NCBI GenBank assembly: GCA_030652115.1
Contig: JAUSBK010000007.1
Location: forward strand, 62,001-126,000
Origin: Coriobacteriia bacterium
GTDB lineage: Bacteria; Actinomycetota; Coriobacteriia; Anaerosomatales; Anaerosomataceae
DNA length: 64,000 nt
Direction of reading: 5' to 3'
Below the pieces are notes generated by a model, which saw only the letters and a program-made list of their open reading frames with translations, did no database searches and was not told the origin of the DNA. Below are positions 1 to 64,000 of the stretch, piece after piece. The position numbers and the translations under genes were made by a program. The first letter of the stretch is position 1. Each line of letters starts with the position of its first letter.

Positions 1-1
1 G

Positions 2-1018
2 TATGCCGACCGCATCGGCACCGGCGTGGTGATCGCCGAGGACCGCGTGCTCACCGTCGCGCATGTGGTGGACGCCGCGCAGGGGACGCCCACGCACATC
101 ATCGCCGCCGACACGCTCCTCACCTACGAGGTGCTCGCCATCGACCGCGAGCGCGATCTTGCGCTTCTGGCGGTGGACCTGCCCGCGGGCGTGCCCGCGA
201 TCGTGTGGGGGGACGACGCGGCGCCCGTACTCGGCGAGGACGTGATCGCGCTCGGCTTTCCGATAGGGCTCACCTCGGTCACCCTCAGCAAGGGCGTGGT
301 CTCGTCGCCGAGCCAGACGTACGCAGGGGCCACGTTCATCCAGACCGATGCCGCCATCAACCCCGGCAACTCAGGCGGGCCGCTCATCGACGCGCAGGGT
401 CGTCTGGTGGGGATCACGGTGGCCAAGGTGGCGGAGATCGAGGTCGACGCGGTCGGCTTTGCCGTGCCGGCATCCGACGCGATCGCATTCCTCGAGCGCG
501 TGGCGCCGGAGATCGTCCTGCTGCGCGACACCCCGACGGGCACAGCATCTGCCGAGGCGTCCGAAGAGCCGACGGAAGGCGAGCGCCGCAACACCACCGG
601 CATCGCCGTCGCGATCGGGTTGGCAGTGGCGCTCATCGTCGCGGCGCTTGTTCGCGCACGGTGGCGCGCGCGCACCGTGCGCGCAGCCGCCGAGTCCTCG
701 GCCGCTCCTGTCGGCCACGTGGTGCCACGGGCGGTCTTCCGCGTGAGTTCGGCTGCCGAGGAGCGCCAACTGGACCTGCGCCTGCCCTCGGTGGCGGGCA
801 CCGCGCCGAACGCCGACATCCCGCTTGCCGGTGAGGGCATGGCCGCCTACCACGTGCGGTTCTCTCCTGCAGCGGGCGGCGTGACAGCGCTCGACCTCAC
901 GGACGGCCAGGGCATGTACTGCGGCGATGCGTGTGTGGTGACGGCGATGCTGGCTCCCGGCGAGAGCGTGCGCGTCGGCGGCACGAGCGTGACGCTTATT
1001 CGCGCGTACGAGGGTTGA
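2..1018 (+). CDS. Trypsin-like S1C serine protease with FHA-like tail (5' truncated)
   Basis: The reading frame is open from the first bases of the window, so the true start lies upstream. A chymotrypsin-fold protease of the DegP/HtrA class is visible: the catalytic His is in TVAHVV, the Asp in RERDLALLAVD and the Ser in NPGNSGGPL. A hydrophobic segment (GIAVAIGLAVALIVAALV) follows, then a basic stretch and about 95 residues resembling a forkhead-associated-like beta sandwich (SVAGTAPNADIPL, then HVRF). No PDZ domain is evident. It is probably an envelope protease anchored by one membrane segment with its tail in the cytoplasm, which is inferred from the segment order. It sits 56 bp before a lipoprotein gene on the same strand. 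Confidence 0.8.
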   Translation, partial: YADRIGTGVVIAEDRVLTVAHVVDAAQGTPTHIIAADTLLTYEVLAIDRERDLALLAVDLPAGVPAIVWGDDAAPVLGEDVIALGFPIGLTSVTLSKGVVSSPSQTYAGATFIQTDAAINPGNSGGPLIDAQGRLVGITVAKVAEIEVDAVGFAVPASDAIAFLERVAPEIVLLRDTPTGTASAEASEEPTEGERRNTTGIAVAIGLAVALIVAALVRARWRARTVRAAAESSAAPVGHVVPRAVFRVSSAAEERQLDLRLPSVAGTAPNADIPLAGEGMAAYHVRFSPAAGGVTALDLTDGQGMYCGDACVVTAMLAPGESVRVGGTSVTLIRAYEG

Positions 1019-1074
1019 TGCCGCACCCCTGGCGGGCGACAATGAGCCGTCAGCATCCACGCGGAGGGGAGCCC

Positions 1075-2682
1075 GTGCGCCTGTCATCCATTGCGCTCGC
1101 CGTTGTTGTCGTGGCGGTCGCGCTCACGGGGTGTGCTCCCGCCGAAGACCCGGCTCCCGCGGTGGTCACGCGCCCCGACGTTCCCTCGATCCTCCCCACG
1201 GTCACGGTCGACCTGCCGCAGCCCGACGGGCCCAACCCATACACGGACGGTATCAAGATCGCGACCTTCCTCGGCAACGAGACGCGCCGCTACTACGGCG
1301 AGGGGCCGGTGCCGGAGACCCTCAAGCTCATCTGGAAGACGCCGATCGGCAGCGGCAGCACGGGCGGCACGGCCAGTTCGGCGGGCATGGTGACCTGGGC
1401 GGGTACCGGGTGGACCGGTCAGCCGGCGCTGGTGCGCGACGGCGGCAAGCTCTACCTGATCGTGGGCGGCTTCGACCACAACCTGGTGAAGCTCGACGCC
1501 GAGACCGGCAAGGAGCTCTGGGCGTACACGTTCGACGACGTAATCAAGGGCAGTCCGACGGTCTTCAGGATGCCCGACACGGGCAGGCTCGCCGTGGTCT
1601 GCGGCTCGCGGCGCGGGTTCCCGCGTGCGATGGGGGACGCGAGCATCGCGCCGATCCGCTGCGTGGACTTCGAGACGGGCGAGGAGCTCTGGCGGATGAC
1701 CTCGCCCACGTCGAAGAGCTACAGCCGCGACGCCGACTCGAGCCCGATCATGATCGGCGACACACTCTTCCTCGCGATGGAGACCGGCTACTTCTACGCG
1801 GTCGATCCCACCACAACCGAGGAGCGAGGCGGCCACAAGTGGCCGGTCGTGAAGGCGCAGCAGCTGCTCCTCGGCTCGAACGCGTCGGGGCACGGGGGCA
1901 ACCTGGTGCTGGAAAGCTCACCCTCGGTCATCGGCGAGACGATCTACATCTCCTCGGGCGCAGGCGACGTGTACGGGCTATCCATGGCGGACATGAGCGT
2001 GGTCTGGGACTACTGGATCGGTTCGGACCTCGACGGTTCGCCGGTCACCACCGAGGACGGCTACATCTTGCAGGCGGTTGAGAAGCAGTACATCTCGGCC
2101 AACGGCGGCGTGCTCAAGCTCGACCCGCGCAAGCCGCCCGCCGAGGCGACTGTGTGGTACTTCCCCACGGACAACCGCACGTTCGCCGACTGGCAGGGCG
2201 GTGTGATCGGGTCGGTCTGCGTGAACGACGAGTACGGCTCGGGGCTTGCGCGCCCGGCGCTCGCGGCGTTCACGGCCATCGACGGCAACCTCTACGTGAT
2301 TTCGCAAGACGAGGTCGACGGCACCGCCACGAGCCCGCAGGGCGGCACCGTGCCTAAGCCCAAGCTCGTCTTCAAGGAGAACGTGGGCGGCGCCATCTCT
2401 ACGCCGATCATGGTTGACGACTACATCATCCAGGCTGGCTACGGGGCGGCCGTGAACGTCTACAAGATCGACTACCGTGCCGAAGGCGGGGTGCCGCTCA
2501 CCGATCGGTCCGGCGGGCAGTGGACGGTCGGCGTCACCAAAGTGGCGAGCTTCGCGGCCGGCAGCTTCGAGTCCACGCCGATCGTGTGGCAGGGGCGCAT
2601 CTACGTGGGCTCGCGGGACGGCAACTTCTACTGCATTGGCGATCCGGCGTACCAGCCGGTCACGATGCCCGAGGTGCCGTAG
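1075..2682 (+). CDS. PQQ-like beta-propeller lipoprotein
   Basis: The protein has 535 residues. The GTG start at 1075 is preferred because GGAGGGG lies just upstream and the N-terminus then reads as a lipoprotein signal (hydrophobic core ending LTGC). The body shows repeated propeller blades such as NLVKLDAETGKELW, RCVDFETGEELWR, YFYAVDPTT and NFYCIGDP, as in the PQQ/WD40-like quinoprotein fold. No dehydrogenase active site is obvious, so it is more likely a binding or scaffold protein on the outer face of the membrane than an enzyme. An in-frame ATG at 1042 would add 11 residues but disturbs the signal peptide. It may be co-transcribed with the preceding protease. Confidence 0.75.
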   Translation: MRLSSIALAVVVVAVALTGCAPAEDPAPAVVTRPDVPSILPTVTVDLPQPDGPNPYTDGIKIATFLGNETRRYYGEGPVPETLKLIWKTPIGSGSTGGTASSAGMVTWAGTGWTGQPALVRDGGKLYLIVGGFDHNLVKLDAETGKELWAYTFDDVIKGSPTVFRMPDTGRLAVVCGSRRGFPRAMGDASIAPIRCVDFETGEELWRMTSPTSKSYSRDADSSPIMIGDTLFLAMETGYFYAVDPTTTEERGGHKWPVVKAQQLLLGSNASGHGGNLVLESSPSVIGETIYISSGAGDVYGLSMADMSVVWDYWIGSDLDGSPVTTEDGYILQAVEKQYISANGGVLKLDPRKPPAEATVWYFPTDNRTFADWQGGVIGSVCVNDEYGSGLARPALAAFTAIDGNLYVISQDEVDGTATSPQGGTVPKPKLVFKENVGGAISTPIMVDDYIIQAGYGAAVNVYKIDYRAEGGVPLTDRSGGQWTVGVTKVASFAAGSFESTPIVWQGRIYVGSRDGNFYCIGDPAYQPVTMPEVP

Positions 2683-2710
2683 GGGTCACCAGCCCGCGGT
2701 CGCGCGCACC

Positions 2711-2762
2711 TTGACTCGCCCAGCACGCGGTCATACCATCGGTACGAACGCCGGTATGACCG
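2711..2762 (+). promoter_or_regulatory. vapBC promoter with palindromic operator
   Basis: TTGACT (2711-2716) is followed after 17 bp by TACCAT (2734-2739), a good sigma-70-type promoter. A perfect 10-bp inverted repeat, CGGTCATACC (2728-2737) and GGTATGACCG (2753-2762), has its left arm over the -10 box and its right arm just downstream of the expected start point. This placement fits autorepression by the ribbon-helix-helix antitoxin encoded immediately downstream. Confidence 0.7.
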
Positions 2763-2775
2763 AAGGAGTCACTCC

Positions 2776-3084
2776 ATGACCGCGAAGGTGACAGTCTCAC
2801 TTCCGGACGACCTCTTGAGCCGCCTTGATGCCGAGGCGCGCGAGCTCGGCGTGGCCCGAAGCGAGCTCGTCCAGGAGTCGCTCGCCACCTACCTCGGCAA
2901 GACCGCAGACGAGCGGCAGGCCGACGCGCGGCGGGCGCGGATGCTGTGGGCGCTCGAGGGAATGCGGACGTTTGCGGAGGGCCGGACGGTGCATGATGAT
3001 CGGCCCTCTCTCGAGATCCTGCGCGAGATCCGCGAGACGGATGACTCGGCGCGGCTTCGCGGCTACGGAGAGGACGAGAAGTGA
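2776..3084 (+). CDS. vapB: Ribbon-helix-helix antitoxin (VapB/CopG-like)
   Basis: This 102-residue protein opens with a ribbon-helix-helix DNA-binding domain (KVTVSLPDDLLSRLDAEARELG, then SRSELVQESL-like helix, residues about 4-42). The charged C-terminal half probably wraps the toxin. AAGGAG lies 7-8 bp before the ATG. It overlaps the PIN toxin gene by four bases. Such antitoxins neutralise the toxin and repress their own operon; the palindrome over the promoter is the likely binding site. The pairing with a PIN protein is what identifies it, since RHH domains alone are common. Confidence 0.8.
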   Translation: MTAKVTVSLPDDLLSRLDAEARELGVARSELVQESLATYLGKTADERQADARRARMLWALEGMRTFAEGRTVHDDRPSLEILREIRETDDSARLRGYGEDEK

Positions 3085-3494
3085 GCTCGCGTCCTACCGT
3101 CGTACTCGATGCCTCCGTGGGTGCGAGGTGGTTCAAGCCGGAGACAAGCCAGGAGCCGGCGCTCGCGCTGCTCGGCCGAGCGGTGAGTGGGGAGATCGCA
3201 CTCGCGGCTCCAACGCATTTCGTGCACGAGGTGCTCTCCGTGGTTCGTCGGTACTACTCGGCAGGAGATGTCGTGCCGGCGTGGCGCCGTATCCAGGCAT
3301 CCGGAGTCACGATCATCCCGCTGTCCGATGAGGTGATCGTTGAGGCTGCAGCGCAGTGCGCGGCCCTCGGCTGCTCGTTCTACGACTCGCTCGCGCCGGC
3401 GTGCGCGTCGCTCTTGGGCGCCACGCTTGCGAGCGCGGATGAACGCGCACACGGCGCCTATCCCGGCGTGCTGCTGATCGGCAACGAGCCGTGA
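3081..3494 (+). CDS. vapC: PIN-domain ribonuclease toxin (VapC-like)
   Basis: The 137-residue protein carries the four acidic residues of the PIN nuclease site: Asp10 (VVLDAS), Glu50 (FVHEVL), Asp102 (FYDSL) and Asp120 (ASADERAH). VapC toxins are Mg-dependent RNases that usually cut tRNA or rRNA; the target cannot be read from sequence. The GTG start overlaps the antitoxin stop (GTGA), implying translational coupling. Length is normal for the family and no disruption is seen, so the pair looks intact. Confidence 0.85.
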   Translation: MSSRPTVVLDASVGARWFKPETSQEPALALLGRAVSGEIALAAPTHFVHEVLSVVRRYYSAGDVVPAWRRIQASGVTIIPLSDEVIVEAAAQCAALGCSFYDSLAPACASLLGATLASADERAHGAYPGVLLIGNEP

Positions 3495-3511
3495 TTCCCA
3501 ACCGAGGAGGG

Positions 3512-3541
3512 TTGCACCGTGCCCGCCTCGGCTGCTAGAGT
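3512..3541 (+). promoter_or_regulatory. Promoter of the trp operon
   Basis: TTGCAC (3512-3517) and TAGAGT (3536-3541) are separated by 18 bp. Transcription would begin near 3548, just before the first conserved elements of the T-box leader. No operator-like palindrome is evident, so control is probably at the RNA level. Confidence 0.6.
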
Positions 3542-3547
3542 GCTCGG

Positions 3548-3846
3548 CAACCGCATACACAGCCTGTGACGGGGAGTAGTACTCCGGTCAGCAAAGCCCA
3601 GAGAGTCGGGGACGGTGTGAACCCGACGTGAGCGACCGGCAGGAATGGACCTTCGAGGCTTCGGAGCAACAGCGAGCAATCGCCCACTAGTTCCGACGGA
3701 CGCCCACCGATACCAGGGACCGGGTATGAAGGCCGCAAGCGGGGCCGAGTACTGCAGGACGAGTGGCCGAAGGCGCAAGTCTCGGCAACGAGGGTGGTAC
3801 CGCGGGAGCATTGCTCTCGTCCCTTAGAGGACGAGGGCATTTTTGT
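3548..3846 (+). promoter_or_regulatory. T-box riboswitch, tryptophan (UGG) specifier
   Basis: The core T-box sequence AGGGTGGTACCGCGG lies at 3791-3805 and is followed by an intrinsic terminator. Upstream, Stem I features are visible: the GGGGAGTAGTAC region (about 3571-3582), the AGAGAG bulge (about 3603 region, starting in CCCAGAGAG) and GGTG of the distal loop (about 3613). The specifier loop reads GAATGGACC, placing TGG at 3646-3648, so uncharged tRNA-Trp should stabilise the antiterminator. The next gene is trpE, which agrees. The leader fills the 384-base gap between vapC and trpE; no protein gene is seen in it. Confidence 0.9.
3812..3846 (+). terminator. T-box-controlled intrinsic terminator
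   Basis: TGCTCTCGTCC (3812-3822) pairs with GGACGAGGGCA (3829-3839) through 11 bp with one G-U pair and a 6-base loop, followed by TTTTTG. Its left side lies just after the T-box sequence, so antiterminator and terminator are alternative structures. Confidence 0.9.
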
Positions 3847-3878
3847 TTTCCCGGGTACCGAAAGGAGCGCTCTTACCG

Positions 3879-5366
3879 ATGATCCTACCGGGCAGAGACG
3901 AGTTTGTGAGGCTGGCGGCGGACCACGACGTGGTCCCCGTTGCGCGCGAAGTGTACGCCGACCTCGCCACGCCGATCTCGGCGTTCATGGCGCTTGCCGA
4001 GGGCGCGGAGCACGCATTCCTGCTGGAGAGCGTGATCGGCGGCGAGCGGCTCGGCCGCTACAGCTTCCTCGGCGTGGGCGACAGCGAGGTCATCACTGCG
4101 CGCGGCTCCGAAGTGGTCGTGGAGAATGGCGGCGTGCACGGGATGCGGGCCAGCGACCCGCTCACCGTCGTGGCCGATCGGCTCTCGGTCGGACGCGTGG
4201 CGCGCGTGTCGGGGCTGCCGCTGTTTGTGGGCGGCGCGGTGGGCTTTGTGGGCTACGAGGCGGCTACCGGCTTCGAGCGGGTGCCGCGGCACGAAAACGA
4301 CGAGCTCTGCGTCCCCGACATGGTGTTCATGACCGCCGACATGGTGGTGGCGTTCGACCACGCGCGGCGCGTGCTGCAGGTGATCGCGCCGGTGCGTCCG
4401 GGCGGCGCCCCCGAGCTCGCCTACGAGGCCGCGCTCAAGCGCATCGACGCGTGCCTGCGCAGGATCGACGAGGGCCCGCGCGGCGCCGAGCTGGGCGCTG
4501 TGGGCGTCACGCGTGAGGTGCCGCTCAAGGAGCACAGCTCGCGCGAGGAGTACATGGCGTCCGTCGAGGCCGGCAAGGAGCACATCGCTGCCGGCGACAT
4601 CTTCCAGATCGTGCTGTCGCAGCGTTTCAGCGCCCCCTACGAGGGCGATGGCCTCGACCTGTACCGCGTGCTGCGCGCGGTGAACCCGAGCCCGTACATG
4701 TTCTACGTGCGCACCCGCGACGTGACCCTCGTGGGCTCGAGCCCCGAGCCGCTCGTGCGCGTGGAGGGCGACAGCGTGCTCACGCGTCCGCTCGCCGGCA
4801 CCCGTCCGCGCGGGGTCGACGCTGCCGAAGACGGCCGCCTGCGTGCCGACTTGCTCGCGGATGAGAAGGAGCGCGCCGAACACGTGATGCTCGTGGATCT
4901 CGGCAGAAACGACCTCGGCCGCGTAAGCGCGCCGGGCACCGTGACCGTGGACGAGCTCATGGAGGTCGAGTACTACTCCCACGTGATGCACATCGTGAGC
5001 AACGTGACGGGCACGCTTTCCGAAGACAAAGACGCGTTCGACGCGCTGCGGGCCACGTTCCCGGCGGGCACCGTCTCCGGCGCGCCGAAGGTGCGTGCGA
5101 TGGAGCTCATCGCCGGCCTCGAGCCGGCGGCGCGTGGCCCGTATGCGGGCACCGTCGGGTACTTCGGCCTCGATGGCGCGATGGACATGTGCATCACGAT
5201 CCGCACGTTCGTGCTCACCGGTGGTCGCGCGTACCTGCAGAGCGGCGCGGGGATCGTGGCCGACAGCGACCCGGCGCGCGAGTACGACGAGTGCCTGCAC
5301 AAGGCGCGGGCGCTGCACCACGCGCTCGAACTCGCCGCAGGGATGCACGGGGAGGTGGCCTCGTGA
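3879..5366 (+). CDS. trpE: Anthranilate synthase component I
   Basis: The 495-residue protein converts chorismate to anthranilate using ammonia from the TrpG subunit. The chorismate-binding C-terminal half shows IFQIVLSQRF, GSSPEPLVRV, RPLAGTRPRG, HVMLVDLGRNDLGRV, FPAGTVSGAPK and the final YQ-like QSGAGIVADSDP. The N-terminal half has LLESVIGGERLGRYSFLG, near the usual tryptophan-feedback site. The ATG at 3879 is chosen because AAAGGAG stands 11 bp upstream; the frame is open back to 3843 but that lies inside the terminator hairpin. It is the first gene of the operon and overlaps trpGD by four bases. Confidence 0.95.
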   Translation: MILPGRDEFVRLAADHDVVPVAREVYADLATPISAFMALAEGAEHAFLLESVIGGERLGRYSFLGVGDSEVITARGSEVVVENGGVHGMRASDPLTVVADRLSVGRVARVSGLPLFVGGAVGFVGYEAATGFERVPRHENDELCVPDMVFMTADMVVAFDHARRVLQVIAPVRPGGAPELAYEAALKRIDACLRRIDEGPRGAELGAVGVTREVPLKEHSSREEYMASVEAGKEHIAAGDIFQIVLSQRFSAPYEGDGLDLYRVLRAVNPSPYMFYVRTRDVTLVGSSPEPLVRVEGDSVLTRPLAGTRPRGVDAAEDGRLRADLLADEKERAEHVMLVDLGRNDLGRVSAPGTVTVDELMEVEYYSHVMHIVSNVTGTLSEDKDAFDALRATFPAGTVSGAPKVRAMELIAGLEPAARGPYAGTVGYFGLDGAMDMCITIRTFVLTGGRAYLQSGAGIVADSDPAREYDECLHKARALHHALELAAGMHGEVAS

Positions 5367-7063
5367 TCCTCGTCGTCGACAACTACGACTCCTTCACCTA
5401 CAACCTTGTGCAGCTGCTCTCCGCGCTCGGCGCCGAGGTGCGGGTGGAGCGCAACGATGCGATCTCGGCCGCTGAGGCACTCGCGCTCGCACCCGCGGGC
5501 GTGGTCATCTCACCCGGCCCGGGCACTCCGGCCGACGCGGGCATTTCCGCCGACGTGGTGCGCGCCGCAGCCGACGCGGGCGTGCCGGTACTCGGCGTCT
5601 GCCTCGGGCATCAGGTGATCGCCGAGGTGTTCGGCGGGAACGTGTGTCGCGCGCCCAAGCCGGTGCACGGCAAGACCGACGAGATCGCCCACGACGGGCA
5701 GGGGCTGTTCGCGGGCGTGCCGAACCCGTTCACGGCCACCCGCTATCACTCGCTGTGCGTGGCGGCCGACAGCATTGCCGCGCCGCTGCAGGTGCAGGCG
5801 ACCACCGCAGACGGGGTCGTGCAGGCGATACGCCATGCGGACAAGCCGGTCTTTGGCGTGCAGTTCCATCCCGAGAGCGTGCTCACGCCCGAAGGCGCGA
5901 AGATCCTCGCGAACTTCCTCGATGTGTGCGGCGAGGTGCCGCTTGAACGCTCGGCGTCCGAGGCCCCGGCGGCCATCGCGGCGGCAGGCGGCACGGCGCG
6001 CTCCTCGGCCAGACTCGCCGAGGTTACGAGCGTGGGGGGCGCGATCTCGCGCGTGAGCAGCGGCGATTCGCTTGCTGAAGACGAGGCCGAGCGCGTGATG
6101 GGCATCATCATGGACGGCGAGGCGACGCCGTCGCAGATCTCGGCGCTCATCGTGGCGATGCGCATGAAAGGCGAGACGGTGGATGAGATCACCGGCTTCG
6201 CCCGTGCGATGCGCGAACGCGCCACGCCGGTGCGGCCGACCGCTGCGCGCTACATCGATACCTGCGGCACGGGCGGGGACGGTCTCCATACCTTCAACGT
6301 GTCCACGACGACCACGTTCGTGGTGGCGGGCGCGGGTGTGGCGGTGGCCAAGCACGGCAACCGCGCGGTCTCCTCGAGCGCCGGCTCGGCCGACGTGCTC
6401 GAGGCGCTCGGCGTGGACATCACGCTCGGCCCCGCCGAGGTTGCACGCTGCATCGACGAGTGCGGCGTGGGCTTCCTCTTCGCCCAGGCGCTCCACGCAT
6501 CCATGCGTCACGCGGGCTCGACGCGCCGCGAGATCGGTATCCGCACGGTCTTCAACATCTTGGGGCCGCTCACGAACCCGGCGGGCGCCAAGCGGCAGCT
6601 CCTCGGCGTCTACGACGCGCGGCTCGCGCCGGTGATGGCCGAGGTCTCGGGCAGACTCGGCGCCGAGCGGACGCTCGTGGTCAACGGCCACCCGGGTATG
6701 GATGAGGTGTCCGCAAGCGGCCCGACGATGGTCGCCGAGTTCGACGCCGAGGCCGGCGGCGTGTGCACGTACACGATCACGCCCGAGGAGGTCGGCATCG
6801 CACGCTCGACGCTCGCCGATATCGCGGGCGGCGATGGGGCGGCAAACGCGCTCCTCGTGCGCGCGGTCCTCGAGGGCGAGCATGGCCCCCGGCGTGACGT
6901 GGTGCTCATGAACGCCGCCGCGGCGCTGCTCGCGGCCGGCGAGGTGCCCGATCTCGCCGAGGGAATCGTACGGGCGCGCCAGTCGATCGACGCGCGCAGG
7001 GCGCTTGAGGTGCTCGAACGGCTGATAGCCACGAGCAGGCGGCTGGCGGAGGTGGGCGCGTGA
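5363..7063 (+). CDS. trpGD: Fused anthranilate synthase glutaminase and anthranilate phosphoribosyltransferase
   Basis: The 566-residue protein joins two steps. Residues 1 to about 195 are a class I glutamine amidotransferase: NYDSFTYNLVQ, SPGPGTP, the nucleophile Cys in GVCLGHQ, and His/Glu in GVQFHPES. After a linker, residues from about 225 form TrpD: DTCGTGGDG, FNVST, KHGNRAVSSSAGSADVLEALG, GPLTNPAG and VNGHPGMDEVS. The glutaminase feeds ammonia to TrpE and the second domain adds phosphoribosyl to anthranilate. The GTG start overlaps the trpE stop, and the end overlaps trpC. TrpG-TrpD fusions are known from enterobacteria, where the order is the same. Confidence 0.95.
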   Translation: MILVVDNYDSFTYNLVQLLSALGAEVRVERNDAISAAEALALAPAGVVISPGPGTPADAGISADVVRAAADAGVPVLGVCLGHQVIAEVFGGNVCRAPKPVHGKTDEIAHDGQGLFAGVPNPFTATRYHSLCVAADSIAAPLQVQATTADGVVQAIRHADKPVFGVQFHPESVLTPEGAKILANFLDVCGEVPLERSASEAPAAIAAAGGTARSSARLAEVTSVGGAISRVSSGDSLAEDEAERVMGIIMDGEATPSQISALIVAMRMKGETVDEITGFARAMRERATPVRPTAARYIDTCGTGGDGLHTFNVSTTTTFVVAGAGVAVAKHGNRAVSSSAGSADVLEALGVDITLGPAEVARCIDECGVGFLFAQALHASMRHAGSTRREIGIRTVFNILGPLTNPAGAKRQLLGVYDARLAPVMAEVSGRLGAERTLVVNGHPGMDEVSASGPTMVAEFDAEAGGVCTYTITPEEVGIARSTLADIAGGDGAANALLVRAVLEGEHGPRRDVVLMNAAAALLAAGEVPDLAEGIVRARQSIDARRALEVLERLIATSRRLAEVGA

Positions 7064-7866
7064 GCTTCCTTGAGACAGCCGTGGGACGTCGGAGAGAGCG
7101 CGTTCTGGCCGACTTCGGTTCGCTGACCGGTGTCGAGCGTTCTGTGCTTCTCCGATGCGCCAGGGATCCGCGCCCTCGCGAGGACCTGATGATCATGCGT
7201 GACCGTACCGATGTCTGCGTGGTGGCCGAGGTGAAGAAGGCGTCGCCGAGCGAAGGGCCGATCGCTCCGGGATGCTCCGTATCGGCACAAGCTCGACGGT
7301 ACGCAGCTGGAGGAGCGGCGGCGCTCTCGGTGCTCAGCGAACCCGAGTATTTCGGTGGCTCGTTTGTTGACCTCAGCGATGCGGTCGAAGCCGTCGAGCT
7401 GCCGGTCATGTGCAAGGACATCGTCGTGGATCCGATCCAGCTCTACATGGCGCGAGCGAGCGGCGCAGATGCCGTGCTGCTGATGCTCAGCGTTCTGGGG
7501 GCTTCGACACTCGAGTACATCAAGCACTCATGGAGCCTGGGTCTTGGCCCCGTCCTGGAAGTGGCGAACCTGGACGAACTGGACATGGCCTACACCTTCG
7601 GTGCTGAGGTCATCGCGGTCAACGCGCGCGATCTCCATACGCTCAAGGTGGACACGGAGCGGCAGCTCGAGATCGTGTCGGAGGCCGCCAGCAGCTGCGA
7701 CGTGTTCGTGATCGCCGCCAGCGGCATCATTACTCGCGCCGATGTCGAGGCCGCCGCAGATGCCGGCGCCGACGCGGTGCTCGTCGGGACATCCCTCATG
7801 CGAGCATCGGACCCGGAAGGAGCGGTGAGGGCACTGACGGGCGTGCCGAAGCGCCCGAAACGATAG
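7060..7866 (+). CDS. trpC: Indole-3-glycerol phosphate synthase
   Basis: The 268-residue (beta/alpha)8 enzyme closes the ring of carboxyphenylamino-deoxyribulose phosphate. Family motifs are present: VVAEVKKASPSEGPI (catalytic Lys in EVKKASPS), VMCKDIVVDPIQLY, ADAVLLM, VNARDLHTL, ASGIITRADV and AVLVGTSLMRA. GTG at 7060 overlaps the trpGD stop by four bases. By eye its codon choice is less dominated by GCG/CTC than its neighbours, but it has not been measured. It stands alone and is not fused to TrpF, which is encoded further on. Confidence 0.93.
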   Translation: MSFLETAVGRRRERVLADFGSLTGVERSVLLRCARDPRPREDLMIMRDRTDVCVVAEVKKASPSEGPIAPGCSVSAQARRYAAGGAAALSVLSEPEYFGGSFVDLSDAVEAVELPVMCKDIVVDPIQLYMARASGADAVLLMLSVLGASTLEYIKHSWSLGLGPVLEVANLDELDMAYTFGAEVIAVNARDLHTLKVDTERQLEIVSEAASSCDVFVIAASGIITRADVEAAADAGADAVLVGTSLMRASDPEGAVRALTGVPKRPKR

Positions 7867-7945
7867 CGAACGGGAACATCCGAGAACGGGACGCTCGCGG
7901 AGCCGGTATGCCGGGGCGGGAGGTCCCGGAGGAAGGGAGCAGGAC

Positions 7946-9313
7946 ATGGGTAGCGACAAGACGAGGTTCGGGCTCGATGAGACCAGGATCCCGGAGGCCT
8001 GGTACAACATCATCCCCGATCTCAAGAACCCGCCGGCGCCGCCAAAGGTGGTCGCGCCGGACGGCACCGAGCTCACGATGGACCAGATCGGCGAGCGGCT
8101 TGCCATGATCTTCCCGATGGAGTGCATCAAGCAGGAGATGTCGCCCGACCGGTGGATCGACATCCCCGGGGCGGTCATCGACGTCTACAAGACCTACCGT
8201 CCTTCGCCGCTGCTGCGCGCGCGGCAGCTCGAGCGTGACCTCGGCCTGCCCGAGGGCGTCAAGATCTTCTACAAGTACGAAGGCGTGAGCCCGGCTGGCT
8301 CGCACAAACCCAACACGGCTATCCCGCAGGCGTACTACAACAAGCAGGAAGGCATCACCAAGATCTCCACCGAGACCGGCGCGGGTCAGTGGGGTAGCGC
8401 GCTCTCGATCGCCGGCGCGCTCTACGGTATCGACGTCGAGGTGTTCATGGTCGGCGTCAGCTACGACCAGAAGCCGTACCGCCGCATCCTCATGGAGACC
8501 TACGGCGGCACGGTGCACAAGTCGCCGAGCAACCTCACCGACGCCGGCCGCCATGTGCTGTCGATGGACCCCGACTCGACCGGCTCGCTCGGTATCGCGA
8601 TCTCCGAAGCCGTCGAGGTTGCCATCAAGGACCCGGGCACGCACTACTCGCTCGGCAGCGTGCTCAACCACGTCTGCCTGCACCAGACCGTCATCGGCCT
8701 GGAGGCCATCGAGCAGATGGCGCTTGCCGAGGAGGAGCCCGACGTGGTCATCGCGTGCGTGGGCGGCGGCTCCAACTTCGCCGGCATCGCGTTCCCGTAC
8801 TACCAGCGCAAGCTTGAGGGCAAGAGCAACGCGCGGCTGCTCGCAGTCGAGCCCAAGGCGTGCCCCACGCTCACCGCTGGCGAGTACCGTTACGACCTCG
8901 GCGACGAGGCCGGTATGACGCCGCAGATGCTCATGTACACGCTCGGCCACGACTTTGTGCCGGCCGGGATCCATGCAGGTGGCCTGCGCTACCACGGCGA
9001 TTCGCCGCTCGTGAGCCAGCTCGTGCACGAGGGCGAGGCCGAGGCGGTCGCAGTCGACCAGACCGCGTGCTTCGATGCCGCCGTGCAGTTCGCACGTGCC
9101 GAGGGCATCCTACCCGCGCCCGAGAGCAGCCACGCGATCCTCGCGGCCATCAACGAGGCGCAGGCGGCCCAGGCAGCGGGCGAGGACAAGGTCATCCTGT
9201 TCAACCTGTCGGGCCACGGGCACTTCGACCTGGCCGCATACGCCCAGTACAACTCGGGCGAGCTCAAGGACTTCGATTTCGCTGCAGGTGCGACGCTCTG
9301 CGAGAACGAATAG
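7946..9313 (+). CDS. trpB2: TrpB2-type tryptophan synthase beta-like enzyme
   Basis: At 455 residues this is longer than ordinary TrpB and belongs to the TrpB2 branch: the N-terminus carries the extra region (IPEAWYNIIPDLKNPPAPP) and the PLP lysine lies in SPAGSHKPNTA. A glycine-rich cofactor loop, CVGGGSNFAG, and a C-terminal ESSHAI are present. TrpB2 enzymes make tryptophan from indole and serine, generally with weak or no coupling to TrpA, and are thought to salvage indole or use other acceptors. A second, conventional trpB lies at 10681 in the same operon. AAGGGAG precedes the ATG. Confidence 0.9.
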   Translation: MGSDKTRFGLDETRIPEAWYNIIPDLKNPPAPPKVVAPDGTELTMDQIGERLAMIFPMECIKQEMSPDRWIDIPGAVIDVYKTYRPSPLLRARQLERDLGLPEGVKIFYKYEGVSPAGSHKPNTAIPQAYYNKQEGITKISTETGAGQWGSALSIAGALYGIDVEVFMVGVSYDQKPYRRILMETYGGTVHKSPSNLTDAGRHVLSMDPDSTGSLGIAISEAVEVAIKDPGTHYSLGSVLNHVCLHQTVIGLEAIEQMALAEEEPDVVIACVGGGSNFAGIAFPYYQRKLEGKSNARLLAVEPKACPTLTAGEYRYDLGDEAGMTPQMLMYTLGHDFVPAGIHAGGLRYHGDSPLVSQLVHEGEAEAVAVDQTACFDAAVQFARAEGILPAPESSHAILAAINEAQAAQAAGEDKVILFNLSGHGHFDLAAYAQYNSGELKDFDFAAGATLCENE

Positions 9314-9316
9314 CGC

Positions 9317-9961
9317 GTGTCCCGGACACGCATCAAGATATGCGGCCTCACGAGGCCTGAGGACGCCGCCGCCGCGGTCGCCGCTGGTGCGGACGCGGTG
9401 GGCGTCGTCCTGGCTCCCTCACGACGGCAGCTGACGATCGACCAGGCGGCCGAGGTGCTCGCCGACGTGCCGCCGTTCGTGGCGCGCGTGGGCGTGTTCG
9501 TGGACGCGCATGCAGACGACGTGTGGGAGGCCGTCTCAAGGTTGGAGCTCACCGCCGTGCAGTTCCACGGTGATGAGGCGCCCGAGACGTGCGAGATGGC
9601 GCCTGCGCCGGTGATCAAGGCGCTGCGCGTGGGCCCGGGTTTCGGCATCGCCTCAACCGATGCGTACCGCGGCGTCGTCTCGGCGCTGCTGCTCGACACG
9701 CTCGTGGCCGGCGAGGCTGGCGGCACCGGTGTCGCCTTCGACTGGTACGCTGTCGCGGGGCGTCTCCCGGAGTGGGCGCCGGTCGTGCTCGCGGGCGGGC
9801 TGGGTCCGGAAAACGTGGCCGAGGCCGTGCGCGCGCTTCGGCCGTACACGGTGGATGTGTCCTCCGGCGTCGAGTCGGCACCCGGGGTCAAGGACCACCG
9901 CCTCATCGAGGAGTTCGTTGCGGCCGTGCGTGGTGCTGACGGGGAGGCGCGAGACGTATGA
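9317..9961 (+). CDS. trpF: Phosphoribosylanthranilate isomerase
   Basis: This 214-residue TIM barrel performs the Amadori rearrangement between TrpD and TrpC. Recognisable motifs are RIKICGLTRPEDA (catalytic Cys in KICG), AVGVVLAPSRRQL, AVQFHGDE, LLDT and VDVSSGVESAPGVKDHRLI. The GTG start lies three bases after the trpB2 stop and the end overlaps the following lipoprotein gene (ATGA). All steps from chorismate to tryptophan are thereby encoded in this operon. Confidence 0.93.
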   Translation: MSRTRIKICGLTRPEDAAAAVAAGADAVGVVLAPSRRQLTIDQAAEVLADVPPFVARVGVFVDAHADDVWEAVSRLELTAVQFHGDEAPETCEMAPAPVIKALRVGPGFGIASTDAYRGVVSALLLDTLVAGEAGGTGVAFDWYAVAGRLPEWAPVVLAGGLGPENVAEAVRALRPYTVDVSSGVESAPGVKDHRLIEEFVAAVRGADGEARDV

Positions 9962-10665
9962 AACGTACGGGAGCTTTGATCGCAGCGCTGCTCCTGGCGG
10001 CCGCTCTGGCCGGATGCAACGGGGGCGGCTCATCGTCCGGCGGGTCTGCGGAGAACGAGTCCTCCTCGCCAGCCGCCGGCGACGCATCGGCGCAGGTGCT
10101 CGTGCTCGGCCGCTCGGTGATGACGGGATGGATGGCGCACTGGGGCGGCGATGCGTCGATGCCGGCCGAGTGGGAGGGCTACACCATCTCGATGCGCGAG
10201 ATCGAAGGTCCGCCCGGCATCGGCGAGAGCGCGGCCAGCGCGATAGCGGAGGCGCCCACCGGGTCCACCGTGCTCTTCAAGTTCTGCTTCGTGGACTTCA
10301 ACGGCGGCGACTACACCGAGGAGCTGGACGCGTACCTCGAGTACGTAGCCGAGGTGGCGGACGCCGCCGATTCGCGTGGGGTGCGCCTCATCCTTGGCAC
10401 AGCGCTGCCGAAGGTCGATGGCGAGACCACCGACGAGCTGGTCGCGGAACACCGTGAGTTCGGTCAGCGCATTGAGGAGTTCGCCGCCGACCGGCGCTCC
10501 GCCGGCCAGGATGTGGTGGTGCTCGACCTGAACGCGGTGCTCGCCGACTCCGACGGTGCGCTGCGCGACCGCTATGCTGTGTCTTCTGACGATTCGCATC
10601 TGAGCGATACCGCCTACGATGCGCTGGACGAGGCGCTTCTGCCCCTGCTCGCCGAACGTCCCTGA
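9958..10665 (+). CDS. SGNH-hydrolase-like lipoprotein within the trp operon
   Basis: The 235-residue protein begins with a lipoprotein signal ending LAGC, followed by a Gly/Ser-rich linker. The mature part resembles an SGNH/GDSL hydrolase: VLVLGRSVMTGW could supply the block I serine, FKFCFVDFNGGD a block III-like strand and DDSHLSDTAYDAL the block V Asp-x-x-His. The match is by motif order only, so esterase activity is an inference. It overlaps trpF by four bases and lies 15 bp before trpB, so it is co-transcribed with tryptophan genes, with no evident link to that pathway. Confidence 0.6.
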   Translation: MKRTGALIAALLLAAALAGCNGGGSSSGGSAENESSSPAAGDASAQVLVLGRSVMTGWMAHWGGDASMPAEWEGYTISMREIEGPPGIGESAASAIAEAPTGSTVLFKFCFVDFNGGDYTEELDAYLEYVAEVADAADSRGVRLILGTALPKVDGETTDELVAEHREFGQRIEEFAADRRSAGQDVVVLDLNAVLADSDGALRDRYAVSSDDSHLSDTAYDALDEALLPLLAERP

Positions 10666-10680
10666 CCCGGAGGTCCTTTC

Positions 10681-11916
10681 ATGTCCGACGTGTTGCTCCC
10701 CTCGGCCGAGATGGCGTACTCCACGCCCGACGCTCAGGGCTTCTACGGCCCCTACGGCGGCACGTTCGTGCCCGAGACCGTCATACCGGCCCTGAATGAA
10801 CTCGCTGCGGCGTACGAAGCGGCGCTCGCCGACCCTGCCTTCCTCGAGGAGCTTGTCTACCTCCTGCGCGACTACGTGGGCCGTCCGTCGCCGCTCTACC
10901 GCGCGGACCGGCTCGCCGCGGCAGTAGGCCTGGGCGCGGTCTACCTCAAGCGTGAGGACCTCAACCACACCGGCGCACACAAGATCAACAACACGATCGG
11001 CCAGTGCTTGCTCGCCAAGCGCATGGGCAAGGAGCGCGTGATCGCCGAGACGGGCGCGGGCCAGCACGGTGTGGCCACCGCCACCACCGCGGCGCTCATG
11101 GGCCTCGAATGCGCGGTCTTCATGGGCACCGAGGACATCCGCCGACAGGCGCTCAACGTCTACAAGATGCGCCTGCTGGGCGCGGAGGTCGTGCCGGTCG
11201 CCGAGGGCACCGGCACGCTCGCCGACGCGGTCACCGCGGCGCTGCGCCACTGGGTTGAGCGCGTGGAGGATACGTTCTACGTGATCGGTTCGGCGGTCGG
11301 CCCGCATCCGTACCCGAGGATGGTGCGCGACTTCCAGAGCGTGATCGGCTCGGAGATCATCGGTCAGCTCGCCGAGAAGAGCATCGACCACGTGGACGCG
11401 GTGATTGCGTGTGTGGGTGGCGGCAGCAACGCCATCGGCACGTTCCACCCGTTCCTGCGCGATGTGCCCGCGGACGGACGGCCGCTCATGATCGGTGCGG
11501 AGGCGGCCGGTCTCGGCATCGAGACCGACAAGCACGGCGCTGCGCTCACCAAAGGCTCGCCGGGCGTGCTGCACGGCTTCTACAGCTACCTGCTGCAAGA
11601 CGACGCGGGTAATCCGCTCGAGGCGTACTCGATCTCGGCCGGGCTCGACTATCCCGGCGTGGGTCCGGAGCACAGCTTCCTGAAAGATGAGGGCCTCGTG
11701 CGTTACGAGAGCGTGACGGACGCCGAGGCGCTTGAGGCGTTTGCGCTGCTCACACGCACCGAGGGCATCATCCCGGCGATCGAGAGCAGCCACGCGCTCG
11801 CGCTGCTGCCGCGTTTGGCCGAAGAGCTTGGACCGGATGCGGTCGTTGTCGTGACGGTCTCCGGCCGCGGCGACAAGGACATGGACATCGTCCGGGAGGC
11901 CGGTCTTGGTGGCTAG
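10681..11916 (+). CDS. trpB: Tryptophan synthase beta subunit (TrpB1)
   Basis: The 411-residue protein matches canonical Trp[13 protein letters not shown] at the N-terminus, PLP lysine in [24 protein letters not shown], the phosphate-binding [20 protein letters not shown] and ESSHALA, ending [10 protein letters not shown]. It condenses indole, channelled from TrpA, with serine. GGAGG stands just before the ATG. It is followed by trpA, whose GTG start lies inside the end of this gene, so the pair is translationally coupled. Confidence 0.96.
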
Positions 11917-12826
11917 CGCCGACCACGCCGCGTCCCCTCGCTCGCTGTCCTCGCCGGGGGCCCGCGGCGCCGAAGAACGCGCTGCGTCCTCGGCGCCTAC
12001 CCCGGCTGCGGAGGCTTCGCTCGAGAACGCGGCGCGTCCGTCGCCCCACGAGTCCCGCCTCATGGATGCCTTCGGGAAGGGAAGACCAGCCCTCATCGTC
12101 TACCTCATGGCAGGCTACCCTGACCGCGACACATCACTCGAGTCGCTTCGCGCCGCCGCGCGCGGGGGTGCCGACGTGATCGAGCTCGGTGTACCGTACG
12201 GCGATCCGCTTGCCGACGGTCCCGTGATCGCGGAGGCCGCCAAGGTCGCGCGCGAGCAGGAGGGCGGCTTCGGACTCGTGCACGCGCTCCAGGTGGCCGA
12301 GGTGTTCGGGGCCGATCCCGGCGTTGAGGAAGCGCCGCCTGTGGTCGTGATGACCTACCTCAACCCGCTCATGCGGCTCGGGCTCCCGGCAGCGGCAGAA
12401 CGAATGCGCGACGCCGGCATCGCCGGCGTCATCGTGCCCGACATGCCGCCGGAAGCGGCGGCGTCCTGGAAGCGCGTCTCGGGGGGCATCGACACGGTGT
12501 TTCTGGCGGCGCCGACGTCCACCGACGAGCGCCTGGCGATCGTGGCAGCTGCGTCCGAAGGCTTCGTGTACTGCGTGAGCTCCACCGGGATCACCGGCGA
12601 GCGGGACACGCTCGCGCTCGGGCTGGCCGACCAGGTCGAGCGCATCCGCGCGCACACGACCCTGCCGGTTGCCGTGGGGTTCGGCGTGAGCACGCCCGAG
12701 CAGGCCGCGCAGGTGGCAGCGATCGCCGACGGGGTGATCGTGGGAAGCGCCATCGTGAAGCGCCAGCACGACCCCGACCAGGTCGAACGGTTCGTGCACC
12801 AGCTGTCGGAGGCGGTGTCGGGCTAG
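11909..12826 (+). CDS. trpA: Tryptophan synthase alpha subunit with repeat-derived N-terminal extension
   Basis: From GTG 11909 the protein has 305 residues, about 50 more than usual. Family motifs start at [20 protein letters not shown] and continue with [19 protein letters not shown] (catalytic Glu), [27 protein letters not shown] and [11 protein letters not shown]. The extra N-terminus is Ala/Ser/Pro-rich and is encoded by DNA related to a palindromic repeat at about 54.5 kb. GGAGG lies 8 bp before 11909. An in-frame ATG at 12062 would give 254 residues but has no clear ribosome site and would remove most of the first helix. The gene ends on CTAG, shared with the converging gene's stop. 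Confidence 0.92.
11923..12045. repeat. Palindromic repeat copy inside the 5' end of trpA
   Basis: This stretch aligns with 54493-54602. Shared blocks are CCACGCYGCGT, GTCCTCGCMGGGGGCCC, TCCTCGGCRCCT followed by CCCC, and GCTGCGGAG. Each copy contains an imperfect inverted repeat (here CCGGGGGCCCGCGGCGCCGA against TCGGCGCCTACCCCGG). The frame of trpA passes straight through it. Confidence 0.6.
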
Positions 12827-13488
12827 TCCAGCCCGAACCAGGTCTTCCAGACCGCGAGGTTGGGGTCGCCCGCCACGCTCGGCGTGTCGAGACCGAGTTC
12901 GCGCGCGACGCGATCGCCCAGGCCGAAGACGACCGCGTAGGCGAGGTAGGGACCCCACAACTCAACTGCGATCGGTGGTTCGTCCTCGAGCGTTCCGAAG
13001 TCCTGCAAGTAGCGCTCGAATGCCTGCAGCCGTTCCCGCTCGGCCTTGCCGGCGTCGGTGCGCGATCCGCCGCTCATGAGCCCGAGCTGCTCGGCTCTGG
13101 CGTTCACGCTCTGCTGCCAGCGGAGCAGTCCGGCGTTGAACGTACCCGGGTGGCTGCGCGCTCCCGCCTGCAGGTCCGCAAGCGACAGCGCGCCCGCGCC
13201 GCCGAGCGTCTCCCACAGAAACGAGACGAGTTCCTTGTCGAGAATGTCCAGCGTGTCCCAGTGCTCGGCCACCGGCCTGAGCTCGGTCACGGCGATATCG
13301 TGGGCCCGCGCGATCGTCGTGACCCGCCGAACGCTCGCCCGCTGTTCGAGCGCACCGTCGGCGACGAGGAGCAGCAGGCTCGCCTGGATCTCCGCTTCCC
13401 CAACGCGCCCGCGGTGCTCGAGACAGCCGACAAGTGCGGGATGGAGGTCGGGGGGCTCGCGCAGGTAGCGCGGCTGCTCAGTCATCAT
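12823..13488 (-). CDS. DUF2207 C-terminal-like cytoplasmic protein
   Basis: This 221-residue protein has no membrane segment or signal. Its pattern (PPDLHPALVGCLEHRGRVGEA, ASLLLLVADGALE, later LDKELVSFLWE and YLAYAVVFGLGDRVARELG) resembles the cytoplasmic C-terminal module of DUF2207 membrane proteins, from the winged-helix part to the helical end, without their membrane region. The function of that family is unknown. Its start overlaps the end of the upstream gene by 11 bp, so it belongs to a three-gene cassette with two paralogous unknowns. It converges on trpA with both stop codons inside one CTAG. Confidence 0.55.
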   Translation of the reverse strand: MMTEQPRYLREPPDLHPALVGCLEHRGRVGEAEIQASLLLLVADGALEQRASVRRVTTIARAHDIAVTELRPVAEHWDTLDILDKELVSFLWETLGGAGALSLADLQAGARSHPGTFNAGLLRWQQSVNARAEQLGLMSGGSRTDAGKAERERLQAFERYLQDFGTLEDEPPIAVELWGPYLAYAVVFGLGDRVARELGLDTPSVAGDPNLAVWKTWFGLD

Positions 13489-14092
13489 CGCGTTCCGTGT
13501 GTTGTTCGAGCGCGACCGCGTGCATGAAGTTGCGCTCGATCACCGGCCAGTCGGGACGTGCTTGCACGCGCTGCCAGGTCTCCCAGACCTCGGGCAGCCA
13601 TGCCTCCTGGAGGTAGGTGAGCCACTCGGCGTTCCACACGTTGCCGTGCGCCGCGTAGCCGCCGCGGGTGAGGATCCCCGCCGGGACGAACTCGGTCGAG
13701 ACGCTGTCGAGGTAGTCCATGAGCGGGGCCTGGGTGCGCCGCAGCAGACGTGCGGCGATGTCAACGAGGCTCGCGTCCACCCACTTCGTGGCCTCGAGGA
13801 ACGCGCCGCCGTGTCCGGGCGCTCCCGAGTAGTCGGCGTGGACCATGAGGACCGGCAAGCGCTGGAACCCGATCTTCTGCTCGTCAGGCCACACGCGCAA
13901 ATGGCCGGTGGCCTGCAGCGAGTCGAGCGTGAGGCCGAAGATGCCCTTGCTCAGCGTGCGGACGTCTACCTTCGGACCCTGAGGGGAGGGATAGCCGAAC
14001 ATCATGCCCGCGGCCGGCAGGAAGCGCCCGGAGCACAGGTACGCCTTTGCGGCGACGGAGAACTCGATCCCGTTGGGTGTCTCGATGGCCAT
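13478..14092 (-). CDS. Hypothetical protein, paralog of the 14138-14758 gene
   Basis: I do not recognise this 204-residue family. It begins MAIETPNGIEFSVAAKAYLC and carries GGYAAHGNVWNAEWL and WQRVQARPDWPVIER. AAGGAGG precedes the ATG. The neighbouring gene encodes a protein with the same opening, the same central block and the same ending motif, so the two arose by tandem duplication. A 42-base stretch (13619-13660) is identical in both genes although the flanks differ. No signal peptide, membrane segment or catalytic signature is visible. It overlaps the DUF2207-like gene downstream. Confidence 0.6.
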   Translation of the reverse strand: MAIETPNGIEFSVAAKAYLCSGRFLPAAGMMFGYPSPQGPKVDVRTLSKGIFGLTLDSLQATGHLRVWPDEQKIGFQRLPVLMVHADYSGAPGHGGAFLEATKWVDASLVDIAARLLRRTQAPLMDYLDSVSTEFVPAGILTRGGYAAHGNVWNAEWLTYLQEAWLPEVWETWQRVQARPDWPVIERNFMHAVALEQHTERDDD

Positions 14093-14137
14093 GGCCGTTC
14101 CTCCTTCGGGTGCGCATGCGCACCGGTAGTCCAGCCC

Positions 14138-14758
14138 TCAGTCGCTCCAGCTGTCGTCGCGGTCGAGCCGTGCGTGTTTCGCGCTCAGGATGACGCGTTC
14201 GAGAAGCTGCCAGTCGGGGCGCGCATGCGTGCGCTGCCACGACTGGGCGGCTTCGGGAAGCCATGCCTGCGAGAGATAGGAGAGCCACTCGGCGTTCCAC
14301 ACGTTGCCGTGCGCCGCGTAGCCACCGCGCGTGAGGATGCCGGCCGATGCGAACTCGGTGGAAACGTCATCAAGGAAGGACACGAACGGCGCCTCGGCGA
14401 AGGGCAGAAGCGCCATCATCACGCCGAGTACGGTTGCGTCCGCCCAGCCGGTGGCTTCGAGCATCCTGCCGGAGAGCCCCGGACCGCCCGAGTAGACGGC
14501 GCGCATCATGAGCATCGGCTTGCGCGAGCGGCTTGTTTCAGGCACACCGACCCAGACCTGCGCGTAGCCGGCGGTTTGCAGCCAGTCGAGCGTGTCGGCG
14601 AGAATCCCGATGGCGAGATGGTGATAGTCCACGAGCGGGCCGGCTGGCGAAGGATAGCCCCGGGAAATGCCCGCGCCCGGGACGAGTGCAGCGGCGCACA
14701 GGTACGTCTTCGCACCTATGGAGAACTCGGCGCCGTTCGGCGTCTCGATCGCAGTCAC
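14138..14758 (-). CDS. Hypothetical protein, paralog of the 13478-14092 gene
   Basis: This 206-residue protein of unknown function starts MTAIETPNGAEFSIGAKTYL and contains GGYAAHGNVWNAEWL and WQRTHARPDWQLLERV, matching its tandem paralog. The GTG start at 14758 aligns with the paralog start; it is preceded only two bases away by a run of eight G, an unusually close ribosome site. A homopolymer in that position could be prone to slippage, but that is speculation. A 45-bp gap separates it from the next gene of the cassette. Confidence 0.6.
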   Translation of the reverse strand: MTAIETPNGAEFSIGAKTYLCAAALVPGAGISRGYPSPAGPLVDYHHLAIGILADTLDWLQTAGYAQVWVGVPETSRSRKPMLMMRAVYSGGPGLSGRMLEATGWADATVLGVMMALLPFAEAPFVSFLDDVSTEFASAGILTRGGYAAHGNVWNAEWLSYLSQAWLPEAAQSWQRTHARPDWQLLERVILSAKHARLDRDDSWSD

Positions 14759-14775
14759 AACCCCCCCCTATGCTC

Positions 14776-14795
14776 CGCGGGCCCCCCGGCCCGCG
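14776..14795. other. Perfect GC hairpin upstream of the paralog cassette
   Basis: CGCGGGCC (14776-14783) and GGCCCGCG (14788-14795) form an 8-bp stem around CCCC. It lies between the selenoprotein gene and the start of the unknown cassette on the minus strand and could act as a transcript processing or pausing site. Confidence 0.4.
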
Positions 14796-14806
14796 TCCGA
14801 AGCGAA

Positions 14807-14825
14807 GGGCCGCACGAAGCGGCCC
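14807..14825 (-). terminator. Probable terminator after the thioredoxin-like gene
   Basis: On the minus strand GGGCCGC pairs with GCGGCCC around a 5-base loop, followed by TTCGCTT, a weak T-rich tail. It sits 10 bp past the stop codon of the thioredoxin-like gene. Confidence 0.45.
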
Positions 14826-14834
14826 CTGCCGGTC

Positions 14835-15239
14835 CTACTCCAGATCGTCGAGCGCGCCCATGAGTGCGCTTTCGGACACCTCGCCGATGATCGTGTCCAT
14901 ATGCTCGCCTGATGACGACACGAACACGAACGATGGTACGAACTGGATGCCGTACTCGTTGGCGAGGGCCGCGCCCTCATCGCTTGTGTCCACGTTGTAC
15001 ATGCGGATCGCCACGGTGCCCTCGTACTCGGGAATGAGCCCGTTCACGACGGGCGCCATCTTCAGGCAGCTCGGTCAACTCTCGGTGTAGAACTCGTACA
15101 TGACCGGCATCCCGTCAGGCACCGGGCTTTCGTCGGAACTGAGTGTTCCGGTGCCTGCCTCGGTGGTCGAGCACGCGGCGAGCGCCATCGTCAGGACGAG
15201 GAGTGTGAGAATCGTTACGAGTCTGGTCACGCGGCGCAT
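14835..15239 (-). CDS. Thioredoxin-like lipoprotein with in-frame TGA, probable selenoprotein (UxxC)
   Basis: Reading through one TGA (15075-15077) gives 134 residues: a lipoprotein signal ending LAAC, a linker, then MYEFYTES-U-PSCLKMAPVV. The TGA falls exactly where the first Cys of a thioredoxin CxxC would be (residue 55; the partner Cys is 58). Beyond it come a thioredoxin-like strand (AIRMYNVDTSDEG) and the cis-Pro motif FVPSFVF. Just downstream of the TGA a bacterial SECIS-like hairpin is present. GGAAGGAAGGAG precedes the ATG at 15239. The protein would be a membrane-tethered thiol/selenol oxidoreductase outside the cell membrane. The alternative is a nonsense pseudogene, which would not explain the position or the hairpin. 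Confidence 0.75.
15038..15077 (-). promoter_or_regulatory. Sec codon and bSECIS-like hairpin of the thioredoxin-like gene
   Basis: On the minus strand the UGA is followed 20 nt later by GCCCGU, loop CGUGA, ACGGGC (15054-15038): a perfect 6-bp stem, with a G as second base of the apical loop. Stem, loop size, conserved G and distance from UGA match the known bacterial SECIS pattern recognised by SelB. Confidence 0.7.
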
Positions 15240-15328
15240 GGCGCTCCTTCCTTCCTTCGGCCTCTGAACTAGTGTACCCCGAACGACGTGCTGGTCGGTG
15301 CGTCTCGGAATGCACGCCGACGTGATGA

Positions 15329-15334
15329 TAGACT
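15329..15334 (+). promoter_or_regulatory. -10 box of a leaderless nadE promoter
   Basis: TAGACT lies 6 bp before the ATG at 15341, so transcription would begin at or next to the start codon. No ribosome binding site is visible between them. A convincing -35 box was not found. Confidence 0.45.
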
Positions 15335-15340
15335 CGGCGC

Positions 15341-16960
15341 ATGCGCATCGCACTCGCACAAATCAACGCCACCGTGGGGGACATCGAGGGCAATCTCGAC
15401 CGCTGTCTCGCGGCGGTCGCCGCCGCCCCGGGGGCCGATCTCGTGCTCCTGCCCGAGCTGGCGCTTACCGGCTATCCGCCGGAGGACCTGCTCGCGCGCC
15501 CGGACTTCGTGGACCGCACCCTCGACGCGTTGCGCGAGTTCGCCGCTGCAGCGAAGGTTTCTGCGCTCATCGGGTTCGTTGACCGCACCGACCGTGGTCT
15601 CGGCAACGCCGCAGCGCTCGTGCGCGACGGCACGGTCGAGGCGGTCTACCACAAGCGCCTCCTGCCGAACTACGGCGTCTTCGACGAGGAGCGCTACTTC
15701 GAGCCGGGCACGTGCGATCTGCTGGTGACGGTCGCCGGCGAGCGCTGCGCGATCACGATTTGCGAGGACATCTGGGTGCCCGAGACCACGGTGCGGCTTG
15801 CCGAGGCCGGCGCAGATGTCGTGCTGAACCTCTCGGCGTCGCCGTTTCATACCGGCAAGGGCGGTGAGCGCGAGGCCATGCTGCGCGCGCGCACGACCGA
15901 AAGCCCGGTGTGGGTGGCGTACTGCAACCTCGTAGGCGGCCAGGACGAGCTCGTCTTCGACGGCCGCTCGGTGGTGGTGGCTCCCGGCGGCCGCCTGGTT
16001 GCGCGGGCCCCCGCCTTCGCGGAGGGCGCCATCGTCGCCGAGGTGGGGAAGCAAGCCTCGATCGTCACGGCGGGCCGGGACCTCGCGCCTGGCTCGATCA
16101 GCGCCACTCCGGAGGGCGCGGCGGAGGTCTATCAGGCCCTCAAACTCGGCCTTGCCGACTATACGCGCAAGAACGGCTTCACCGACGTGGTCGTGGGGCT
16201 CTCAGGCGGCATCGATTCGGCGCTCGTGGCGGTGCTCGCGTCCGACGCGCTCGGTGCCGAGCACGTGCACGGCGTGCTGATGCCGGGGCCGTATTCGAGC
16301 GTGGGGAGCGTGGACGACGCCCTCACGCTCGCCGGCAACCTCGGCATCGACGCGCTCACCCTGCCGATCGGGGAGTCGTTCGAGTCGCTCCTCGGCACGC
16401 TGGAGCCGGCCTTCGGCGCGCTGCCGGAGGATGTGACCGAGGAGAACCTGCAGGCGCGGGTGCGCGGCACGCTGCTGATGGCGCTTTCGAACAAGCTTCG
16501 GTGGCTGGTGCTTGCGACCGGCAACAAGAGCGAGATATCGGTCGGCTACTCGACGCTCTACGGCGACATGGTGGGCGGCTTTGCGCCCATCAAGGACGTC
16601 TTCAAGACGCGCGTTTGGGAGCTGGCCCGCTGGCGCAACGAGCAGGGACCGGTGATCCCGGAAGCCACCATCGCCAAGCCGCCTTCGGCCGAGCTGCGCC
16701 CCGGCCAGACCGACCAGGACAGTCTGCCGCCCTACGACGTGCTCGACGGCGTGCTGCGTGCCTACGTCGAGCACGACCGGTGCGCTGATGAGATCGTGGA
16801 CGCGGGCTTCGACCGCGAGGTGGTCGAGCGCGTGATCCGGATGGTGGACGCCGCCGAGTACAAGCGCCGACAGGCCGCACCGGGCACGCGCGTCACGCAC
16901 AAGGCCTTCGGCCGCGATCGGCGCATGCCCATCACGAATCTGTATCGGGGCGCCGAGTGA
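15341..16960 (+). CDS. nadE: Glutamine-dependent NAD+ synthetase
   Basis: The 539-residue protein makes NAD from deamido-NAD, ATP and glutamine. Residues 1 to about 260 are a nitrilase-type glutaminase with Glu in LLPELALTGYPPEDLL, Lys in YHKRLLPNYGVFDEERYF and Cys in ITICEDIW. The C-terminal synthetase has the ATP pyrophosphatase P-loop VVGLSGGIDSALVAVLA, then LATGNKSEISVGYSTLYGD and KPPSAELRPGQTDQDSLPPYDVLD. No Shine-Dalgarno sequence precedes the ATG, which fits leaderless expression. It overlaps the next gene by four bases. Confidence 0.95.
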   Translation: MRIALAQINATVGDIEGNLDRCLAAVAAAPGADLVLLPELALTGYPPEDLLARPDFVDRTLDALREFAAAAKVSALIGFVDRTDRGLGNAAALVRDGTVEAVYHKRLLPNYGVFDEERYFEPGTCDLLVTVAGERCAITICEDIWVPETTVRLAEAGADVVLNLSASPFHTGKGGEREAMLRARTTESPVWVAYCNLVGGQDELVFDGRSVVVAPGGRLVARAPAFAEGAIVAEVGKQASIVTAGRDLAPGSISATPEGAAEVYQALKLGLADYTRKNGFTDVVVGLSGGIDSALVAVLASDALGAEHVHGVLMPGPYSSVGSVDDALTLAGNLGIDALTLPIGESFESLLGTLEPAFGALPEDVTEENLQARVRGTLLMALSNKLRWLVLATGNKSEISVGYSTLYGDMVGGFAPIKDVFKTRVWELARWRNEQGPVIPEATIAKPPSAELRPGQTDQDSLPPYDVLDGVLRAYVEHDRCADEIVDAGFDREVVERVIRMVDAAEYKRRQAAPGTRVTHKAFGRDRRMPITNLYRGAE

Positions 16961-17406
16961 TCCCCGTCGATCTCGTCTGGATCGAGGCGGACGACCCCCG
17001 GATGGCTCAGGTGGACGCACTGCGCCACGAGGCGCTCTTCGCCCCCTTCGGCATCTCTCGCGACGACCGCTGGGACGACGCGGGCGAGGACCGGTGCCAT
17101 CTCGTCGCGCTGGGCGATGGCGAGGTCGTGGGTTACGCGTGCCTGTTGCTCGATGCCGAGGGTGGCGGTCACCTCCGTCAGGTGAGCGTCTGGCCTGCGC
17201 TGCAGCGTTCGGGCGTGGGGCGCGCGCTCATGCTGGAAGCCGAGGCCGAGGCGGCGCGTCGTGGCCTGCCGCTGCTGTGGCTGAACGCCCGCGTGACCGC
17301 CGAGCCGTTCTACCAGCGCCTTGGCTACGCCACGGTGAGCGGCGTCTTCCCGTCGGGCCGAACCGGCGTGCCGCACGTCCGGATGGAGAAGCTTCCGGGC
17401 CGGTAA
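16957..17406 (+). CDS. GNAT-family N-acetyltransferase
   Basis: The 149-residue protein shows the GNAT acetyl-CoA site: GEVVGYACLLL (beta4), LRQVSVWPALQRSGVGRALM (motif A, with QRSGVGRAL binding pyrophosphate), and WLNARVTAEPFYQRLGYATV (motif B). The ElaA-like pattern suggests a small-molecule or protein N-terminal acetyltransferase, but the substrate is unknown. Its GTG start overlaps nadE (GTGA), indicating co-translation. The stop codon sits within the first unit of a 44-bp tandem duplication. Confidence 0.8.
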   Translation: MIPVDLVWIEADDPRMAQVDALRHEALFAPFGISRDDRWDDAGEDRCHLVALGDGEVVGYACLLLDAEGGGHLRQVSVWPALQRSGVGRALMLEAEAEAARRGLPLLWLNARVTAEPFYQRLGYATVSGVFPSGRTGVPHVRMEKLPGR

Positions 17407-17488
17407 GAAGAGCACTTGCCGCTGGTGCGCTGAAGCGCCCTGCGCGGTAAGAAGAGCACTTGCCGCTGGTGCGCTGAAGCGCCCTGCG
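17401..17488. repeat. Perfect 44-bp tandem duplication
   Basis: Units 17401-17444 and 17445-17488 are identical, and CGGTA starts a third unit at 17489. Each contains the hairpin GGTGCGC-TGAA-GCGCCC. The duplication begins within the last two codons of the acetyltransferase. There is no T-run after the hairpin, so it is not a standard terminator. Confidence 0.9.
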
Positions 17489-17589
17489 CGGTAGCGCTCA
17501 GCCGGTGTGTGGCATAACCTAACAGACGGGGTGCGCCCACGGGCGCCCGCGTATCATTGCGCTGTCAAACGATCCTTTAGGAGGAGTCC

Positions 17590-18549
17590 ATGCCGAGCAT
17601 CACCCGTGATCAGGTCCATGTACCCGCTGACGTGCCCGCGGCGGCACGCGATACCTACATCGACAACTACCTTAAGGCGACCCATGACACCGGAAGGCTC
17701 ATGCTCTTCGCGTGCGACCAGAAGATCGAGCACCTGAATGACGACTTCTACGGCGAGGGCATCGACCCGGCCGACGCCGAGCCCGAGCACCTCTTCCGAA
17801 TCGGCAGCCAGGGGATCTGTGGCGTGCTCGCCGGCCAGCGCGGCCTCATCGCGCAGTACGCGGCCGACTACCCGGACATCAACTACCTCGTGAAGATGAA
17901 CTCCAAGACGCATCTGGTGAAGACCTCGGCCAAGGATCCGGCCAAGCACCAGGACGATCCCTACTCGCCGCAGCTCTACGACATCCAGACCGCGCTCGAC
18001 CTGCGCGAAAACGGTGTGAACGTGGTCGGCATCGGCTACACGATCTACCTCGGCAGCGAGTACGAGTCGCAGATGATGATGGAGGCCGGGCAGCTCATTG
18101 CCGATGCGCACTCCATAGGCCTCATCGTGGTGCTGTGGATCTACCCGCGCGGCAAGGCAGTGGCCGACGAGAAGGACGCGCACCTGATCGCCGGCGCTGC
18201 GGGCGTTGCGTGCTGCCTCGGCTCGGATTTCGTGAAGGTCAACCCGCCGAAGGGCGACGAGGCCGCTTCTTCAGCGGACAAGCTCAAGGAGGCCGCCGCG
18301 GCGGCCGGCCGTACCGGTCTGGTGTGCGCCGGCGGCTCGACCGTGGACGCGCAGACGTTCCTCACCCAGCTGTGGGAGCAGATCCACGTGGGCGGCGCGT
18401 CCGGCAATGCAACAGGCCGCAACATCCATCAGCGCTCGCTTGATGAGGCTGTGCGTCTGACCAAGGCGATCAGCGCCATCACGCTTGGCGACTGGAGCGT
18501 GGCCGACGCGCTTGCGGTGTTCAACGGCGAGAAGGACTTCAGCCTGTAG
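17590..18549 (+). CDS. Archaeal-type class I fructose-bisphosphate aldolase (DhnA family)
   Basis: The 319-residue barrel belongs to the DeoC/LacD/DhnA aldolases. The Schiff-base lysine is expected in SDFVKVNPPKG; GRLMLFACDQKIEHLND, VVLWIYPRGKAV and VCAGGSTVDAQTFL, followed by GGASGNATGRNIHQR (phosphate binding), are also seen. It would cleave or form fructose 1,6-bisphosphate without a metal. AGGAGG lies just before the ATG, and a TATCAT at 17552-17557 could be the -10 box. Together with the phosphofructokinase gene at 20.6 kb it completes the upper part of glycolysis/gluconeogenesis locally. Confidence 0.85.
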   Translation: MPSITRDQVHVPADVPAAARDTYIDNYLKATHDTGRLMLFACDQKIEHLNDDFYGEGIDPADAEPEHLFRIGSQGICGVLAGQRGLIAQYAADYPDINYLVKMNSKTHLVKTSAKDPAKHQDDPYSPQLYDIQTALDLRENGVNVVGIGYTIYLGSEYESQMMMEAGQLIADAHSIGLIVVLWIYPRGKAVADEKDAHLIAGAAGVACCLGSDFVKVNPPKGDEAASSADKLKEAAAAAGRTGLVCAGGSTVDAQTFLTQLWEQIHVGGASGNATGRNIHQRSLDEAVRLTKAISAITLGDWSVADALAVFNGEKDFSL

Positions 18550-18647
18550 GCGCCGCTCATCGAAGTTCCACTGACGCGGCATCGCCTCGGGGGCGGTGCC
18601 GCGTTATCATTACCACCTGAACGTTCAGCCTCGAGCCGCGGAGCAGC

Positions 18648-19547
18648 ATGTCCATCAACGACTGGTTCAAACAGCGGGAGAGCCGTCGTTACACGGTCTC
18701 CGCGGGTGCGCTGCCGGCCGAAGGGCTTCCCGACGGCGTCTGGCGCAAGTGCCCCGACTGCAACAAGACCCTGTATCAGGGCGATGTAGCAGATCGTCAC
18801 TCGGTCTGCCCGCACTGCGGCCACCACTTCGAGCTCATCGCACGCGATCGCATCGACGTGCTCGTCGACGAGGGCAGCTTCGTGGAGATCGACGCGGATG
18901 TCACCTCGCTTGATCCGCTCCGGTTCACGGCAGCCAAGCCGTACGCCGGCACCCTCGAGAAGGCGCGCGAAACGACGGGACTCTCCGAAGCCGCGATCAC
19001 CGGCCGCGCCACCGTGGACGGCCTGCCCGTAGTGATCGGCGCGCTCGACTTCCGTTTCGTGGGCGCTTCGATGGGCTCGGCGGTCGGCGAGAAGATCACA
19101 CGGCTCTTCGAGCTCGCGCTCGCCGAGCGCAGAGGGGTCATCATCATCGTGGCCTCGGGCGGCGCGCGTATGCAGGAGGGCATGCTCTCGCTCATGCAGA
19201 TGGCCAAGACCGCCGCGGCTGCCGAGCGTCTGGCGAAGGCCGGCCTCCCGTATATCGCGCTCCTCGTTGATCCCACGTATGGCGGCGTGACCGCGAGTTT
19301 CGCAACGCTCGCCGACGTTATCTTCGCCGAGCCCGGCGCGCTGATCGGATTCGCCGGTCCGCGCCTGGTGGAGCAGACGATCCGTCGCTCGCTGCCGAAG
19401 GGCTTCCAGAGCGCCGCATCGCTCGTGGAGCACGGGATGATCGACGGCGTGGTGCCGCGAGGCGAGCAGCGTGAGCGCGTCGCCACCGTGCTCGCCTACC
19501 TGCTGCCGGGATCCCCTGCCGCCGCGACCGCGGGGGGTGGGGCGTAG
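18648..19547 (+). CDS. accD: Acetyl-CoA carboxylase carboxyltransferase beta subunit
   Basis: The 299-residue protein begins with a four-Cys zinc finger (Cys35, Cys38, Cys54, Cys57) followed by the crotonase-like fold: FVEIDADVTSLDPLRF, VIGALDFRFVGASMGSAVGEKI, IIIVASGGARMQEG, LVDPTYGGVTASFATL and GFAGPRLVEQTI. With AccA it transfers the carboxyl from biotin to acetyl-CoA to give malonyl-CoA. The ribosome site (GCGGAGC) is weak. TATCAT at 18605-18610 may be the -10 box. It overlaps accA by one base. The biotin carboxylase and carrier protein genes are not in the window. Confidence 0.95.
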   Translation: MSINDWFKQRESRRYTVSAGALPAEGLPDGVWRKCPDCNKTLYQGDVADRHSVCPHCGHHFELIARDRIDVLVDEGSFVEIDADVTSLDPLRFTAAKPYAGTLEKARETTGLSEAAITGRATVDGLPVVIGALDFRFVGASMGSAVGEKITRLFELALAERRGVIIIVASGGARMQEGMLSLMQMAKTAAAAERLAKAGLPYIALLVDPTYGGVTASFATLADVIFAEPGALIGFAGPRLVEQTIRRSLPKGFQSAASLVEHGMIDGVVPRGEQRERVATVLAYLLPGSPAAATAGGGA

Positions 19548-20512
19548 TGGCCCGTTTCGTGATGGAGTTCGAGCGGCCGCTCGTCGAACTCGAAGAGAAG
19601 CTCGCCGAGCTCAGTCGGCTCGACATGGCGGCGATGCCAGAACTGGCTGCCGAGATCACCGATCTCGAGCGCGAGGTCGAACGCCTTCGGCAGACGCTCT
19701 ACTCGGCGCTTTCGCCCTGGGAGAAGGTGCAGGTCAGCCGTCATCCGGAGCGACCCAAGACCGACGACTACCTGAACGGACTGTTCACCGATGTCGTTGA
19801 GTTCAAGGGCGATCGCGCCTTTGCCGATGACGAGGCCATCCTCGCCGCGCTCGCGACGATCGGCGGCCGACGCGTGGTCGTGATCGGTCACCGCAAGGGC
19901 CGCACCACCAAGGAGAACATCGCCCGCAACTTCGGCTCGCCGCATCCCGAGGGCTTCCGCAAAGCGGAGCGCGCCATGCGGTTGGCGGGCAAGTTCGGGC
20001 TGCCGGTGGTCACGCTCCTCGACACTGCTGGCGCTTCTCCCGGCCTCGAGGACGAAGAGCGCGGCCAGGCGTGGGCCATCGCCAGTTGTCTTGCAACGCT
20101 CTCGGACCTGCCGGTGCCCGTTGTCGTGGTCGGCATCGGCGAGGGCGGCAGCGGGGGCGCGCTCGCGATCGGCTTCGGGGATCGCCTCATCATGCTCGAG
20201 AACTCGTACTACTCGGTCATCTCGCCCGAGATGTGCGCGGTCATCCTGCACAAGGACGCGACCCGTGCGCCCGAGACCGCCTCGGCGCTCACGTTGACCG
20301 CCGACGATCTCGTGCGCCTCGGCATCGCCGATGAGATCGTGCCCGAGCCCCTCGGCGGAGCACATCGTGACCCAACCGCCGTGGTTATAGAGGTGGGCGC
20401 GCGCGTCTCGGCTGCACTCGAGAGCCTTTCGGCCGAGGATTCTGCGGCGCTCGCCGAGCGCCGGTACGCACGGCTGCGTGCGATAGGGGAGTTCGCAGAC
20501 GGCGCAGGGTAG
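19547..20512 (+). CDS. accA: Acetyl-CoA carboxylase carboxyltransferase alpha subunit
   Basis: The 321-residue partner of AccD starts on a GTG that shares its first base with the accD stop. The N-terminal coiled segment (FERPLVELEEKLAELSRL) is followed by ERPKTDDYLNGLF, FGSPHPEGFRKAERAMRLA, TLLDTAGASPGLEDEERGQ, GEGGSGGALAIGFGDRLIMLEN and YYSVISPEMCAVIL, all typical of AccA. It forms the heterotetramer active site with AccD in the first step of fatty-acid synthesis. Confidence 0.95.
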   Translation: MARFVMEFERPLVELEEKLAELSRLDMAAMPELAAEITDLEREVERLRQTLYSALSPWEKVQVSRHPERPKTDDYLNGLFTDVVEFKGDRAFADDEAILAALATIGGRRVVVIGHRKGRTTKENIARNFGSPHPEGFRKAERAMRLAGKFGLPVVTLLDTAGASPGLEDEERGQAWAIASCLATLSDLPVPVVVVGIGEGGSGGALAIGFGDRLIMLENSYYSVISPEMCAVILHKDATRAPETASALTLTADDLVRLGIADEIVPEPLGGAHRDPTAVVIEVGARVSAALESLSAEDSAALAERRYARLRAIGEFADGAG

Positions 20513-20554
20513 CGCCCGCCGAGGTACCGTCATCCGACCTGTGGGGGAGTGATC

Positions 20555-21796
20555 GTGAGTCCTGCGACCGATATCAAGCGTGTAGGCATGCTGTTCAGCG
20601 GCGGACCGGCACCGGCCGCCAACGCGGTGATCTCCGCCGCAGCGCTCTCGTTCCTCAACAGCGGTATCGAAGTCATGGGCTTCTACGACGGCTATGAGAA
20701 TCTCGAGAGCTACTCGGAAGAGCATCCGCTCGTTGAGGGGCGCCACTTCATCCGGCTCGTGCGCGATGACGTGTCCGGCATCCGCAACCGCAAGGACATC
20801 ATCCTTCGCACCTCGCGCGCGAACCCCGGCAAGCCGGTGGGTCAGCGCGATGACCTCGCCGACGACCGGCGCAACCAGAAGCTTCGCAACGTATACGCGG
20901 CGCTCGAGGCACACGAGGTCGATGCGCTCGTCTCGATCGGCGGCGACGACACGCTCAAGACCGCGAACTACCTCAAGGAGCTCCAGAACGTGGTGGCCGA
21001 TCTACGGCCGATCCGCATCGTCCACCTGCCGAAGACGATCGACAACGACTACTACGGCATCGACTGGACGTTCGGCTTCTTCTCGGCAGCTCACTTCGCC
21101 GCGAGCGAGATCCGCAACCTCGGCGCTGACGCGCGCTCCACGCAGGTGTGGTACGTGCTCGAGATCATGGGCCGCAAGGCCGGCTGGCTCACCTACGCAT
21201 CGGGCATCGCCGGCGAGGCGACCAAGATGATCTCCGTGGAGGACTACGACGGCACGTTCGACGCGCGGATCGAGGCCGAGGGACTCGTGGACCTCATGCA
21301 GCGGCGCGAGAGTGACGGCAGGAGCTACGGCATCGTCTGCATCGCCGAAGGGCTCGCCGACCACCTGCCCGACGACCTGCGTCCGCGGACGACCGACGAG
21401 CACGGCAACCTCAAGCTCGGCGACGCCCAGGTGGGACGCGTGCTCGCGAGGGAGATGGAGCGCGTCTACCTGGCGCGGACCGGCATCACGATCAAGGTGC
21501 GCGCAAAGCAGATCGGTTACGAGGCGCGCTGCGCCGAGCCGAGCGCCTTTGACGTGCTGCTCGGCACGCAGCTCGGCGTGGGCGCGTACCGTGCGCTCGT
21601 GGAGAAGGGGCTCACCGGCGTCATGGTGAGCGTGGAGGACCAGCTCTCCCTCAAGTACGTGCCGTTCGACCTGCTCATCGACGACGAAACGATGAAGACG
21701 AAGGTGCGCTTCATCGACCGCGAGAGCGACTTCTACAAGCTCGCCCGGGCGCTTGAGTATCAGGGGATGCTCTCCGACGACAAGGGCGGCGAATGA
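20555..21796 (+). CDS. pfp: 6-phosphofructokinase, pyrophosphate-type signature
   Basis: The protein has 413 residues from GTG 20555, chosen because GGGGGAG ends 5 bp before it; a GTG at 20549 overlaps that site. PFK motifs are present: VGMLFSGGPAPAANAVI, LVSIGGDDTLKTA, LPKTIDNDYYG, WYVLEIMGRKAGWLTYA and ICIAEGLADHL. The GGDD sequence with Lys in PKTIDND is the signature of pyrophosphate-dependent enzymes, whereas ATP enzymes have GGDGS. Such enzymes work reversibly in anaerobes. The next gene overlaps its stop (ATGA). Confidence 0.85.
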   Translation: MSPATDIKRVGMLFSGGPAPAANAVISAAALSFLNSGIEVMGFYDGYENLESYSEEHPLVEGRHFIRLVRDDVSGIRNRKDIILRTSRANPGKPVGQRDDLADDRRNQKLRNVYAALEAHEVDALVSIGGDDTLKTANYLKELQNVVADLRPIRIVHLPKTIDNDYYGIDWTFGFFSAAHFAASEIRNLGADARSTQVWYVLEIMGRKAGWLTYASGIAGEATKMISVEDYDGTFDARIEAEGLVDLMQRRESDGRSYGIVCIAEGLADHLPDDLRPRTTDEHGNLKLGDAQVGRVLAREMERVYLARTGITIKVRAKQIGYEARCAEPSAFDVLLGTQLGVGAYRALVEKGLTGVMVSVEDQLSLKYVPFDLLIDDETMKTKVRFIDRESDFYKLARALEYQGMLSDDKGGE

Positions 21797-22347
21797 TCGA
21801 CCGCGAACTCATCCGCATCTTCCGCGAGGTCGGCCGCGACCTGTTCGTCGCCGGGCTCACCACGAGCCACGGCGGGAACATGAGCGTGCGTGACGGCGGC
21901 CGGGTGATCATCACGCGACGTGGCTCGATGCTTGGCAGGCTCACCGACGACGATCTCATCGAGACCGGCATCGCGCCCTGCGCCGCGGACGAGCGCTGCA
22001 GCCGCGAACTGGTGGTGCATCGCGCCATCTACGCCGCCACCGACGCGCGCGCGATCGTGCACGCGCATCCGCCGCGCACCGTGGCGCGCAGCTTCTCGGC
22101 AGACATCATCGCGCCCGCGGACTCGGAGGGCCTCTACGTACTCGGCGAGGTGCCGGTAGTGACGGCCGCGCAGACGATAGCCTCTCCTGAGGCGGCCGAC
22201 GTGCTTGCCGAAGCGCTCCGCGGAGCGCCCATCGCTGTTCTGCGGACGCACGGGCCGTTCGCGCGGGGCGCCACGCTTGAGGAGGCGTTCATGCACGTGA
22301 GCGTGCTTGAGGCGAGCGCGACGATCCTCGACCTGCTCGGCAGGTAG
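21793..22347 (+). CDS. Class II aldolase/adducin family protein
   Basis: The 184-residue protein matches fuculose/ribulose-phosphate aldolases and epimerases: TTSHGGNMSVRDGGRVIITRRGSMLG for phosphate binding, the zinc His pair in IVHAHPPRT, and a third His in VLRTHGPFARGATLEEAF. The substrate is probably a phosphorylated sugar, but the fold also includes methylthioribulose-phosphate dehydratases, so the reaction is open. It starts four bases inside the phosphofructokinase gene and is likely translationally coupled to it. Confidence 0.8.
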   Translation: MIDRELIRIFREVGRDLFVAGLTTSHGGNMSVRDGGRVIITRRGSMLGRLTDDDLIETGIAPCAADERCSRELVVHRAIYAATDARAIVHAHPPRTVARSFSADIIAPADSEGLYVLGEVPVVTAAQTIASPEAADVLAEALRGAPIAVLRTHGPFARGATLEEAFMHVSVLEASATILDLLGR

Positions 22348-22353
22348 CGAAGG

Positions 22354-23127
22354 CTACATCACCGCGCCGGCGAACAGGCTGCTCACGATCACCGGGATGG
22401 CCTTCACGATCCCGGTGACCACGATGAAGGCGAGCATCGCGGGCGCGGCGCGCTTCTTATCGATGCCGATCGTCTTGGAGAGCAGTGTGCCGAACAAGAC
22501 GAGCAGTCCCCAGATCACGAAGAGGTCGATCTGGGACAGAACGGCGTAGGCCGCACCCGGTGCCTCGGTTACTTCTTTGGGTGCTACGAGCGCGCCGAGA
22601 CCGCTGAAGCGGAGCCACACACCCGAGGACGCCATGTAGGCGCCCTGGATGAAGTTGCGGATCGCGTTGGGCAGCAACGAGAGCGCGCCCACCGTGAGCA
22701 TGGTCGTGAACGTCACGGGGTTGGCCCAGGTCTTGGCCGCGATGAAGAAGAACGTCGCGGTGTACACGATCGCCATGAGCGCGCCGAGAGCGCCGAACAC
22801 GATGTCGGCCACCGAGGTCACCTGCATGGCGGTGTTGAGTGCCTCGTCCTCGGTCATCTGCCCGCTCGCCTCGGCGGTGGCCATGTCCTTCTCGTACTGC
22901 TTCTGGTCGGCCTCGGGCATCGACTCGATCTGCTCCTGGATGATCGCCTGGGCCTCGGCGGTCTGGGCCTCGATCTTCATGGGCGTGGACACCGCGGTCT
23001 TGAAGAGCACCGAGGCGAGCAGGATGATCGCCAGCGGGACCCACAGCCACTTGACTGCGCTGCCCGCACCGTCGATGCCCCTGGCGGGACGGAACAGGCC
23101 GAGCAGGATGCTTGCGAACGAACGCAT
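22354..23127 (-). CDS. Yip1-family integral membrane protein
   Basis: This 257-residue protein opens with a short amphipathic stretch (FASILLGLFRPARGID), one membrane segment (WVPLAIILLASVLF), a charged helical extracellular or cytoplasmic loop of about 60 residues rich in Glu/Gln, and four or so further membrane segments. This arrangement is typical of bacterial YIP1 domain proteins, whose role is unclear. It is the last gene of a minus-strand group with a MacB-type permease, an exported protein and an ABC ATPase, and is likely an accessory to that transporter. Confidence 0.65.
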   Translation of the reverse strand: MRSFASILLGLFRPARGIDGAGSAVKWLWVPLAIILLASVLFKTAVSTPMKIEAQTAEAQAIIQEQIESMPEADQKQYEKDMATAEASGQMTEDEALNTAMQVTSVADIVFGALGALMAIVYTATFFFIAAKTWANPVTFTTMLTVGALSLLPNAIRNFIQGAYMASSGVWLRFSGLGALVAPKEVTEAPGAAYAVLSQIDLFVIWGLLVLFGTLLSKTIGIDKKRAAPAMLAFIVVTGIVKAIPVIVSSLFAGAVM

Positions 23128-23140
23128 GGTTACTCCTTCA

Positions 23141-24442
23141 TCACTCGTGTCGAAGCGCGGTCAGCGGATCGAGGTTCGCGGCGCGGACCGCAGGGAGCAC
23201 GCCTGAGAGTAGGCCGATGCCCGCGGCGAAGGCGATGGCGAAGACGGCGAGCCACACCGGGATCTGGAAGAACGAGGTCGTCCCGGTGGATGCCACGCCG
23301 GTGGACGTGGCCTGCCCGGCGATCATCGCCTGCACGAAAAGGTTTGCAAGCGCGGCACCTGCGCCCGAGAACAGCAGACCGCCGATGCCGCCGAGCACGC
23401 CAATGATCGCGGCCTCGCCAAGGAACACGCGCTTGATCTGGCGGTTCGAGGCGCCGACCGCCTTCATGATGCCGATCTCCCGCGTGCGTTCGTAGATCGA
23501 CATCGTCATGGTGTTCGCGATGCCGAGCGCAGCGACGAGCATGGCGATGCCGCCGAGCGCGCCGAGCACGCCCTGGATGATGAGAAAGACGCTCTTGAGG
23601 CTCTCGAGCATAGACTGCGAGGAGTACGCATAATAGCCGCGGTCCATGATGGTCTTCTCGATGTCAGTGACCGAGTTCACCGAGTCGGCCTTGACGATGA
23701 GCTGCTCGTACGTGACCTTCCGGCGATCGGTGTCGTTCATGTCGAGTGCTGCGTCCATCGAGATGAACGCCGACTGGTCCGTCATCATGTCGCTCGGGGC
23801 GAGGATGCCCACGACCGTGAACTTCTGCTTGATCTGCCTCGGCTGCGCGTTCGGATCGGCCTTGATGTCCTGTTCGGTCGGATAGATCGAGGTGGTGATG
23901 ACGAGCCGCTTGCCGAGGAGGTCGAGTTCGGGGACCGTCGAGGTCGGCCCCATCATCATCCCGTCCTCGGATGCGACCGAGAACGAAGCGGGAAGCATCG
24001 CACCGAGGAGGATCTCGGTGTCGTTACGCGGCAACCGGCCTTCCTTGATCTCGTATCCGAACTTCTCGAAGTTCTCCATGTCTACGCCGTACGGCATGCT
24101 GTACATGACGTACTTCTTGTACTGGATGTTGTCGACGAACACCGGGGTGCTCGGCAGCACCGCCTCGACGTGCTCGATCGCCGCAATCTCCTCGACGATC
24201 TCGTCGTTCAAGGACGTGAACTCGACGCCCGGCATCCCGCCGCCGCCCATCACGGTGATGTGCGTCGCCGCGCCCAGGTCGCCGAGCTCGGCGGTGAGGT
24301 TCGCCTGGAGGCCGATGCCGAGGGACACCATGAGCACGATCGCCGAGGTGCCGATGACCACGCCGAGGGACGTCAAAGCCAGCCTGAGCTTCATGCGCCG
24401 CAGGTTGGAGACGACCAGGAACGCGAGGTCGCGGAAGCGCAT
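23141..24442 (-). CDS. MacB/FtsX-type ABC transporter permease
   Basis: The 433-residue protein has the MacB layout: a first membrane helix (LRLALTSLGVVIGTSAIVLMVSLGIG), a large extracytoplasmic domain of about 230 residues, and three C-terminal helices including GGIAMLVAALGIANTMTMSIYERTREIGIMKAVGASNRQIKRVFL, the FtsX coupling region, and LDPLTALRHE at the end. Such permeases do not move substrate through a channel but drive periplasmic mechanics. The ATPase is encoded two genes upstream at 25437-26132. Confidence 0.9.
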   Translation of the reverse strand: MRFRDLAFLVVSNLRRMKLRLALTSLGVVIGTSAIVLMVSLGIGLQANLTAELGDLGAATHITVMGGGGMPGVEFTSLNDEIVEEIAAIEHVEAVLPSTPVFVDNIQYKKYVMYSMPYGVDMENFEKFGYEIKEGRLPRNDTEILLGAMLPASFSVASEDGMMMGPTSTVPELDLLGKRLVITTSIYPTEQDIKADPNAQPRQIKQKFTVVGILAPSDMMTDQSAFISMDAALDMNDTDRRKVTYEQLIVKADSVNSVTDIEKTIMDRGYYAYSSQSMLESLKSVFLIIQGVLGALGGIAMLVAALGIANTMTMSIYERTREIGIMKAVGASNRQIKRVFLGEAAIIGVLGGIGGLLFSGAGAALANLFVQAMIAGQATSTGVASTGTTSFFQIPVWLAVFAIAFAAGIGLLSGVLPAVRAANLDPLTALRHE

Positions 24443-24444
24443 GC

Positions 24445-25440
24445 TTACGACCCGAGGCCGAAGAGCGCCTTGAAGAACGAGACGAACCAGTTGTCCTCGC
24501 CGGTCTCGTCTTCAGGGATCTCGGTGCCCTCTTCGATCTCGCCGGGCTCCGGAGAGTCCTCGACCGTGACCGTTCGCGTCTCGCGATACTCCTGGGGCCG
24601 GCCGAAGTCGTCGCGATACGAGACAACGAACACGACCTCGAGGTCTCCCGGCACCTCAGGGGTGATCTGCACGTCGAGCCCCTCGGTGGTTGCCGCGTCC
24701 ATCGTGCCGAGGAAGTATGTGCCGTCGAAGATCTGGGCCCCGCTTGCCTCGACGCTCAGCGTGACGCCCGAGAGCGCATACGTGCTCGCGTTGGCGACCT
24801 CGAAGCTCGCATCGAAGGTCTCCCCGACCATCACCATCTCGGGAAGCTCGGCGGTGACCAGCGAGAGCACGGCGTCGCGCTCGACGAGAACGCCGAGGGT
24901 ATAGCCGACCTCCTGGCGGGCGCCCTGATGCTCGAAGCTCACCGTCACGGGCACGGTGAGCGCACCGGGTGGGGTGCCGGGCGTGACGATGACACGGAAC
25001 GTGACCGTGTCCTCCGTCTTGCCCTTGAGCAGGCCGACGTACTTGGCGTTACCCGTTCCGAGGACCGTTAGTCCGCCGGTGGCAGTTGCGGCAGTGCCCG
25101 TCGCGGTCGGCGTGGTCTGGCCGAGCGACACGACCAGGTTGTCGGCACGTCGGGACGTGGCGTTGTAGAGCGTGAGCGTGAGGTCGAACTCCGTCCCCGG
25201 GGTCACGCGGGCGGGGGCGGTCGCGTACGAGCGCACGACCACGACGGGTGCGGGTGTCGGCATGACCGCCGTGACGCCGCCGGTCGCTGTGGGAGCGGTG
25301 GGAGCGGTGGGAGCGGTGGAGCCGGGAATCGTCTCAGAGGTGTCGCCGGAATCGGGATCGGCGAACGCCACCGTGGGGGCGATCAGCAGTGCAAGTGCGA
25401 TCGACAGTGCCAGGATCCGTGCCACCCAAGTGCGCCTCAC
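24445..25440 (-). CDS. Exported CARDB-like adhesion/scaffold protein
   Basis: The 331-residue protein has a signal peptide (cleavage after AFA near residue 27), a short APT tandem repeat (three units, encoded by repeated GTGGGAGCG on the plus strand), and two immunoglobulin-like CARDB-type domains (ATAPARVTPGTEFDLTLTLYN; MVGETFDASFEVANASTYALSGV). The C-terminus is acidic and ends with a hydrophobic, Phe-rich segment (WFVSFFKALFGL) that may contact the membrane. Lying between the ATPase and permease genes with a four-base overlap, it is probably the extracytoplasmic partner of the transporter. Confidence 0.65.
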   Translation of the reverse strand: MRRTWVARILALSIALALLIAPTVAFADPDSGDTSETIPGSTAPTAPTAPTATGGVTAVMPTPAPVVVVRSYATAPARVTPGTEFDLTLTLYNATSRRADNLVVSLGQTTPTATGTAATATGGLTVLGTGNAKYVGLLKGKTEDTVTFRVIVTPGTPPGALTVPVTVSFEHQGARQEVGYTLGVLVERDAVLSLVTAELPEMVMVGETFDASFEVANASTYALSGVTLSVEASGAQIFDGTYFLGTMDAATTEGLDVQITPEVPGDLEVVFVVSYRDDFGRPQEYRETRTVTVEDSPEPGEIEEGTEIPEDETGEDNWFVSFFKALFGLGS

Positions 25441-26132
25441 GCGGTTCCTCCTTGTTCGATGGTCTCGATCGACCCGTCCACGATCGTGATGATGCGGTCG
25501 GCCACCGACTCGGCGATGGCTCGGTCGTGCGTAGTGATGAGCAGCGTGCGTCCGGCGGCGTTCATCGCGCGCATCAGCTCAAGGATCTCGAGACCGGTGC
25601 GTGTGTCCAGGTTGCCGGTGGGTTCGTCGGAGAGCATGATCGACGGCTCGTTCACGACCGCGCGCGCGATCGCCACGCGTTGCTGCTCGCCCCCGGAGAG
25701 TTCTGTGGGCCGGTGATCGATGCGATGGGCCAGGCCGACGGAGGTGAGTGCGGCGGCGGCGCGCTCGGCGCGCTCCTCGGGAGACGCGCCCGCGAAGACG
25801 AGCGGCAGCTCCACGTTACGGCGTGCCGTCATCGTAGGGATCAGGTTGAACGACTGGAAGACGAAACCGACCTGTCGCCGCCGGTACACGGCGAGCCGCT
25901 CGTCGTCCATCCCGGCGAGGTCTTCACCGTCGATGACGACGGAGCCGGATGTCGGGCGGTCCAGGCCGCCGACGATGTTGAGTAGGGTCGACTTGCCTGA
26001 GCCCGACGGGCCCATGACGCAGACGATCTCGCCGCGCTCGACGGCAAGATTCACCCCTCGCAGGACCGTCAGTGGCTCCCCGCCCATCAGGTACTCGCGC
26101 GTGAGGTCAGTGACCTGCACAGCGGTCGTCAC
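25437..26132 (-). CDS. MacB/LolD-type ABC transporter ATP-binding protein
   Basis: The 231-residue ATPase contains Walker A GPSGSGKST, the Q-loop (FQSFNLIPT), signature LSGGEQQR, Walker B IMLSDEPTGNLD and the H-loop TTHD. The DEPTGNLD sequence is characteristic of the MacB/LolD/FtsE branch. The start is GTG at 26132, after GGGGGAG; the frame stays open further upstream but that overlaps the helicase gene. It heads the four-gene transporter operon. Confidence 0.9.
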   Translation of the reverse strand: MTTAVQVTDLTREYLMGGEPLTVLRGVNLAVERGEIVCVMGPSGSGKSTLLNIVGGLDRPTSGSVVIDGEDLAGMDDERLAVYRRRQVGFVFQSFNLIPTMTARRNVELPLVFAGASPEERAERAAAALTSVGLAHRIDHRPTELSGGEQQRVAIARAVVNEPSIMLSDEPTGNLDTRTGLEILELMRAMNAAGRTLLITTHDRAIAESVADRIITIVDGSIETIEQGGTA

Positions 26133-26218
26133 GCAACTCCCCCGTTCGTTGCTCGTGAGACAGCATCGTGCCACAAGCCGAGGGCGGGGGATAGGGGTAT
26201 CGAGAGACGAGGTAAGCC

Positions 26219-28309
26219 TTACTCCCACATGGAGCGCACGCCTGCCCGGATACTGGCGGTCGTGGCGACGACCGGGGCGCTCTCGGCAGTCGCCGACTCG
26301 GGACGAGCCTGGCTCTCGGCAAAGAGCGCGCGCAGCCGGTCGGGGACGAAGCGCGTGCGCTGAGCGTACCCGTACGCATCCGCGCGTCCGCGCCCGACCG
26401 CGTAGTAGCGCAGCGGGTGGGTGACGTAGAGCGCATCGCGGGCGCGCGTGCAGGCCACGTAGAACAGCCGACGCTCCTCCTCGATCTCCTCGACGCTGCC
26501 GGTGGACATGTCCGAGGGGATGTTGCCGTCGGCGGCGTGGATGACGTACACCACGTCGAATTCGAGACCCTTGGCCGAGTGCATCGTCGACAGGATGAGG
26601 TAGTCCTCGTCCAGCAGGGGAGGGCCCGCGAAGTCGCCCGTCCACTGGGGAGCGTCGAGCGTGAGGTCGGTGAGGAACGCGGTCCGATCGGCGAAGCGCG
26701 AGCCGAGCATCTCGATCTGCTCCAGATCGGCAAGGCGTGCGGGCGCGTTGTCGTAGCGCTGCTCGGCAAGTGGCGCGTAGAACGCGCGCGCGGCCGCGAG
26801 TTGCGCGGCCACGTCCTCCGAGGGTGCGCTTGCGAGCGTGCGCATGAGCGTCACGAAGCCCGGCCAGAGTACGGCCGTGGCCGTGGGGACGACGTGTCCG
26901 ACCCAGGACTCGAAGTCGCCGCCGGCGGCTGCGAGATCGCTCGCGAGCGATGCGGCCGTGCGCGGACCCACGCCGGGGAGCAGGCCGAGCACGCGCAGGG
27001 CCGCCACCTCGTCGTTCGGGTTCTCCGCGAGGCGCAGGAACGCGACGTAGTCCTTCACGTGCGCCATCTCCACGAACTTGAGGCCACCGTACTTCACGAA
27101 GGGGACGTTACGCCGCTGCAGTTCGAGTTCGAGCTCCATCGAGTGGTGCATCGCGCGGAAGAGCACCGCCTGATCTTTGAGCGGCGTGCCCTCCTCGCGG
27201 TGGCCGAGGATGCGCTCGATCACGTAGTCGGTCTGCTCCCGCTCGTCGCGACAGGTGACGAGCGCCGGCTGCGAGCCGCCCTCGCGGTTCGTCCACAGCG
27301 CCTTGTCGTAGCGCTCGGCCGCCTCGGCGATGATCGCGTTGGTGGCCGAAAGGATGGGCGCCGTGCTGCGGTAGTTCTGCTCGAGGGTGAGCACGGTGGC
27401 GCCGGCGAAGCGCGTGGGGAAGTCGAGGATGTTGCGCACGGTCGCGGCGCGGAAGCCGTAGATCGCCTGCGCGTCGTCGCCGACGGCGGTGATGCCGGTC
27501 CCGTCGGGGCGCAGGAGCGCCACGATGTCGGCTTGCAGCGCGTTGGTGTCCTGGTACTCGTCCACCAGCACGGCGTCGAAGTGCCCGCGCACGACCTCGC
27601 CGAGCGCCGGGTCGGCGAGCATGCCCCGCCAGAACAGCAGCAGGTCGTCGTAGTCGAGCACGTGGCTCGCTTCCTTGCGGTCCACGTACGCCGCGAACAG
27701 GCTCTTCAGGTCCTCGGCGTCGTTCTTGCACCACGGGTAGCGCGTCTGCAGCACATCGCCGAGCGGCTCGGCGGCGTTCACGCAGCGCGAGTAGATGTCG
27801 AGGCACGTCGCCTTCTGCGGGAAGCGCTTGCCCTTGGTGCCGAGGTCGAGCGACGTCCGCACGGCGTGCATGAGGTCTTCGGCGTCCGCGCGGTCGAGGA
27901 TGGTGAATCCCGGCGGCAGGCCGATCGACTCGCCGTGTATGCGCAGCAGGCGCGTGGCAACCGCGTGGAACGTGCCACCCCAGACGCGGGCGCCCGAGAG
28001 CGATGCGTGCAGGTCCCCGGCGCTGGCGGCGCTGCGCAGCAGCCCGTCGACGCGGCGGAGCATCTCCTCGGCAGCGCGCCGCGTGAAAGTGAGAAGAAGG
28101 ATGCGGCCCGGCGGCATGCCTTCGGCGACGAGGTGGGCGACGCGGTGGGCGAGCGTGGCGGTCTTGCCGGTGCCTGCGCCGGCCACGATCAGGAGCGGCC
28201 CGCTGCCGTGCGACGCTGCGGCGCGCTGCGCGTCGTTCAGGCCGCGGAGCACCGGGGCGCCGGTCTCGGTCTGCTGAGCATCGTCGGTGCGTGGGAGGGG
28301 AGCAGCCAT
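26219..28309 (-). CDS. uvrD: UvrD/PcrA-family superfamily 1 DNA helicase
   Basis: The 696-residue protein unwinds DNA 3' to 5' in repair or replication restart. Motifs run in order: Q-motif LNDAQRAAA, Walker A VAGAGTGKTATLA, TFTRRAAEEM, Walker B VDEYQDTN, GDDAQAIYGFRAAT, LEQNYRS, LSTMHSAKGLEFDVVY and FYVACTRARDALYVT. Length is close to PcrA and UvrD. GGAGG precedes the ATG. It could equally be a clade relative such as UvrD2, because the C-terminal region ends without the usual PcrA tail. Confidence 0.85.
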   Translation of the reverse strand: MAAPLPRTDDAQQTETGAPVLRGLNDAQRAAASHGSGPLLIVAGAGTGKTATLAHRVAHLVAEGMPPGRILLLTFTRRAAEEMLRRVDGLLRSAASAGDLHASLSGARVWGGTFHAVATRLLRIHGESIGLPPGFTILDRADAEDLMHAVRTSLDLGTKGKRFPQKATCLDIYSRCVNAAEPLGDVLQTRYPWCKNDAEDLKSLFAAYVDRKEASHVLDYDDLLLFWRGMLADPALGEVVRGHFDAVLVDEYQDTNALQADIVALLRPDGTGITAVGDDAQAIYGFRAATVRNILDFPTRFAGATVLTLEQNYRSTAPILSATNAIIAEAAERYDKALWTNREGGSQPALVTCRDEREQTDYVIERILGHREEGTPLKDQAVLFRAMHHSMELELELQRRNVPFVKYGGLKFVEMAHVKDYVAFLRLAENPNDEVAALRVLGLLPGVGPRTAASLASDLAAAGGDFESWVGHVVPTATAVLWPGFVTLMRTLASAPSEDVAAQLAAARAFYAPLAEQRYDNAPARLADLEQIEMLGSRFADRTAFLTDLTLDAPQWTGDFAGPPLLDEDYLILSTMHSAKGLEFDVVYVIHAADGNIPSDMSTGSVEEIEEERRLFYVACTRARDALYVTHPLRYYAVGRGRADAYGYAQRTRFVPDRLRALFAESQARPESATAESAPVVATTASIRAGVRSMWE

Positions 28310-28383
28310 CGGGACCTCCGCGTACGGGGGAGTACTGTCCCGATGCTAGCATCGAATCCGCGAGAAAGCGAACAGGTGTTCGA

Positions 28384-29409
28384 TTACTCCACGCCGTGCG
28401 ATGCAGCGTACGCGCGTACCTCCGCGATGCGGGCATCCTTGGCGTCCTGATCGAGGAATGACGCCTCGAACGACGCCTCGGCAAGCGTGGCGAGGTCGGA
28501 GAGTCCCAGACCGAGCGCCTCGGCGACCGCGACGTAGTTGTCGGTGAGGTAGCCGCCGAAGTACGCGGGGTCATCCGAGTTGACGGTCACCATGAGTCCC
28601 GCGTCCATCAGTTGCTTGATGGGATGCGCCTCCATGGAGTCCACCACGCGCAGGCGGACGTTCGACAGCGGGCAGACCGTGAGCGGCACGCGATCCCGGG
28701 CGAGGCGCTCCATCAACTGCGGGCTTTGCAGACAACTGTAGCCGTGATCGATGCGTTCGGCGCCCAGCGCATCGAGCGCGCCGGTGATGTACGAGGGTGG
28801 ACCCTCCTCGCCAGCGTGCGCCACCACGTGGTACCCGCGGTCGCGAGCGATCTCGAAGACCTCGGCGAAGTCCTCCGGCGGGTGTCCCAGCTCCGCCGAG
28901 TCGAGTCCGACCCCGACGATGCGATGTCCGTAGAGCTTCGCGTGCTCGAGGGTGCGCAGCGCGCTCTCGGTCGGCTGGTCACGCAGGAACGACATGATGA
29001 GGCGGTAGGAGATCCCGAACCGGTCCGCACCGTCCTCGAGTGCGGTAAGGATCCCGGCCACGACCGTTCCGAACAGCACGCCCCGATCGGTGTGCGTCTG
29101 CGGATCGAAGAACGGCTCGACGTGCGTGATGTTCTCCTCGGCGGCGTGCACCAGGTAGGCCCAGGTGAGGTCGTAGAAGTCGTCTTCGGTCACCAGGGCC
29201 GCGCATCCGGCGTAGTACAGGTCGAGGAACGACTGCAGGTTCGAGAAGTCGTACGCGGCACGGACCGCCTGGACGGTGGAGAACGGGAGGCTGATGTTGT
29301 TGCGTGCGGCAAGCTCGAACATCATCTCCGGCTCGAGCGTGCCCTCCAGATGTACATGGAGTTCGGCCTTTGGAAGTCCGAGGGCGAATGCTCTCACGTC
29401 AGGCGTCAC
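28384..29409 (-). CDS. add: Adenosine deaminase
   Basis: The 341-residue amidohydrolase deaminates adenosine to inosine. Metal ligands are in AELHVHLEGT (HxH), the catalytic region HAGEEGPP follows, and later HGYSCL and the Asp pair in VNSDDPAYFGG. GTG at 29409 is taken as start because GGGGAGG lies 8 bp upstream and the family begins there; the frame is open further upstream only by chance. Adenine and aminodeoxyfutalosine deaminases are close relatives, so the exact substrate is uncertain. It is divergent from the MFS transporter gene. Confidence 0.85.
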   Translation of the reverse strand: MTPDVRAFALGLPKAELHVHLEGTLEPEMMFELAARNNISLPFSTVQAVRAAYDFSNLQSFLDLYYAGCAALVTEDDFYDLTWAYLVHAAEENITHVEPFFDPQTHTDRGVLFGTVVAGILTALEDGADRFGISYRLIMSFLRDQPTESALRTLEHAKLYGHRIVGVGLDSAELGHPPEDFAEVFEIARDRGYHVVAHAGEEGPPSYITGALDALGAERIDHGYSCLQSPQLMERLARDRVPLTVCPLSNVRLRVVDSMEAHPIKQLMDAGLMVTVNSDDPAYFGGYLTDNYVAVAEALGLGLSDLATLAEASFEASFLDQDAKDARIAEVRAYAASHGVE

Positions 29410-29479
29410 ATGTGCCTCCCCGCGGGATGAAGGGAACAGAGTCCTGGATGGATTATGCCCCTTCGGTAACGGGGAACCA

Positions 29480-30772
29480 GTGCCAGTTGCGCCAGACTCA
29501 TCGCGCGTCATCAAGACGTACCTGACCGCTAACGGCCTCTTCACCCTGGCCGCATCGCTCATCTGGGCCGTGAACACCCTCTTCCTGCTGGATGCGGGTC
29601 TCGACATCTTCACGGTGATGGTCGTCAACGCGAGCTTCACCCTCGGCCAGCTGGTCTTCGAGGTTCCAACCGGGGTGGTGGCCGACACGATCGGCCGCAA
29701 GGCGTCGTTCCTGCTCGGCATCGGGGCGCTGGCCGTCGCGACAGTGCTCTACGTGCTGACGGCGCAGATGCACCTCGGAATCGGCATGTTCGTCCTTGCT
29801 TCGGTCCTGATCGGATTCGGTTTCACCTGTCAGACGGGGGCGATGGACGCCTGGCTGGTCGATGCCCTCGCGTACACGGGGTATGCCCGTCCGCTCGACG
29901 GCGTGTTCTCCCGAGGGCAGATCGTGTTCGGCGCAGCCACCCTCGTGGGCACGCTCGGAGGAGGGTTCCTCGGGCAGGTCGACCTGGCGCTGCCGTACTA
30001 CGTGCGGAGCGTTGTGCTTCTGCTGGCGTTCGCCTTCGTTGCGGTCGCCATGCGCGACGTGGGCTTCCAGCCTCGGCCTCTTGAATGGCGTCGGTTCGGC
30101 GAGGAGACGCGCAGCATACTGCGCGAGGGGACCGAATTCGGGTGGCGTAATCGCGTTGTACGCCTTCTGTTCTTCGCATCGGCCGCGCAGGGCGTGTTCT
30201 TCATCTTCGGCTTCTACTCCTGGCAGCGGTACTTCCTCGACCTGCTCGCGCGGGAGTTGGTGTGGGTGAACGGCGTGGTGACGGCCGCCTTCGCGCTTTC
30301 CGGGATCATCGGCAGCGCACTGGTGGGGCGCGTCATGCGCGAGGGCGCGAAGCGGCGTAACGCAGGCAACGTGCTGGCGGTGGCGGCACTCGGGCAGGCG
30401 CTCCTCGTGCTCGCCATCGGTCTCGTCGGCATCGTGGTACCCGCCGCGTCGTACGGTATCCCCGTCTTCCTGGTGGCGGCAGGGCTCTACATCGTCCTGG
30501 GCGTGATCCTCGGCGTGCAGACCCCGGTTCGCCAGGCGTTTCTCAACCGCCAGATCCCATCGGCACAGCGCGCGACCGTGCTGTCGCTCGACGCGTTCTT
30601 CGCCGACGGGGGCGCGTCCGGCGGGCAGCTGGGCCTGGGATGGCTGTCCCGGGCCGTCTCGATCCCGGTGGCCTGGCTCGCGGGCGGGGCGATGCTGCTG
30701 CTTGCTGCGCCGCTCTACCGCGGGGCACGGGCCGGGGACGTGACGCCTAACGAGGCGCATGCCGAGGAGTGA
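29480..30772 (+). CDS. Major facilitator superfamily transporter
   Basis: The 430-residue protein has about twelve hydrophobic segments. The cytoplasmic loop between helices 2 and 3 carries the MFS motif A (GVVADTIGRKASF). GTG 29480 is the best start: earlier in-frame codons would extend into the antisense adenosine deaminase gene. The ribosome site GGGGAA is moderate. Substrate is unknown; it lies divergent to a purine-salvage gene but the fold resembles drug or sugar efflux MFS more than nucleoside carriers. Its stop codon directly abuts the 3' end of the opposite tRNA gene. Confidence 0.8.
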   Translation: MPVAPDSSRVIKTYLTANGLFTLAASLIWAVNTLFLLDAGLDIFTVMVVNASFTLGQLVFEVPTGVVADTIGRKASFLLGIGALAVATVLYVLTAQMHLGIGMFVLASVLIGFGFTCQTGAMDAWLVDALAYTGYARPLDGVFSRGQIVFGAATLVGTLGGGFLGQVDLALPYYVRSVVLLLAFAFVAVAMRDVGFQPRPLEWRRFGEETRSILREGTEFGWRNRVVRLLFFASAAQGVFFIFGFYSWQRYFLDLLARELVWVNGVVTAAFALSGIIGSALVGRVMREGAKRRNAGNVLAVAALGQALLVLAIGLVGIVVPAASYGIPVFLVAAGLYIVLGVILGVQTPVRQAFLNRQIPSAQRATVLSLDAFFADGGASGGQLGLGWLSRAVSIPVAWLAGGAMLLLAAPLYRGARAGDVTPNEAHAEE

Positions 30773-30859
30773 TGGTGCCCGGGGCGGGAATCGAACCCGC
30801 ACGACCTTTCGGCCAGAGGTTTTTGAGACCTCCGCGTCTGCCAATTCCGCCACCCGGGC
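30773..30859 (-). tRNA. tRNA-Leu (CAA anticodon)
   Basis: On the minus strand a complete 87-base tRNA is seen: acceptor GCCCGGG pairing with CCCGGGC, T-arm GCGGGTTCGATTCCCGC, a long class II variable arm (GGCCGAAAGGTC) and encoded CCA. The anticodon loop is CTCAAAA, closed by GAGGT/ACCTC, giving CAA, which reads UUG. The gene abuts the MFS stop codon with no spacer. Confidence 0.97.
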
Positions 30860-30899
30860 GCAGGGATGCGCGCACGCACCATAGTAACGCGCATGGAGC

Positions 30900-31475
30900 C
30901 TACAAGAGGAAGTCGGCCGCTCTCAGCACGTCGAGACTGCTCACGATCGACCACAGATTCAGCAGCGTGAACACCGCCACCAGAAGCAGCAGGGCCGCAC
31001 TCACGCCGAGGCGCGTGCCGATGCGCTGAAGTGCGTCGGATGCGCGTCCGGCGAGGTCCTCCGCGAGCGTGGGCGTGCGGCTGATGGCGCCCGACTCGCG
31101 GATGCCGAGGGCGGCGAGCCCGACACTTGCCGCCGCGCACAGAAGGGTGAAGACCACCCAGCCTACGTTGACCAGACGGGCGAGTCCGGCGTCGCGGACG
31201 ATCACTGAGCCGAGGAACATGCTCCCCACGATGTAGACGAGCGGAAGCAGCGTGGCGAGCTGCGTGTAGTCGACGATTTTCTGGCCGTGATCGATGAGGC
31301 TGCCCGCCGAAGAGGTGGGCTCCACAGTGACCTCTGCGGGCGCGGTCTGACGTGCACGCGAGAGTCCCGTGCTCACCCGGAGTGCTGCCGCGACGAAGGT
31401 GAAGCTGGCGACGAGGTAGACTGCGGCGAACGCGACGTACGCGTAGATGTAGGTCGATGACGTGCCGAACGACAT
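30900..31475 (-). CDS. Four-helix integral membrane protein, unknown function
   Basis: The 191-residue protein has four clear membrane segments (YAYVAFAAVYLVASFTFVAAAL, shortened here; LLPLVYIVGSMFLGSVIV; VGWVVFTLLCAAASVGLAAL; VSAALLLLVAVFTLLNLW) and a hydrophilic loop after the first. I do not recognise a family. The ATG at 31475 is preferred over upstream in-frame codons since GGGGAGGGAAGAG lies just before it. It is divergent from the PdtaS-like sensor gene and close to tRNA-Leu. Confidence 0.6.
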   Translation of the reverse strand: MSFGTSSTYIYAYVAFAAVYLVASFTFVAAALRVSTGLSRARQTAPAEVTVEPTSSAGSLIDHGQKIVDYTQLATLLPLVYIVGSMFLGSVIVRDAGLARLVNVGWVVFTLLCAAASVGLAALGIRESGAISRTPTLAEDLAGRASDALQRIGTRLGVSAALLLLVAVFTLLNLWSIVSSLDVLRAADFLL

Positions 31476-31610
31476 CTCTTCCCTCCCCGCGATCAGATTC
31501 CAGATGGATTCTACCTGATACATCGGATGTACGGGTGTCGGACATGATGGTGATGCGGGGGGCGTTGCCACACGACTCCTTCGGCCGCTTCGGTCCTACC
31601 GTCGCATGCG

Positions 31611-31616
31611 TATAAT
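31611..31616 (+). promoter_or_regulatory. -10 box of a leaderless pdtaS promoter
   Basis: A consensus TATAAT ends 7 bp before the ATG at 31624, so the transcript should start at the start codon. No ribosome site is present. A TTCGGT at 31589-31594 is a possible weak -35 at 16 bp spacing. Confidence 0.55.
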
Positions 31617-31623
31617 CCTCAGC

Positions 31624-33048
31624 ATGAGCACACCATCATCCGCGCGCGCCCCGCTGTCAGGGCTCGCTCCCGCCGAACGCGACCACATCACCAACGTGGC
31701 CGCGAACCTGCAATTGGCCGCCGACCTGGGTTACGGGGATGTGGCGCTGCTCGTTGCTGCCGAGGGCGGCGACCTGCGCGTGTTTGCGGACGCCCGTCCG
31801 ATGACCGCGGCGGCGGCGGTGCCGGTGACGCGGGTGGGCGAGTCGGTGGTGCGCACCGACGAGCCGGAGGCGTACGACGCGCTCGAAGGCGGCGTCGTCG
31901 CATGCGGCACGCATCGCCGCATCCGCCGCGGTATCGCGTTCACCTCTACGGGCTATCCCATCGGACCGGCGGAGCATCCGTACGCGGTGGTGGTCCGCCA
32001 TGTCGGCCAGAGCGTGGCCGAGGCTCCCGGCAAGATGGAAGTCGCGTTCATGCGCCTTGCGGCCCTGGTGCTCGAACGGCTGCAGACTGCGCCGATCACG
32101 GACCTCGACGCCGACGCCCCATACTCCACCACCCGGCTTGCCGGCGACGGCGTGATCGAGGTCGCGGAGAGTGGCGCCGTCACCTACGCCAGCCCGAACG
32201 CCGTCAACATCATGCGGCTCGCCGGCACCGAGGGCACGCTCGTGGGAAGCCCCGCTTCGGCGCTTCCGGGCGGCGCCTCGACCGTGACGCCGGTGCTCGG
32301 TACTGGCGCCGCGCGCGAGATGACGCTCGAGGTCCGCGGCCGCTCGCTCCGCTACCGGACGATCGCGCTCGCCGAGGGTGCGCTGGTGCTCGTGGAAGAC
32401 GTCACCGACGCGCGGCGGCGCGAGCAGGAGTTGCGCGTCAAGGAAGCCACTATCCGCGAGGTGCACCATCGCGTGAAGAACAACCTGCAGACGATCGCCA
32501 GTCTGCTGCGCATCCAGGCGCGTCGGTCCTCCACCACCGAGGCTGCGCTCGCGCTCGGCGAGGCGGTGGAGCGGGTGTCGTCGATGGCAGTCGTCCATGA
32601 GATGCTCGCCGAGTCCGCCGAGGAGTCGGTGGACCTGTCGGCGGTGGTGCGGACCGTCGTCGAGATGGTCGGGCGTAGCCTCATCGGTCCGGGAGCGGAC
32701 ATCAGGCTCGTGGTCGAGGGGGAGACGGGCCTCGTGCCCGCGCCGGTCGCCACCTCGCTCGCGCTTGTCGCCGTCGAGCTCGTGCACAACGCGATCCAGC
32801 ACGGCATCGGCGCGTCGGGATCGGGCTCGGTCACCGTGACCATGCGGGGCACCGCCTCGGAGGTCTCGCTCACCGTCAAGGACACCGGGCGCGGCCTGCC
32901 GGACGGCTTCTCGGTCAGCGCATCGGCCAACCTCGGCCTGGCGATCGTGCGCACCATCGTGGAGGACGACCTGCGCGGTACACTCTCATTCGGCACGGCG
33001 GCCGGCACGCTCGTGTCGGTTCGCGTGCCCGTCCCCGAACGGACGTAG
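31624..33048 (+). CDS. pdtaS: PdtaS-like sensor histidine kinase (GAF-PAS-HisKA_2)
   Basis: The 474-residue soluble kinase resembles PdtaS of mycobacteria. An N-terminal GAF-like region (to about residue 165) and a PAS-like region (about 175-265) lead to the HWE/HisKA_2 dimerisation motif REVHHRVKNNLQTIASLLRIQARR, with the phospho-His at 281 or 282, and an ATPase domain (VELVHNAIQHG, DTGRGLP, NLGLAIVRTIV). No membrane segment is seen, so it senses a cytoplasmic signal. The ANTAR regulator gene follows without a gap. An alternative start at 31606 would place the -10 box inside the gene. Confidence 0.85.
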   Translation: MSTPSSARAPLSGLAPAERDHITNVAANLQLAADLGYGDVALLVAAEGGDLRVFADARPMTAAAAVPVTRVGESVVRTDEPEAYDALEGGVVACGTHRRIRRGIAFTSTGYPIGPAEHPYAVVVRHVGQSVAEAPGKMEVAFMRLAALVLERLQTAPITDLDADAPYSTTRLAGDGVIEVAESGAVTYASPNAVNIMRLAGTEGTLVGSPASALPGGASTVTPVLGTGAAREMTLEVRGRSLRYRTIALAEGALVLVEDVTDARRREQELRVKEATIREVHHRVKNNLQTIASLLRIQARRSSTTEAALALGEAVERVSSMAVVHEMLAESAEESVDLSAVVRTVVEMVGRSLIGPGADIRLVVEGETGLVPAPVATSLALVAVELVHNAIQHGIGASGSGSVTVTMRGTASEVSLTVKDTGRGLPDGFSVSASANLGLAIVRTIVEDDLRGTLSFGTAAGTLVSVRVPVPERT

Positions 33049-33630
33049 GTGATCCTGCCCGTGCGCGTGCTCATCGCAGAAGACGAAGCCATCATCCGCA
33101 TGGACCTGCGCGAGATGCTTGCCGAAGAGGGCCACGAGGTCGTCGGCGAGGCGCGTAACGGCGCCGAGGCGATCGCGCTCGCCCGCGAGCTGCGCCCCGA
33201 CATCATCTTCATGGACGTGAAGATGCCCGGCACCGGTGGCCTGGAGGCCGCGCGCGCCATCGGCGAGGAGCGCATCGCGCCCGTGGTGATGGTGACCGCG
33301 TTCTCGCAGCAGTCGTACGTGGACGAGGCCACTGCCGCGGGCGCCATGGCCTACCTCATCAAGCCGTTCTCCAAGCGCGACATCGTGCCGGCGATGACCG
33401 TTGCGGTCTCGCGTTTCTCCGAGGCGCGTGCGCTCGAGGCCGAGGTGGACGACCTCACCGAGCGACTCGAAACGCGCAAGGCGCTCGATCGAGCCAAGGG
33501 CGTGCTCATGACCAAGGGCATGACCGAGCCCGAGGCGTTCCGCCGGCTGCAGAAGCTTGCCATGGATCGCCGGATGTCGCTCAAAGACGTCGCCGAGGCC
33601 GTGGTACTCGCCGCCGACGCCGCGGGGTAA
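33049..33630 (+). CDS. pdtaR: ANTAR-domain response regulator (PdtaR-like)
   Basis: The 193-residue protein has a receiver domain with phospho-acceptor Asp56 (IIFMDVKMPG) and Lys in YLIKPFSK, a coiled linker, and an ANTAR RNA-binding domain (LETRKALDRAKGVLMTKGM then EAFRRLQKLAMDRRMSLKDVAEAV). ANTAR proteins bind paired hexaloop hairpins and prevent transcription termination. The GTG start immediately follows the kinase stop. A leader with exactly this kind of RNA structure begins 80 bp downstream of the gene, before the glutamate synthase operon, and is its most likely target. Confidence 0.9.
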   Translation: MILPVRVLIAEDEAIIRMDLREMLAEEGHEVVGEARNGAEAIALARELRPDIIFMDVKMPGTGGLEAARAIGEERIAPVVMVTAFSQQSYVDEATAAGAMAYLIKPFSKRDIVPAMTVAVSRFSEARALEAEVDDLTERLETRKALDRAKGVLMTKGMTEPEAFRRLQKLAMDRRMSLKDVAEAVVLAADAAG

Positions 33631-33676
33631 GGCTCGCACGGTTTGCCCCGGGTTTCCTCCGCGTTTCGGCCACATC

Positions 33677-33705
33677 TTCACACTTGGCCCGGCGCCTGCT
33701 AGAAT
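33677..33705 (+). promoter_or_regulatory. Promoter of the Hdr-like/glutamate synthase operon
   Basis: TTCACA (33677-33682) and TAGAAT (33700-33705) are spaced by 17 bp. The start point would be near 33712, directly before the first hexaloop hairpin, so the leader RNA begins with the antiterminator element. Confidence 0.65.
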
Positions 33706-33713
33706 CCCTTGCA

Positions 33714-33760
33714 CGGCTCAACGGCGAGCCGAATCCAAGATGCGAGCAATGACGCTCACA
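33714..33760 (+). promoter_or_regulatory. ANTAR dual-hexaloop antiterminator
   Basis: Hairpin 1 is CGGCTC (33714-33719), loop AACGGC, GAGCCG (33726-33731), a perfect 6-bp stem. Hairpin 2 is GAGC (33744-33747), loop AATGAC, GCTC (33754-33757), extended by two pairs after a C-A mismatch. Both loops have six bases with A at position 1 and G at position 4, the defining features of ANTAR targets. Nine bases separate them. The 3' side of hairpin 2 is also the 5' side of the terminator, so the two are mutually exclusive. Confidence 0.8.
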
Positions 33761-33791
33761 GCGGACCCAACGTGGTCCGGGTGGGCGTTTT
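33753..33791 (+). terminator. Conditional terminator before the Hdr-like/glutamate synthase operon
   Basis: CGCTCACAGCGGACC (33753-33767) pairs with GGTCCGGGTGGGCG (33774-33787), with one G-U pair and a small internal loop, around a 6-base loop CAACGT. TTTTCGTTT follows. It lies 30 bp before the first gene and shares bases with the second hexaloop hairpin. Confidence 0.8.
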
Positions 33792-33820
33792 CGTTTGTCT
33801 GGCAATGAGAGGCGGCACGC

Positions 33821-35170
33821 ATGAGGGAGTTCGCGGTCTTCTGGGGATGCACGATCCCTGCGAGGTTCCCCTTCATCGAGAAGTCGACGCGCGTGGTCTT
33901 CGAGGACCTCGGCGCGACCGTGCACGAGCTTGCGGGTCACACCTGCTGCCCCGAGGGCACGCTCGTGAAGGCGAACGACGAGGACGCGTTCTACACGGCC
34001 GCCGCGCGCAACCTCGCAATCGTCGAGAAGGCGGAGCTCGGCGTGGTCACGCCGTGCAACGGCTGCTACTCGACTTTCAAGGAGGCCGCAAGCCACCTGC
34101 GCAGCGACTGGCGCAGTCGCGAGCGCATCAACGAGCGTCTCGCCACAGAGGAGCTGCACTACACGGGCGATCTGGACATCGTGCACTTTGCCGAGTGGCT
34201 GGCCGACACCGTCGGCGTCGGGTCGCTCGGCGCGAAGGTCACCAAGCCGCTCTGGGGCATGAAGGTCGCCGTGCACTACGGCTGCCACCTGCTTCGCCCA
34301 CAGCCCGCGGTGCGATGGGACGACCCGCTCAACCCGACCAAGGTCGAGGAGCTCGTCGCGGCCCTCGGCGCGAAGGTCGTGGACTACACCACCAAGATGC
34401 AGTGCTGCGGCGGTGCGCTCGACCGCGTGGGAGAGCGTGAGGGCTCGCTCGCCTTCGCGCGGCGCAAGCTCTACGACGTGCAGAACGAAGGCGCCGACGC
34501 GCTCGTGGTGGTCTGCCCGAGCTGCTTCCAGCAGTTCGACCTCAACCAGGCGGCGCTCCAGCGCGCGAACGAAGACGTGCACGTGCCGGTCTTCTACCTC
34601 TCGGAACTCATCGCGCTCGCGATGGGGCACGCGCCCGCCGAACTCGGCCTCGACATGCATCGCGTGCCGGTGGACAGCTTCCTCGCCAAGTGGGAGGCGC
34701 GCACTGGCGACAAGCAGCGGCTTGCCGAGCACTTCGACGTGGCGCTGCTCGCCAAGTGCGACTCGTGCCAGGCGTGCAAGGACGACTGCCCGGTCTGCAA
34801 GGTGGACCCCACCTTCCAGCCGAACGACATCATCGCCGCGCTGCTCGCCGGCAACCTCGATGCGATCGTCGCCGACGGGCAGCTATGGAAGTGCCTCGAG
34901 TGCTACACGTGCCAGGAGATGTGCCACAGCCGCATCGGCATGGCCGACGTCTTCCGCCAGCTCAAGGAGCTCTCGCTCGAGGGCGGGCACGGCCCGGAGT
35001 CGGTGGCTGCGGCCTACGCTGAGTTCCTCAAGACGGGCGCGCTCGGCAAGCCGCGCGAGGGCGCGCGCAAGAAGCTCGGACTCGAGCCCCTGCCCGAAGG
35101 CGGCGGCGATGCGATCGCCCGCCTGCTGGGTGCGAACGAACCGTCCCCGCTTTCCGCGGAGAAGGAGTGA
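33821..35170 (+). CDS. HdrB-HdrC-like fusion iron-sulfur protein
   Basis: The 449-residue protein first has two complete CCG domains of the HdrB type: Cys10, Cys42-Cys43, Cys79-x2-Cys82; and Cys155, Cys195-Cys196, Cys232-x2-Cys235. Such motifs hold the non-cubane cluster pair of heterodisulfide reductase. The C-terminal part carries two CxxCxxCxxxC motifs (Cys313-323 and Cys358-368), like HdrC, which bind [4Fe-4S] clusters. It is the first gene behind the ANTAR leader and is followed by three glutamate synthase genes, with no GltD gene present. A role as electron carrier or redox input for glutamate synthase is inferred. No membrane anchor is seen. Confidence 0.85.
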   Translation: MREFAVFWGCTIPARFPFIEKSTRVVFEDLGATVHELAGHTCCPEGTLVKANDEDAFYTAAARNLAIVEKAELGVVTPCNGCYSTFKEAASHLRSDWRSRERINERLATEELHYTGDLDIVHFAEWLADTVGVGSLGAKVTKPLWGMKVAVHYGCHLLRPQPAVRWDDPLNPTKVEELVAALGAKVVDYTTKMQCCGGALDRVGEREGSLAFARRKLYDVQNEGADALVVVCPSCFQQFDLNQAALQRANEDVHVPVFYLSELIALAMGHAPAELGLDMHRVPVDSFLAKWEARTGDKQRLAEHFDVALLAKCDSCQACKDDCPVCKVDPTFQPNDIIAALLAGNLDAIVADGQLWKCLECYTCQEMCHSRIGMADVFRQLKELSLEGGHGPESVAAAYAEFLKTGALGKPREGARKKLGLEPLPEGGGDAIARLLGANEPSPLSAEKE

Positions 35171-35175
35171 ATGAC

Positions 35176-36405
35176 ATGCCTTACGACCTGAGCCGATACG
35201 ACAACTTCGCACCCGCGAACTACCGCGAGGAGTCGCCGTTCAAGATCCACGGCGGCTGCGGCCTCATGGGCATCTGCGACGAGAGCGGCGCTCTCATGAG
35301 CGGCGAGGAGCCGATCCTCGCGATGGCCGTGCAGCGCGATCGCGGCAACGGCCTCGGCGGCGGATTTGCCGGCTACGGCATCTACCCCGAGTTCCCGGAC
35401 CACTTCTGCTTCCACATGATGTATCACGACCTCAAGGCCAAAGAGGAGGCCGAGGCGATCCTCGACCAGCACTTCCTGATCGAGGTCGCCGAGCCGATGC
35501 CCACGCGTCCCGTGAAGGGCATCACCGACGCGCCGCTGCTGTGGCGCTACTTCATGACCCCGCACGCGCACCTGCTCGAGGAGCGCGAGGTCACCGCCGA
35601 GGACTACGTCGTGAGCGTGGTCATGCTCGTGAACGCTCGCGTGGACGGTGCGTTCGTCGCCTCCTCGGGCAAGAACATGGGCGCGTTCAAGGGCGTGGGC
35701 TACCCCGAGGAGATCGGCCACTACTTCCGCCTCGAGGAGTACGCCGGCCACACGTGGGTCGGCCACAACCGCTTCCCCACGAACACACCGGGCTGGTGGG
35801 GCGGGGCGCACCCGTTCACGCTGCTCGACTGGTCGATCGTGCACAACGGCGAGATCTCGAGCTACGGCATCAACAGCCGCTACCTCGAGCAGTTCGGCTA
35901 CACGTGCTCGCTCGGCACCGACACCGAGGTGGCGGCATACCTGTTCGACCTGCTGCTGCGTCGGCACAAGCTCCCGCTTGAGCTCGCGTGCAAGGCGCTT
36001 GCGCCCGCGCTCTGGACTGAGATCGATCGCATGGATCCCGAGCAGGCCGCGCTGATGAGTTCGCTCCGCGCGGTGTACGGCCCGGGCATGCTGAACGGCC
36101 CCTTCGCCATCGTGCTCGGCTTCAATGGCGGCATGGTCGCGCTGAACGACCGCATCAAGCTCCGCCCGCTCGTGGCGGCACGCAGCGGCAGCAAGCTCAT
36201 GGTCGCCTCGGAAGAGAGCGCGATCCGCACGATCATGCCGGAGCCCGACGACGTCTGGATGCCGAAGGCCGGTGAGCCGGTCATCGCGCGCGTGAAGGGC
36301 ATGGACCTGCCGTTCCACAGCCAGCTTCACGCCAGCCCCGCCGAGATATCGTGCGCCGTGACCGCGGTGGAGACCGCCTGTGAGATAGAGGAGGTGGCGG
36401 TCTAG
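35176..36405 (+). CDS. Glutamate synthase, glutamine amidotransferase subunit
   Basis: The 409-residue protein is a class II (Ntn) amidotransferase as found in split archaeal-type glutamate synthases. The nucleophile is expected at the Cys of KIHGGCGLMGI, exposed by removal of a propeptide of about 28 residues. GHNRFPTNTPGWWGGAHPF, IVHNGEISSY and LGTDTEVAAYL are typical active-site elements. It releases ammonia from glutamine for the synthase subunit. ATG 35176 is chosen because AAGGAG ends 8 bp upstream; a GTG at 35167 overlaps that site and the previous gene's stop. Confidence 0.9.
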   Translation: MPYDLSRYDNFAPANYREESPFKIHGGCGLMGICDESGALMSGEEPILAMAVQRDRGNGLGGGFAGYGIYPEFPDHFCFHMMYHDLKAKEEAEAILDQHFLIEVAEPMPTRPVKGITDAPLLWRYFMTPHAHLLEEREVTAEDYVVSVVMLVNARVDGAFVASSGKNMGAFKGVGYPEEIGHYFRLEEYAGHTWVGHNRFPTNTPGWWGGAHPFTLLDWSIVHNGEISSYGINSRYLEQFGYTCSLGTDTEVAAYLFDLLLRRHKLPLELACKALAPALWTEIDRMDPEQAALMSSLRAVYGPGMLNGPFAIVLGFNGGMVALNDRIKLRPLVAARSGSKLMVASEESAIRTIMPEPDDVWMPKAGEPVIARVKGMDLPFHSQLHASPAEISCAVTAVETACEIEEVAV

Positions 36406-36406
36406 C

Positions 36407-37918
<1,512 letters not shown>

Positions 37919-37931
37919 GGGAGAGCCGAAG

Positions 37932-38768
37932 ATGATGATGAAGCCAGCAAGCGTTGCACCGCCCGCCGGCGTGATCGAGGGCTACCGCTACGTGGCGCCG
38001 TCCATCGAGCGCAACGGCGACGCGGTGACGATCGACGCCACGGGCGTCTACTACCAGCAGCTCAACGACGCCGTCCGCGATCAGATCGCGGCAGGCGCGA
38101 AGACGATCACGCTCTCCGGCGTGAACGGCCAGCGCTACATCGGCTGCGGCCTGCGCGTCTCCGGCGTGAAGGTCGAGGTGCAGGGGTGCGCCGGAAACGA
38201 TATGGCCATGTTCGGCGACGGCACCGAGATCGAGGTCTTCGGCAATGCGCAAGACGGCGTGGGCAACACCATGAGCAACGGCCGCGTCGTGGTGCATGGC
38301 GACGCCGGCGACGTGCTCGGCTACGGCATGCGTGGCGGTCGCGTCTACATCAAAGGCGACGTGGGCTACCGCGTGGGCATCCACATGAAGGCATACGAGA
38401 AGCTCGTGCCGGTGCTCGTCTGCGGCGGCAAGGCGCGGGACTTCTTCGGCGAGTACATGGCCGGCGGCATGCTCGTGCTACTCGGCATGAACACGCGCGA
38501 TGAGGCCCAGCCGATCGCCGGATCGTTCCTCGGCGCGGGCATGCACGGAGGTGTCATCTACGTACGCGGCACCGTGGAGCCGTGGCAGTGTGGCGCCGAG
38601 GTGGGAATCACCGAGGCCTCGGAGGAGGATCTGGCCGAGCTCAGGCCCGTCATCGAGGACTACGCGACGGCGATGGGGATGGACGCCGCCGAGATTCTGG
38701 CGCGTCCGTTCACGCGCATCGCGCCGATGAGCCACCGGCCGTACGCGAAGCTCTACGCCTCGATGTAG
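37932..38768 (+). CDS. Glutamate synthase GXGXG-domain subunit
   Basis: The 278-residue protein consists of the right-handed beta helix that forms the C-terminal domain of large glutamate synthases: repeated GxxGxxG turns in GCGLRVSGVKVEVQGCAGND, NAQDGVGNTMSNGRVVVHG, YGMRGGRVYIKGDVGYRVG and FLGAGMHGGVIYVRG. It is thought to be structural and to help shape the ammonia tunnel. The first of three adjacent ATG codons is used, 6 bp after GGGGAGAG. Its stop directly abuts the stop of the converging acetyltransferase gene. Confidence 0.9.
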   Translation: MMMKPASVAPPAGVIEGYRYVAPSIERNGDAVTIDATGVYYQQLNDAVRDQIAAGAKTITLSGVNGQRYIGCGLRVSGVKVEVQGCAGNDMAMFGDGTEIEVFGNAQDGVGNTMSNGRVVVHGDAGDVLGYGMRGGRVYIKGDVGYRVGIHMKAYEKLVPVLVCGGKARDFFGEYMAGGMLVLLGMNTRDEAQPIAGSFLGAGMHGGVIYVRGTVEPWQCGAEVGITEASEEDLAELRPVIEDYATAMGMDAAEILARPFTRIAPMSHRPYAKLYASM

Positions 38769-39323
38769 CTACTCCTGACGGCCGTAGCGCTCATGGAACT
38801 CCGACTCGAGGATGTCGAAGCACACGTGGTCGCGGAAGCGGCCGCGCATGAACGCGCACTCGCGCTCGCGACCGGTCTCCACGAAGCCGGCCGAGCTGTA
38901 CAGATGCACGGCACGCTCGTTCTCGGAGTTCGCCTTGATGCCGATCGAGTGCAGGCCGAGGCGGTCGAAGCCGAAGCGCAGGAGCGTCACGATCGCATCC
39001 CGGCCGAAGCCGCGGTTCTGGTCGGGAGCCGAGCCGATGAAGATGCCCACCTCGGCGCGACGGTGGAGCAGGCTGACCGCATCGAGCCCGACGATGCCGA
39101 TGAGGCGGTCGTCGTCTGCAACGTGGATCTCGAAACGGTATGCGCTGCCGGCGCTCCATTCGCGCTCGGTGAGGTCGAAGAAGGCGAGCTCCTGCTCGCT
39201 GGAGTACGGGAGCTGGCTCGAGATGAGCCACTCGTTGACGACGGGATCGTTGAGCCAGCCGCGCAGCGTCTCGGCGTTGGCCCTGTCGAAGCGCGTGAGG
39301 TAGATGCTGTCACCGCGGATCAT
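38769..39323 (-). CDS. GNAT acetyltransferase, RimJ/RimL-like
   Basis: The 184-residue protein has the RimJ/RimL form of the GNAT fold: IYLTRFDRANAETLRGWLNDP at the start, LIGIVGLDAVSLLHRRAEVGIFIG, then the acetyl-CoA loop RGFGRDAIVTLL and LGLHSIGIKANSENERAVHLYSSAGFVETGRE. Similar enzymes acetylate ribosomal-protein N-termini, or amino groups of small molecules such as polyamines. GGAGG lies just before the ATG. The frame remains open far upstream across glnA, which is a shadow effect of high GC and not a longer protein. Confidence 0.85.
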   Translation of the reverse strand: MIRGDSIYLTRFDRANAETLRGWLNDPVVNEWLISSQLPYSSEQELAFFDLTEREWSAGSAYRFEIHVADDDRLIGIVGLDAVSLLHRRAEVGIFIGSAPDQNRGFGRDAIVTLLRFGFDRLGLHSIGIKANSENERAVHLYSSAGFVETGRERECAFMRGRFRDHVCFDILESEFHERYGRQE

Positions 39324-39407
39324 CGCGGCCTCCGTTCTCCAGATGTTGACAGCCACTCTCGCATAACAGCGGGGACGTGGGAAGTTTCTCGCGCCGTTCG
39401 CGGTTCC

Positions 39408-39449
39408 GAAACATGCGCGAAACATCTGTTCCGTACGCTGCACTAGTAC
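39408..39449 (+). promoter_or_regulatory. glnA promoter with GAAAC direct repeats
   Basis: GAAAC occurs at 39408-39412 and 39419-39423, one helical turn (11 bp) apart, the spacing of GlnR half-sites in actinobacteria. A possible -10 (TAGTAC, 39444-39449) lies 20 bp after the second copy, which would place the repeats over the -35 region, suited to an activator. GTnAC half-sites are not clearly present. Confidence 0.45.
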
Positions 39450-39476
39450 ACAGGCATCCAGAGGAGGGTACCGCCC

Positions 39477-40823
39477 ATGAGCAAGACGATGGACAAGGAC
39501 TTCGTACTCAAGAGCATTGAGGAGCGTGGCACGCGCTTCATCCGTTTCTGGTTTACCGACGTGCTTGGCTTCCTCAAGTCGTTCGCAGTGACCGACAGCG
39601 AGCTCGAAGGCGCATTCGAGGAGGGCATGGGCTTCGACGGCTCCTCGATCGACGGCTTCACCCGCATCGAGGAGTCCGACATGGTCGCGTTCCCGGACCC
39701 GTCGACGTTCCAGATGCTCCCGTGGCGCAGCAACGGCGGCGACGGCGGCGGCACCGGCCGCATGTTCTGCGACGTGCAGAACCCCGACGGCACCCCGTTT
39801 GAGGGCGATCCCCGCTACGCGCTCAAGCGCGTGCTCAAGAAGGCCTCCGACATGGGCTACACGATGTACGTGGGTCCGGAGCTCGAGTTCTTCTACTTCG
39901 CCGATAGCAAGGGCACCGAGACGCTCGACCAGGGCGGCTACTTCGACCTGACGCCGCTCGACGTAGCGAGCGACCTGCGCCGCGAGACCGTGCTTGCGCT
40001 CGAGAAGCTCGGCATCCCGGTCGAGTACTCGCACCACGAGGTGGCTCCGTCGCAGCACGAGATCGACCTGCGCTACGCCGACGCGCTCACCATGGCCGAC
40101 AACGTCATGACCTACCGCCTCACCGTCAAGGAGATCGCGCACGCCAACGGCGTCTACGCGACCTTCATGCCGAAGCCCATCCAGGGCCAGAACGGCTCGG
40201 GCATGCACGTGCACCAGTCGCTGTTCACGGGGACCGGCAACGCGATGTTCGACGCGAACGACCCCGAGGGCTACCACCTCTCGGCCATCGGCAAGAGCTA
40301 CATCGCCGGTCTGCTGAAGTACGCACCTGAGTTCTGCGCCGTGACCAACCAGTTCGTGAACTCCTACAAGCGTCTGGTTCCGGGCTACGAGGCCCCGGTG
40401 TACGTCTGCTGGGCCCGCCGTAACCGCTCGGCCATGGTCCGCGTGCCGATGTACAAGCCCGGCAAGGAAGTCGCGACCCGCGTGGAGCTGCGCATGCCCG
40501 ATCCCACAGCCAACCCGTACCTGGCCTTCGCGGTCATGCTGGGCGCCGGCCTCAAGGGCATCGAAGAGGGCCTGACGCTCGCGCCCGAGGCGACGAACAA
40601 CATCTTCCACATGTCCGATGAGGAGCTGGACGCCGCCGGCATCAAGACGCTGCCGAAGGACCTCGGCGAGGCGATCGCGCTGTTCGAGGAGTCCGAGCTC
40701 ATGAAAGAAGTCCTCGGCGAGCATATCCACAGCTTCTTCGTGGCCAACAAGAAGGCCGAGTGGAGCGAGTACGTGGCGTACGTCACGCCGTGGGAGCAGG
40801 ACAAGTACCTGTCGATCCTGTAG
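39477..40823 (+). CDS. glnA: Glutamine synthetase type I (alpha subtype)
   Basis: The 448-residue enzyme makes glutamine from glutamate, ammonia and ATP. Motifs include RFIRFWFTDVLGFLKSF, MGFDGSSIDGF, YVGPELEFFYF, EVAPSQHEIDLRYADAL, GSGMHVHQSLF and RVELRMPDPTANPYLAFAVMLGAGLKGIE. Its length, the lack of the GSI-beta insert and the C-terminus (WSEYVAYVTPWEQDKYLSIL) match the alpha group, which is feedback-inhibited and not adenylylated. GAGGAGG precedes the ATG. It forms a GS-GOGAT pair with the operon just upstream and lies next to a GlnR-like regulator. Confidence 0.95.
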   Translation: MSKTMDKDFVLKSIEERGTRFIRFWFTDVLGFLKSFAVTDSELEGAFEEGMGFDGSSIDGFTRIEESDMVAFPDPSTFQMLPWRSNGGDGGGTGRMFCDVQNPDGTPFEGDPRYALKRVLKKASDMGYTMYVGPELEFFYFADSKGTETLDQGGYFDLTPLDVASDLRRETVLALEKLGIPVEYSHHEVAPSQHEIDLRYADALTMADNVMTYRLTVKEIAHANGVYATFMPKPIQGQNGSGMHVHQSLFTGTGNAMFDANDPEGYHLSAIGKSYIAGLLKYAPEFCAVTNQFVNSYKRLVPGYEAPVYVCWARRNRSAMVRVPMYKPGKEVATRVELRMPDPTANPYLAFAVMLGAGLKGIEEGLTLAPEATNNIFHMSDEELDAAGIKTLPKDLGEAIALFEESELMKEVLGEHIHSFFVANKKAEWSEYVAYVTPWEQDKYLSIL

Positions 40824-40865
40824 TACCTTTAGCTGCAGCGGGTTTCGTCCCGGCGCAGCGTAACG

Positions 40866-40908
40866 ACGGCAATGGCGCCGGGCGGACCCCTCCGCCCGGC
40901 GCTGCCGT
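40866..40908. other. Strong hairpin between glnA and the GlnR-like gene
   Basis: GCGCCGGGCGGA (40875-40886) pairs perfectly with TCCGCCCGGCGC (40891-40902) around CCCC, and ACGGCA/TGCCGT extend the stem by 6 bp beyond a 3-base bulge. No T-run follows, so it may be a rho-assisted or leaky terminator, or an RNA-stability element. Confidence 0.6.
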
Positions 40909-40935
40909 TCGGCGGACTCGAGAGGAGGTGTGGCC

Positions 40936-41607
40936 GTGCATGTGAAGCACGTGGTGGTCGTCGCAGACGACCTGTACACCAGGGCCTGGATCGAATCGGC
41001 GATCGGTGCGCTCGACGTGGCGATCGACTACTGCACGACCGCCGACTTCGCGAACCGTCTCGCGAGCGCCCCGGGCGATCTCATGGTCGTCGAGGCGGGC
41101 CACGCTCCGGATGAGGCTGTCGCTCTCGCCGAGACCGCTTCGGCCGCGGGGTCGGATGTCCGGCTCATGCTCGTCGTCGAGCACGATGCTTTCGAGCGGC
41201 TTCGGCTGCCCGTGCGGTGCCCGTCGGACTTCGTGGCGCGAGCGGCGTCGGCGCAGGAGCTCGGCGCGCGCGTTCGGATGCTTCTGTGGCCCGGGGAAGA
41301 GGTCGGCTCGGACGACATCATCCGCGTGGACGACCTCGTGCTCAACCTTGCCACCTACCAGGCGTATGTCGGACCGGTGCCGGTCGAGTTTACCTACCTC
41401 GAGTACGCGCTGTTCGCGTTCCTCATCACGCACCCGAACCGCGTCTACAGTCGCGAGGTGCTGCTCAGCCGCGTGTGGGGCACCGACTACTTCGGCGGAG
41501 CGCGCACGGTGGACGTTCACATCCGTCGCATACGGGCGAAGCTTGGACCGGAGGTGGCGCGCCGGCTCGAGACGGTGCGCAACGTCGGGTATCTCTGGCG
41601 TCGGTAG
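40936..41607 (+). CDS. Orphan OmpR-type regulator with degenerate receiver (GlnR-like)
   Basis: The 223-residue protein has an N-terminal receiver-like domain and a C-terminal winged helix (YLEYALFAFLITHPNRVYSREVLLSRVWG, TVDVHIRRIRAKL, ETVRNVGYLWRR). The expected phospho-Asp position is Glu53 (LMVVEAGHAP) and the conserved switch Lys is absent (SDFVARAAS), so it cannot be phosphorylated in the usual way. GlnR of streptomycetes is a comparable orphan that works without phosphorylation and activates glnA. No kinase gene is adjacent, and glnA is the next gene upstream. GTG 40936 is preferred, 7 bp after AGGAGG. Its identity as GlnR is an inference from fold and context. Confidence 0.7.
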   Translation: MHVKHVVVVADDLYTRAWIESAIGALDVAIDYCTTADFANRLASAPGDLMVVEAGHAPDEAVALAETASAAGSDVRLMLVVEHDAFERLRLPVRCPSDFVARAASAQELGARVRMLLWPGEEVGSDDIIRVDDLVLNLATYQAYVGPVPVEFTYLEYALFAFLITHPNRVYSREVLLSRVWGTDYFGGARTVDVHIRRIRAKLGPEVARRLETVRNVGYLWRR

Positions 41608-41667
41608 GGCGTTCGGCACGCGACGTGCTTTCGCTAGTGTCACTGTCGCCGCCCACGAGGAGACCCA

Positions 41668-42321
41668 GTGAAGCTCCGCCCCCTGCACCTGCTGATCGCG
41701 TTCACGATCGCCGCCATCGCCATGACCGCCGTTGTGACCGGCGGGTCGCAGCCCGGCTCGCTTGCGACCGAGGGCGACACGATCACGATGACGGTGTCCC
41801 GCACCGAGCCGAACGCCACCGCTGTGTTCGACATCACGCTGCTCGAGGGCGGCGATGCCGCGCACGAGTCGTCCCACATCTTCCAGAGCCTCGAGTCCGC
41901 GCCAGGCGTCGCCACGCTCGCGTTCGACACGCAGGCGCTCACGCTCACGGTCGCTTTCGACGCCTCGATCGTCTCCGCGGACTCGCTTCGGCAGCAGCTG
42001 GCCGCAAGTGGCTACGTCACGCAATCGATTGCGGATGCCGCCGAGACGCAGCTGACGGCCGACGGCACCGGTCGCAGCATCCATCTCGTGCCGGGCGAAG
42101 TGCTCGAGCCCTCGTTCTTCAAGACGCCCGCTGGCGTGCCGCTGACCATCACGTTCTCGGCGGGCCAGGGGCATCTCGCGACCGTTTCGATCCCCGCGCT
42201 CGGCATCACGCAGGACATCACCGCCGAGGGTGCGAGCCTGACCATCCCCGCGCCGGTGGCCGGCACGTACGAGCTCGTGTGCGCCGAAGGGTACGCTGAC
42301 GCGACACTCGTAGTGGAGTAG
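41668..42321 (+). CDS. Exported protein with Cys-less HMA-like and cupredoxin-like domains
   Basis: The 217-residue protein has an N-terminal membrane anchor or signal (LHLLIAFTIAAIAMTAVVTGG). Residues about 50-120 follow the heavy-metal-associated fold (HESSHIFQSLESAPGVATLAFDTQALTLTVAF, then LRQQLAASGY) but have Ser-Ser-His where CxxC would be. The rest resembles a cupredoxin-like beta sandwich (PGEVLEPSFFKTPAGVPLTITF, GTYELVCAEGY) with one Cys. A role in extracytoplasmic metal handling is plausible but unproven. GTG start follows CGAGGAG. Confidence 0.6.
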   Translation: MKLRPLHLLIAFTIAAIAMTAVVTGGSQPGSLATEGDTITMTVSRTEPNATAVFDITLLEGGDAAHESSHIFQSLESAPGVATLAFDTQALTLTVAFDASIVSADSLRQQLAASGYVTQSIADAAETQLTADGTGRSIHLVPGEVLEPSFFKTPAGVPLTITFSAGQGHLATVSIPALGITQDITAEGASLTIPAPVAGTYELVCAEGYADATLVVE

Positions 42322-42341
42322 CGCGCGACCGCGGGCCTCGG

Positions 42342-42938
42342 CTACGCCGCCGGGCGGTCCTTGCCCACGCGTCCGAGGAACCGGTAGCTCGCGTCCTTTT
42401 CGGGCGTGCACTCGCCGGTGATGTCGTGCGCGGCCATGAACGCGCACATCTGCTCGGGCGTCATGAAGGTGGCGGGTTCTCCCACGAGCCGCTCGGCCAG
42501 TGCGATGACCCGCATCGAGAATGGCCTCGGGTCCAGGTCGAGCACGAGCACAAGCCCGCCGTGACGAACTACGCGCACGAACTCGGCCACGGCCGCGGGC
42601 TGGTCGCGGAAGTGATGGAAGGCGTCGGTAACCACGATCGCATCGAACTCATCGTCAGGCAGCGGCATCGCCTCGGCGGTACCCTGGACGGCGGCGATCC
42701 GGTCGCTCGAGGGAACGTGTGCGACCATCTCGGCGGTGGGATCGAGCACGGTCACGCGCGCGTGGAGTGCATCGGCGAGCAGCACGGCGAGCTGGCCCGC
42801 GCCGCCGCCCACATCGAGTACATGTCCTCCCGGCTCCACTGCGGGGCGCAGCCATTCGGCGATGCTCGCCACGTCTTCGGCGGAGAAGCGGTCGCCGTAG
42901 CGCCGCACCCACGGTGCTGCCCAGTTGAAGAAGCCCAC
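42342..42938 (-). CDS. SAM-dependent class I methyltransferase
   Basis: The 198-residue protein contains the SAM-binding motif HVLDVGGGAGQLAVLLADAL, the acidic end of beta2 (VTVLDPTAEM), and DAIVVTDAFHHFRD followed by VRHGGLVLVLDLDP, as in UbiE/Methyltransf_11 enzymes. Substrate is unknown; similarity to quinone methyltransferases is only at the level of the fold. It is divergent from polA, with which it shares an 81-bp intergenic region. Confidence 0.8.
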   Translation of the reverse strand: MGFFNWAAPWVRRYGDRFSAEDVASIAEWLRPAVEPGGHVLDVGGGAGQLAVLLADALHARVTVLDPTAEMVAHVPSSDRIAAVQGTAEAMPLPDDEFDAIVVTDAFHHFRDQPAAVAEFVRVVRHGGLVLVLDLDPRPFSMRVIALAERLVGEPATFMTPEQMCAFMAAHDITGECTPEKDASYRFLGRVGKDRPAA

Positions 42939-42953
42939 GTCACGCCCCTCGGG

Positions 42954-42989
42954 TAGAATCGATACATGTGCCGCGGTAACCGCGGCACA
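42954..42989 (+). promoter_or_regulatory. polA -10 box and perfect palindrome at the transcript start
   Basis: TAGAAT (42954-42959) is followed by the inverted repeat TGTGCCGCGGT-A-ACCGCGGCACA (42967-42989). The predicted start point is at the edge of the palindrome, so the RNA would begin with a stable hairpin, or the DNA may be an operator. No clear -35 was found. Confidence 0.5.
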
Positions 42990-43019
42990 CCTGCCGAGTA
43001 CGTACCCGAAAGGCAGCTC

Positions 43020-45656
43020 ATGCCCCAGCGCACCATCGCCGTCATCGACGGCAACAGCCTGCTACACCGCGCGTTTCACGGGCTGCCGCCATCGATGACC
43101 GCCCCGGACGGTCGGCCCACCAACGCCGTGTTCGGGTTCATGTCGATGCTCTTCAAGATGGTGGCCGACCTCGGCCCGGACGCCGTGGTGGTCGCGTTCG
43201 ATCGCGGCAAGCCGGCGTTTCGCACCGAGGCGCTCGCGCAGTACAAGATCCAGCGCCCGCCCACCGACCCCGAGCTCAAGGTGCAGTTCCCGATGATCAA
43301 GGACCTCCTCGGCGCGCTCGCCATTCCGATCGTGGAGGCCGATGGGTGGGAGGGCGACGACGTCCTCGGCACGCTTGCGGCACGCGGTTCCGCCGAAGGG
43401 ATGCGCGTGCTGCTCGTCACCGGCGACAAGGACGCGCTGCAGCTCGTGGACGAGAACGTGCGTGTGGTGAGCACCAAGAAGGGCATCACCGACATCGTCG
43501 TCTACGACAGCGATGCGGTCGTCGAACGCTATGGCGTGACGCCCGAGCAGGTGGCCGACTTCCTCGGCCTCAAGGGTGACACGTCGGACAACATCCCGGG
43601 CATTCCGGGCGTGGGGGAGAAGACCGCAGCCAAGCTGCTGCAGGAATACGGGACGCTCGACGCGGTGCTCGAGCACGCCGAGGAGATTCCCGGCAAGCTC
43701 GGCGAGAACATCCGCGCCAACACCGAGGCGGCGCTCGCGAGCCGGGTGGTGGCCACCATCCGGCGCGACGTACCGGTGGATATCGATCTGGGAACGATAG
43801 CGTGGGGCGTCTGGGACGACCAGGCGGCGCTCGGCGCGCTCACCGACCTTGCGATGACCTCGCTCATACCACGCCTGCGGGCGGGGCGAGCGGGAGCGCA
43901 GACGGCCGAGGAGCCTGCCGAGCTTACGCCCGCCGCAGGATGCCGCGTGCTCGGGGGCGCCGAGGGTGAGGCCTGGGCGCGTGCGCTTGCGGCAGACCCG
44001 CCGCTCTCCTTCGTGGGCGTGGCCGCCGGTGCGGGTGACGAAGCGTGCCTGTTCGCCGAGGAGCGCTCGCTCGCACTCGCAAGCGGCGGGTGCGCCACCG
44101 TGCTGCGCGGCGCTACCGCGGCTGGGATCTGGCAGGCGCTCGTGGCGAGCGGCCGCTGGAGCGCCGCCGACACCAAGGCGATCGTCGAAGGCTTCTGCCC
44201 GCCCGGATCTACCGTCGACGCCGGACCGAGCACCGCAGCGCTCATCGACCCGGCGCGCCTGTTCGATTGCGGCATCGCCGGCTATCTGCTCGCCGCCAAC
44301 CGCTCCGACTTCGGCATCGCGTCGGTTGCTGCCGAGCACCTCGGCCGTTCGCTCGAGCCGGGCGACCTCGCTGCCGAGGCACAGGCCGCTGCCGACCTCG
44401 CGCCCGTGCTGCGCGAGAAGCTCGAGGCGTGGGGAGCGACGCCTTGCCTCGACGAGATCGAGATGCCCCTTGTGCCGGTGCTCGTGCGCATGGAGGAGCT
44501 GGGCGTCGGGCTGGACCGCGCGGTGCTCGACGCGCTTTCGACCGAGACACACGCGGAGATCGGCAGGCTTGCGTCTGAGATCCACGAGCTTGCCGGCTGC
44601 GAGTTCACTATCGACTCGCCCAAGCAGCTCGGCGAGGTGCTCTTCGACAAGCTGCAGCTGCCCACCCAGAAGAAGACGAAGACCGGCTACTCTACCGCCG
44701 CGAGCGTGCTCGCGGCGTTGGCGCCGCTCCACCCGATCGCGCAGAAGATCGTGGCGTACCGCGAGCTCACCAAGCTCACGAGCACCTACATCGACGCGCT
44801 GCCGCGCCTCCTCGGCGAGGACGGGCGGCTGCATACCACCTTCAACCAGACGGTCGCGGCCACTGGACGGCTCTCCAGCAGCAGTCCGAACCTGCAGAAC
44901 ATCCCCGTGCGCACCGAGCTGGGGCGCCGCATCCGGGCGGCGTTCGTGCCCGCGCGCGCCGGAGACCTCATGGTGGGCGCGGACTACTCGCAGATCGAGC
45001 TTCGCATCCTCGCGCATCTGTCCGGGGACCCGGGGCTCATCGAGGCGTTCACCTCGGGGGCCGACTTCCACGCCGCCACTGCGGCACGCGTCTTTGGCGT
45101 GGATCCCGAGGCGGTGGACGCGGAGATGCGCCGCAAGGCCAAGGCGGTCAACTTCGGCATCGTGTACGGCATCTCGGCGCACGGCCTCGGCGACTCGCTC
45201 GGCATCGGATACGCCGAGGCGCAACTCACCATCGATCGCTACTTTGCCGCGTACCCCCGCGTGCGCGCCTACCTCGACGAGACGATCGCGGAAGCCCACA
45301 GAAACGGCTACGCGGAGACGCTCTACGGCCGTCGCCGGCCGATCCCCGAGCTCCGCAGCAGCAACTACAACCTCCGCTCCTTTGGCGAGCGCACGGCGAT
45401 GAACCACCCGATGCAGGGCACGGCTGCCGATCTCATGAAGCTCGCGATGGTCGAGGTGGACCGGCGGCTGCGCGAGGAGCACTTTGAGGCGCGTATGGTG
45501 TTGCAGGTACACGACGAACTCGTCTTCGAGGCGCCGCCGGCCGAGCTCGAACGGCTCTCGGCCATGGTGTGCGAGGCGATGACGGGCATTGCATCGCTCC
45601 ACGTGCCGCTTGAGGTGGGCGTGGGGTCGGGTCCAAACTGGGCCAGGGCCAAGTAG
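43020..45656 (+). CDS. polA: DNA polymerase I
   Basis: The 878-residue protein has the 5'-3' exonuclease domain (AVIDGNSLLHRAFHGL, DRGKPAFRTE, DGWEGDDVLGTLA, GLKGDTSDNIPGIPGVGEKTA), a middle domain in which the exonuclease Asp-x-Glu motif is missing (LSFVGVAAG at the motif I position), and the polymerase domain (TGRLSSSSPNLQNIP, VGADYSQIELRILAHLSGD, RRKAKAVNFGIVYGI, MVLQVHDELVFEAP). Proofreading is therefore probably absent, as in Taq and actinobacterial enzymes. ATG 43020 gives the family N-terminus MPQRTIAVIDGN; an upstream in-frame ATG lies within the palindrome. Confidence 0.95.
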   Translation: MPQRTIAVIDGNSLLHRAFHGLPPSMTAPDGRPTNAVFGFMSMLFKMVADLGPDAVVVAFDRGKPAFRTEALAQYKIQRPPTDPELKVQFPMIKDLLGALAIPIVEADGWEGDDVLGTLAARGSAEGMRVLLVTGDKDALQLVDENVRVVSTKKGITDIVVYDSDAVVERYGVTPEQVADFLGLKGDTSDNIPGIPGVGEKTAAKLLQEYGTLDAVLEHAEEIPGKLGENIRANTEAALASRVVATIRRDVPVDIDLGTIAWGVWDDQAALGALTDLAMTSLIPRLRAGRAGAQTAEEPAELTPAAGCRVLGGAEGEAWARALAADPPLSFVGVAAGAGDEACLFAEERSLALASGGCATVLRGATAAGIWQALVASGRWSAADTKAIVEGFCPPGSTVDAGPSTAALIDPARLFDCGIAGYLLAANRSDFGIASVAAEHLGRSLEPGDLAAEAQAAADLAPVLREKLEAWGATPCLDEIEMPLVPVLVRMEELGVGLDRAVLDALSTETHAEIGRLASEIHELAGCEFTIDSPKQLGEVLFDKLQLPTQKKTKTGYSTAASVLAALAPLHPIAQKIVAYRELTKLTSTYIDALPRLLGEDGRLHTTFNQTVAATGRLSSSSPNLQNIPVRTELGRRIRAAFVPARAGDLMVGADYSQIELRILAHLSGDPGLIEAFTSGADFHAATAARVFGVDPEAVDAEMRRKAKAVNFGIVYGISAHGLGDSLGIGYAEAQLTIDRYFAAYPRVRAYLDETIAEAHRNGYAETLYGRRRPIPELRSSNYNLRSFGERTAMNHPMQGTAADLMKLAMVEVDRRLREEHFEARMVLQVHDELVFEAPPAELERLSAMVCEAMTGIASLHVPLEVGVGSGPNWARAK

Positions 45657-45686
45657 GGGACGGGCTAGGGGTTGGAAGGGGGGATC

Positions 45687-46403
45687 GTGAGGGGACGCAT
45701 CCTGGTCGTTGACGACCAGCCGGAGATCCGTGAGGTCGTGAGGCTCAACCTCGAAGCCGAGGGATATGAAGTCACGACCGCCGAGGACGTGGCGCATGCA
45801 CTGGCCGCCTTCGACAGCGGGCAGTTCGTGCTCGCCATCCTCGACGTCATGCTGCCCGATGGTGACGGCTTCGACCTCGCACGTTCCATCCGCGAACGCT
45901 CGGACGTTCCCATCATGATGCTCTCCGCTCGCGACACCGACGTGGACAAGGCGGTCGGTCTGGGTGTGGGAGCCGACGACTACGTGACCAAGCCGTTCAG
46001 CCCGATCGAACTCGTCGCGCGCGTGAAGGCGCACCTCAGGCGGTACGCGAGCGGTGGGGCCGGTGCTGCGATGGCGCGGGGCACCGACCAGGAGGCCGTG
46101 ATCGAAGCCGGTCCGGTGCGCATCGACCTCTTGCGCCGGCGGGTCACCGTCCGCGGTACCGAGGTGGAACTCACGGCCAAGGAGTTCGATCTGCTCGCGA
46201 TGCTCGCAGAGCACCCCGCGCGTGTGTACACGAAAGCGCAGATCTACGAGAGCGTGTGGGGCGAGGCGCCGCTTGGCGACCTTTCGACCGTGCAAGTCCA
46301 CGTTCGCCGCCTGCGCACCAAGATCGAGGAGCACCCCGACGAGCCGACGTTGATCACCACCGTGTGGGGCATCGGCTACCGCTTCTCGGGTGGTGCGTCG
46401 TGA
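45687..46403 (+). CDS. OmpR-family response regulator
   Basis: The 238-residue regulator has a complete receiver domain (LVVDDQPEIRE, phospho-Asp in LAILDVMLPDGDG, Lys in YVTKPFSP) and a winged-helix domain (VELTAKEFDLLAMLAEHP, VQVHVRRLRTKIEE, TVWGIGYRFSG). The start is placed at GTG 45687, after GGAAGGGGGG. Its kinase gene overlaps the stop by four bases, and an ABC exporter follows, which is the arrangement of antimicrobial-peptide or envelope-stress responses in Gram-positives. Confidence 0.9.
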   Translation: MRGRILVVDDQPEIREVVRLNLEAEGYEVTTAEDVAHALAAFDSGQFVLAILDVMLPDGDGFDLARSIRERSDVPIMMLSARDTDVDKAVGLGVGADDYVTKPFSPIELVARVKAHLRRYASGGAGAAMARGTDQEAVIEAGPVRIDLLRRRVTVRGTEVELTAKEFDLLAMLAEHPARVYTKAQIYESVWGEAPLGDLSTVQVHVRRLRTKIEEHPDEPTLITTVWGIGYRFSGGAS

Positions 46404-47314
46404 CCGGCTGGACGCTCATCGCAGCGCTCATGGCGGCGTTTGCGGCCGGTCTCGGCGTGGACCTCGCGCTCACGGCACGCCGCCGGGCGTGCGTGCGCCG
46501 CGTGGCCGAGGGCGTGGCCGAGCTCGCGCGGGGCAACCTGGCGCATCGCATCATCATGCCGGGGTCGGACAGCGCGAGCCGCATCGCCGAGGGCGTGAAC
46601 ACCCTCGCCGACGCGATGCAGACCGAACGCGAGGCTGCTGCGGTGCGGGACGAAGCGCAGCGCCGACTGCTTGCCAACGTGTCCCACGACCTGCGAACCC
46701 CGATCGCGTCTGTGGCGGGCTACGTGGACGCGCTGCAGCGCGGCCTCGGCGATGATCCCGACCGATATCTGGCGATCATCGCGGCCAAGACCGACGAGCT
46801 GGCCGAGCTCACCGACGACCTCTTCTACGAGGCGCGGCTCGACGCGGGCGACCTCGAACTCAGGCGCGTACCCCTCGATCTTGCCGAAGCGGTCCGCCGG
46901 GCGGTCCTCGGGTTCGAGCCGCAGCTTGCCGCACGGACCGTCGCTGTGGCGGTGCAGATACCCGAGCGCGCATGCACGGTGGACGCCGATGGTTCGGCTG
47001 TGGCACGCATCCTGGACAACCTGATCTCCAACGCGGTGCGACACGCACGGGGCATGACGGTCTTCTCGGTGTCGGTCGCGAGCGAAGGCGAAACGTGCGT
47101 GGTGCGCCTCATCAACGATGGTGCCGAGCTGCCAGCCGACACCGAGCGGCTCTTCGAGCGCGGTGTGGCCGGGACTGGCGGCGGCGCCGGGCTTGGGCTC
47201 TCGATCGCGCGCGAGTTGGCCAACCGCATGGGGGCGTCGGTCGGGGTCGAGCGGATCGGCGCGGGCACGGTCGCGTTCTCGCTCGTCTTCCCCGCGGCAC
47301 CCGTCGGAGACTAG
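46400..47314 (+). CDS. Sensor histidine kinase (HAMP-HisKA)
   Basis: The 304-residue kinase has one N-terminal membrane segment (TLIAALMAAFAAGLGVDLAL), a HAMP-like region (VAEGVAELARGNLAHRI, SRIAEGVNTLADAM), the phosphorylated His in LANVSHDLRTPIASVAGYVDAL, and the ATPase boxes DNLISNAVRHA, GLGLSIARELANRMG. There is almost no extracellular domain, so the signal is probably sensed in the membrane or through the linked ABC transporter. GTG start overlaps the regulator stop. Confidence 0.88.
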   Translation: MTGWTLIAALMAAFAAGLGVDLALTARRRACVRRVAEGVAELARGNLAHRIIMPGSDSASRIAEGVNTLADAMQTEREAAAVRDEAQRRLLANVSHDLRTPIASVAGYVDALQRGLGDDPDRYLAIIAAKTDELAELTDDLFYEARLDAGDLELRRVPLDLAEAVRRAVLGFEPQLAARTVAVAVQIPERACTVDADGSAVARILDNLISNAVRHARGMTVFSVSVASEGETCVVRLINDGAELPADTERLFERGVAGTGGGAGLGLSIARELANRMGASVGVERIGAGTVAFSLVFPAAPVGD

Positions 47315-47418
47315 GGCCGCCTGGCGCTCGGCCGGCCCGGAGTTCAGCGAATCGTAAGGATTGCGCAAGCGCGGCGTCAGCCTGACGTCCGACACTGGGT
47401 GATGAAGGGGGTGCGCAG

Positions 47419-48399
47419 ATGTCGGATGTCACACGCGAGACCGTGATCCGCACCGAGGGACTCACGAAGCGGTTCGGTTCGGTCACGGCGGTACGCGATC
47501 TCAATCTCACCGTGCGCCGGGGCGAGATCTACGCGTTCCTCGGGCGCAACGGCGCAGGCAAGACCACCACGATCCGCCTGATGCTGGCGCTCATCAAGCC
47601 GACCGCCGGCTCGGTGGAGATCCTCGGCCACCGGATGGCGCCGAACGTGGTGCGCGCGTTCGCCCGGATCGGCTCGATGGTGGAGGCCGCGGGCGCGTAC
47701 GGCAATCTCACTGTTCGCGAGAACCTCGAGCTGCAGCGCAAGCTGCTCGGCCTGCGACGCGGGACCTGGGTGGACGAGGCGGTCGAGCTCTGCGGCCTTG
47801 GCGAGTACCTCGACAGGCGAGTGGACACGCTGTCGCTCGGCAACAAGCAGCGGGTCGGACTCGGGCGGGCGCTCTTGCACAAGCCTGAGGTGCTCATCTT
47901 GGACGAGCCCACCAATGGCCTTGACCCCGTGGGCATCGCCGACGTTCGTGCCCTGCTCAAGCGGCTCGCCGCCGAGCGCAACACCACGGTGTTCCTCTCG
48001 AGCCACATCCTTTCCGAAGTGCAGCAGCTCGCCGACACCATCGGCATCATCCACGAGGGGCGCCTGCTGGAGGAGATCGGCTACGCGGAGCTGCGCGAGC
48101 GCAACCGCGAGTACCTGGAGTTCCGCGTGTCCGATGCGCACCGCGCGGCATGGGCGCTCGAGGAGACCTGCAAGGTGCGGGACTTCGCGGTGCACGAGGG
48201 GGGCATCGTGCGCGTGTACTCGGGATTCGATCGCGCCGAGGAGTACACCACCACGCTCGTGAAGTCCGGCGTGGGCATCATCTCGGCGCACATGTCCGAG
48301 GAGAACCTGGAGGACCACTTCGTGAAGCTCACGGGCGGTCACGGCAACGGCGAGGGCGCGACGGCAGCGCCCGCCACGGCGAGGGGGGACGTGCGGTGA
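47419..48399 (+). CDS. ABC-2 transporter ATP-binding protein
   Basis: The 326-residue ATPase shows Walker A GRNGAGKTTTIR, signature LSLGNKQRVGLGRALL, Walker B VLILDEPTNGLDPVG and H-loop SSHILSEVQQLAD. The BcrA/DrrA-type C-terminal extension follows. It works with two permeases encoded next, and is likely controlled by the two-component system upstream. Its end overlaps the first permease gene by four bases. Confidence 0.9.
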   Translation: MSDVTRETVIRTEGLTKRFGSVTAVRDLNLTVRRGEIYAFLGRNGAGKTTTIRLMLALIKPTAGSVEILGHRMAPNVVRAFARIGSMVEAAGAYGNLTVRENLELQRKLLGLRRGTWVDEAVELCGLGEYLDRRVDTLSLGNKQRVGLGRALLHKPEVLILDEPTNGLDPVGIADVRALLKRLAAERNTTVFLSSHILSEVQQLADTIGIIHEGRLLEEIGYAELRERNREYLEFRVSDAHRAAWALEETCKVRDFAVHEGGIVRVYSGFDRAEEYTTTLVKSGVGIISAHMSEENLEDHFVKLTGGHGNGEGATAAPATARGDVR

Positions 48400-49208
48400 T
48401 ACGGGCGCTGCAGGCGGAGTTCAGCAAGCTCAAGAGGTCGCGCATGATCCTGTGGACCGCGCTGGTGATCATCGGCTACACCTCGATCGGGCTGGCAACG
48501 TACCCGGTGCTCGAGGACCTGGTGCTCGATATGGAGGCGCAGGTCGCCGCCGGCGATACGAGCGCGCAGGACAACGTGTTTGTGGACGCTGGCATCATCG
48601 AGATCAACTGGGAGACGGCGATGCGCTTCATCCCGATGGGTGTCTCCGGCGCATGGGGCATGATGCTGCTCAGCCTCGTCACCGCGTACGTGTTCGGGCG
48701 CGAGCTGCGCGAGGGGACCGACATCGCCTCGGCCACGCTGCCAGTGAGGCGTGAGGCGTTTGTCGTCGCGAAAATGGTCGTGGTCGCGGTCTGGGCGATC
48801 GGACTCGGGCTGCTGGCGGTGATCGCGCAGGTTGGGGTTGATGCGATCTACCTCGGCTTCGAAGGCTTCAAGTGGGTGTACGTCTGGAGAGCCTTCGTGG
48901 ACACGCTGTACGCGATGCTGCCGCTCTACCTCACGCTGCCGCTCGTGGCGTGGCTCTCACTTCGCCGAAAGGGCTATCTTTGGCCGATGCTCTTCGCGCT
49001 CGCAACCTTCACGGTCGCCAGCAGCCTGATCGGAACGGATTTCGCCGCATACGTCCCCTGGAGCATGCCGATCGTACTGTTCGGTGTCACATGGATGCCG
49101 CTCAGGGGTGAGCTGACGGCCGTGTCATGGGTGATCGCGTTCGCTGTGTTCGCCGTCGGGATGCTGCTGGTGCTTCGCAGGGTCAACCGAACCGCCGAAG
49201 CGGCTTAG
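48396..49208 (+). CDS. ABC-2 type permease (first of pair)
   Basis: The 270-residue membrane protein has about six hydrophobic segments, with the typical ABC-2 start ALQAEFSKLKRSRMILWTALVII, a large loop after the first helix, and WGMMLLSLVTAYVFGRELREGT, which includes the coupling segment common in BcrB-like permeases. GTG start overlaps the ATPase stop. It resembles the following permease in layout and motif order, suggesting a heterodimer. Confidence 0.8.
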   Translation: MIRALQAEFSKLKRSRMILWTALVIIGYTSIGLATYPVLEDLVLDMEAQVAAGDTSAQDNVFVDAGIIEINWETAMRFIPMGVSGAWGMMLLSLVTAYVFGRELREGTDIASATLPVRREAFVVAKMVVVAVWAIGLGLLAVIAQVGVDAIYLGFEGFKWVYVWRAFVDTLYAMLPLYLTLPLVAWLSLRRKGYLWPMLFALATFTVASSLIGTDFAAYVPWSMPIVLFGVTWMPLRGELTAVSWVIAFAVFAVGMLLVLRRVNRTAEAA

Positions 49209-49214
49209 GCGGTT

Positions 49215-49964
49215 GTGGTGGTCCGGGCACTCACAGCCGAGCTGACCAAACTGAAGCGAGCGTCGCTGCCGCTCTGGAGTGTCGTCACGGTCCTGCTTGC
49301 ACCTGTGATGTCGAACATCTTCGCGTACGCTCAGGACTCCGGGGAATCGCAGCTGTCCTGGCCCGAGTTCTTCAAGCTCGGTGCGATGACCATGGGTACC
49401 TGGTGGGGCATCCTCCTCTTCGGGCTCATCACCGCGTTCGTGTTCGGTCGTGAGTATGCCGAGGGCGTGTCGCCGAACATGCTGACTGCGCCCGCGCGCC
49501 GCGAGTACTTCGTTCTCGCCAAGTTCGCGGTGCTGAGCGTCTGGGTCTTCGTGCTCGCGATTCTCTCACTGGTTGCCCAGGGGCTCGCGGCCTTCGCAAT
49601 GGGTCTCGACGGGTTCGCATGGGCAGAGGTCTGGCCGGTTGTTGGCGATGTACTCACCGTGGCGCTGCTGATCCTGCTCACCCAGCCCCTGATCGCGTTG
49701 GTCGCGGTTGTGAGCCGGGGCGTGTTCGCGCCGATGATGCTGTCGGCTGCTGGGTTTCTCGCGGGCATGCTCGGAGGCATCGCCGGCTGGGGCGATTGGC
49801 TGCCCTGGGCCATGCCGTCGGTAGTGGGAGGAACCCTCTTCGGCCCGATCATTCCGATTGAGACGCGGCTCACGGCCGGATCGTGGGCGATCGCCGTAGG
49901 GCTGGCGGTCATCGGCATTGCGGCAACGCTTGTTTGGACGAATCGCGCTGACAGCCGGGGGTAG
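49215..49964 (+). CDS. ABC-2 type permease (second of pair)
   Basis: The 249-residue membrane protein repeats the layout of its neighbour: VRALTAELTKLKRASLPLWS at the start, then GILLFGLITAFVFGREYAEG and TAPARREYFVLAKFAVLSVWV. About six membrane segments are present. The pair is probably a heterodimeric exporter with the ATPase encoded at 47419. Two GTG codons stand in a row at the start. Confidence 0.8.
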   Translation: MVVRALTAELTKLKRASLPLWSVVTVLLAPVMSNIFAYAQDSGESQLSWPEFFKLGAMTMGTWWGILLFGLITAFVFGREYAEGVSPNMLTAPARREYFVLAKFAVLSVWVFVLAILSLVAQGLAAFAMGLDGFAWAEVWPVVGDVLTVALLILLTQPLIALVAVVSRGVFAPMMLSAAGFLAGMLGGIAGWGDWLPWAMPSVVGGTLFGPIIPIETRLTAGSWAIAVGLAVIGIAATLVWTNRADSRG

Positions 49965-49991
49965 GAGATCGTGGCACGCGCAGCATGACAG

Positions 49992-50027
49992 AAGGCGTCC
50001 GGTCGCGAGCGACGGGCGCCTTCTTCC
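49992..50027 (+). terminator. Terminator after the ABC exporter operon
   Basis: AAGGCGTCCG (49992-50001) pairs with CGGGCGCCTT (50013-50022) over 10 bp including one G-U, around an 11-base loop, followed by CTTCC. It lies 28 bp after the last permease gene. Confidence 0.6.
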
Positions 50028-50191
50028 GCTGACTACCCAACACACGGCCCCGGGTGGTATCATCCTAGGGCTTCTGCGCACCTGCGCGCAGCGCACAGTC
50101 CTGTTGGCCCCCGAGAGCATGACCGACCGGAAAGCAAAGCGACCGAGACGTTGGCACCCGGGGCCCCCGAAGCACGAAAGGGGCCACCAAA

Positions 50192-51697
50192 GTGGTAGAC
50201 GAGAACGACAGCTACATCGAGCACGACGATCACGAGTACACCGACGAGGAGATGCACGCCCTTATCGATGGCACCATCACCGACTTTGACGACGGTGATC
50301 TGGTGACCGGTACCGTGGTCCAGGTCGAGCGGGACGAGGTCCTTCTCGACATCGGCTACAAGTCCGAAGGCGTCATCCCGGCGCGCGAGCTCTCGATCCG
50401 CAAGGACGCCAACCCTGCCGATATCGTGCAGCTCGGCGACGAGATCGAGGCCCTCGTCCTCCAGAAGGAAGACAAGGACGGCCGCCTGATCCTCTCCAAG
50501 AAGCGTGCCGCTTACGAGCGCGCGTGGAACGACATCGAGAAGAAGTTCGAAGCCGGCGAGACCGTCGAGGGCGAGGTCATCGAAGTCGTCAAGGGTGGTC
50601 TCATCCTGGACATCGGCCTGCGCGGCTTCCTGCCTGCCTCGCTCGTGGACCTTCGCCGCGTGAAGGACCTCCACATGTTCCTCGGCGAGCGCCTCGAGTC
50701 GCGCGTCATCGAGATGGACCGCAACCGCAACAACGTCGTGCTCTCCCGCCGCGTGGTGCTCGAAGAGGACCGCAAGCAGGAGCGCCAGGACATTCTGAAC
50801 AAGCTCGTGAAGGGCATGATCCTTCCCGGTACTGTCTCCTCGATCGTCGACTTCGGCGCCTTCGTGGACCTCGGCGGCATCGACGGACTCGTGCACATCT
50901 CCGAGCTCTCATGGAGCCACGTGAACCACCCGTCCGAGGTCGTTGCGGTGGGCGACAAGGTCGAGGTTCAGGTTCTCGACGTCGACCTCAGCCGCGAGCG
51001 TATCTCCCTCGGCCTCAAGCAGACCCAGGACGATCCGTGGAAGCAGCTCGTCAAGGAGTTCCAGATCGGCGCCATCATGGACGGCAAGGTCACCAAGATC
51101 GTCCCGTTCGGCGCGTTCGTTGAGATCGGCAACAACGTCGAGGGCCTGGTGCACATCTCCGAGATGGCGCGCGGTCACGTCGAGAAGCCGGAAGATGTCG
51201 TGAATGTCGGCGACGAGATCAAGATCAAGATCCAGGACGTCGACATGGATCGCCGTCGCATCTCGCTTTCCATCCGCGCCGCCAACGAGGAGCTTGGTCT
51301 CCCCGACGCCGTGCCGGACGACAGCGAGGATGCCGAAGAGGGCGCCGAATCCGACGAGGCCGTCGAGGCTGTCGAGTCCGCCGAGGAAGCCGTTGAGGCT
51401 CCGGAGGCTGCTGAGGTCGAGGAGGCCGCTGAGGTCGAGGAGCCCGCAGAGGTCGAGGAGGCCGCTGAGACCGAGGAGCCCGAGGCGTCTGAGGAGCCCG
51501 CAGAGGTCGAGGAAGTTGCTGAGGTCGAGGAAGTCGCTGAGACCGAGGAGCCCGAGGCGTCTGAGGAGTCCGCGGAGTCGGACGACGATGATGACGACGA
51601 TGATGACGATGACGACGATGATGACGACGATGATGATGACGACGATGATGACGATGATGACGACAAGGATGACGAGGACGAGTCCAAGGAGGACTAG
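50192..51697 (+). CDS. rpsA: Ribosomal protein S1 with highly acidic tail
   Basis: The 501-residue protein has four S1 RNA-binding domains (VTGTVVQVERDEVLLDIGYKS; VEGEVIEVVKGGLILDIGLRG; LPGTVSSIVDFGAFVDLGG; MDGKVTKIVPFGAFVEIG), the typical number in actinobacteria. After residue 365 it turns into a Glu/Ala/Val repeat (EVEEAAEVEEPAEVEE and similar) and then 28 consecutive Asp (51581-51664) before KDDEDESKED. Standard S1 has no such tail. The leader of over 130 bases includes a TATCAT (50058-50063), which may be the -10 box, and a GC hairpin. Gene order rpsA-coaE-uvrB is usual in actinobacteria. Confidence 0.93.
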   Translation: MVDENDSYIEHDDHEYTDEEMHALIDGTITDFDDGDLVTGTVVQVERDEVLLDIGYKSEGVIPARELSIRKDANPADIVQLGDEIEALVLQKEDKDGRLILSKKRAAYERAWNDIEKKFEAGETVEGEVIEVVKGGLILDIGLRGFLPASLVDLRRVKDLHMFLGERLESRVIEMDRNRNNVVLSRRVVLEEDRKQERQDILNKLVKGMILPGTVSSIVDFGAFVDLGGIDGLVHISELSWSHVNHPSEVVAVGDKVEVQVLDVDLSRERISLGLKQTQDDPWKQLVKEFQIGAIMDGKVTKIVPFGAFVEIGNNVEGLVHISEMARGHVEKPEDVVNVGDEIKIKIQDVDMDRRRISLSIRAANEELGLPDAVPDDSEDAEEGAESDEAVEAVESAEEAVEAPEAAEVEEAAEVEEPAEVEEAAETEEPEASEEPAEVEEVAEVEEVAETEEPEASEESAESDDDDDDDDDDDDDDDDDDDDDDDDDDDDKDDEDESKED

Positions 51698-51725
51698 CCC
51701 GTCGCACTGTCGCTAGCGAACCGAC

Positions 51726-51763
51726 CGGGGCCGGCCCTGCGCGAAAGTGCGGGTTCGGCCCCG
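51726..51763. terminator. Hairpin between rpsA and coaE
   Basis: CGGGGCCG (51726-51733) pairs with CGGCCCCG (51756-51763), with an inner imperfect stem closed by a GAAA tetraloop. No T-run follows, so termination would be partial and coaE may be expressed by read-through. Confidence 0.5.
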
Positions 51764-51781
51764 AACCATCTGGAGGGCAGC

Positions 51782-52393
51782 ATGTACGTACTCGCACTCA
51801 CCGGCGGCCTCGGATCGGGCAAGTCCACGGCTGCAGCCGTCTTCGCCGAGCGCGGCGCGCTGGTGATCGATCTGGATGATGTGGCAAAGACCCTGCTCGA
51901 CGAAGTGCCGGCGGTCCGCGACCGCGTTGTGGCGGCATTCGGTGAGGGAGTAGTGGGGTCCAACGGGCGCATCGACCACAAGGCGCTCGCCGCAGCCGCC
52001 TTCGCCTCGGAGGAGACCACCGCGCGTCTGAACGCTGTCGTTCACCCTGCGGTGTTCACAGCGACGGCCGGCGCCCTCGACGCGCTCGCGCTGCAGGCCG
52101 ACGCGCCGCGCACGGTGGTGCTCGTGATCCCGCTGCTGGCCGAGTCGCCTCTGTTTCTCGAGCCCGTGGATGCGGTGCTTGCCATCTCGGCTCACGAGGA
52201 CACCCGGATCGAGCGGGCCACGGCGCGCGGCATGTCGCAGGAGGACGCCGAGGATCGCATCGCGCGACAGGCCGGCGATGCAGAACGACGCGAGATCGCC
52301 GACTACGTGATCGAGAACGACGGGGAGCTCGACGAGTTCAAGCGCGATGTCATAGCGTTCTGGGAGAATGAGATCGACTCCCGAGGCATGTAG
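51782..52393 (+). CDS. coaE: Dephospho-CoA kinase
   Basis: The 203-residue enzyme phosphorylates dephospho-CoA in the last step of coenzyme A synthesis. The P-loop is [13 protein letters not shown], followed by [13 protein letters not shown] (catalytic Asp), [15 protein letters not shown] and VLVIPLLAE; the lid region has [27 protein letters not shown] precedes the ATG. It lies between rpsA and uvrB, its normal position in actinobacteria. Confidence 0.93.
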
Positions 52394-52401
52394 GAGAGCA
52401 T

Positions 52402-54468
52402 GTGCGCGAGCTGAAGGTCGTTTCCGAGTTCGAGCCTGCCGGCGATCAGCCCACCGCGATAGCGGGGCTGGCAGAAGGCGTCCGCGCTGGCCTGCACGAC
52501 CAGACGCTTCTCGGCGTCACCGGCTCGGGCAAGACCTTCACGATGGCCAAGCTCATCGAGGCGGTCCAGAAGCCCACGCTCATCCTTGCGCCCAACAAGA
52601 CGCTTGCCGCGCAGCTCGCGAGCGAGATCCGCGACACGATGCCCGAGAACGCGGTCATGTACTTCGTCTCGTACTACGACTACTACCAGCCCGAGGCATA
52701 CGTCCCCACCACCGACACGTTCATCGAGAAGGACGCCAGCATCAACGCCGAGGTGGAGAAGCTCCGCCATGCGGCCACTGCGGCGCTGCTCTCACGCAAG
52801 GACGTGGTGGTCGTCGCCAGCGTGTCGTGCATCTACGGCATCGGTTCGCCCGAGGACTACGCGGGCATGGCGGTCTTCCTCTCCGAGGGCGTCACGTACG
52901 ATCGCGACCAGCTCATCCGCGACCTTATCGACGTGAACTACGACCGCAACGACTACGAGCTCCAGCGCGGTGCATTCAGGGTGCGGGGAGATGTGCTCGA
53001 CATCTTCCCGCCGTACGCCGATGTGCCCATCCGGGTCGCGTTCTTCGGCGACGAGATCGAGTCGATCACGGAGTTCGACCACGTCACCGGCGAGGTGATC
53101 AACCGATTCACCGCCACGCCTGTCTGGCCAGCGACACACTATGTGACGCCGAAGGAGAAGCTGCAGGGTGCCATCGCCAACATACGCGAGGAGTTGCACG
53201 AGCGGCTGGTGCAGCTGAATACCGAGGGCAACCTCCTCGCAGCTCAGCGGCTCGAGATGCGCACCGCCTACGACCTTGAGATGCTCGAGGAGATGGGCTA
53301 CTGCAACGGGATCGAGAACTACTCCCGGCACCTCGACGGTCGCAGCCCCGGGGAGCCGCCGCACACGCTCATCGACTACTTCGGCGAGGACTTCTTGTGC
53401 ATCATCGACGAGAGCCACGTGACCGTCCCGCAGCTCCACGGCATGTACGAGGGCGATCGTTCGCGGAAGCTTACGCTCGTGGAGCACGGATTCCGGCTGC
53501 CGAGCGCGCTCGACAACCGGCCGCTCAAGTTCGACGAGTTCCGCGCGCGCATCCCGCAGACGGTCTTCGTGTCGGCCACGCCGGGCGACTACGAGATGCG
53601 TACCGCCCAGCGCGTCGTCGAGCAGATCATCCGACCCACCGGCCTCGTCGACCCTGCGATCGAAGTGCGCCCGACCCACGGCCAGATCGACGACCTCATG
53701 GGCGAGGTGCGGGAGCGCGCCGAGCGAAACGAGCGAACGCTCGTCACCACCCTCACCAAAAAGATGGCCGAGGACCTGGCCGACTACCTATTCGAACACG
53801 GCATCAAGGTCCGCTACATGCACTCGGACATCGGCACGCTCGAGCGTGTGGAGATCCTGCGGGACCTTCGGGCCGGGGTCATCGACTGTCTCGTGGGCAT
53901 CAACCTGCTCCGCGAGGGACTCGACCTGCCCGAGGTCTCGCTTGTGGCGATACTCGACGCGGACAAGGAAGGGTTCCTTCGCAACCACCGCTCGCTCATC
54001 CAGACGATCGGCCGGGCGGCGCGTAACGTCTCCGGTGAGGTCATCCTCTACGCCGACAAGGTCACTGACTCGATGCGCACGGCCATGGATGAGACCGACC
54101 GCCGTCGCGCCCGCCAGGTGGCGTTCAACGCCGAGCACGGGATCGAGCCTCAGACGATCCGCAAGGCGATCCACGACATCGCGCAGTACGTTCGCGAAAC
54201 GGAGGTCGGCCTCGAGCCGAGCGTGGATGTAGCGAGCGAGCTGGGCAAGCTTCCGCGCGAGGAGTTGGCGCGCGTGATCGCGGCGATGGAAGAGGACATG
54301 CACGGCGCTGCCGAGGCGCTCGACTTCGAGAGCGCGGCGCGCCTTCGCGACCAGGTCGTGAAGATCAAGGCTGAAGTGGAGTCCACCACCGCCGATGAGG
54401 TCCTCTCGCGCCTGAAGCAGGGCGCCCGGCGCGGCAGCGCCCACGGGGTGCGCAAGCGGAAGCGTTAG
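52402..54468 (+). CDS. uvrB: Excinuclease ABC subunit B
   Basis: The 688-residue protein verifies DNA damage in nucleotide excision repair. Visible are [14 protein letters not shown] (Walker A), the DNA-inserting beta-hairpin [58 protein letters not shown] and [26 protein letters not shown] motif that binds UvrC is near the C-terminus ([24 protein letters not shown]). GTG start follows TAGGAGAG with short spacing. uvrA and uvrC are outside the window. Confidence 0.96.
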
Positions 54469-54492
54469 TGCCATGACGCGGTACGCCGTGAA

Positions 54493-54602
54493 CCACGCTG
54501 CGTAGTCCTCGCAGGGGGCCCTCGGTGCCTCGGAGGACATGCCTCCTCGGCACCTTCCCCTGCTGCGGAGTGACTCCGCTTAGGTTCCGCCGTGCCGCGT
54601 CA
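54493..54602. repeat. Palindromic repeat related to the trpA insert
   Basis: An interrupted palindrome is seen: GCAGGGGGCCCTCGGTGCCT, CGGAGGA, CATGCC, then TCCTCGGCACCTTCCCCTGC. It fills the intergenic space between uvrB and the converging unknown gene and aligns with 11923-12045. It contains no reading frame and could act as a bidirectional terminator. Confidence 0.65.
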
Positions 54603-55238
54603 GTCCGCCACAGCAATCATCTCTACCCGCGTGATGACGCCGTTCTCGACTGTCACCTTCCACTGGTCGCGGAATGCGTCCGGCATCGCGGTTGTGGAGC
54701 CCGCCGCGTAGTCACGCAGTTGCTCGATGGTCGCGGAATGGGTCTCAAGCCCCTCCACGCCACCGGTGTTGTAGGTGATGAGAGCGGCATCCGACAGTGG
54801 CACCGACTCGGGAGTCTCCGACTCGTTGACGTAGAGGATTCCGTTGCCCGGAACGGTCATGCCGTGGCTGGACGCATACGCGTCGGCCTCGGCGCCGGTG
54901 AAGATGTCGAAGAGGTCGACGCTGGCCTCCCATGCGCCGGTTGAGCCGGTGACTGCGCGCACGTATGCGTAGCGTACGTAACTCGGCTTGGGCACCTCCG
55001 CCACGTCCTCACCGGTCTCCACCACCTCGGACCCGACTTCGGCCTCGGTCTCTGTCTCGGGCGCTTCGGTCTCAGTCTCCGTGGCGTCCTCGGCAACCGA
55101 TGCGTCATCATCGGTCGCGCGAGAAGACAGGTACCACGCGGTGCCGCCGGCGATGATCGCAACCAGCAGCAGGGTCACGACGAGAACCCAGACAGGGACG
55201 CTCTTGCCCGTGCCAGTGGCGGATGGTTCGGCGGTCAT
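54600..55238 (-). CDS. Membrane-anchored paralog 4 of a four-gene array
   Basis: The 212-residue protein has a short cytoplasmic start, one membrane segment (VPVWVLVVTLLLVAIIAGG), an acidic Thr/Glu-rich linker and an extracytoplasmic domain containing ASVDLFDIFTGAEADAYASSHG and, at the end, WKVTVENGVITRVE. The same order is found in the three upstream genes, so this is the most diverged member of a tandem family. The function is unknown. No Cys is present outside the membrane. It faces the palindromic repeat after uvrB. Confidence 0.7.
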   Translation of the reverse strand: MTAEPSATGTGKSVPVWVLVVTLLLVAIIAGGTAWYLSSRATDDDASVAEDATETETEAPETETEAEVGSEVVETGEDVAEVPKPSYVRYAYVRAVTGSTGAWEASVDLFDIFTGAEADAYASSHGMTVPGNGILYVNESETPESVPLSDAALITYNTGGVEGLETHSATIEQLRDYAAGSTTAMPDAFRDQWKVTVENGVITRVEMIAVAD

Positions 55239-55248
55239 CGGTACTCCC

Positions 55249-55962
55249 TTACGGCTCGTAATAGGAATCGCGTGGCTGCTCTTCGATGATCGTCACGTGT
55301 TCGTCCTCGACGCTGAACCAGTAGTACCGGTTGAGGAGCTGTTCTTCGTCCTCGTACATGTAGATGCGGTCGTAGAACTCGCCGAACGTGACCACCTGCT
55401 TGTCCATGCCCGGGCCGTAGAAGCCGGGTGCCGGCATGTCGGGCCACGTGTACATCCATACGACCGGCTGGTCGCCGGACAGAACACGGTAGGACGCGAC
55501 ACCGTGCTCCTCGTTGCGCGGGTACCAGTAGTTGGCGTTGTAGTATGCCGCATCGCCTCGGCTGGTCAGGTAGTCGAGCGCCTCGGTCCCGGTGAGGAAG
55601 GCTGCCGAGTCCACGTCCACCCAGAGACTCGCCCAGGACCCGCCGCTTTCGTCGCGGATGCCCTTGAGCTGTCCGAAGATGCGCACCTCGGTCTCGTCGC
55701 TCGGACCCGCATTGGGGATGACCGGCTCATCTTCGGCCTCAACGTCCGTTTCTGTCGGCTCCGGCTCCTCGGACTCCGTCTCCGCGGTCACTTCCGGTGT
55801 GGCCGTTGCCTCGACGGTGGCGGTCGACTCCTCTGCGACATCGACGTCATCATCGCCAGCGCGGCCGAGCGCGTACGCTCCGGCGATAAGGCCGATCAGG
55901 AGTACCGCGGCTCCTGCGCCAGCAGCGATACGCTGGTTCTTGCTCAGGTCGGACCACTTCAT
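55249..55962 (-). CDS. Membrane-anchored paralog 3 of a four-gene array
   Basis: The 237-residue protein repeats the family plan: membrane segment (IAAGAGAAVLLIGLIAGAYAL), acidic Val/Thr/Glu linker, then WASLWVDVDSAAFLTGTEALDYL and an aromatic-rich region (YYNANYWYPRNEE, WMYTWPDMPAPGFYGPGMD, YYWFSVEDEHVTIIEE). The central part differs from its neighbours and is richer in Tyr and Trp, which may reflect a different ligand. Function is unknown. It lies 15 bp after the preceding paralog. Confidence 0.7.
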   Translation of the reverse strand: MKWSDLSKNQRIAAGAGAAVLLIGLIAGAYALGRAGDDDVDVAEESTATVEATATPEVTAETESEEPEPTETDVEAEDEPVIPNAGPSDETEVRIFGQLKGIRDESGGSWASLWVDVDSAAFLTGTEALDYLTSRGDAAYYNANYWYPRNEEHGVASYRVLSGDQPVVWMYTWPDMPAPGFYGPGMDKQVVTFGEFYDRIYMYEDEEQLLNRYYWFSVEDEHVTIIEEQPRDSYYEP

Positions 55963-55977
55963 CTGAGGCTCCCCCCG

Positions 55978-56646
55978 TTACGGCACGTACTGCGCCTCGA
56001 TAGCGGTGACGGTGCCGTTGGTGATGGTGATCCAGTAGATCGATGCTTTGAAGGCGCTTGCGTTCGGTCCGCTCAGGGCTGCCACCCACTGGTCGAGGGT
56101 GAGCGTGTGTCCCTCGGAATCAGAGGTACCATCATCGTTCGTCACGACCGTCACCGGTATCCCGGTCTGAATCGGGAACTCACGGATCTTCGGGTTGTCG
56201 TTCACCACGTAGTAGTCGTTCGGCGGCGGGGACTCGTCTCCGTGGGCGGTTGCAGCGGCAGCTGCCTCGGGGCCGGTCAGCCACAACACGTAGTCGATGC
56301 GCATCACGTACGCGCCCGAGGACCCCGTGACGTCCACGATGAGGCCCGGCTGACGCTCGGTCGCAACTGCCGTGGTCCCGCTATCCGCAGCGGTGGGCTC
56401 CTCAGTGGTCGTCGCAGGCAGCTCCTCGGTATCTTCGGAATCCGTTTCCGAGGCGGTCTCATCGGCCTCGGTGACCTCATCCGACTCCGTATCGCCGCCA
56501 GCGTCCTCGAGTTCGGTGACGCGATCTTCGAGGTCACTGACTTCGGATCCGCGGAAGAACCACCCGCCTGCCACACCCGCGATCAGCGCCAGTACCACAC
56601 CGGCTGCGATGAGCACGATCTTCTTCGTGCGCTCACTGTCCGCCAT
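55978..56646 (-). CDS. Membrane-anchored paralog 2 of a four-gene array
   Basis: The 222-residue protein has one membrane segment (IVLIAAGVVLALIAGVAGGWFF), a coiled segment (SDLEDRVTELEDAG), an acidic linker and a C-terminal domain with YVLWLTGPEAAAAATAHG, DYYVVNDNPKIREFPIQTG, LTLDQWVAAL and ITITNGTVTAIEAQYVP. This domain is close to that of paralog 1, so these two diverged most recently. Function is unknown; an extracytoplasmic sensing or binding role is possible. Confidence 0.7.
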   Translation of the reverse strand: MADSERTKKIVLIAAGVVLALIAGVAGGWFFRGSEVSDLEDRVTELEDAGGDTESDEVTEADETASETDSEDTEELPATTTEEPTAADSGTTAVATERQPGLIVDVTGSSGAYVMRIDYVLWLTGPEAAAAATAHGDESPPPNDYYVVNDNPKIREFPIQTGIPVTVVTNDDGTSDSEGHTLTLDQWVAALSGPNASAFKASIYWITITNGTVTAIEAQYVP

Positions 56647-56682
56647 CGGGTCCTCCCCCCTCGGTATCCTATGGAGGCGAAG

Positions 56683-57363
56683 CTAGGGCAAGTAGAGCTG
56701 CTCGATCACAGTCACCACGCCGTTGGTCAGCGTCACGATGTACGTGCCGCTCCTGTACGCATCTGCGCTTGACCCGTTCACGGCCGAGGCCCATTCGGCG
56801 AGCGACATGGATCGGCCCATCGGGTCGACGGTGCCGTCGGCATTGGTGGTGACCCGCACGGTGAGTCCGGCCTGCATCGGGAACTCGCGCACCTTCGGGT
56901 TGTCGTTCACGACGTAGAAGTCGTTCGCCGGCACCTCTTCGCCGTGGGCCTCCGCTGCGTCTGCCGCCTCCTGCCCGGTGAGGAACTGGACGAAGTCGAT
57001 CGACAGCACGTACGAGTCGCCTGAGGCCTTCACTCCCACCACTTCACCGGTCATCTGGTCTATCGTGGGCGGGAAGGTGCCCGAATCGTAGCTGATGTCG
57101 AGGTCGCCGCCTTCGGGCTCTGAGGCGAGTGTGGTGGTTGCTTCGCTGGCGGTGAGCGTCGTATCGCCGGACGGTGTATCCACCGAGCCGGTGGCGTCTG
57201 CAGTCGAGGTGCTCTCACGTTCGTTGCTGGTCTTGCCGGGCTCGTCGCCGAGCACTGCCCAGGCGGCTCCTGCCGCCACGAGCAACAGCACCACGCCGAG
57301 TGCGATGTACAGGGTCTTCTTCTTGCTGGTCGTGCGTCGTGCTTCACGGATTTCATCACTCAT
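56683..57363 (-). CDS. Membrane-anchored paralog 1 of a four-gene array
   Basis: The 226-residue protein starts with a basic cytoplasmic stretch (EARRTTSKKK), one membrane segment (LYIALGVVLLLVAAGAAWAVL), a Ser/Thr/Glu linker and a domain with VQFLTGQEAADAAEAHG, FYVVNDNPKVREFPMQAG, MSLAEWASAVNG and TLTNGVVTVIEQLYLP. It is the first gene of the array and divergent from an ABC-2 exporter operon, the intergenic region (143 bp) presumably holding both promoters. Function is unknown. Confidence 0.7.
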   Translation of the reverse strand: MSDEIREARRTTSKKKTLYIALGVVLLLVAAGAAWAVLGDEPGKTSNERESTSTADATGSVDTPSGDTTLTASEATTTLASEPEGGDLDISYDSGTFPPTIDQMTGEVVGVKASGDSYVLSIDFVQFLTGQEAADAAEAHGEEVPANDFYVVNDNPKVREFPMQAGLTVRVTTNADGTVDPMGRSMSLAEWASAVNGSSADAYRSGTYIVTLTNGVVTVIEQLYLP

Positions 57364-57506
57364 GGATATGTCCTCCTTTGACGTTGCCTAGTATGACGCA
57401 ACACGTGCGCCGTATCAGCAACAGATGTGCGCCGGGCGAGCCCTCGGACTGCTCGCGCGGTTGGAGTACGCTTGTGAGACGCAAGTGGCGGGACGAGGGA
57501 GAGAGC

Positions 57507-58442
57507 ATGACCGATGTGATCAGCACTCGCGGCCTCACGAAGTACTACGGGAAGACGCGAGGTGTCGAGAATCTCACGATGTCCGTACCCGCGGGCGCCG
57601 TGTACGGCTTCCTCGGGCCGAACGGGGCGGGCAAGACCACCACGATCCGATGTCTCCTCGGCATGCTGAAGCCCACTGCCGGTGATGCCGAAATCCTCGG
57701 CGAGCGCATCTCGCTCGACGGATCCGCGCTGCGGCGCCGCATCGGCTACGTGGCCGGCGAGGTGCGGCTGTACGACAAGGAGACCGGGCACTGGCACCTC
57801 GACTACGTTGCCGGCTTCCGTGGCGAGAAGGGAGCGCTCACCAAAGACCTCCTCGAGCGCTTCGATTTCGACCCCTCGAAGAAGGTCAAGGAGCTCTCCA
57901 AGGGCAACAAGCAGAAGCTCGCCCTGATCCTCGGCATGGCGCACGACCCGGAGCTGCTCATCCTCGACGAGCCCACCAGCGGTCTCGATCCGCTCAACCA
58001 GGAGTCCGTCTACGCGGTCATCGACGAGCGCGTAGCGGCCGGCCGCACGGTCTTCTTGTCGAGCCACGTGCTCTCCGAGGTCGAGCGTGTCTGCGATCGC
58101 GTGGGCATCATCCGTTCCGGGCGGCTCGTGGCCGAGGAGGGCGTGCAGGCGCTGCTCGGCAAGCGGCTCCGGGAGATCGAGGTCACGTTCGCCGAGCCGG
58201 TCGAGTCGGCATTCCTCGCCAGCGTGCCGGGCATCGACAACGTTCTGGCCGTGAGCGACACGGTGCTCACCGCCCGCGCGAAAGGCGACGTGGTCGATGC
58301 GGTCATCAAGCGCATCGCCGAGCGGAGGGTCGCCGACGTGCGCATCCAGCAGGCCAGTCTCGAGGACGTCTTCCTCGAGTACTACCGGGCTGAGGCGGGC
58401 GACGAGGCGCCGATCGTCACAGAGGGAGGGGAGGACCGATGA
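57507..58442 (+). CDS. ABC-2 transporter ATP-binding protein
   Basis: The 311-residue ATPase has Walker A GPNGAGKTTTIR, signature LSKGNKQKLALI, Walker B LLILDEPTSGLDPLN and H-loop SSHVLSEVERVCD, with a C-terminal accessory domain of the BcrA/NatA type. ATG 57507 follows GAGGGAGAG; the frame is open further upstream but without family similarity. Its stop overlaps the permease start. It is separate from the exporter at 47.4 kb and has no adjacent two-component system. Confidence 0.9.
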   Translation: MTDVISTRGLTKYYGKTRGVENLTMSVPAGAVYGFLGPNGAGKTTTIRCLLGMLKPTAGDAEILGERISLDGSALRRRIGYVAGEVRLYDKETGHWHLDYVAGFRGEKGALTKDLLERFDFDPSKKVKELSKGNKQKLALILGMAHDPELLILDEPTSGLDPLNQESVYAVIDERVAAGRTVFLSSHVLSEVERVCDRVGIIRSGRLVAEEGVQALLGKRLREIEVTFAEPVESAFLASVPGIDNVLAVSDTVLTARAKGDVVDAVIKRIAERRVADVRIQQASLEDVFLEYYRAEAGDEAPIVTEGGEDR

Positions 58443-59236
58443 GCTGGACGCTCCTGCGTGGCACGTTGCACCAGCACCGCAGCTCGATCTTCTGGTTCTC
58501 CTTCGGGCTGGTGAGCTACGCCTGGATGATGACCTGGTTCTATCCCCAGCTCGGCGGGAACCAGTACGCCGAGCTGATCGAAAGCATGCCCGCCGAGATG
58601 ATGGCGATCTTCGGCGGTACGGAGGTCTCGTTCGCCTCCCTCGGCGGCTACTTCCAGACCGAGTACCTCGGGCTCATGTGGATGCTGATCGTGGCATCGG
58701 CGCTCATCATCTTCGCGGTGCGGGCGTTCGCCGGCGAGATCGCCAATGGCACGATGGAGTTCGTGCTCACGCAGCCGATCTCGCGCGTGAAAGTCGCGAT
58801 CACGCGCGTTGTGGCACTCATCGGGTACGCGATCATGCTCGCTGCGGCGAGCTTCGCGCCCATCATGATCTTCGGACCCAAGTACGAGATCGACCTGAGC
58901 GCCGAGACGTTCTGGACGCTATCCGCCTTCGGCACGCTCTTCATGCTGGCGATCGGCGGTTTCGCGCTGCTGCTGAGCTCGATGTTCCGCGGCGGCGGCA
59001 AGCCCGGGGCGATCGCCGCGGGCGTTCTCGTGCTGTTCTGGATAGCCGACCTCGTGGCCAGCGTTTCGGAAGCGGCCGAATTCTTCGATCCGGTGAACAT
59101 CGTCAGCTACTGGCAGCCCGGCAAGATCATCAACGGCGATCCGGTGGCCGGTGAGGCGTGGTGGCTCTACGGGGTCATCGCGGTGGTGACGCTCATCGGG
59201 TCCGTCGTGATCTTCTCCCGTCGCGACGTCGCGTAG
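58439..59236 (+). CDS. ABC-2 type permease
   Basis: The 265-residue protein has about six membrane segments with SSIFWFSFGLVSYAWMMTWFY first, then a loop with MPAEMMAIFGGTEVSFASLGGYFQTEY, and VRAFAGEIANGTMEFVLTQPISRVKVAITRVV, a coupling segment typical of ABC-2 permeases. One permease gene per operon suggests a homodimer. It starts on ATGA overlapping the ATPase. A metal ATPase gene follows after 13 bp, so the three may be co-transcribed. Confidence 0.8.
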   Translation: MSWTLLRGTLHQHRSSIFWFSFGLVSYAWMMTWFYPQLGGNQYAELIESMPAEMMAIFGGTEVSFASLGGYFQTEYLGLMWMLIVASALIIFAVRAFAGEIANGTMEFVLTQPISRVKVAITRVVALIGYAIMLAAASFAPIMIFGPKYEIDLSAETFWTLSAFGTLFMLAIGGFALLLSSMFRGGGKPGAIAAGVLVLFWIADLVASVSEAAEFFDPVNIVSYWQPGKIINGDPVAGEAWWLYGVIAVVTLIGSVVIFSRRDVA

Positions 59237-59249
59237 GACCGGGGAGCGC

Positions 59250-61625
59250 ATGGCCGGGCCGCATACTCACGAGTACGACCTCACGACGCTGCTGCCGGGC
59301 GAGCGCTACTGCCCCGCGTGTGCGGGCCGCGTCTGCGATGCGCTGACCGCGCTGGAGGGCGTGACGCAGGCCGAGTGCGATCTTGCCATCGGCGTGCTCA
59401 GCGTCACGCGCGACCCGAAGCTGCTGTCCGGTGCGGCCCTCGAGTCGACGCTGCGGCGCATCGTCGTGGAGGCGGCCGATGGTGTCGCACACGCCGCCTA
59501 CCGGCTCACGGGCCTCGATTGACCCGACTGCGCGCGGACCGTGGCTAAGTCCGTACGGCAGCTGCCCGGAGTGCTCTCGGCCGACGTGAACTTCGCGACC
59601 GGCATCATGCTGCTCGAATACGACGAGGCCCTCGATCCGCGCGCCCGCGCCGTGGGGGTCATCGCCGGCGCCGGACATGGCGCCGAGCCGCTCGACGATA
59701 CCGACGCTCCCGGTGTCAGGGCGACCTGGTGGACCAATCACGGCGCCGAGGTGAGCCTCGGCATCTCGGGTGCACTGATCGTCCTCGGCTGGCTGCTCGG
59801 AGGCCTGCAGTCCGAGACGCCGTCGGTTCTCGCGTACGGGCTGGCTATCATCATCGGCGGGACGCTCACATGGCGTCGCGCGGCCGCATCGCTCGTTGCC
59901 CGGACGCTCGACATGAACCTGCTCATGACCATCGCGGTCACGGGTGCGGCGGCCATGGGCGAGTGGAGCGAGGCCGCCACGGTCATCTTCCTCTTCGCTC
60001 TTGGCGGCTTGCTCGAATCGCGATCGCTCAGCCGGACGCGCCGCTCGATAGCCGAACTCATGGACCTTGCGCCGCCGCGCGCCCGGGTTCGTCGGGACGG
60101 CGCCGAAGAAGAGGTCGAGCCCGCGCAGGTTGCCGTCGGCGAGACGGTGGTCATTCGGCCAGGCGAGCGCGTGCCGCTCGACGGCGTGATCGTGGAGGGT
60201 GCATCCGCCTTTGACGAGTCGCCGATCACGGGCGAATCGGTGCCCGCCGACCGAACGGTCGGCGACACGGTTTACGCAGGCACGCTCAACACGTCCGGCC
60301 TGGTAGCGATCCGTACGACTGCGGGTGCACGCGACACAGCGCTCGCGCGCATCGTGCATCTTGTTGAGGTCGCGCAGGCCAGTCGCGCGCCAGTACAGCG
60401 GTTTGTGGACCGCTTCAGCCGCGCTTACACGCCGGTCGTCATCGTGGGGGCGCTCGCGATCGGAGTCGTCGCTCCCGTGCTCGGCGAGCTCACCGGGAGC
60501 TGGGCGGGCTTCGAGGCATGGCGCGACTGGGTGTACCGGGCGCTCGTCCTGCTCGTCGTCTCGTGTCCCTGCGCGCTCGTGGTCTCCACGCCGGTCGCCA
60601 TCGTCTCGGGCATCACGCGAGCGACCCGCGACGGCATCCTCATCAAAGGTGGAGCGTTCCTGGAGCTCGCCGGCAAGGTCCAGGCTGTCGTGTTCGACAA
60701 GACCGGCACGCTCACCGAGGGTCGCCCCGAGGTGGTCGAAACGGTGCCGCTCGGTGCGGCATCGCCTGCCCGCGTTCTCGGTCTTGCTGCGGCCCTTGAG
60801 GCGCACTCGAACCACCCGCTCGCGGCTGCAGTGGTGGCGGCTGCGCCGCAGGGGACGGTCATGAGCGTCACCGAGCTTGCCGAGGTGCCTGGCCGGGGGG
60901 TGTCCGCCCTCGTGTTCGGCGAGATCCGGGTGGCGGTCGGCAGCCTCGCGTACGTTCGCGATCTGGGCGCGGTCTCGGAACGCATGGATGCCGAGGCCGA
61001 ACGCATGGAGTCCGAGGGCCTCACGGTGCTTGCGGTGGCCGAGGGAGAGGCGCCCGGCGCGATCGCGCTCGGGCTGATCGGCATCGCCGACGCGCTGCGC
61101 CCCGAGGCGGCCGAGGTCACCTCGGCGCTCCGCGATGCGGGCGTTGCCCACGTGGTGATGCTGACGGGTGACAACCCGCGCGCCGCGGCGCGCGTGGCTG
61201 CCGAGGCGGGCATCACCGAGTACCGCGCCCGCCTGCTGCCCGAGGAAAAGACGACCACGATCGCTGACCTCCAGGAAACGTACGGAATCGTGGCGATGGT
61301 GGGGGACGGTGTGAACGACGCGCCCGCGCTCGCGGCTGCCGATATCGGCATCGCGATGGGTGGTGCGGGCGCACACATCGCGATCGAGACGGCGGACGTG
61401 GCGCTCATGCGCGATGACCCCGGCGCCGTGGTCGGGCTGCTGCTCCTGGGTCGCCGGACGATGGCCATCATCCGTCAGAACGTGGTGCTCTCCCTCGGCT
61501 TCAAGGCGCTCGTCATGGTGCTTGCGATCGCCGGTCACGCGACGCTGTGGATGGCGGTCTTCGCCGACACCGGCGTGGCGCTCATCGTGATCGCAAACGG
61601 CCTGCGGCTCCTGCGCAGCCGCTAG
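59250..61625 (+). CDS. P1B-type Zn/Cd-transporting ATPase with in-frame TGA, probable selenoprotein
   Basis: Reading one TGA (59520-59522) as Sec gives 791 residues. HMA domain 1 has a normal CPAC (ERYCPACAGRV, residues 20-23). HMA domain 2 reads RLTGLD-U-PDCARTVAKSVRQLPGV, so Sec91 replaces the first Cys of the CxxC metal site; Cys94 is the partner. The rest is a complete pump: TGES loop, CPC at 439-441 (SCPCALVVSTP), phosphorylated Asp483 (FDKTGTLTEG), SNHP and GDGVNDAPAL. TM8 ends with FADTGVALIVIANGLRLL, typical of Zn/Cd/Pb exporters. GGGGAG precedes the ATG. Without read-through the upstream part would be a 90-residue orphan and the pump would start inside its HMA motif. Confidence 0.8.
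59520..59554 (+). promoter_or_regulatory. Sec codon and bSECIS-like hairpin of the P1B ATPase gene
   Basis: After the UGA, GCGGAC (59534-59539) pairs with GUCCGU (59549-59554) in a 6-bp stem with one G-U, around the 9-base loop CGUGGCUAA. G is the second loop base, as required in bacterial SECIS elements. The loop begins CGUG, as in the other candidate in this window. Confidence 0.65.
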
Positions 61626-61694
61626 CCGCACCGGCGCGGCATCCCTCCGAGGCCGGCGCCCCGACCCGCTCGCAGACTCCACGCAGAAACCCGC

Positions 61695-61723
61695 TTGCGC
61701 TACCTTGTAATGCGAGGTACTAT
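61695..61723 (+). promoter_or_regulatory. Promoter of the coiled-coil/UbiB operon
   Basis: TTGCGC (61695-61700) and TACTAT (61718-61723) are spaced by 17 bp. Transcription would start about 30 bp before the ATG at 61762. Confidence 0.6.
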
Positions 61724-61761
61724 CCAATACACAGTATCGCCGAGGGATAGGGGATCCCGAG

Positions 61762-62103
61762 ATGACCGACGACGTGATGCGCTTCTTCGCAGCATGGATG
61801 CTCACGCACGAGGCTGCCGACGAAGGTCTGAAGGCCGCCGTGCTCCGCGGTGAGCAGGGCGGGGCCGAGGGCATGGCAGGTGGACCGGATGCGTTCGTGG
61901 ACGGGCTCGCGGCCATGGTGGCCGAGGAGAAGGAGCGGCTCAAGCGGGACCTCGAGGCGCGCGCACGTGGCGAAGAGGTCGCGATCGAGAAGCAGCCCGA
62001 TCCGGCGCTCGAGGAGGTCTGCTTCGAGGTCGCCGAACTCCGCGGCCGTCTCGACAACATCGAGTCGTTGCTCGAATCGCTCCTGCGCAAACTCGGCCAG
62101 TAG
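61762..62103 (+). CDS. Small coiled-coil protein upstream of a UbiB-family kinase
   Basis: The 113-residue protein of unknown function has an amphipathic N-terminal helix (DVMRFFAAWMLTHEAADEGL), a charged middle and a C-terminal heptad pattern (VAELRGRLDNIESLLESLLRKL) likely to form a coiled coil. It lies 10 bp before a UbiB-like kinase gene and is probably its partner or a regulator. Similar short coiled-coil proteins occur with polyhydroxyalkanoate granules, but there is no further support for that link here. Confidence 0.55.
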   Translation: MTDDVMRFFAAWMLTHEAADEGLKAAVLRGEQGGAEGMAGGPDAFVDGLAAMVAEEKERLKRDLEARARGEEVAIEKQPDPALEEVCFEVAELRGRLDNIESLLESLLRKLGQ

Positions 62104-62113
62104 GGGGTGCCCC

Positions 62114-63472
62114 ATGGCCTCCCGAGAGTCCATCATCATCGGCGTCACCCTGAAGCATCTCGTCGCGGCGCTTCCGCGCGCGCGCTTCGGACTCGCGTCA
62201 GGACCACGTCGCCGAGCCGAGTGGGCACGCGCACTCAGGCTAGCCTTTGAGGAGCTCGGTCCGGCGTTCATCAAGCTCGGACAACTGATCTCGGTGCGCC
62301 CCGACGAGTTCTCCGAGGAGCTCGTCACCCAGATGCGCACCATGCAAGACGCGGTCCCCGCGCTTCCGGCGCGCGCGATTCGCGACGTCATCATCACGGA
62401 GTTCGGTGTGCCGCCCGAGCAGTTGTGGGCGACGTTCGACAACGAGCCGCTCGCCTCGGCGTCCATCGCGCAGGTGCATCGCGCAACGCTCGCCTCACCG
62501 TACCGGCCGGTCTGGGGCGAGACGCTGCCGGCGGGCGCCGATGTGGTCGTGAAGGTCGTGCGGCCCGGCGCCGCCGAGTCGATCCGCTCGGACATCGTCG
62601 TTGCGCGCAAGCTGCTCACCCGCGTCGGCCGGACGGCCTTCGGCAGACGAGTCGACCCGGTGGCGCTCCTCGACGAGTTTGCGGTGACCGTCGAACGTGA
62701 GCTGGACTTGCGCACCGAGGGTCGTGTGGCCGATCGGTTCCTGTTCGACTTCCGCGACGATCCAAAGGTCGTTGCGCCGCGCATCGTGTGGCCGCGCAGC
62801 ACTGCCCAGGTGCTCACGATGGAGTTCATGCGCGGTTGGAGGCTCACCGATATCGAGGAGGCGAAGGCGGCCGGCGTGGACTGCTTCGGCCTCGCGGTGC
62901 ACGGAGCGACAGCGTTCATGCGACAGGTCTTCGTGTACGGCCGCTACCACGCCGACCTCCACCCGGCGAACCTGTTCGTGACGCCCGAGAACACGATCGC
63001 GTATCTGGACTTCGGCATCACCGGCTATCTGACGCCGGAGGAGCGCATGAACATCACGCAGGTGATGGCGGCGCTCGTGTACCGGGACCCGGACCGCGCG
63101 CTGAAGTACTCCGCCGAGTTGGGCGTGCACGTGCCCGATGACCGCATCGAGCCGGTCCGGCGCGGTCTGGGCGAGCTGCTCGACGGCACGACGAGGCCCG
63201 ACGGGACCCGCGACTTCGCGCACTTCGGCCTCGGCTTCCTGAAGCTCCTTGGCGAGCACGGCATCAAGATCCCGAGCGGCTACGGGCTGCTGATCAAGTC
63301 GCTTGCGACGGTGGAGGGCGTGGCGCGGGCGCTCTATCCGGAGATCGACATCGTGGCCACGGCGCAACCGTTCACCACGCGCATCCTGGGTCGGGCGATG
63401 GGAGACCCGGCGCGACTGTACGAGCGCATGCCGATGGCGATCCGGGCGGCACTCAGGGAGCTTGTGGCATAG
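62114..63472 (+). CDS. ABC1/UbiB-family atypical protein kinase
   Basis: The 452-residue protein shows the UbiB/ADCK signatures: the KxGQ motif (FEELGPAFIKLGQLISVRPDEF), the Ala-rich nucleotide loop (ASASIAQVHRA), ExD (VTVERELDLRTEG), MEFMRGWRLTDIE, the catalytic HADLHPANLFV and the metal-binding Asp in YLDFGITGYL. Members support isoprenoid-quinone synthesis or lipid homeostasis through ATPase activity. It lacks the C-terminal membrane helices of many UbiB proteins. ATG 62114 gives the usual N-terminus. Confidence 0.88.
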   Translation: MASRESIIIGVTLKHLVAALPRARFGLASGPRRRAEWARALRLAFEELGPAFIKLGQLISVRPDEFSEELVTQMRTMQDAVPALPARAIRDVIITEFGVPPEQLWATFDNEPLASASIAQVHRATLASPYRPVWGETLPAGADVVVKVVRPGAAESIRSDIVVARKLLTRVGRTAFGRRVDPVALLDEFAVTVERELDLRTEGRVADRFLFDFRDDPKVVAPRIVWPRSTAQVLTMEFMRGWRLTDIEEAKAAGVDCFGLAVHGATAFMRQVFVYGRYHADLHPANLFVTPENTIAYLDFGITGYLTPEERMNITQVMAALVYRDPDRALKYSAELGVHVPDDRIEPVRRGLGELLDGTTRPDGTRDFAHFGLGFLKLLGEHGIKIPSGYGLLIKSLATVEGVARALYPEIDIVATAQPFTTRILGRAMGDPARLYERMPMAIRAALRELVA

Positions 63473-63504
63473 ACGCGCCGGGGGCGCGGGAGACGGGGGG
63501 CGTC

Positions 63505-63942
63505 ATGAACGAGCAGGCAGTGGTGCGGCATGATCACACAGCGTACTGGCGTGGGGCGCTCTGGGGGGTCGGGGTCGCAGTGTGCGCCTCGGTGTTGGCC
63601 TCGGCGGTCTTCGTGGTCGGAGTCGGTATCGCCGAGTTCTCGGCGATCATGTTCGGATTCACCGAAGAAGTGGGAGTGCCGGTCTTCGGGGTGATCATCG
63701 CGCTGACGGCGATCGCGTACGCCGTCTTCATCCACATGATCGTGCGAGGGATAGGCCGGTCGGCCGAGGTGCCGTGGACGATTTGGCCGGCGATGGCGGC
63801 GCTGCCCACCGCGTGGGTGTTCATCGTGCTCGCCAGCGGCTCAGACGTACTCGAGCCGATCCTCGCGATCATGCAGCTCGTCGGCATCGCGATCGCGTTC
63901 GTGACGCTCGGCCAGCATCGCTGGGCGCAGGTGGCGCGATGA
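63505..63942 (+). CDS. Small four-helix membrane protein, unknown function
   Basis: The 145-residue protein has four hydrophobic segments (WGVGVAVCASVLASAVFVVG, VPVFGVIIALTAIAYAVFI, WPAMAALPTAWVFIVLA, LAIMQLVGIAIAFVTLG) with short loops and a His/Tyr-containing N-terminus. I do not recognise a family. It lies 32 bp after the UbiB-like gene and overlaps the next start by four bases, so it belongs to the same transcription unit. Confidence 0.6.
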   Translation: MNEQAVVRHDHTAYWRGALWGVGVAVCASVLASAVFVVGVGIAEFSAIMFGFTEEVGVPVFGVIIALTAIAYAVFIHMIVRGIGRSAEVPWTIWPAMAALPTAWVFIVLASGSDVLEPILAIMQLVGIAIAFVTLGQHRWAQVAR

Positions 63943-64000
63943 GGCCGGGTGCGCAGACGGCGGGGATCACGCTGGCGGTCCTGCTGTGCCTGGTGACCGC
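63939..64000 (+). CDS. Start of an exported protein, cut by the window end
   Basis: ATG 63939 overlaps the preceding stop (ATGA) and opens a frame reading MRPGAQTAGITLAVLLCLVTA, which looks like a signal peptide or membrane anchor. The window ends after 20 codons, so nothing more can be said about its product. Confidence 0.5.
   Translation, partial: MRPGAQTAGITLAVLLCLVT

Follow-up and report, generated by a model that had tools for sequence, protein, structure and literature searches.

The window considered here, a stretch of 64,000 nucleotides from a Coriobacteriia bacterium, carries a transcript leader at 33713-33791, situated between a kinase/regulator gene pair and an operon for an HdrB-like protein and a split glutamate synthase. 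The features of this locus are as follows.

31606 to 33048, plus strand: PdtaS-like cytosolic histidine kinase with GAF_PdtaS, HisKA_2 and HATPase_c domains (Pfam; PDB 2ykf)
33049 to 33630, plus strand: PdtaR-like response regulator with an ANTAR domain (Pfam Response_reg and ANTAR; PDB 1s8n and 6wsh)
33652 to 33667, plus strand: tandem GTTTC-n6-GTTTC (11-bp repeat), candidate site of a GlnR/OmpR-type activator (exact pair in relatives; protein presumed)
33677 to 33705, plus strand: promoter, TTCACA, 17 nt, extended -10 TGC-TAGAAT (promoter scan; conserved in aligned leaders)
33714 to 33731, plus strand: P1 hairpin with hexaloop AACGGC at 33720-33725 (sequence reading, folding, alignment, covariation)
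33741 to 33760, plus strand: P2 hairpin with hexaloop AATGAC at 33748-33753 and core stem GAGC/GCTC at 33744-33757 (sequence reading, folding, alignment, covariation)
33751 to 33791, plus strand: intrinsic terminator whose 5' arm overlaps P2, TTTT at its end (folding; the lower stem covaries)
33821 to 35170, plus strand: HdrB/HdrC-like CCG and 4Fe-4S protein, first gene of the operon (two Pfam CCG domains and Fer4; NCBIfam HdrB below cut-off)
35167 to 36405, plus strand: glutamine amidotransferase subunit of the split glutamate synthase (Pfam GATase_2)
36407 to 37918, plus strand: glutamate synthase catalytic subunit (FMN/4Fe-4S) with an N-terminal ferredoxin domain (Pfam Glu_synthase, 1.7e-137)
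37932 to 38768, plus strand: GXGXG subunit of the split glutamate synthase (Pfam GXGXG, 2.9e-31)

An initial annotation of this DNA had placed the leader ahead of a glutamate synthase operon, which stands, but the first gene, whose start codon lies about 30 nt past the terminator, encodes the HdrB/HdrC-like CCG/4Fe-4S protein, with the split synthase genes behind it. In a second departure from that annotation, a GNAT-like frame on the opposite strand lies between the synthase genes and the glutamine synthetase gene glnA (39477).

Sequence reading and folding bear out the two hairpins with 6-base loops, AACGGC and AATGAC, that had been described, each with A at position 1 (A1) and G at position 4 (G4). 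P1 (CGGCTC-AACGGC-GAGCCG) consists of six perfect pairs with a folding energy of -10.8 kcal/mol, and P2 (GAGC-AATGAC-GCTC, 33744-33757) of four pairs extended by two outer pairs past a C/A mismatch (33741-33760), with -6.0 kcal/mol. The 9-nt separation given for the hairpins is correct if the two outer pairs of P2 are counted; otherwise the linker is 12 nt. The terminator at 33751-33789, GACGCTCAC..CGGACC[CAACGT]GGTCCG.GTGGGCGTT followed by TT, folds with -24.7 kcal/mol, its T run occupying 33788-33791. As had been proposed, P2 overlaps its 5' arm: nucleotides 33751-33759, comprising the end of the loop and the 3' arm of P2, are common to both structures, so that P2 and the terminator are mutually exclusive. 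A consensus terminator scanner missed the terminator at 33751-33791, probably because of the short and interrupted T run. When the 64 kb were searched for the plain pattern of two A..G.. hexaloops with an overlapping terminator, a single match appeared, at 33713-33791, and the same pattern is absent from 40 dinucleotide shuffles. The leader thus shows the features by which Ramesh 2012 recognized ANTAR-target RNAs: two hairpins of at least 3 bp each with hexanucleotide loops, A1 and G4 in both loops, a P2 that overlaps and excludes an intrinsic terminator, and an ANTAR protein (exactly one) encoded in the same genome.

The hairpins lie directly downstream of a promoter, as the initial annotation also had it. 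Within 33500-34000, the scan yielded no promoter other than that at 33677-33705, where 0.0 would be expected, and the extended -10 element of this promoter stands at a near-fixed distance from P1 in all 56 aligned leaders. Since the promoter ends at 33705, transcription should start at the base of P1 (predicted near 33712), making P1 the predicted 5' end of the transcript. A sigma-54 promoter was also considered, because of a GGC..TGC spacing and an rpoN gene in the genome. This reading was rejected in favor of a sigma-70-type promoter, as the aligned promoters retain TGCTAnAnT, the TT at -35 and the 17-nt spacing, whereas only some two thirds of them have the -24 GG. The rpoN (sigma-54) gene itself lies outside the window (G000:C7:206179-206655). 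To our knowledge, rpoN is unusual for the actinobacterial phylum.

The adjacent upstream genes do encode, as proposed, an ANTAR regulator and its kinase, a conclusion confirmed by their Pfam domains. The kinase has as its best PDB relative 2ykf, the PdtaS of Mycobacterium tuberculosis (4e-19), and the regulator matches 1s8n (Rv1626, 1.7e-64) and 6wsh (EutV, 9e-40). The regulator, the only ANTAR protein found in a search of the genome, passes the Pfam cut-offs for PF03861 and PF00072 and carries the phosphoacceptor aspartate; Asp56 and K105 are invariant in 25 aligned regulators. At the 11 RNA-contact positions of EutV (taken from PMC8934654), six residues are identical (Arg142, Lys143, Lys149, Glu160, Met172, Arg175), two are conservatively replaced (Lys147 by Arg, Tyr164 by Phe) and three differ (Arg168 to Gln, Asn173 to Asp, Arg177 to Ser). 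The aromatic stacking on G4 is covered among the identical or conservatively replaced positions. These states are near-uniform across the 25 regulators, with most contact positions invariant, and Rv1626 shows largely the same pattern.

Further evidence comes from the distribution of the leader, for which the covariance search proposed in the initial annotation was carried out with a model built from P1 and P2. The window leader scores 63 bits; elsewhere in the genome no match exceeds about 21 bits. A wider regulon in the same genome was considered and rejected, as the next matches, at 15-21 bits, have no proper hexaloop pair and were taken as noise. Across the order, 57 genomes each have one strong match, ahead of the operon wherever its first gene could be located, also in genomes whose regulator gene has moved some kilobases off or sits on a different contig, one ANTAR gene being paired with one leader per genome. 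In a sample of 248 genomes of the class, the element is present in 59, of which 58 have an ANTAR gene as well, and among the 176 without an ANTAR gene the element occurs in one, a 64% complete assembly; because of the common ancestry of these genomes, the counts do not represent independent events. In two genomes of another order, the leader precedes the same operon and the ANTAR genes are on different contigs, indicating that the link between ANTAR protein and leader is not mere gene neighborhood. The model matched only close relatives among 296 genomes sampled from the rest of the phylum, and found no leader in the flanks of Streptomyces relatives of the regulator. In genomes of family f19 of the class, where the glutamate synthase is 58-61% identical, no dual A..G.. 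hexaloop lies upstream, whether or not an ANTAR gene is present; four of these genomes have an ANTAR gene and the more distant glutamate synthase, and the upstream region read contains no leader of this kind.

Conservation of the hairpins in orthologous leaders, on which the initial annotation had staked its reading, was assessed in 69 genomes of the order, 65 of which have orthologues of the first gene at a loose cut-off, mostly close full-length matches; where a relative is named, it is one of the Coriobacteriia or an unclassified actinobacterial metagenome assembly. The reading survived this comparison. Both hairpins are kept in 56 of the 57 leaders long enough to read, from some 15 families, and in these 56 G4 and the C-G closing pair are invariant in both loops. 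A occupies position 1 in 46 (P1) and 53 (P2) of the 56, the rest having G. The fixed features of the loops are therefore G4 and the closing pair, while position 1 may be G, in agreement with a structure in which A1 has no specific protein contact (PMC8934654), although an A1-to-U change in the loop reduced induction in Enterococcus faecalis (PMC3369931). Loops with G1 (13 of 112) never occur twice in one leader and mostly have C or U opposite, at position 6. The stem of P1 shows double-sided changes in five of its six pairs and is 97.5% paired. Likewise, the lower stem of the terminator, compared in 55 distinct relatives, is 99% paired and shows compensatory changes, among them a G-C/A-U exchange at one pair in 24 of 55 rows. 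The structure of the whole leader outscores all slid versions, and sliding controls abolish the pairing signals. The overlap of the terminator with P2 is conserved in essentially all leaders; the pair just beyond the P2 core is broken in 17 of 54 rows, as expected if terminator pairing constrains that base more. Linkers measure 10-20 nt in the relatives, against 12 nt in the window (9 with the outer P2 pairs) and 5-12 nt in the eut genes. One genome (G053, locus L188) has lost P1 and retains the promoter, P2 and the terminator, representing a natural single-hexaloop leader. In four others (G046, G048, G057, G061), the regulator is present and the operon was not found, for which gaps in the assemblies or a different target would each be an explanation.

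The initial description of the RNA is thus right, and its interpretation as an ANTAR dual-hexaloop antiterminator is very probably right as well, being supported by the conservation and covariation of the leader, the single ANTAR regulator and its EutV-like contact residues. In the best-studied precedent, phosphorylated dimeric EutV makes contact with G4 of each hexaloop and keeps the terminator from forming (PMC3369931, PMC8934654). By analogy with work on EutV, NasR and AmiR, from which regulator binding, phosphorylation dependence and antitermination are carried over, RNA polymerase would start at the base of P1 and, with active regulator absent, the terminator at 33751-33791 would fold and the operon would go unread. 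Phosphorylation by the PdtaS-like kinase (31606-33048) would lead the ANTAR regulator (33049-33630) to dimerize, and the dimer would touch the hexaloops of P1 and then P2 via their G4 bases, keeping P2 folded and the terminator blocked. The neighboring, single ANTAR regulator thus probably uses the leader to decide whether the operon is read. Points that speak against an ANTAR reading are the replacement of EutV Arg168, Asn173 and Arg177, the G1 loops, the 10-20 nt linkers, the four genomes that have the regulator but in which the operon was not found, and the leader of G053 that lacks P1.

Other explanations account less well for these observations. The position of the structure, about 80-160 nt past the stop codon of the regulator, would suit a terminator of the kinase-regulator operon in which P1 and P2 are chance hairpins, but this is extremely improbable given that a conserved promoter separates the regulator gene from P1, that the leader is retained before the operon where the regulator gene is distant or on another contig, and that the invariant hexaloop residues are unneeded for termination. 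An attenuator read by a factor other than an ANTAR protein, such as a riboswitch ligand, uncharged tRNA or a leader peptide, is very unlikely. Such attenuators are common before nitrogen and amino-acid genes, and family f19 has a different long structured leader before glutamate synthase; yet the loop pattern conserved here matches the ANTAR signature of the literature (PMC3369931) and goes along with the presence of an ANTAR gene, and an Rfam scan of the leader returned no family at gathering level, the sole weak match, narK RNA, having an ANTAR-like loop. Very improbable, too, is that the ANTAR protein binds the leader and acts mainly otherwise, by sequestration or an effect on translation, with termination near constitutive. 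ANTAR RNAs of mycobacteria frequently overlap the ribosome-binding site, and there are small RNAs that titrate ANTAR proteins (PMC8164766, PMC8131098), whereas here the start codon downstream of the terminator is uncovered by P1 and P2 and the terminator overlap is conserved. It is therefore very likely that the leader works as an ANTAR-type attenuator of transcription, through which the kinase/regulator relay antiterminates the glutamate synthase operon.

Comparison with known ANTAR systems places this switch among them while illustrating how its setting differs. The EutV/EutW system of E. faecalis (PMC3369931, PMC8934654) likewise combines a kinase and a REC-ANTAR regulator with leaders containing two A1/G4 hexaloops and a P2 overlapping a terminator. 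It controls several eut leaders where here there is one, its kinase has different input domains, three of its RNA-backbone contact residues differ from those of the window regulator, and the relatives of the window leader have a looser linker and some G1 loops. Putative ANTAR leaders before glutamate synthase and other nitrogen genes in Desulfotomaculum (PMC3369931) share both the RNA motif and the metabolic target, but these are Firmicutes with several leaders per genome, forming regulons, in contrast to the single leader beside its regulator in Coriobacteriia. The closest solved relatives of both proteins are those of the mycobacterial PdtaS/PdtaR system (PdtaR is Rv1626; PMC8131098), in which the kinase has the same domain order and the output is other than the operon seen here. 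The copper/NO-sensing cysteines C53 and C57 of PdtaS are replaced by non-cysteine residues (LRVFADARP) in the window kinase and the relatives read, so that a copper/NO input is unlikely to be common with mycobacterial PdtaS. In the one-component system NasR/nasF of Klebsiella, the logic of the leader is alike, while NasR has a nitrate-sensing domain and the window a two-protein relay.

The kind of RNA, the mechanism and the association with glutamate synthase were described in 2012 (PMC3369931), and a survey of ANTAR systems in actinobacteria reported few terminator-linked leaders and mentioned neither Coriobacteria nor glutamate synthase (PMC8164766). The locus is thus a clean, previously undescribed and unusually well supported example of a known mechanism, and not a system of a new kind. 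Its apparent novelty lies in the setting, a PdtaS/PdtaR-type circuit of one regulator and one target in Coriobacteriia, which would extend ANTAR control of glutamate synthase from Firmicutes to this class. Little is understood of what the PdtaS/PdtaR-type systems of actinobacteria sense and control. With a single kinase, a single ANTAR regulator and a single RNA target next to one another, sensor, binding and output can be tested here as a minimal set.

The leader promoter is probably also subject to a second control at the level of DNA, a suggestion based on the GTTTC repeats and a GlnR-like regulator. The exact 11-bp GTTTC pair lies upstream of the promoter in 35 of 56 orthologous leaders, and a gene for a GlnR-like regulator of OmpR type is found at 40930-41607, behind glnA.

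A quite different organization of the circuit is seen in a third lineage of the class, where a single protein combines sensor and ANTAR domain.

1674 to 2830 of locus L198 (genome G093): GAF_PdtaS-ANTAR fusion protein, kinase core missing (domain reading)

In this protein, GAF_PdtaS and the region behind it run straight into the ANTAR domain. The fusion gene ends about 45 nt before the P2 of a leader that has loops AACGAA and AATGGC and a terminator and precedes the same operon; the AACGAA loop, closed by a T-G pair, was spotted by eye, the covariance model having scored the AATGGC hairpin only. As judged from its domains, the locus is a natural one-component version of the circuit, resembling the sensor-ANTAR layout of NasR, and it connects the sensor part of the kinase to control of the leader without assumptions from the window. 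More tentatively, in a reading that is less likely than not, the combined observations may be cast as a nitrogen-assimilation logic gate present across a deep-branching order of actinobacteria, in which a GlnR-like activator at the GTTTC boxes would set initiation, and read-through from that promoter would be set by a PdtaS/PdtaR-type relay devoted to this one RNA target in the genome, the relay having collapsed into one sensor-ANTAR protein in one relative. If so, the GAF/PAS sensor would read a nitrogen or redox cue, hinting at an ancestral role of PdtaS/PdtaR.

Two other RNAs deserve mention. Rfam narK RNA (RF03032) resembles the leader in its P1 loop, AACGGC, and in spacing; membership was considered and rejected, as the window reaches 23.5 bits where the gathering score is 43.2, and hence is not a member by Rfam's rule. 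The narK consensus, set against window 33686-33759, contains the AACGGC loop, an unannotated CGAC-AAAGAC-GUCG hairpin that supplies a second hexaloop, and a sigma-54-like GGCaC..UUGC before them, so that from its consensus narK RNA looks like an unrecognized ANTAR target RNA. The f19 loci (L192, L200-L206) have long rod-like hairpin leaders ahead of the glutamate synthase operon, preceded by GAAACA repeats and without an Rfam match in the loci scanned (all except L204). With folding energies of about -89 to -155 kcal/mol over 270 nt, they are a candidate for an undescribed structured leader.
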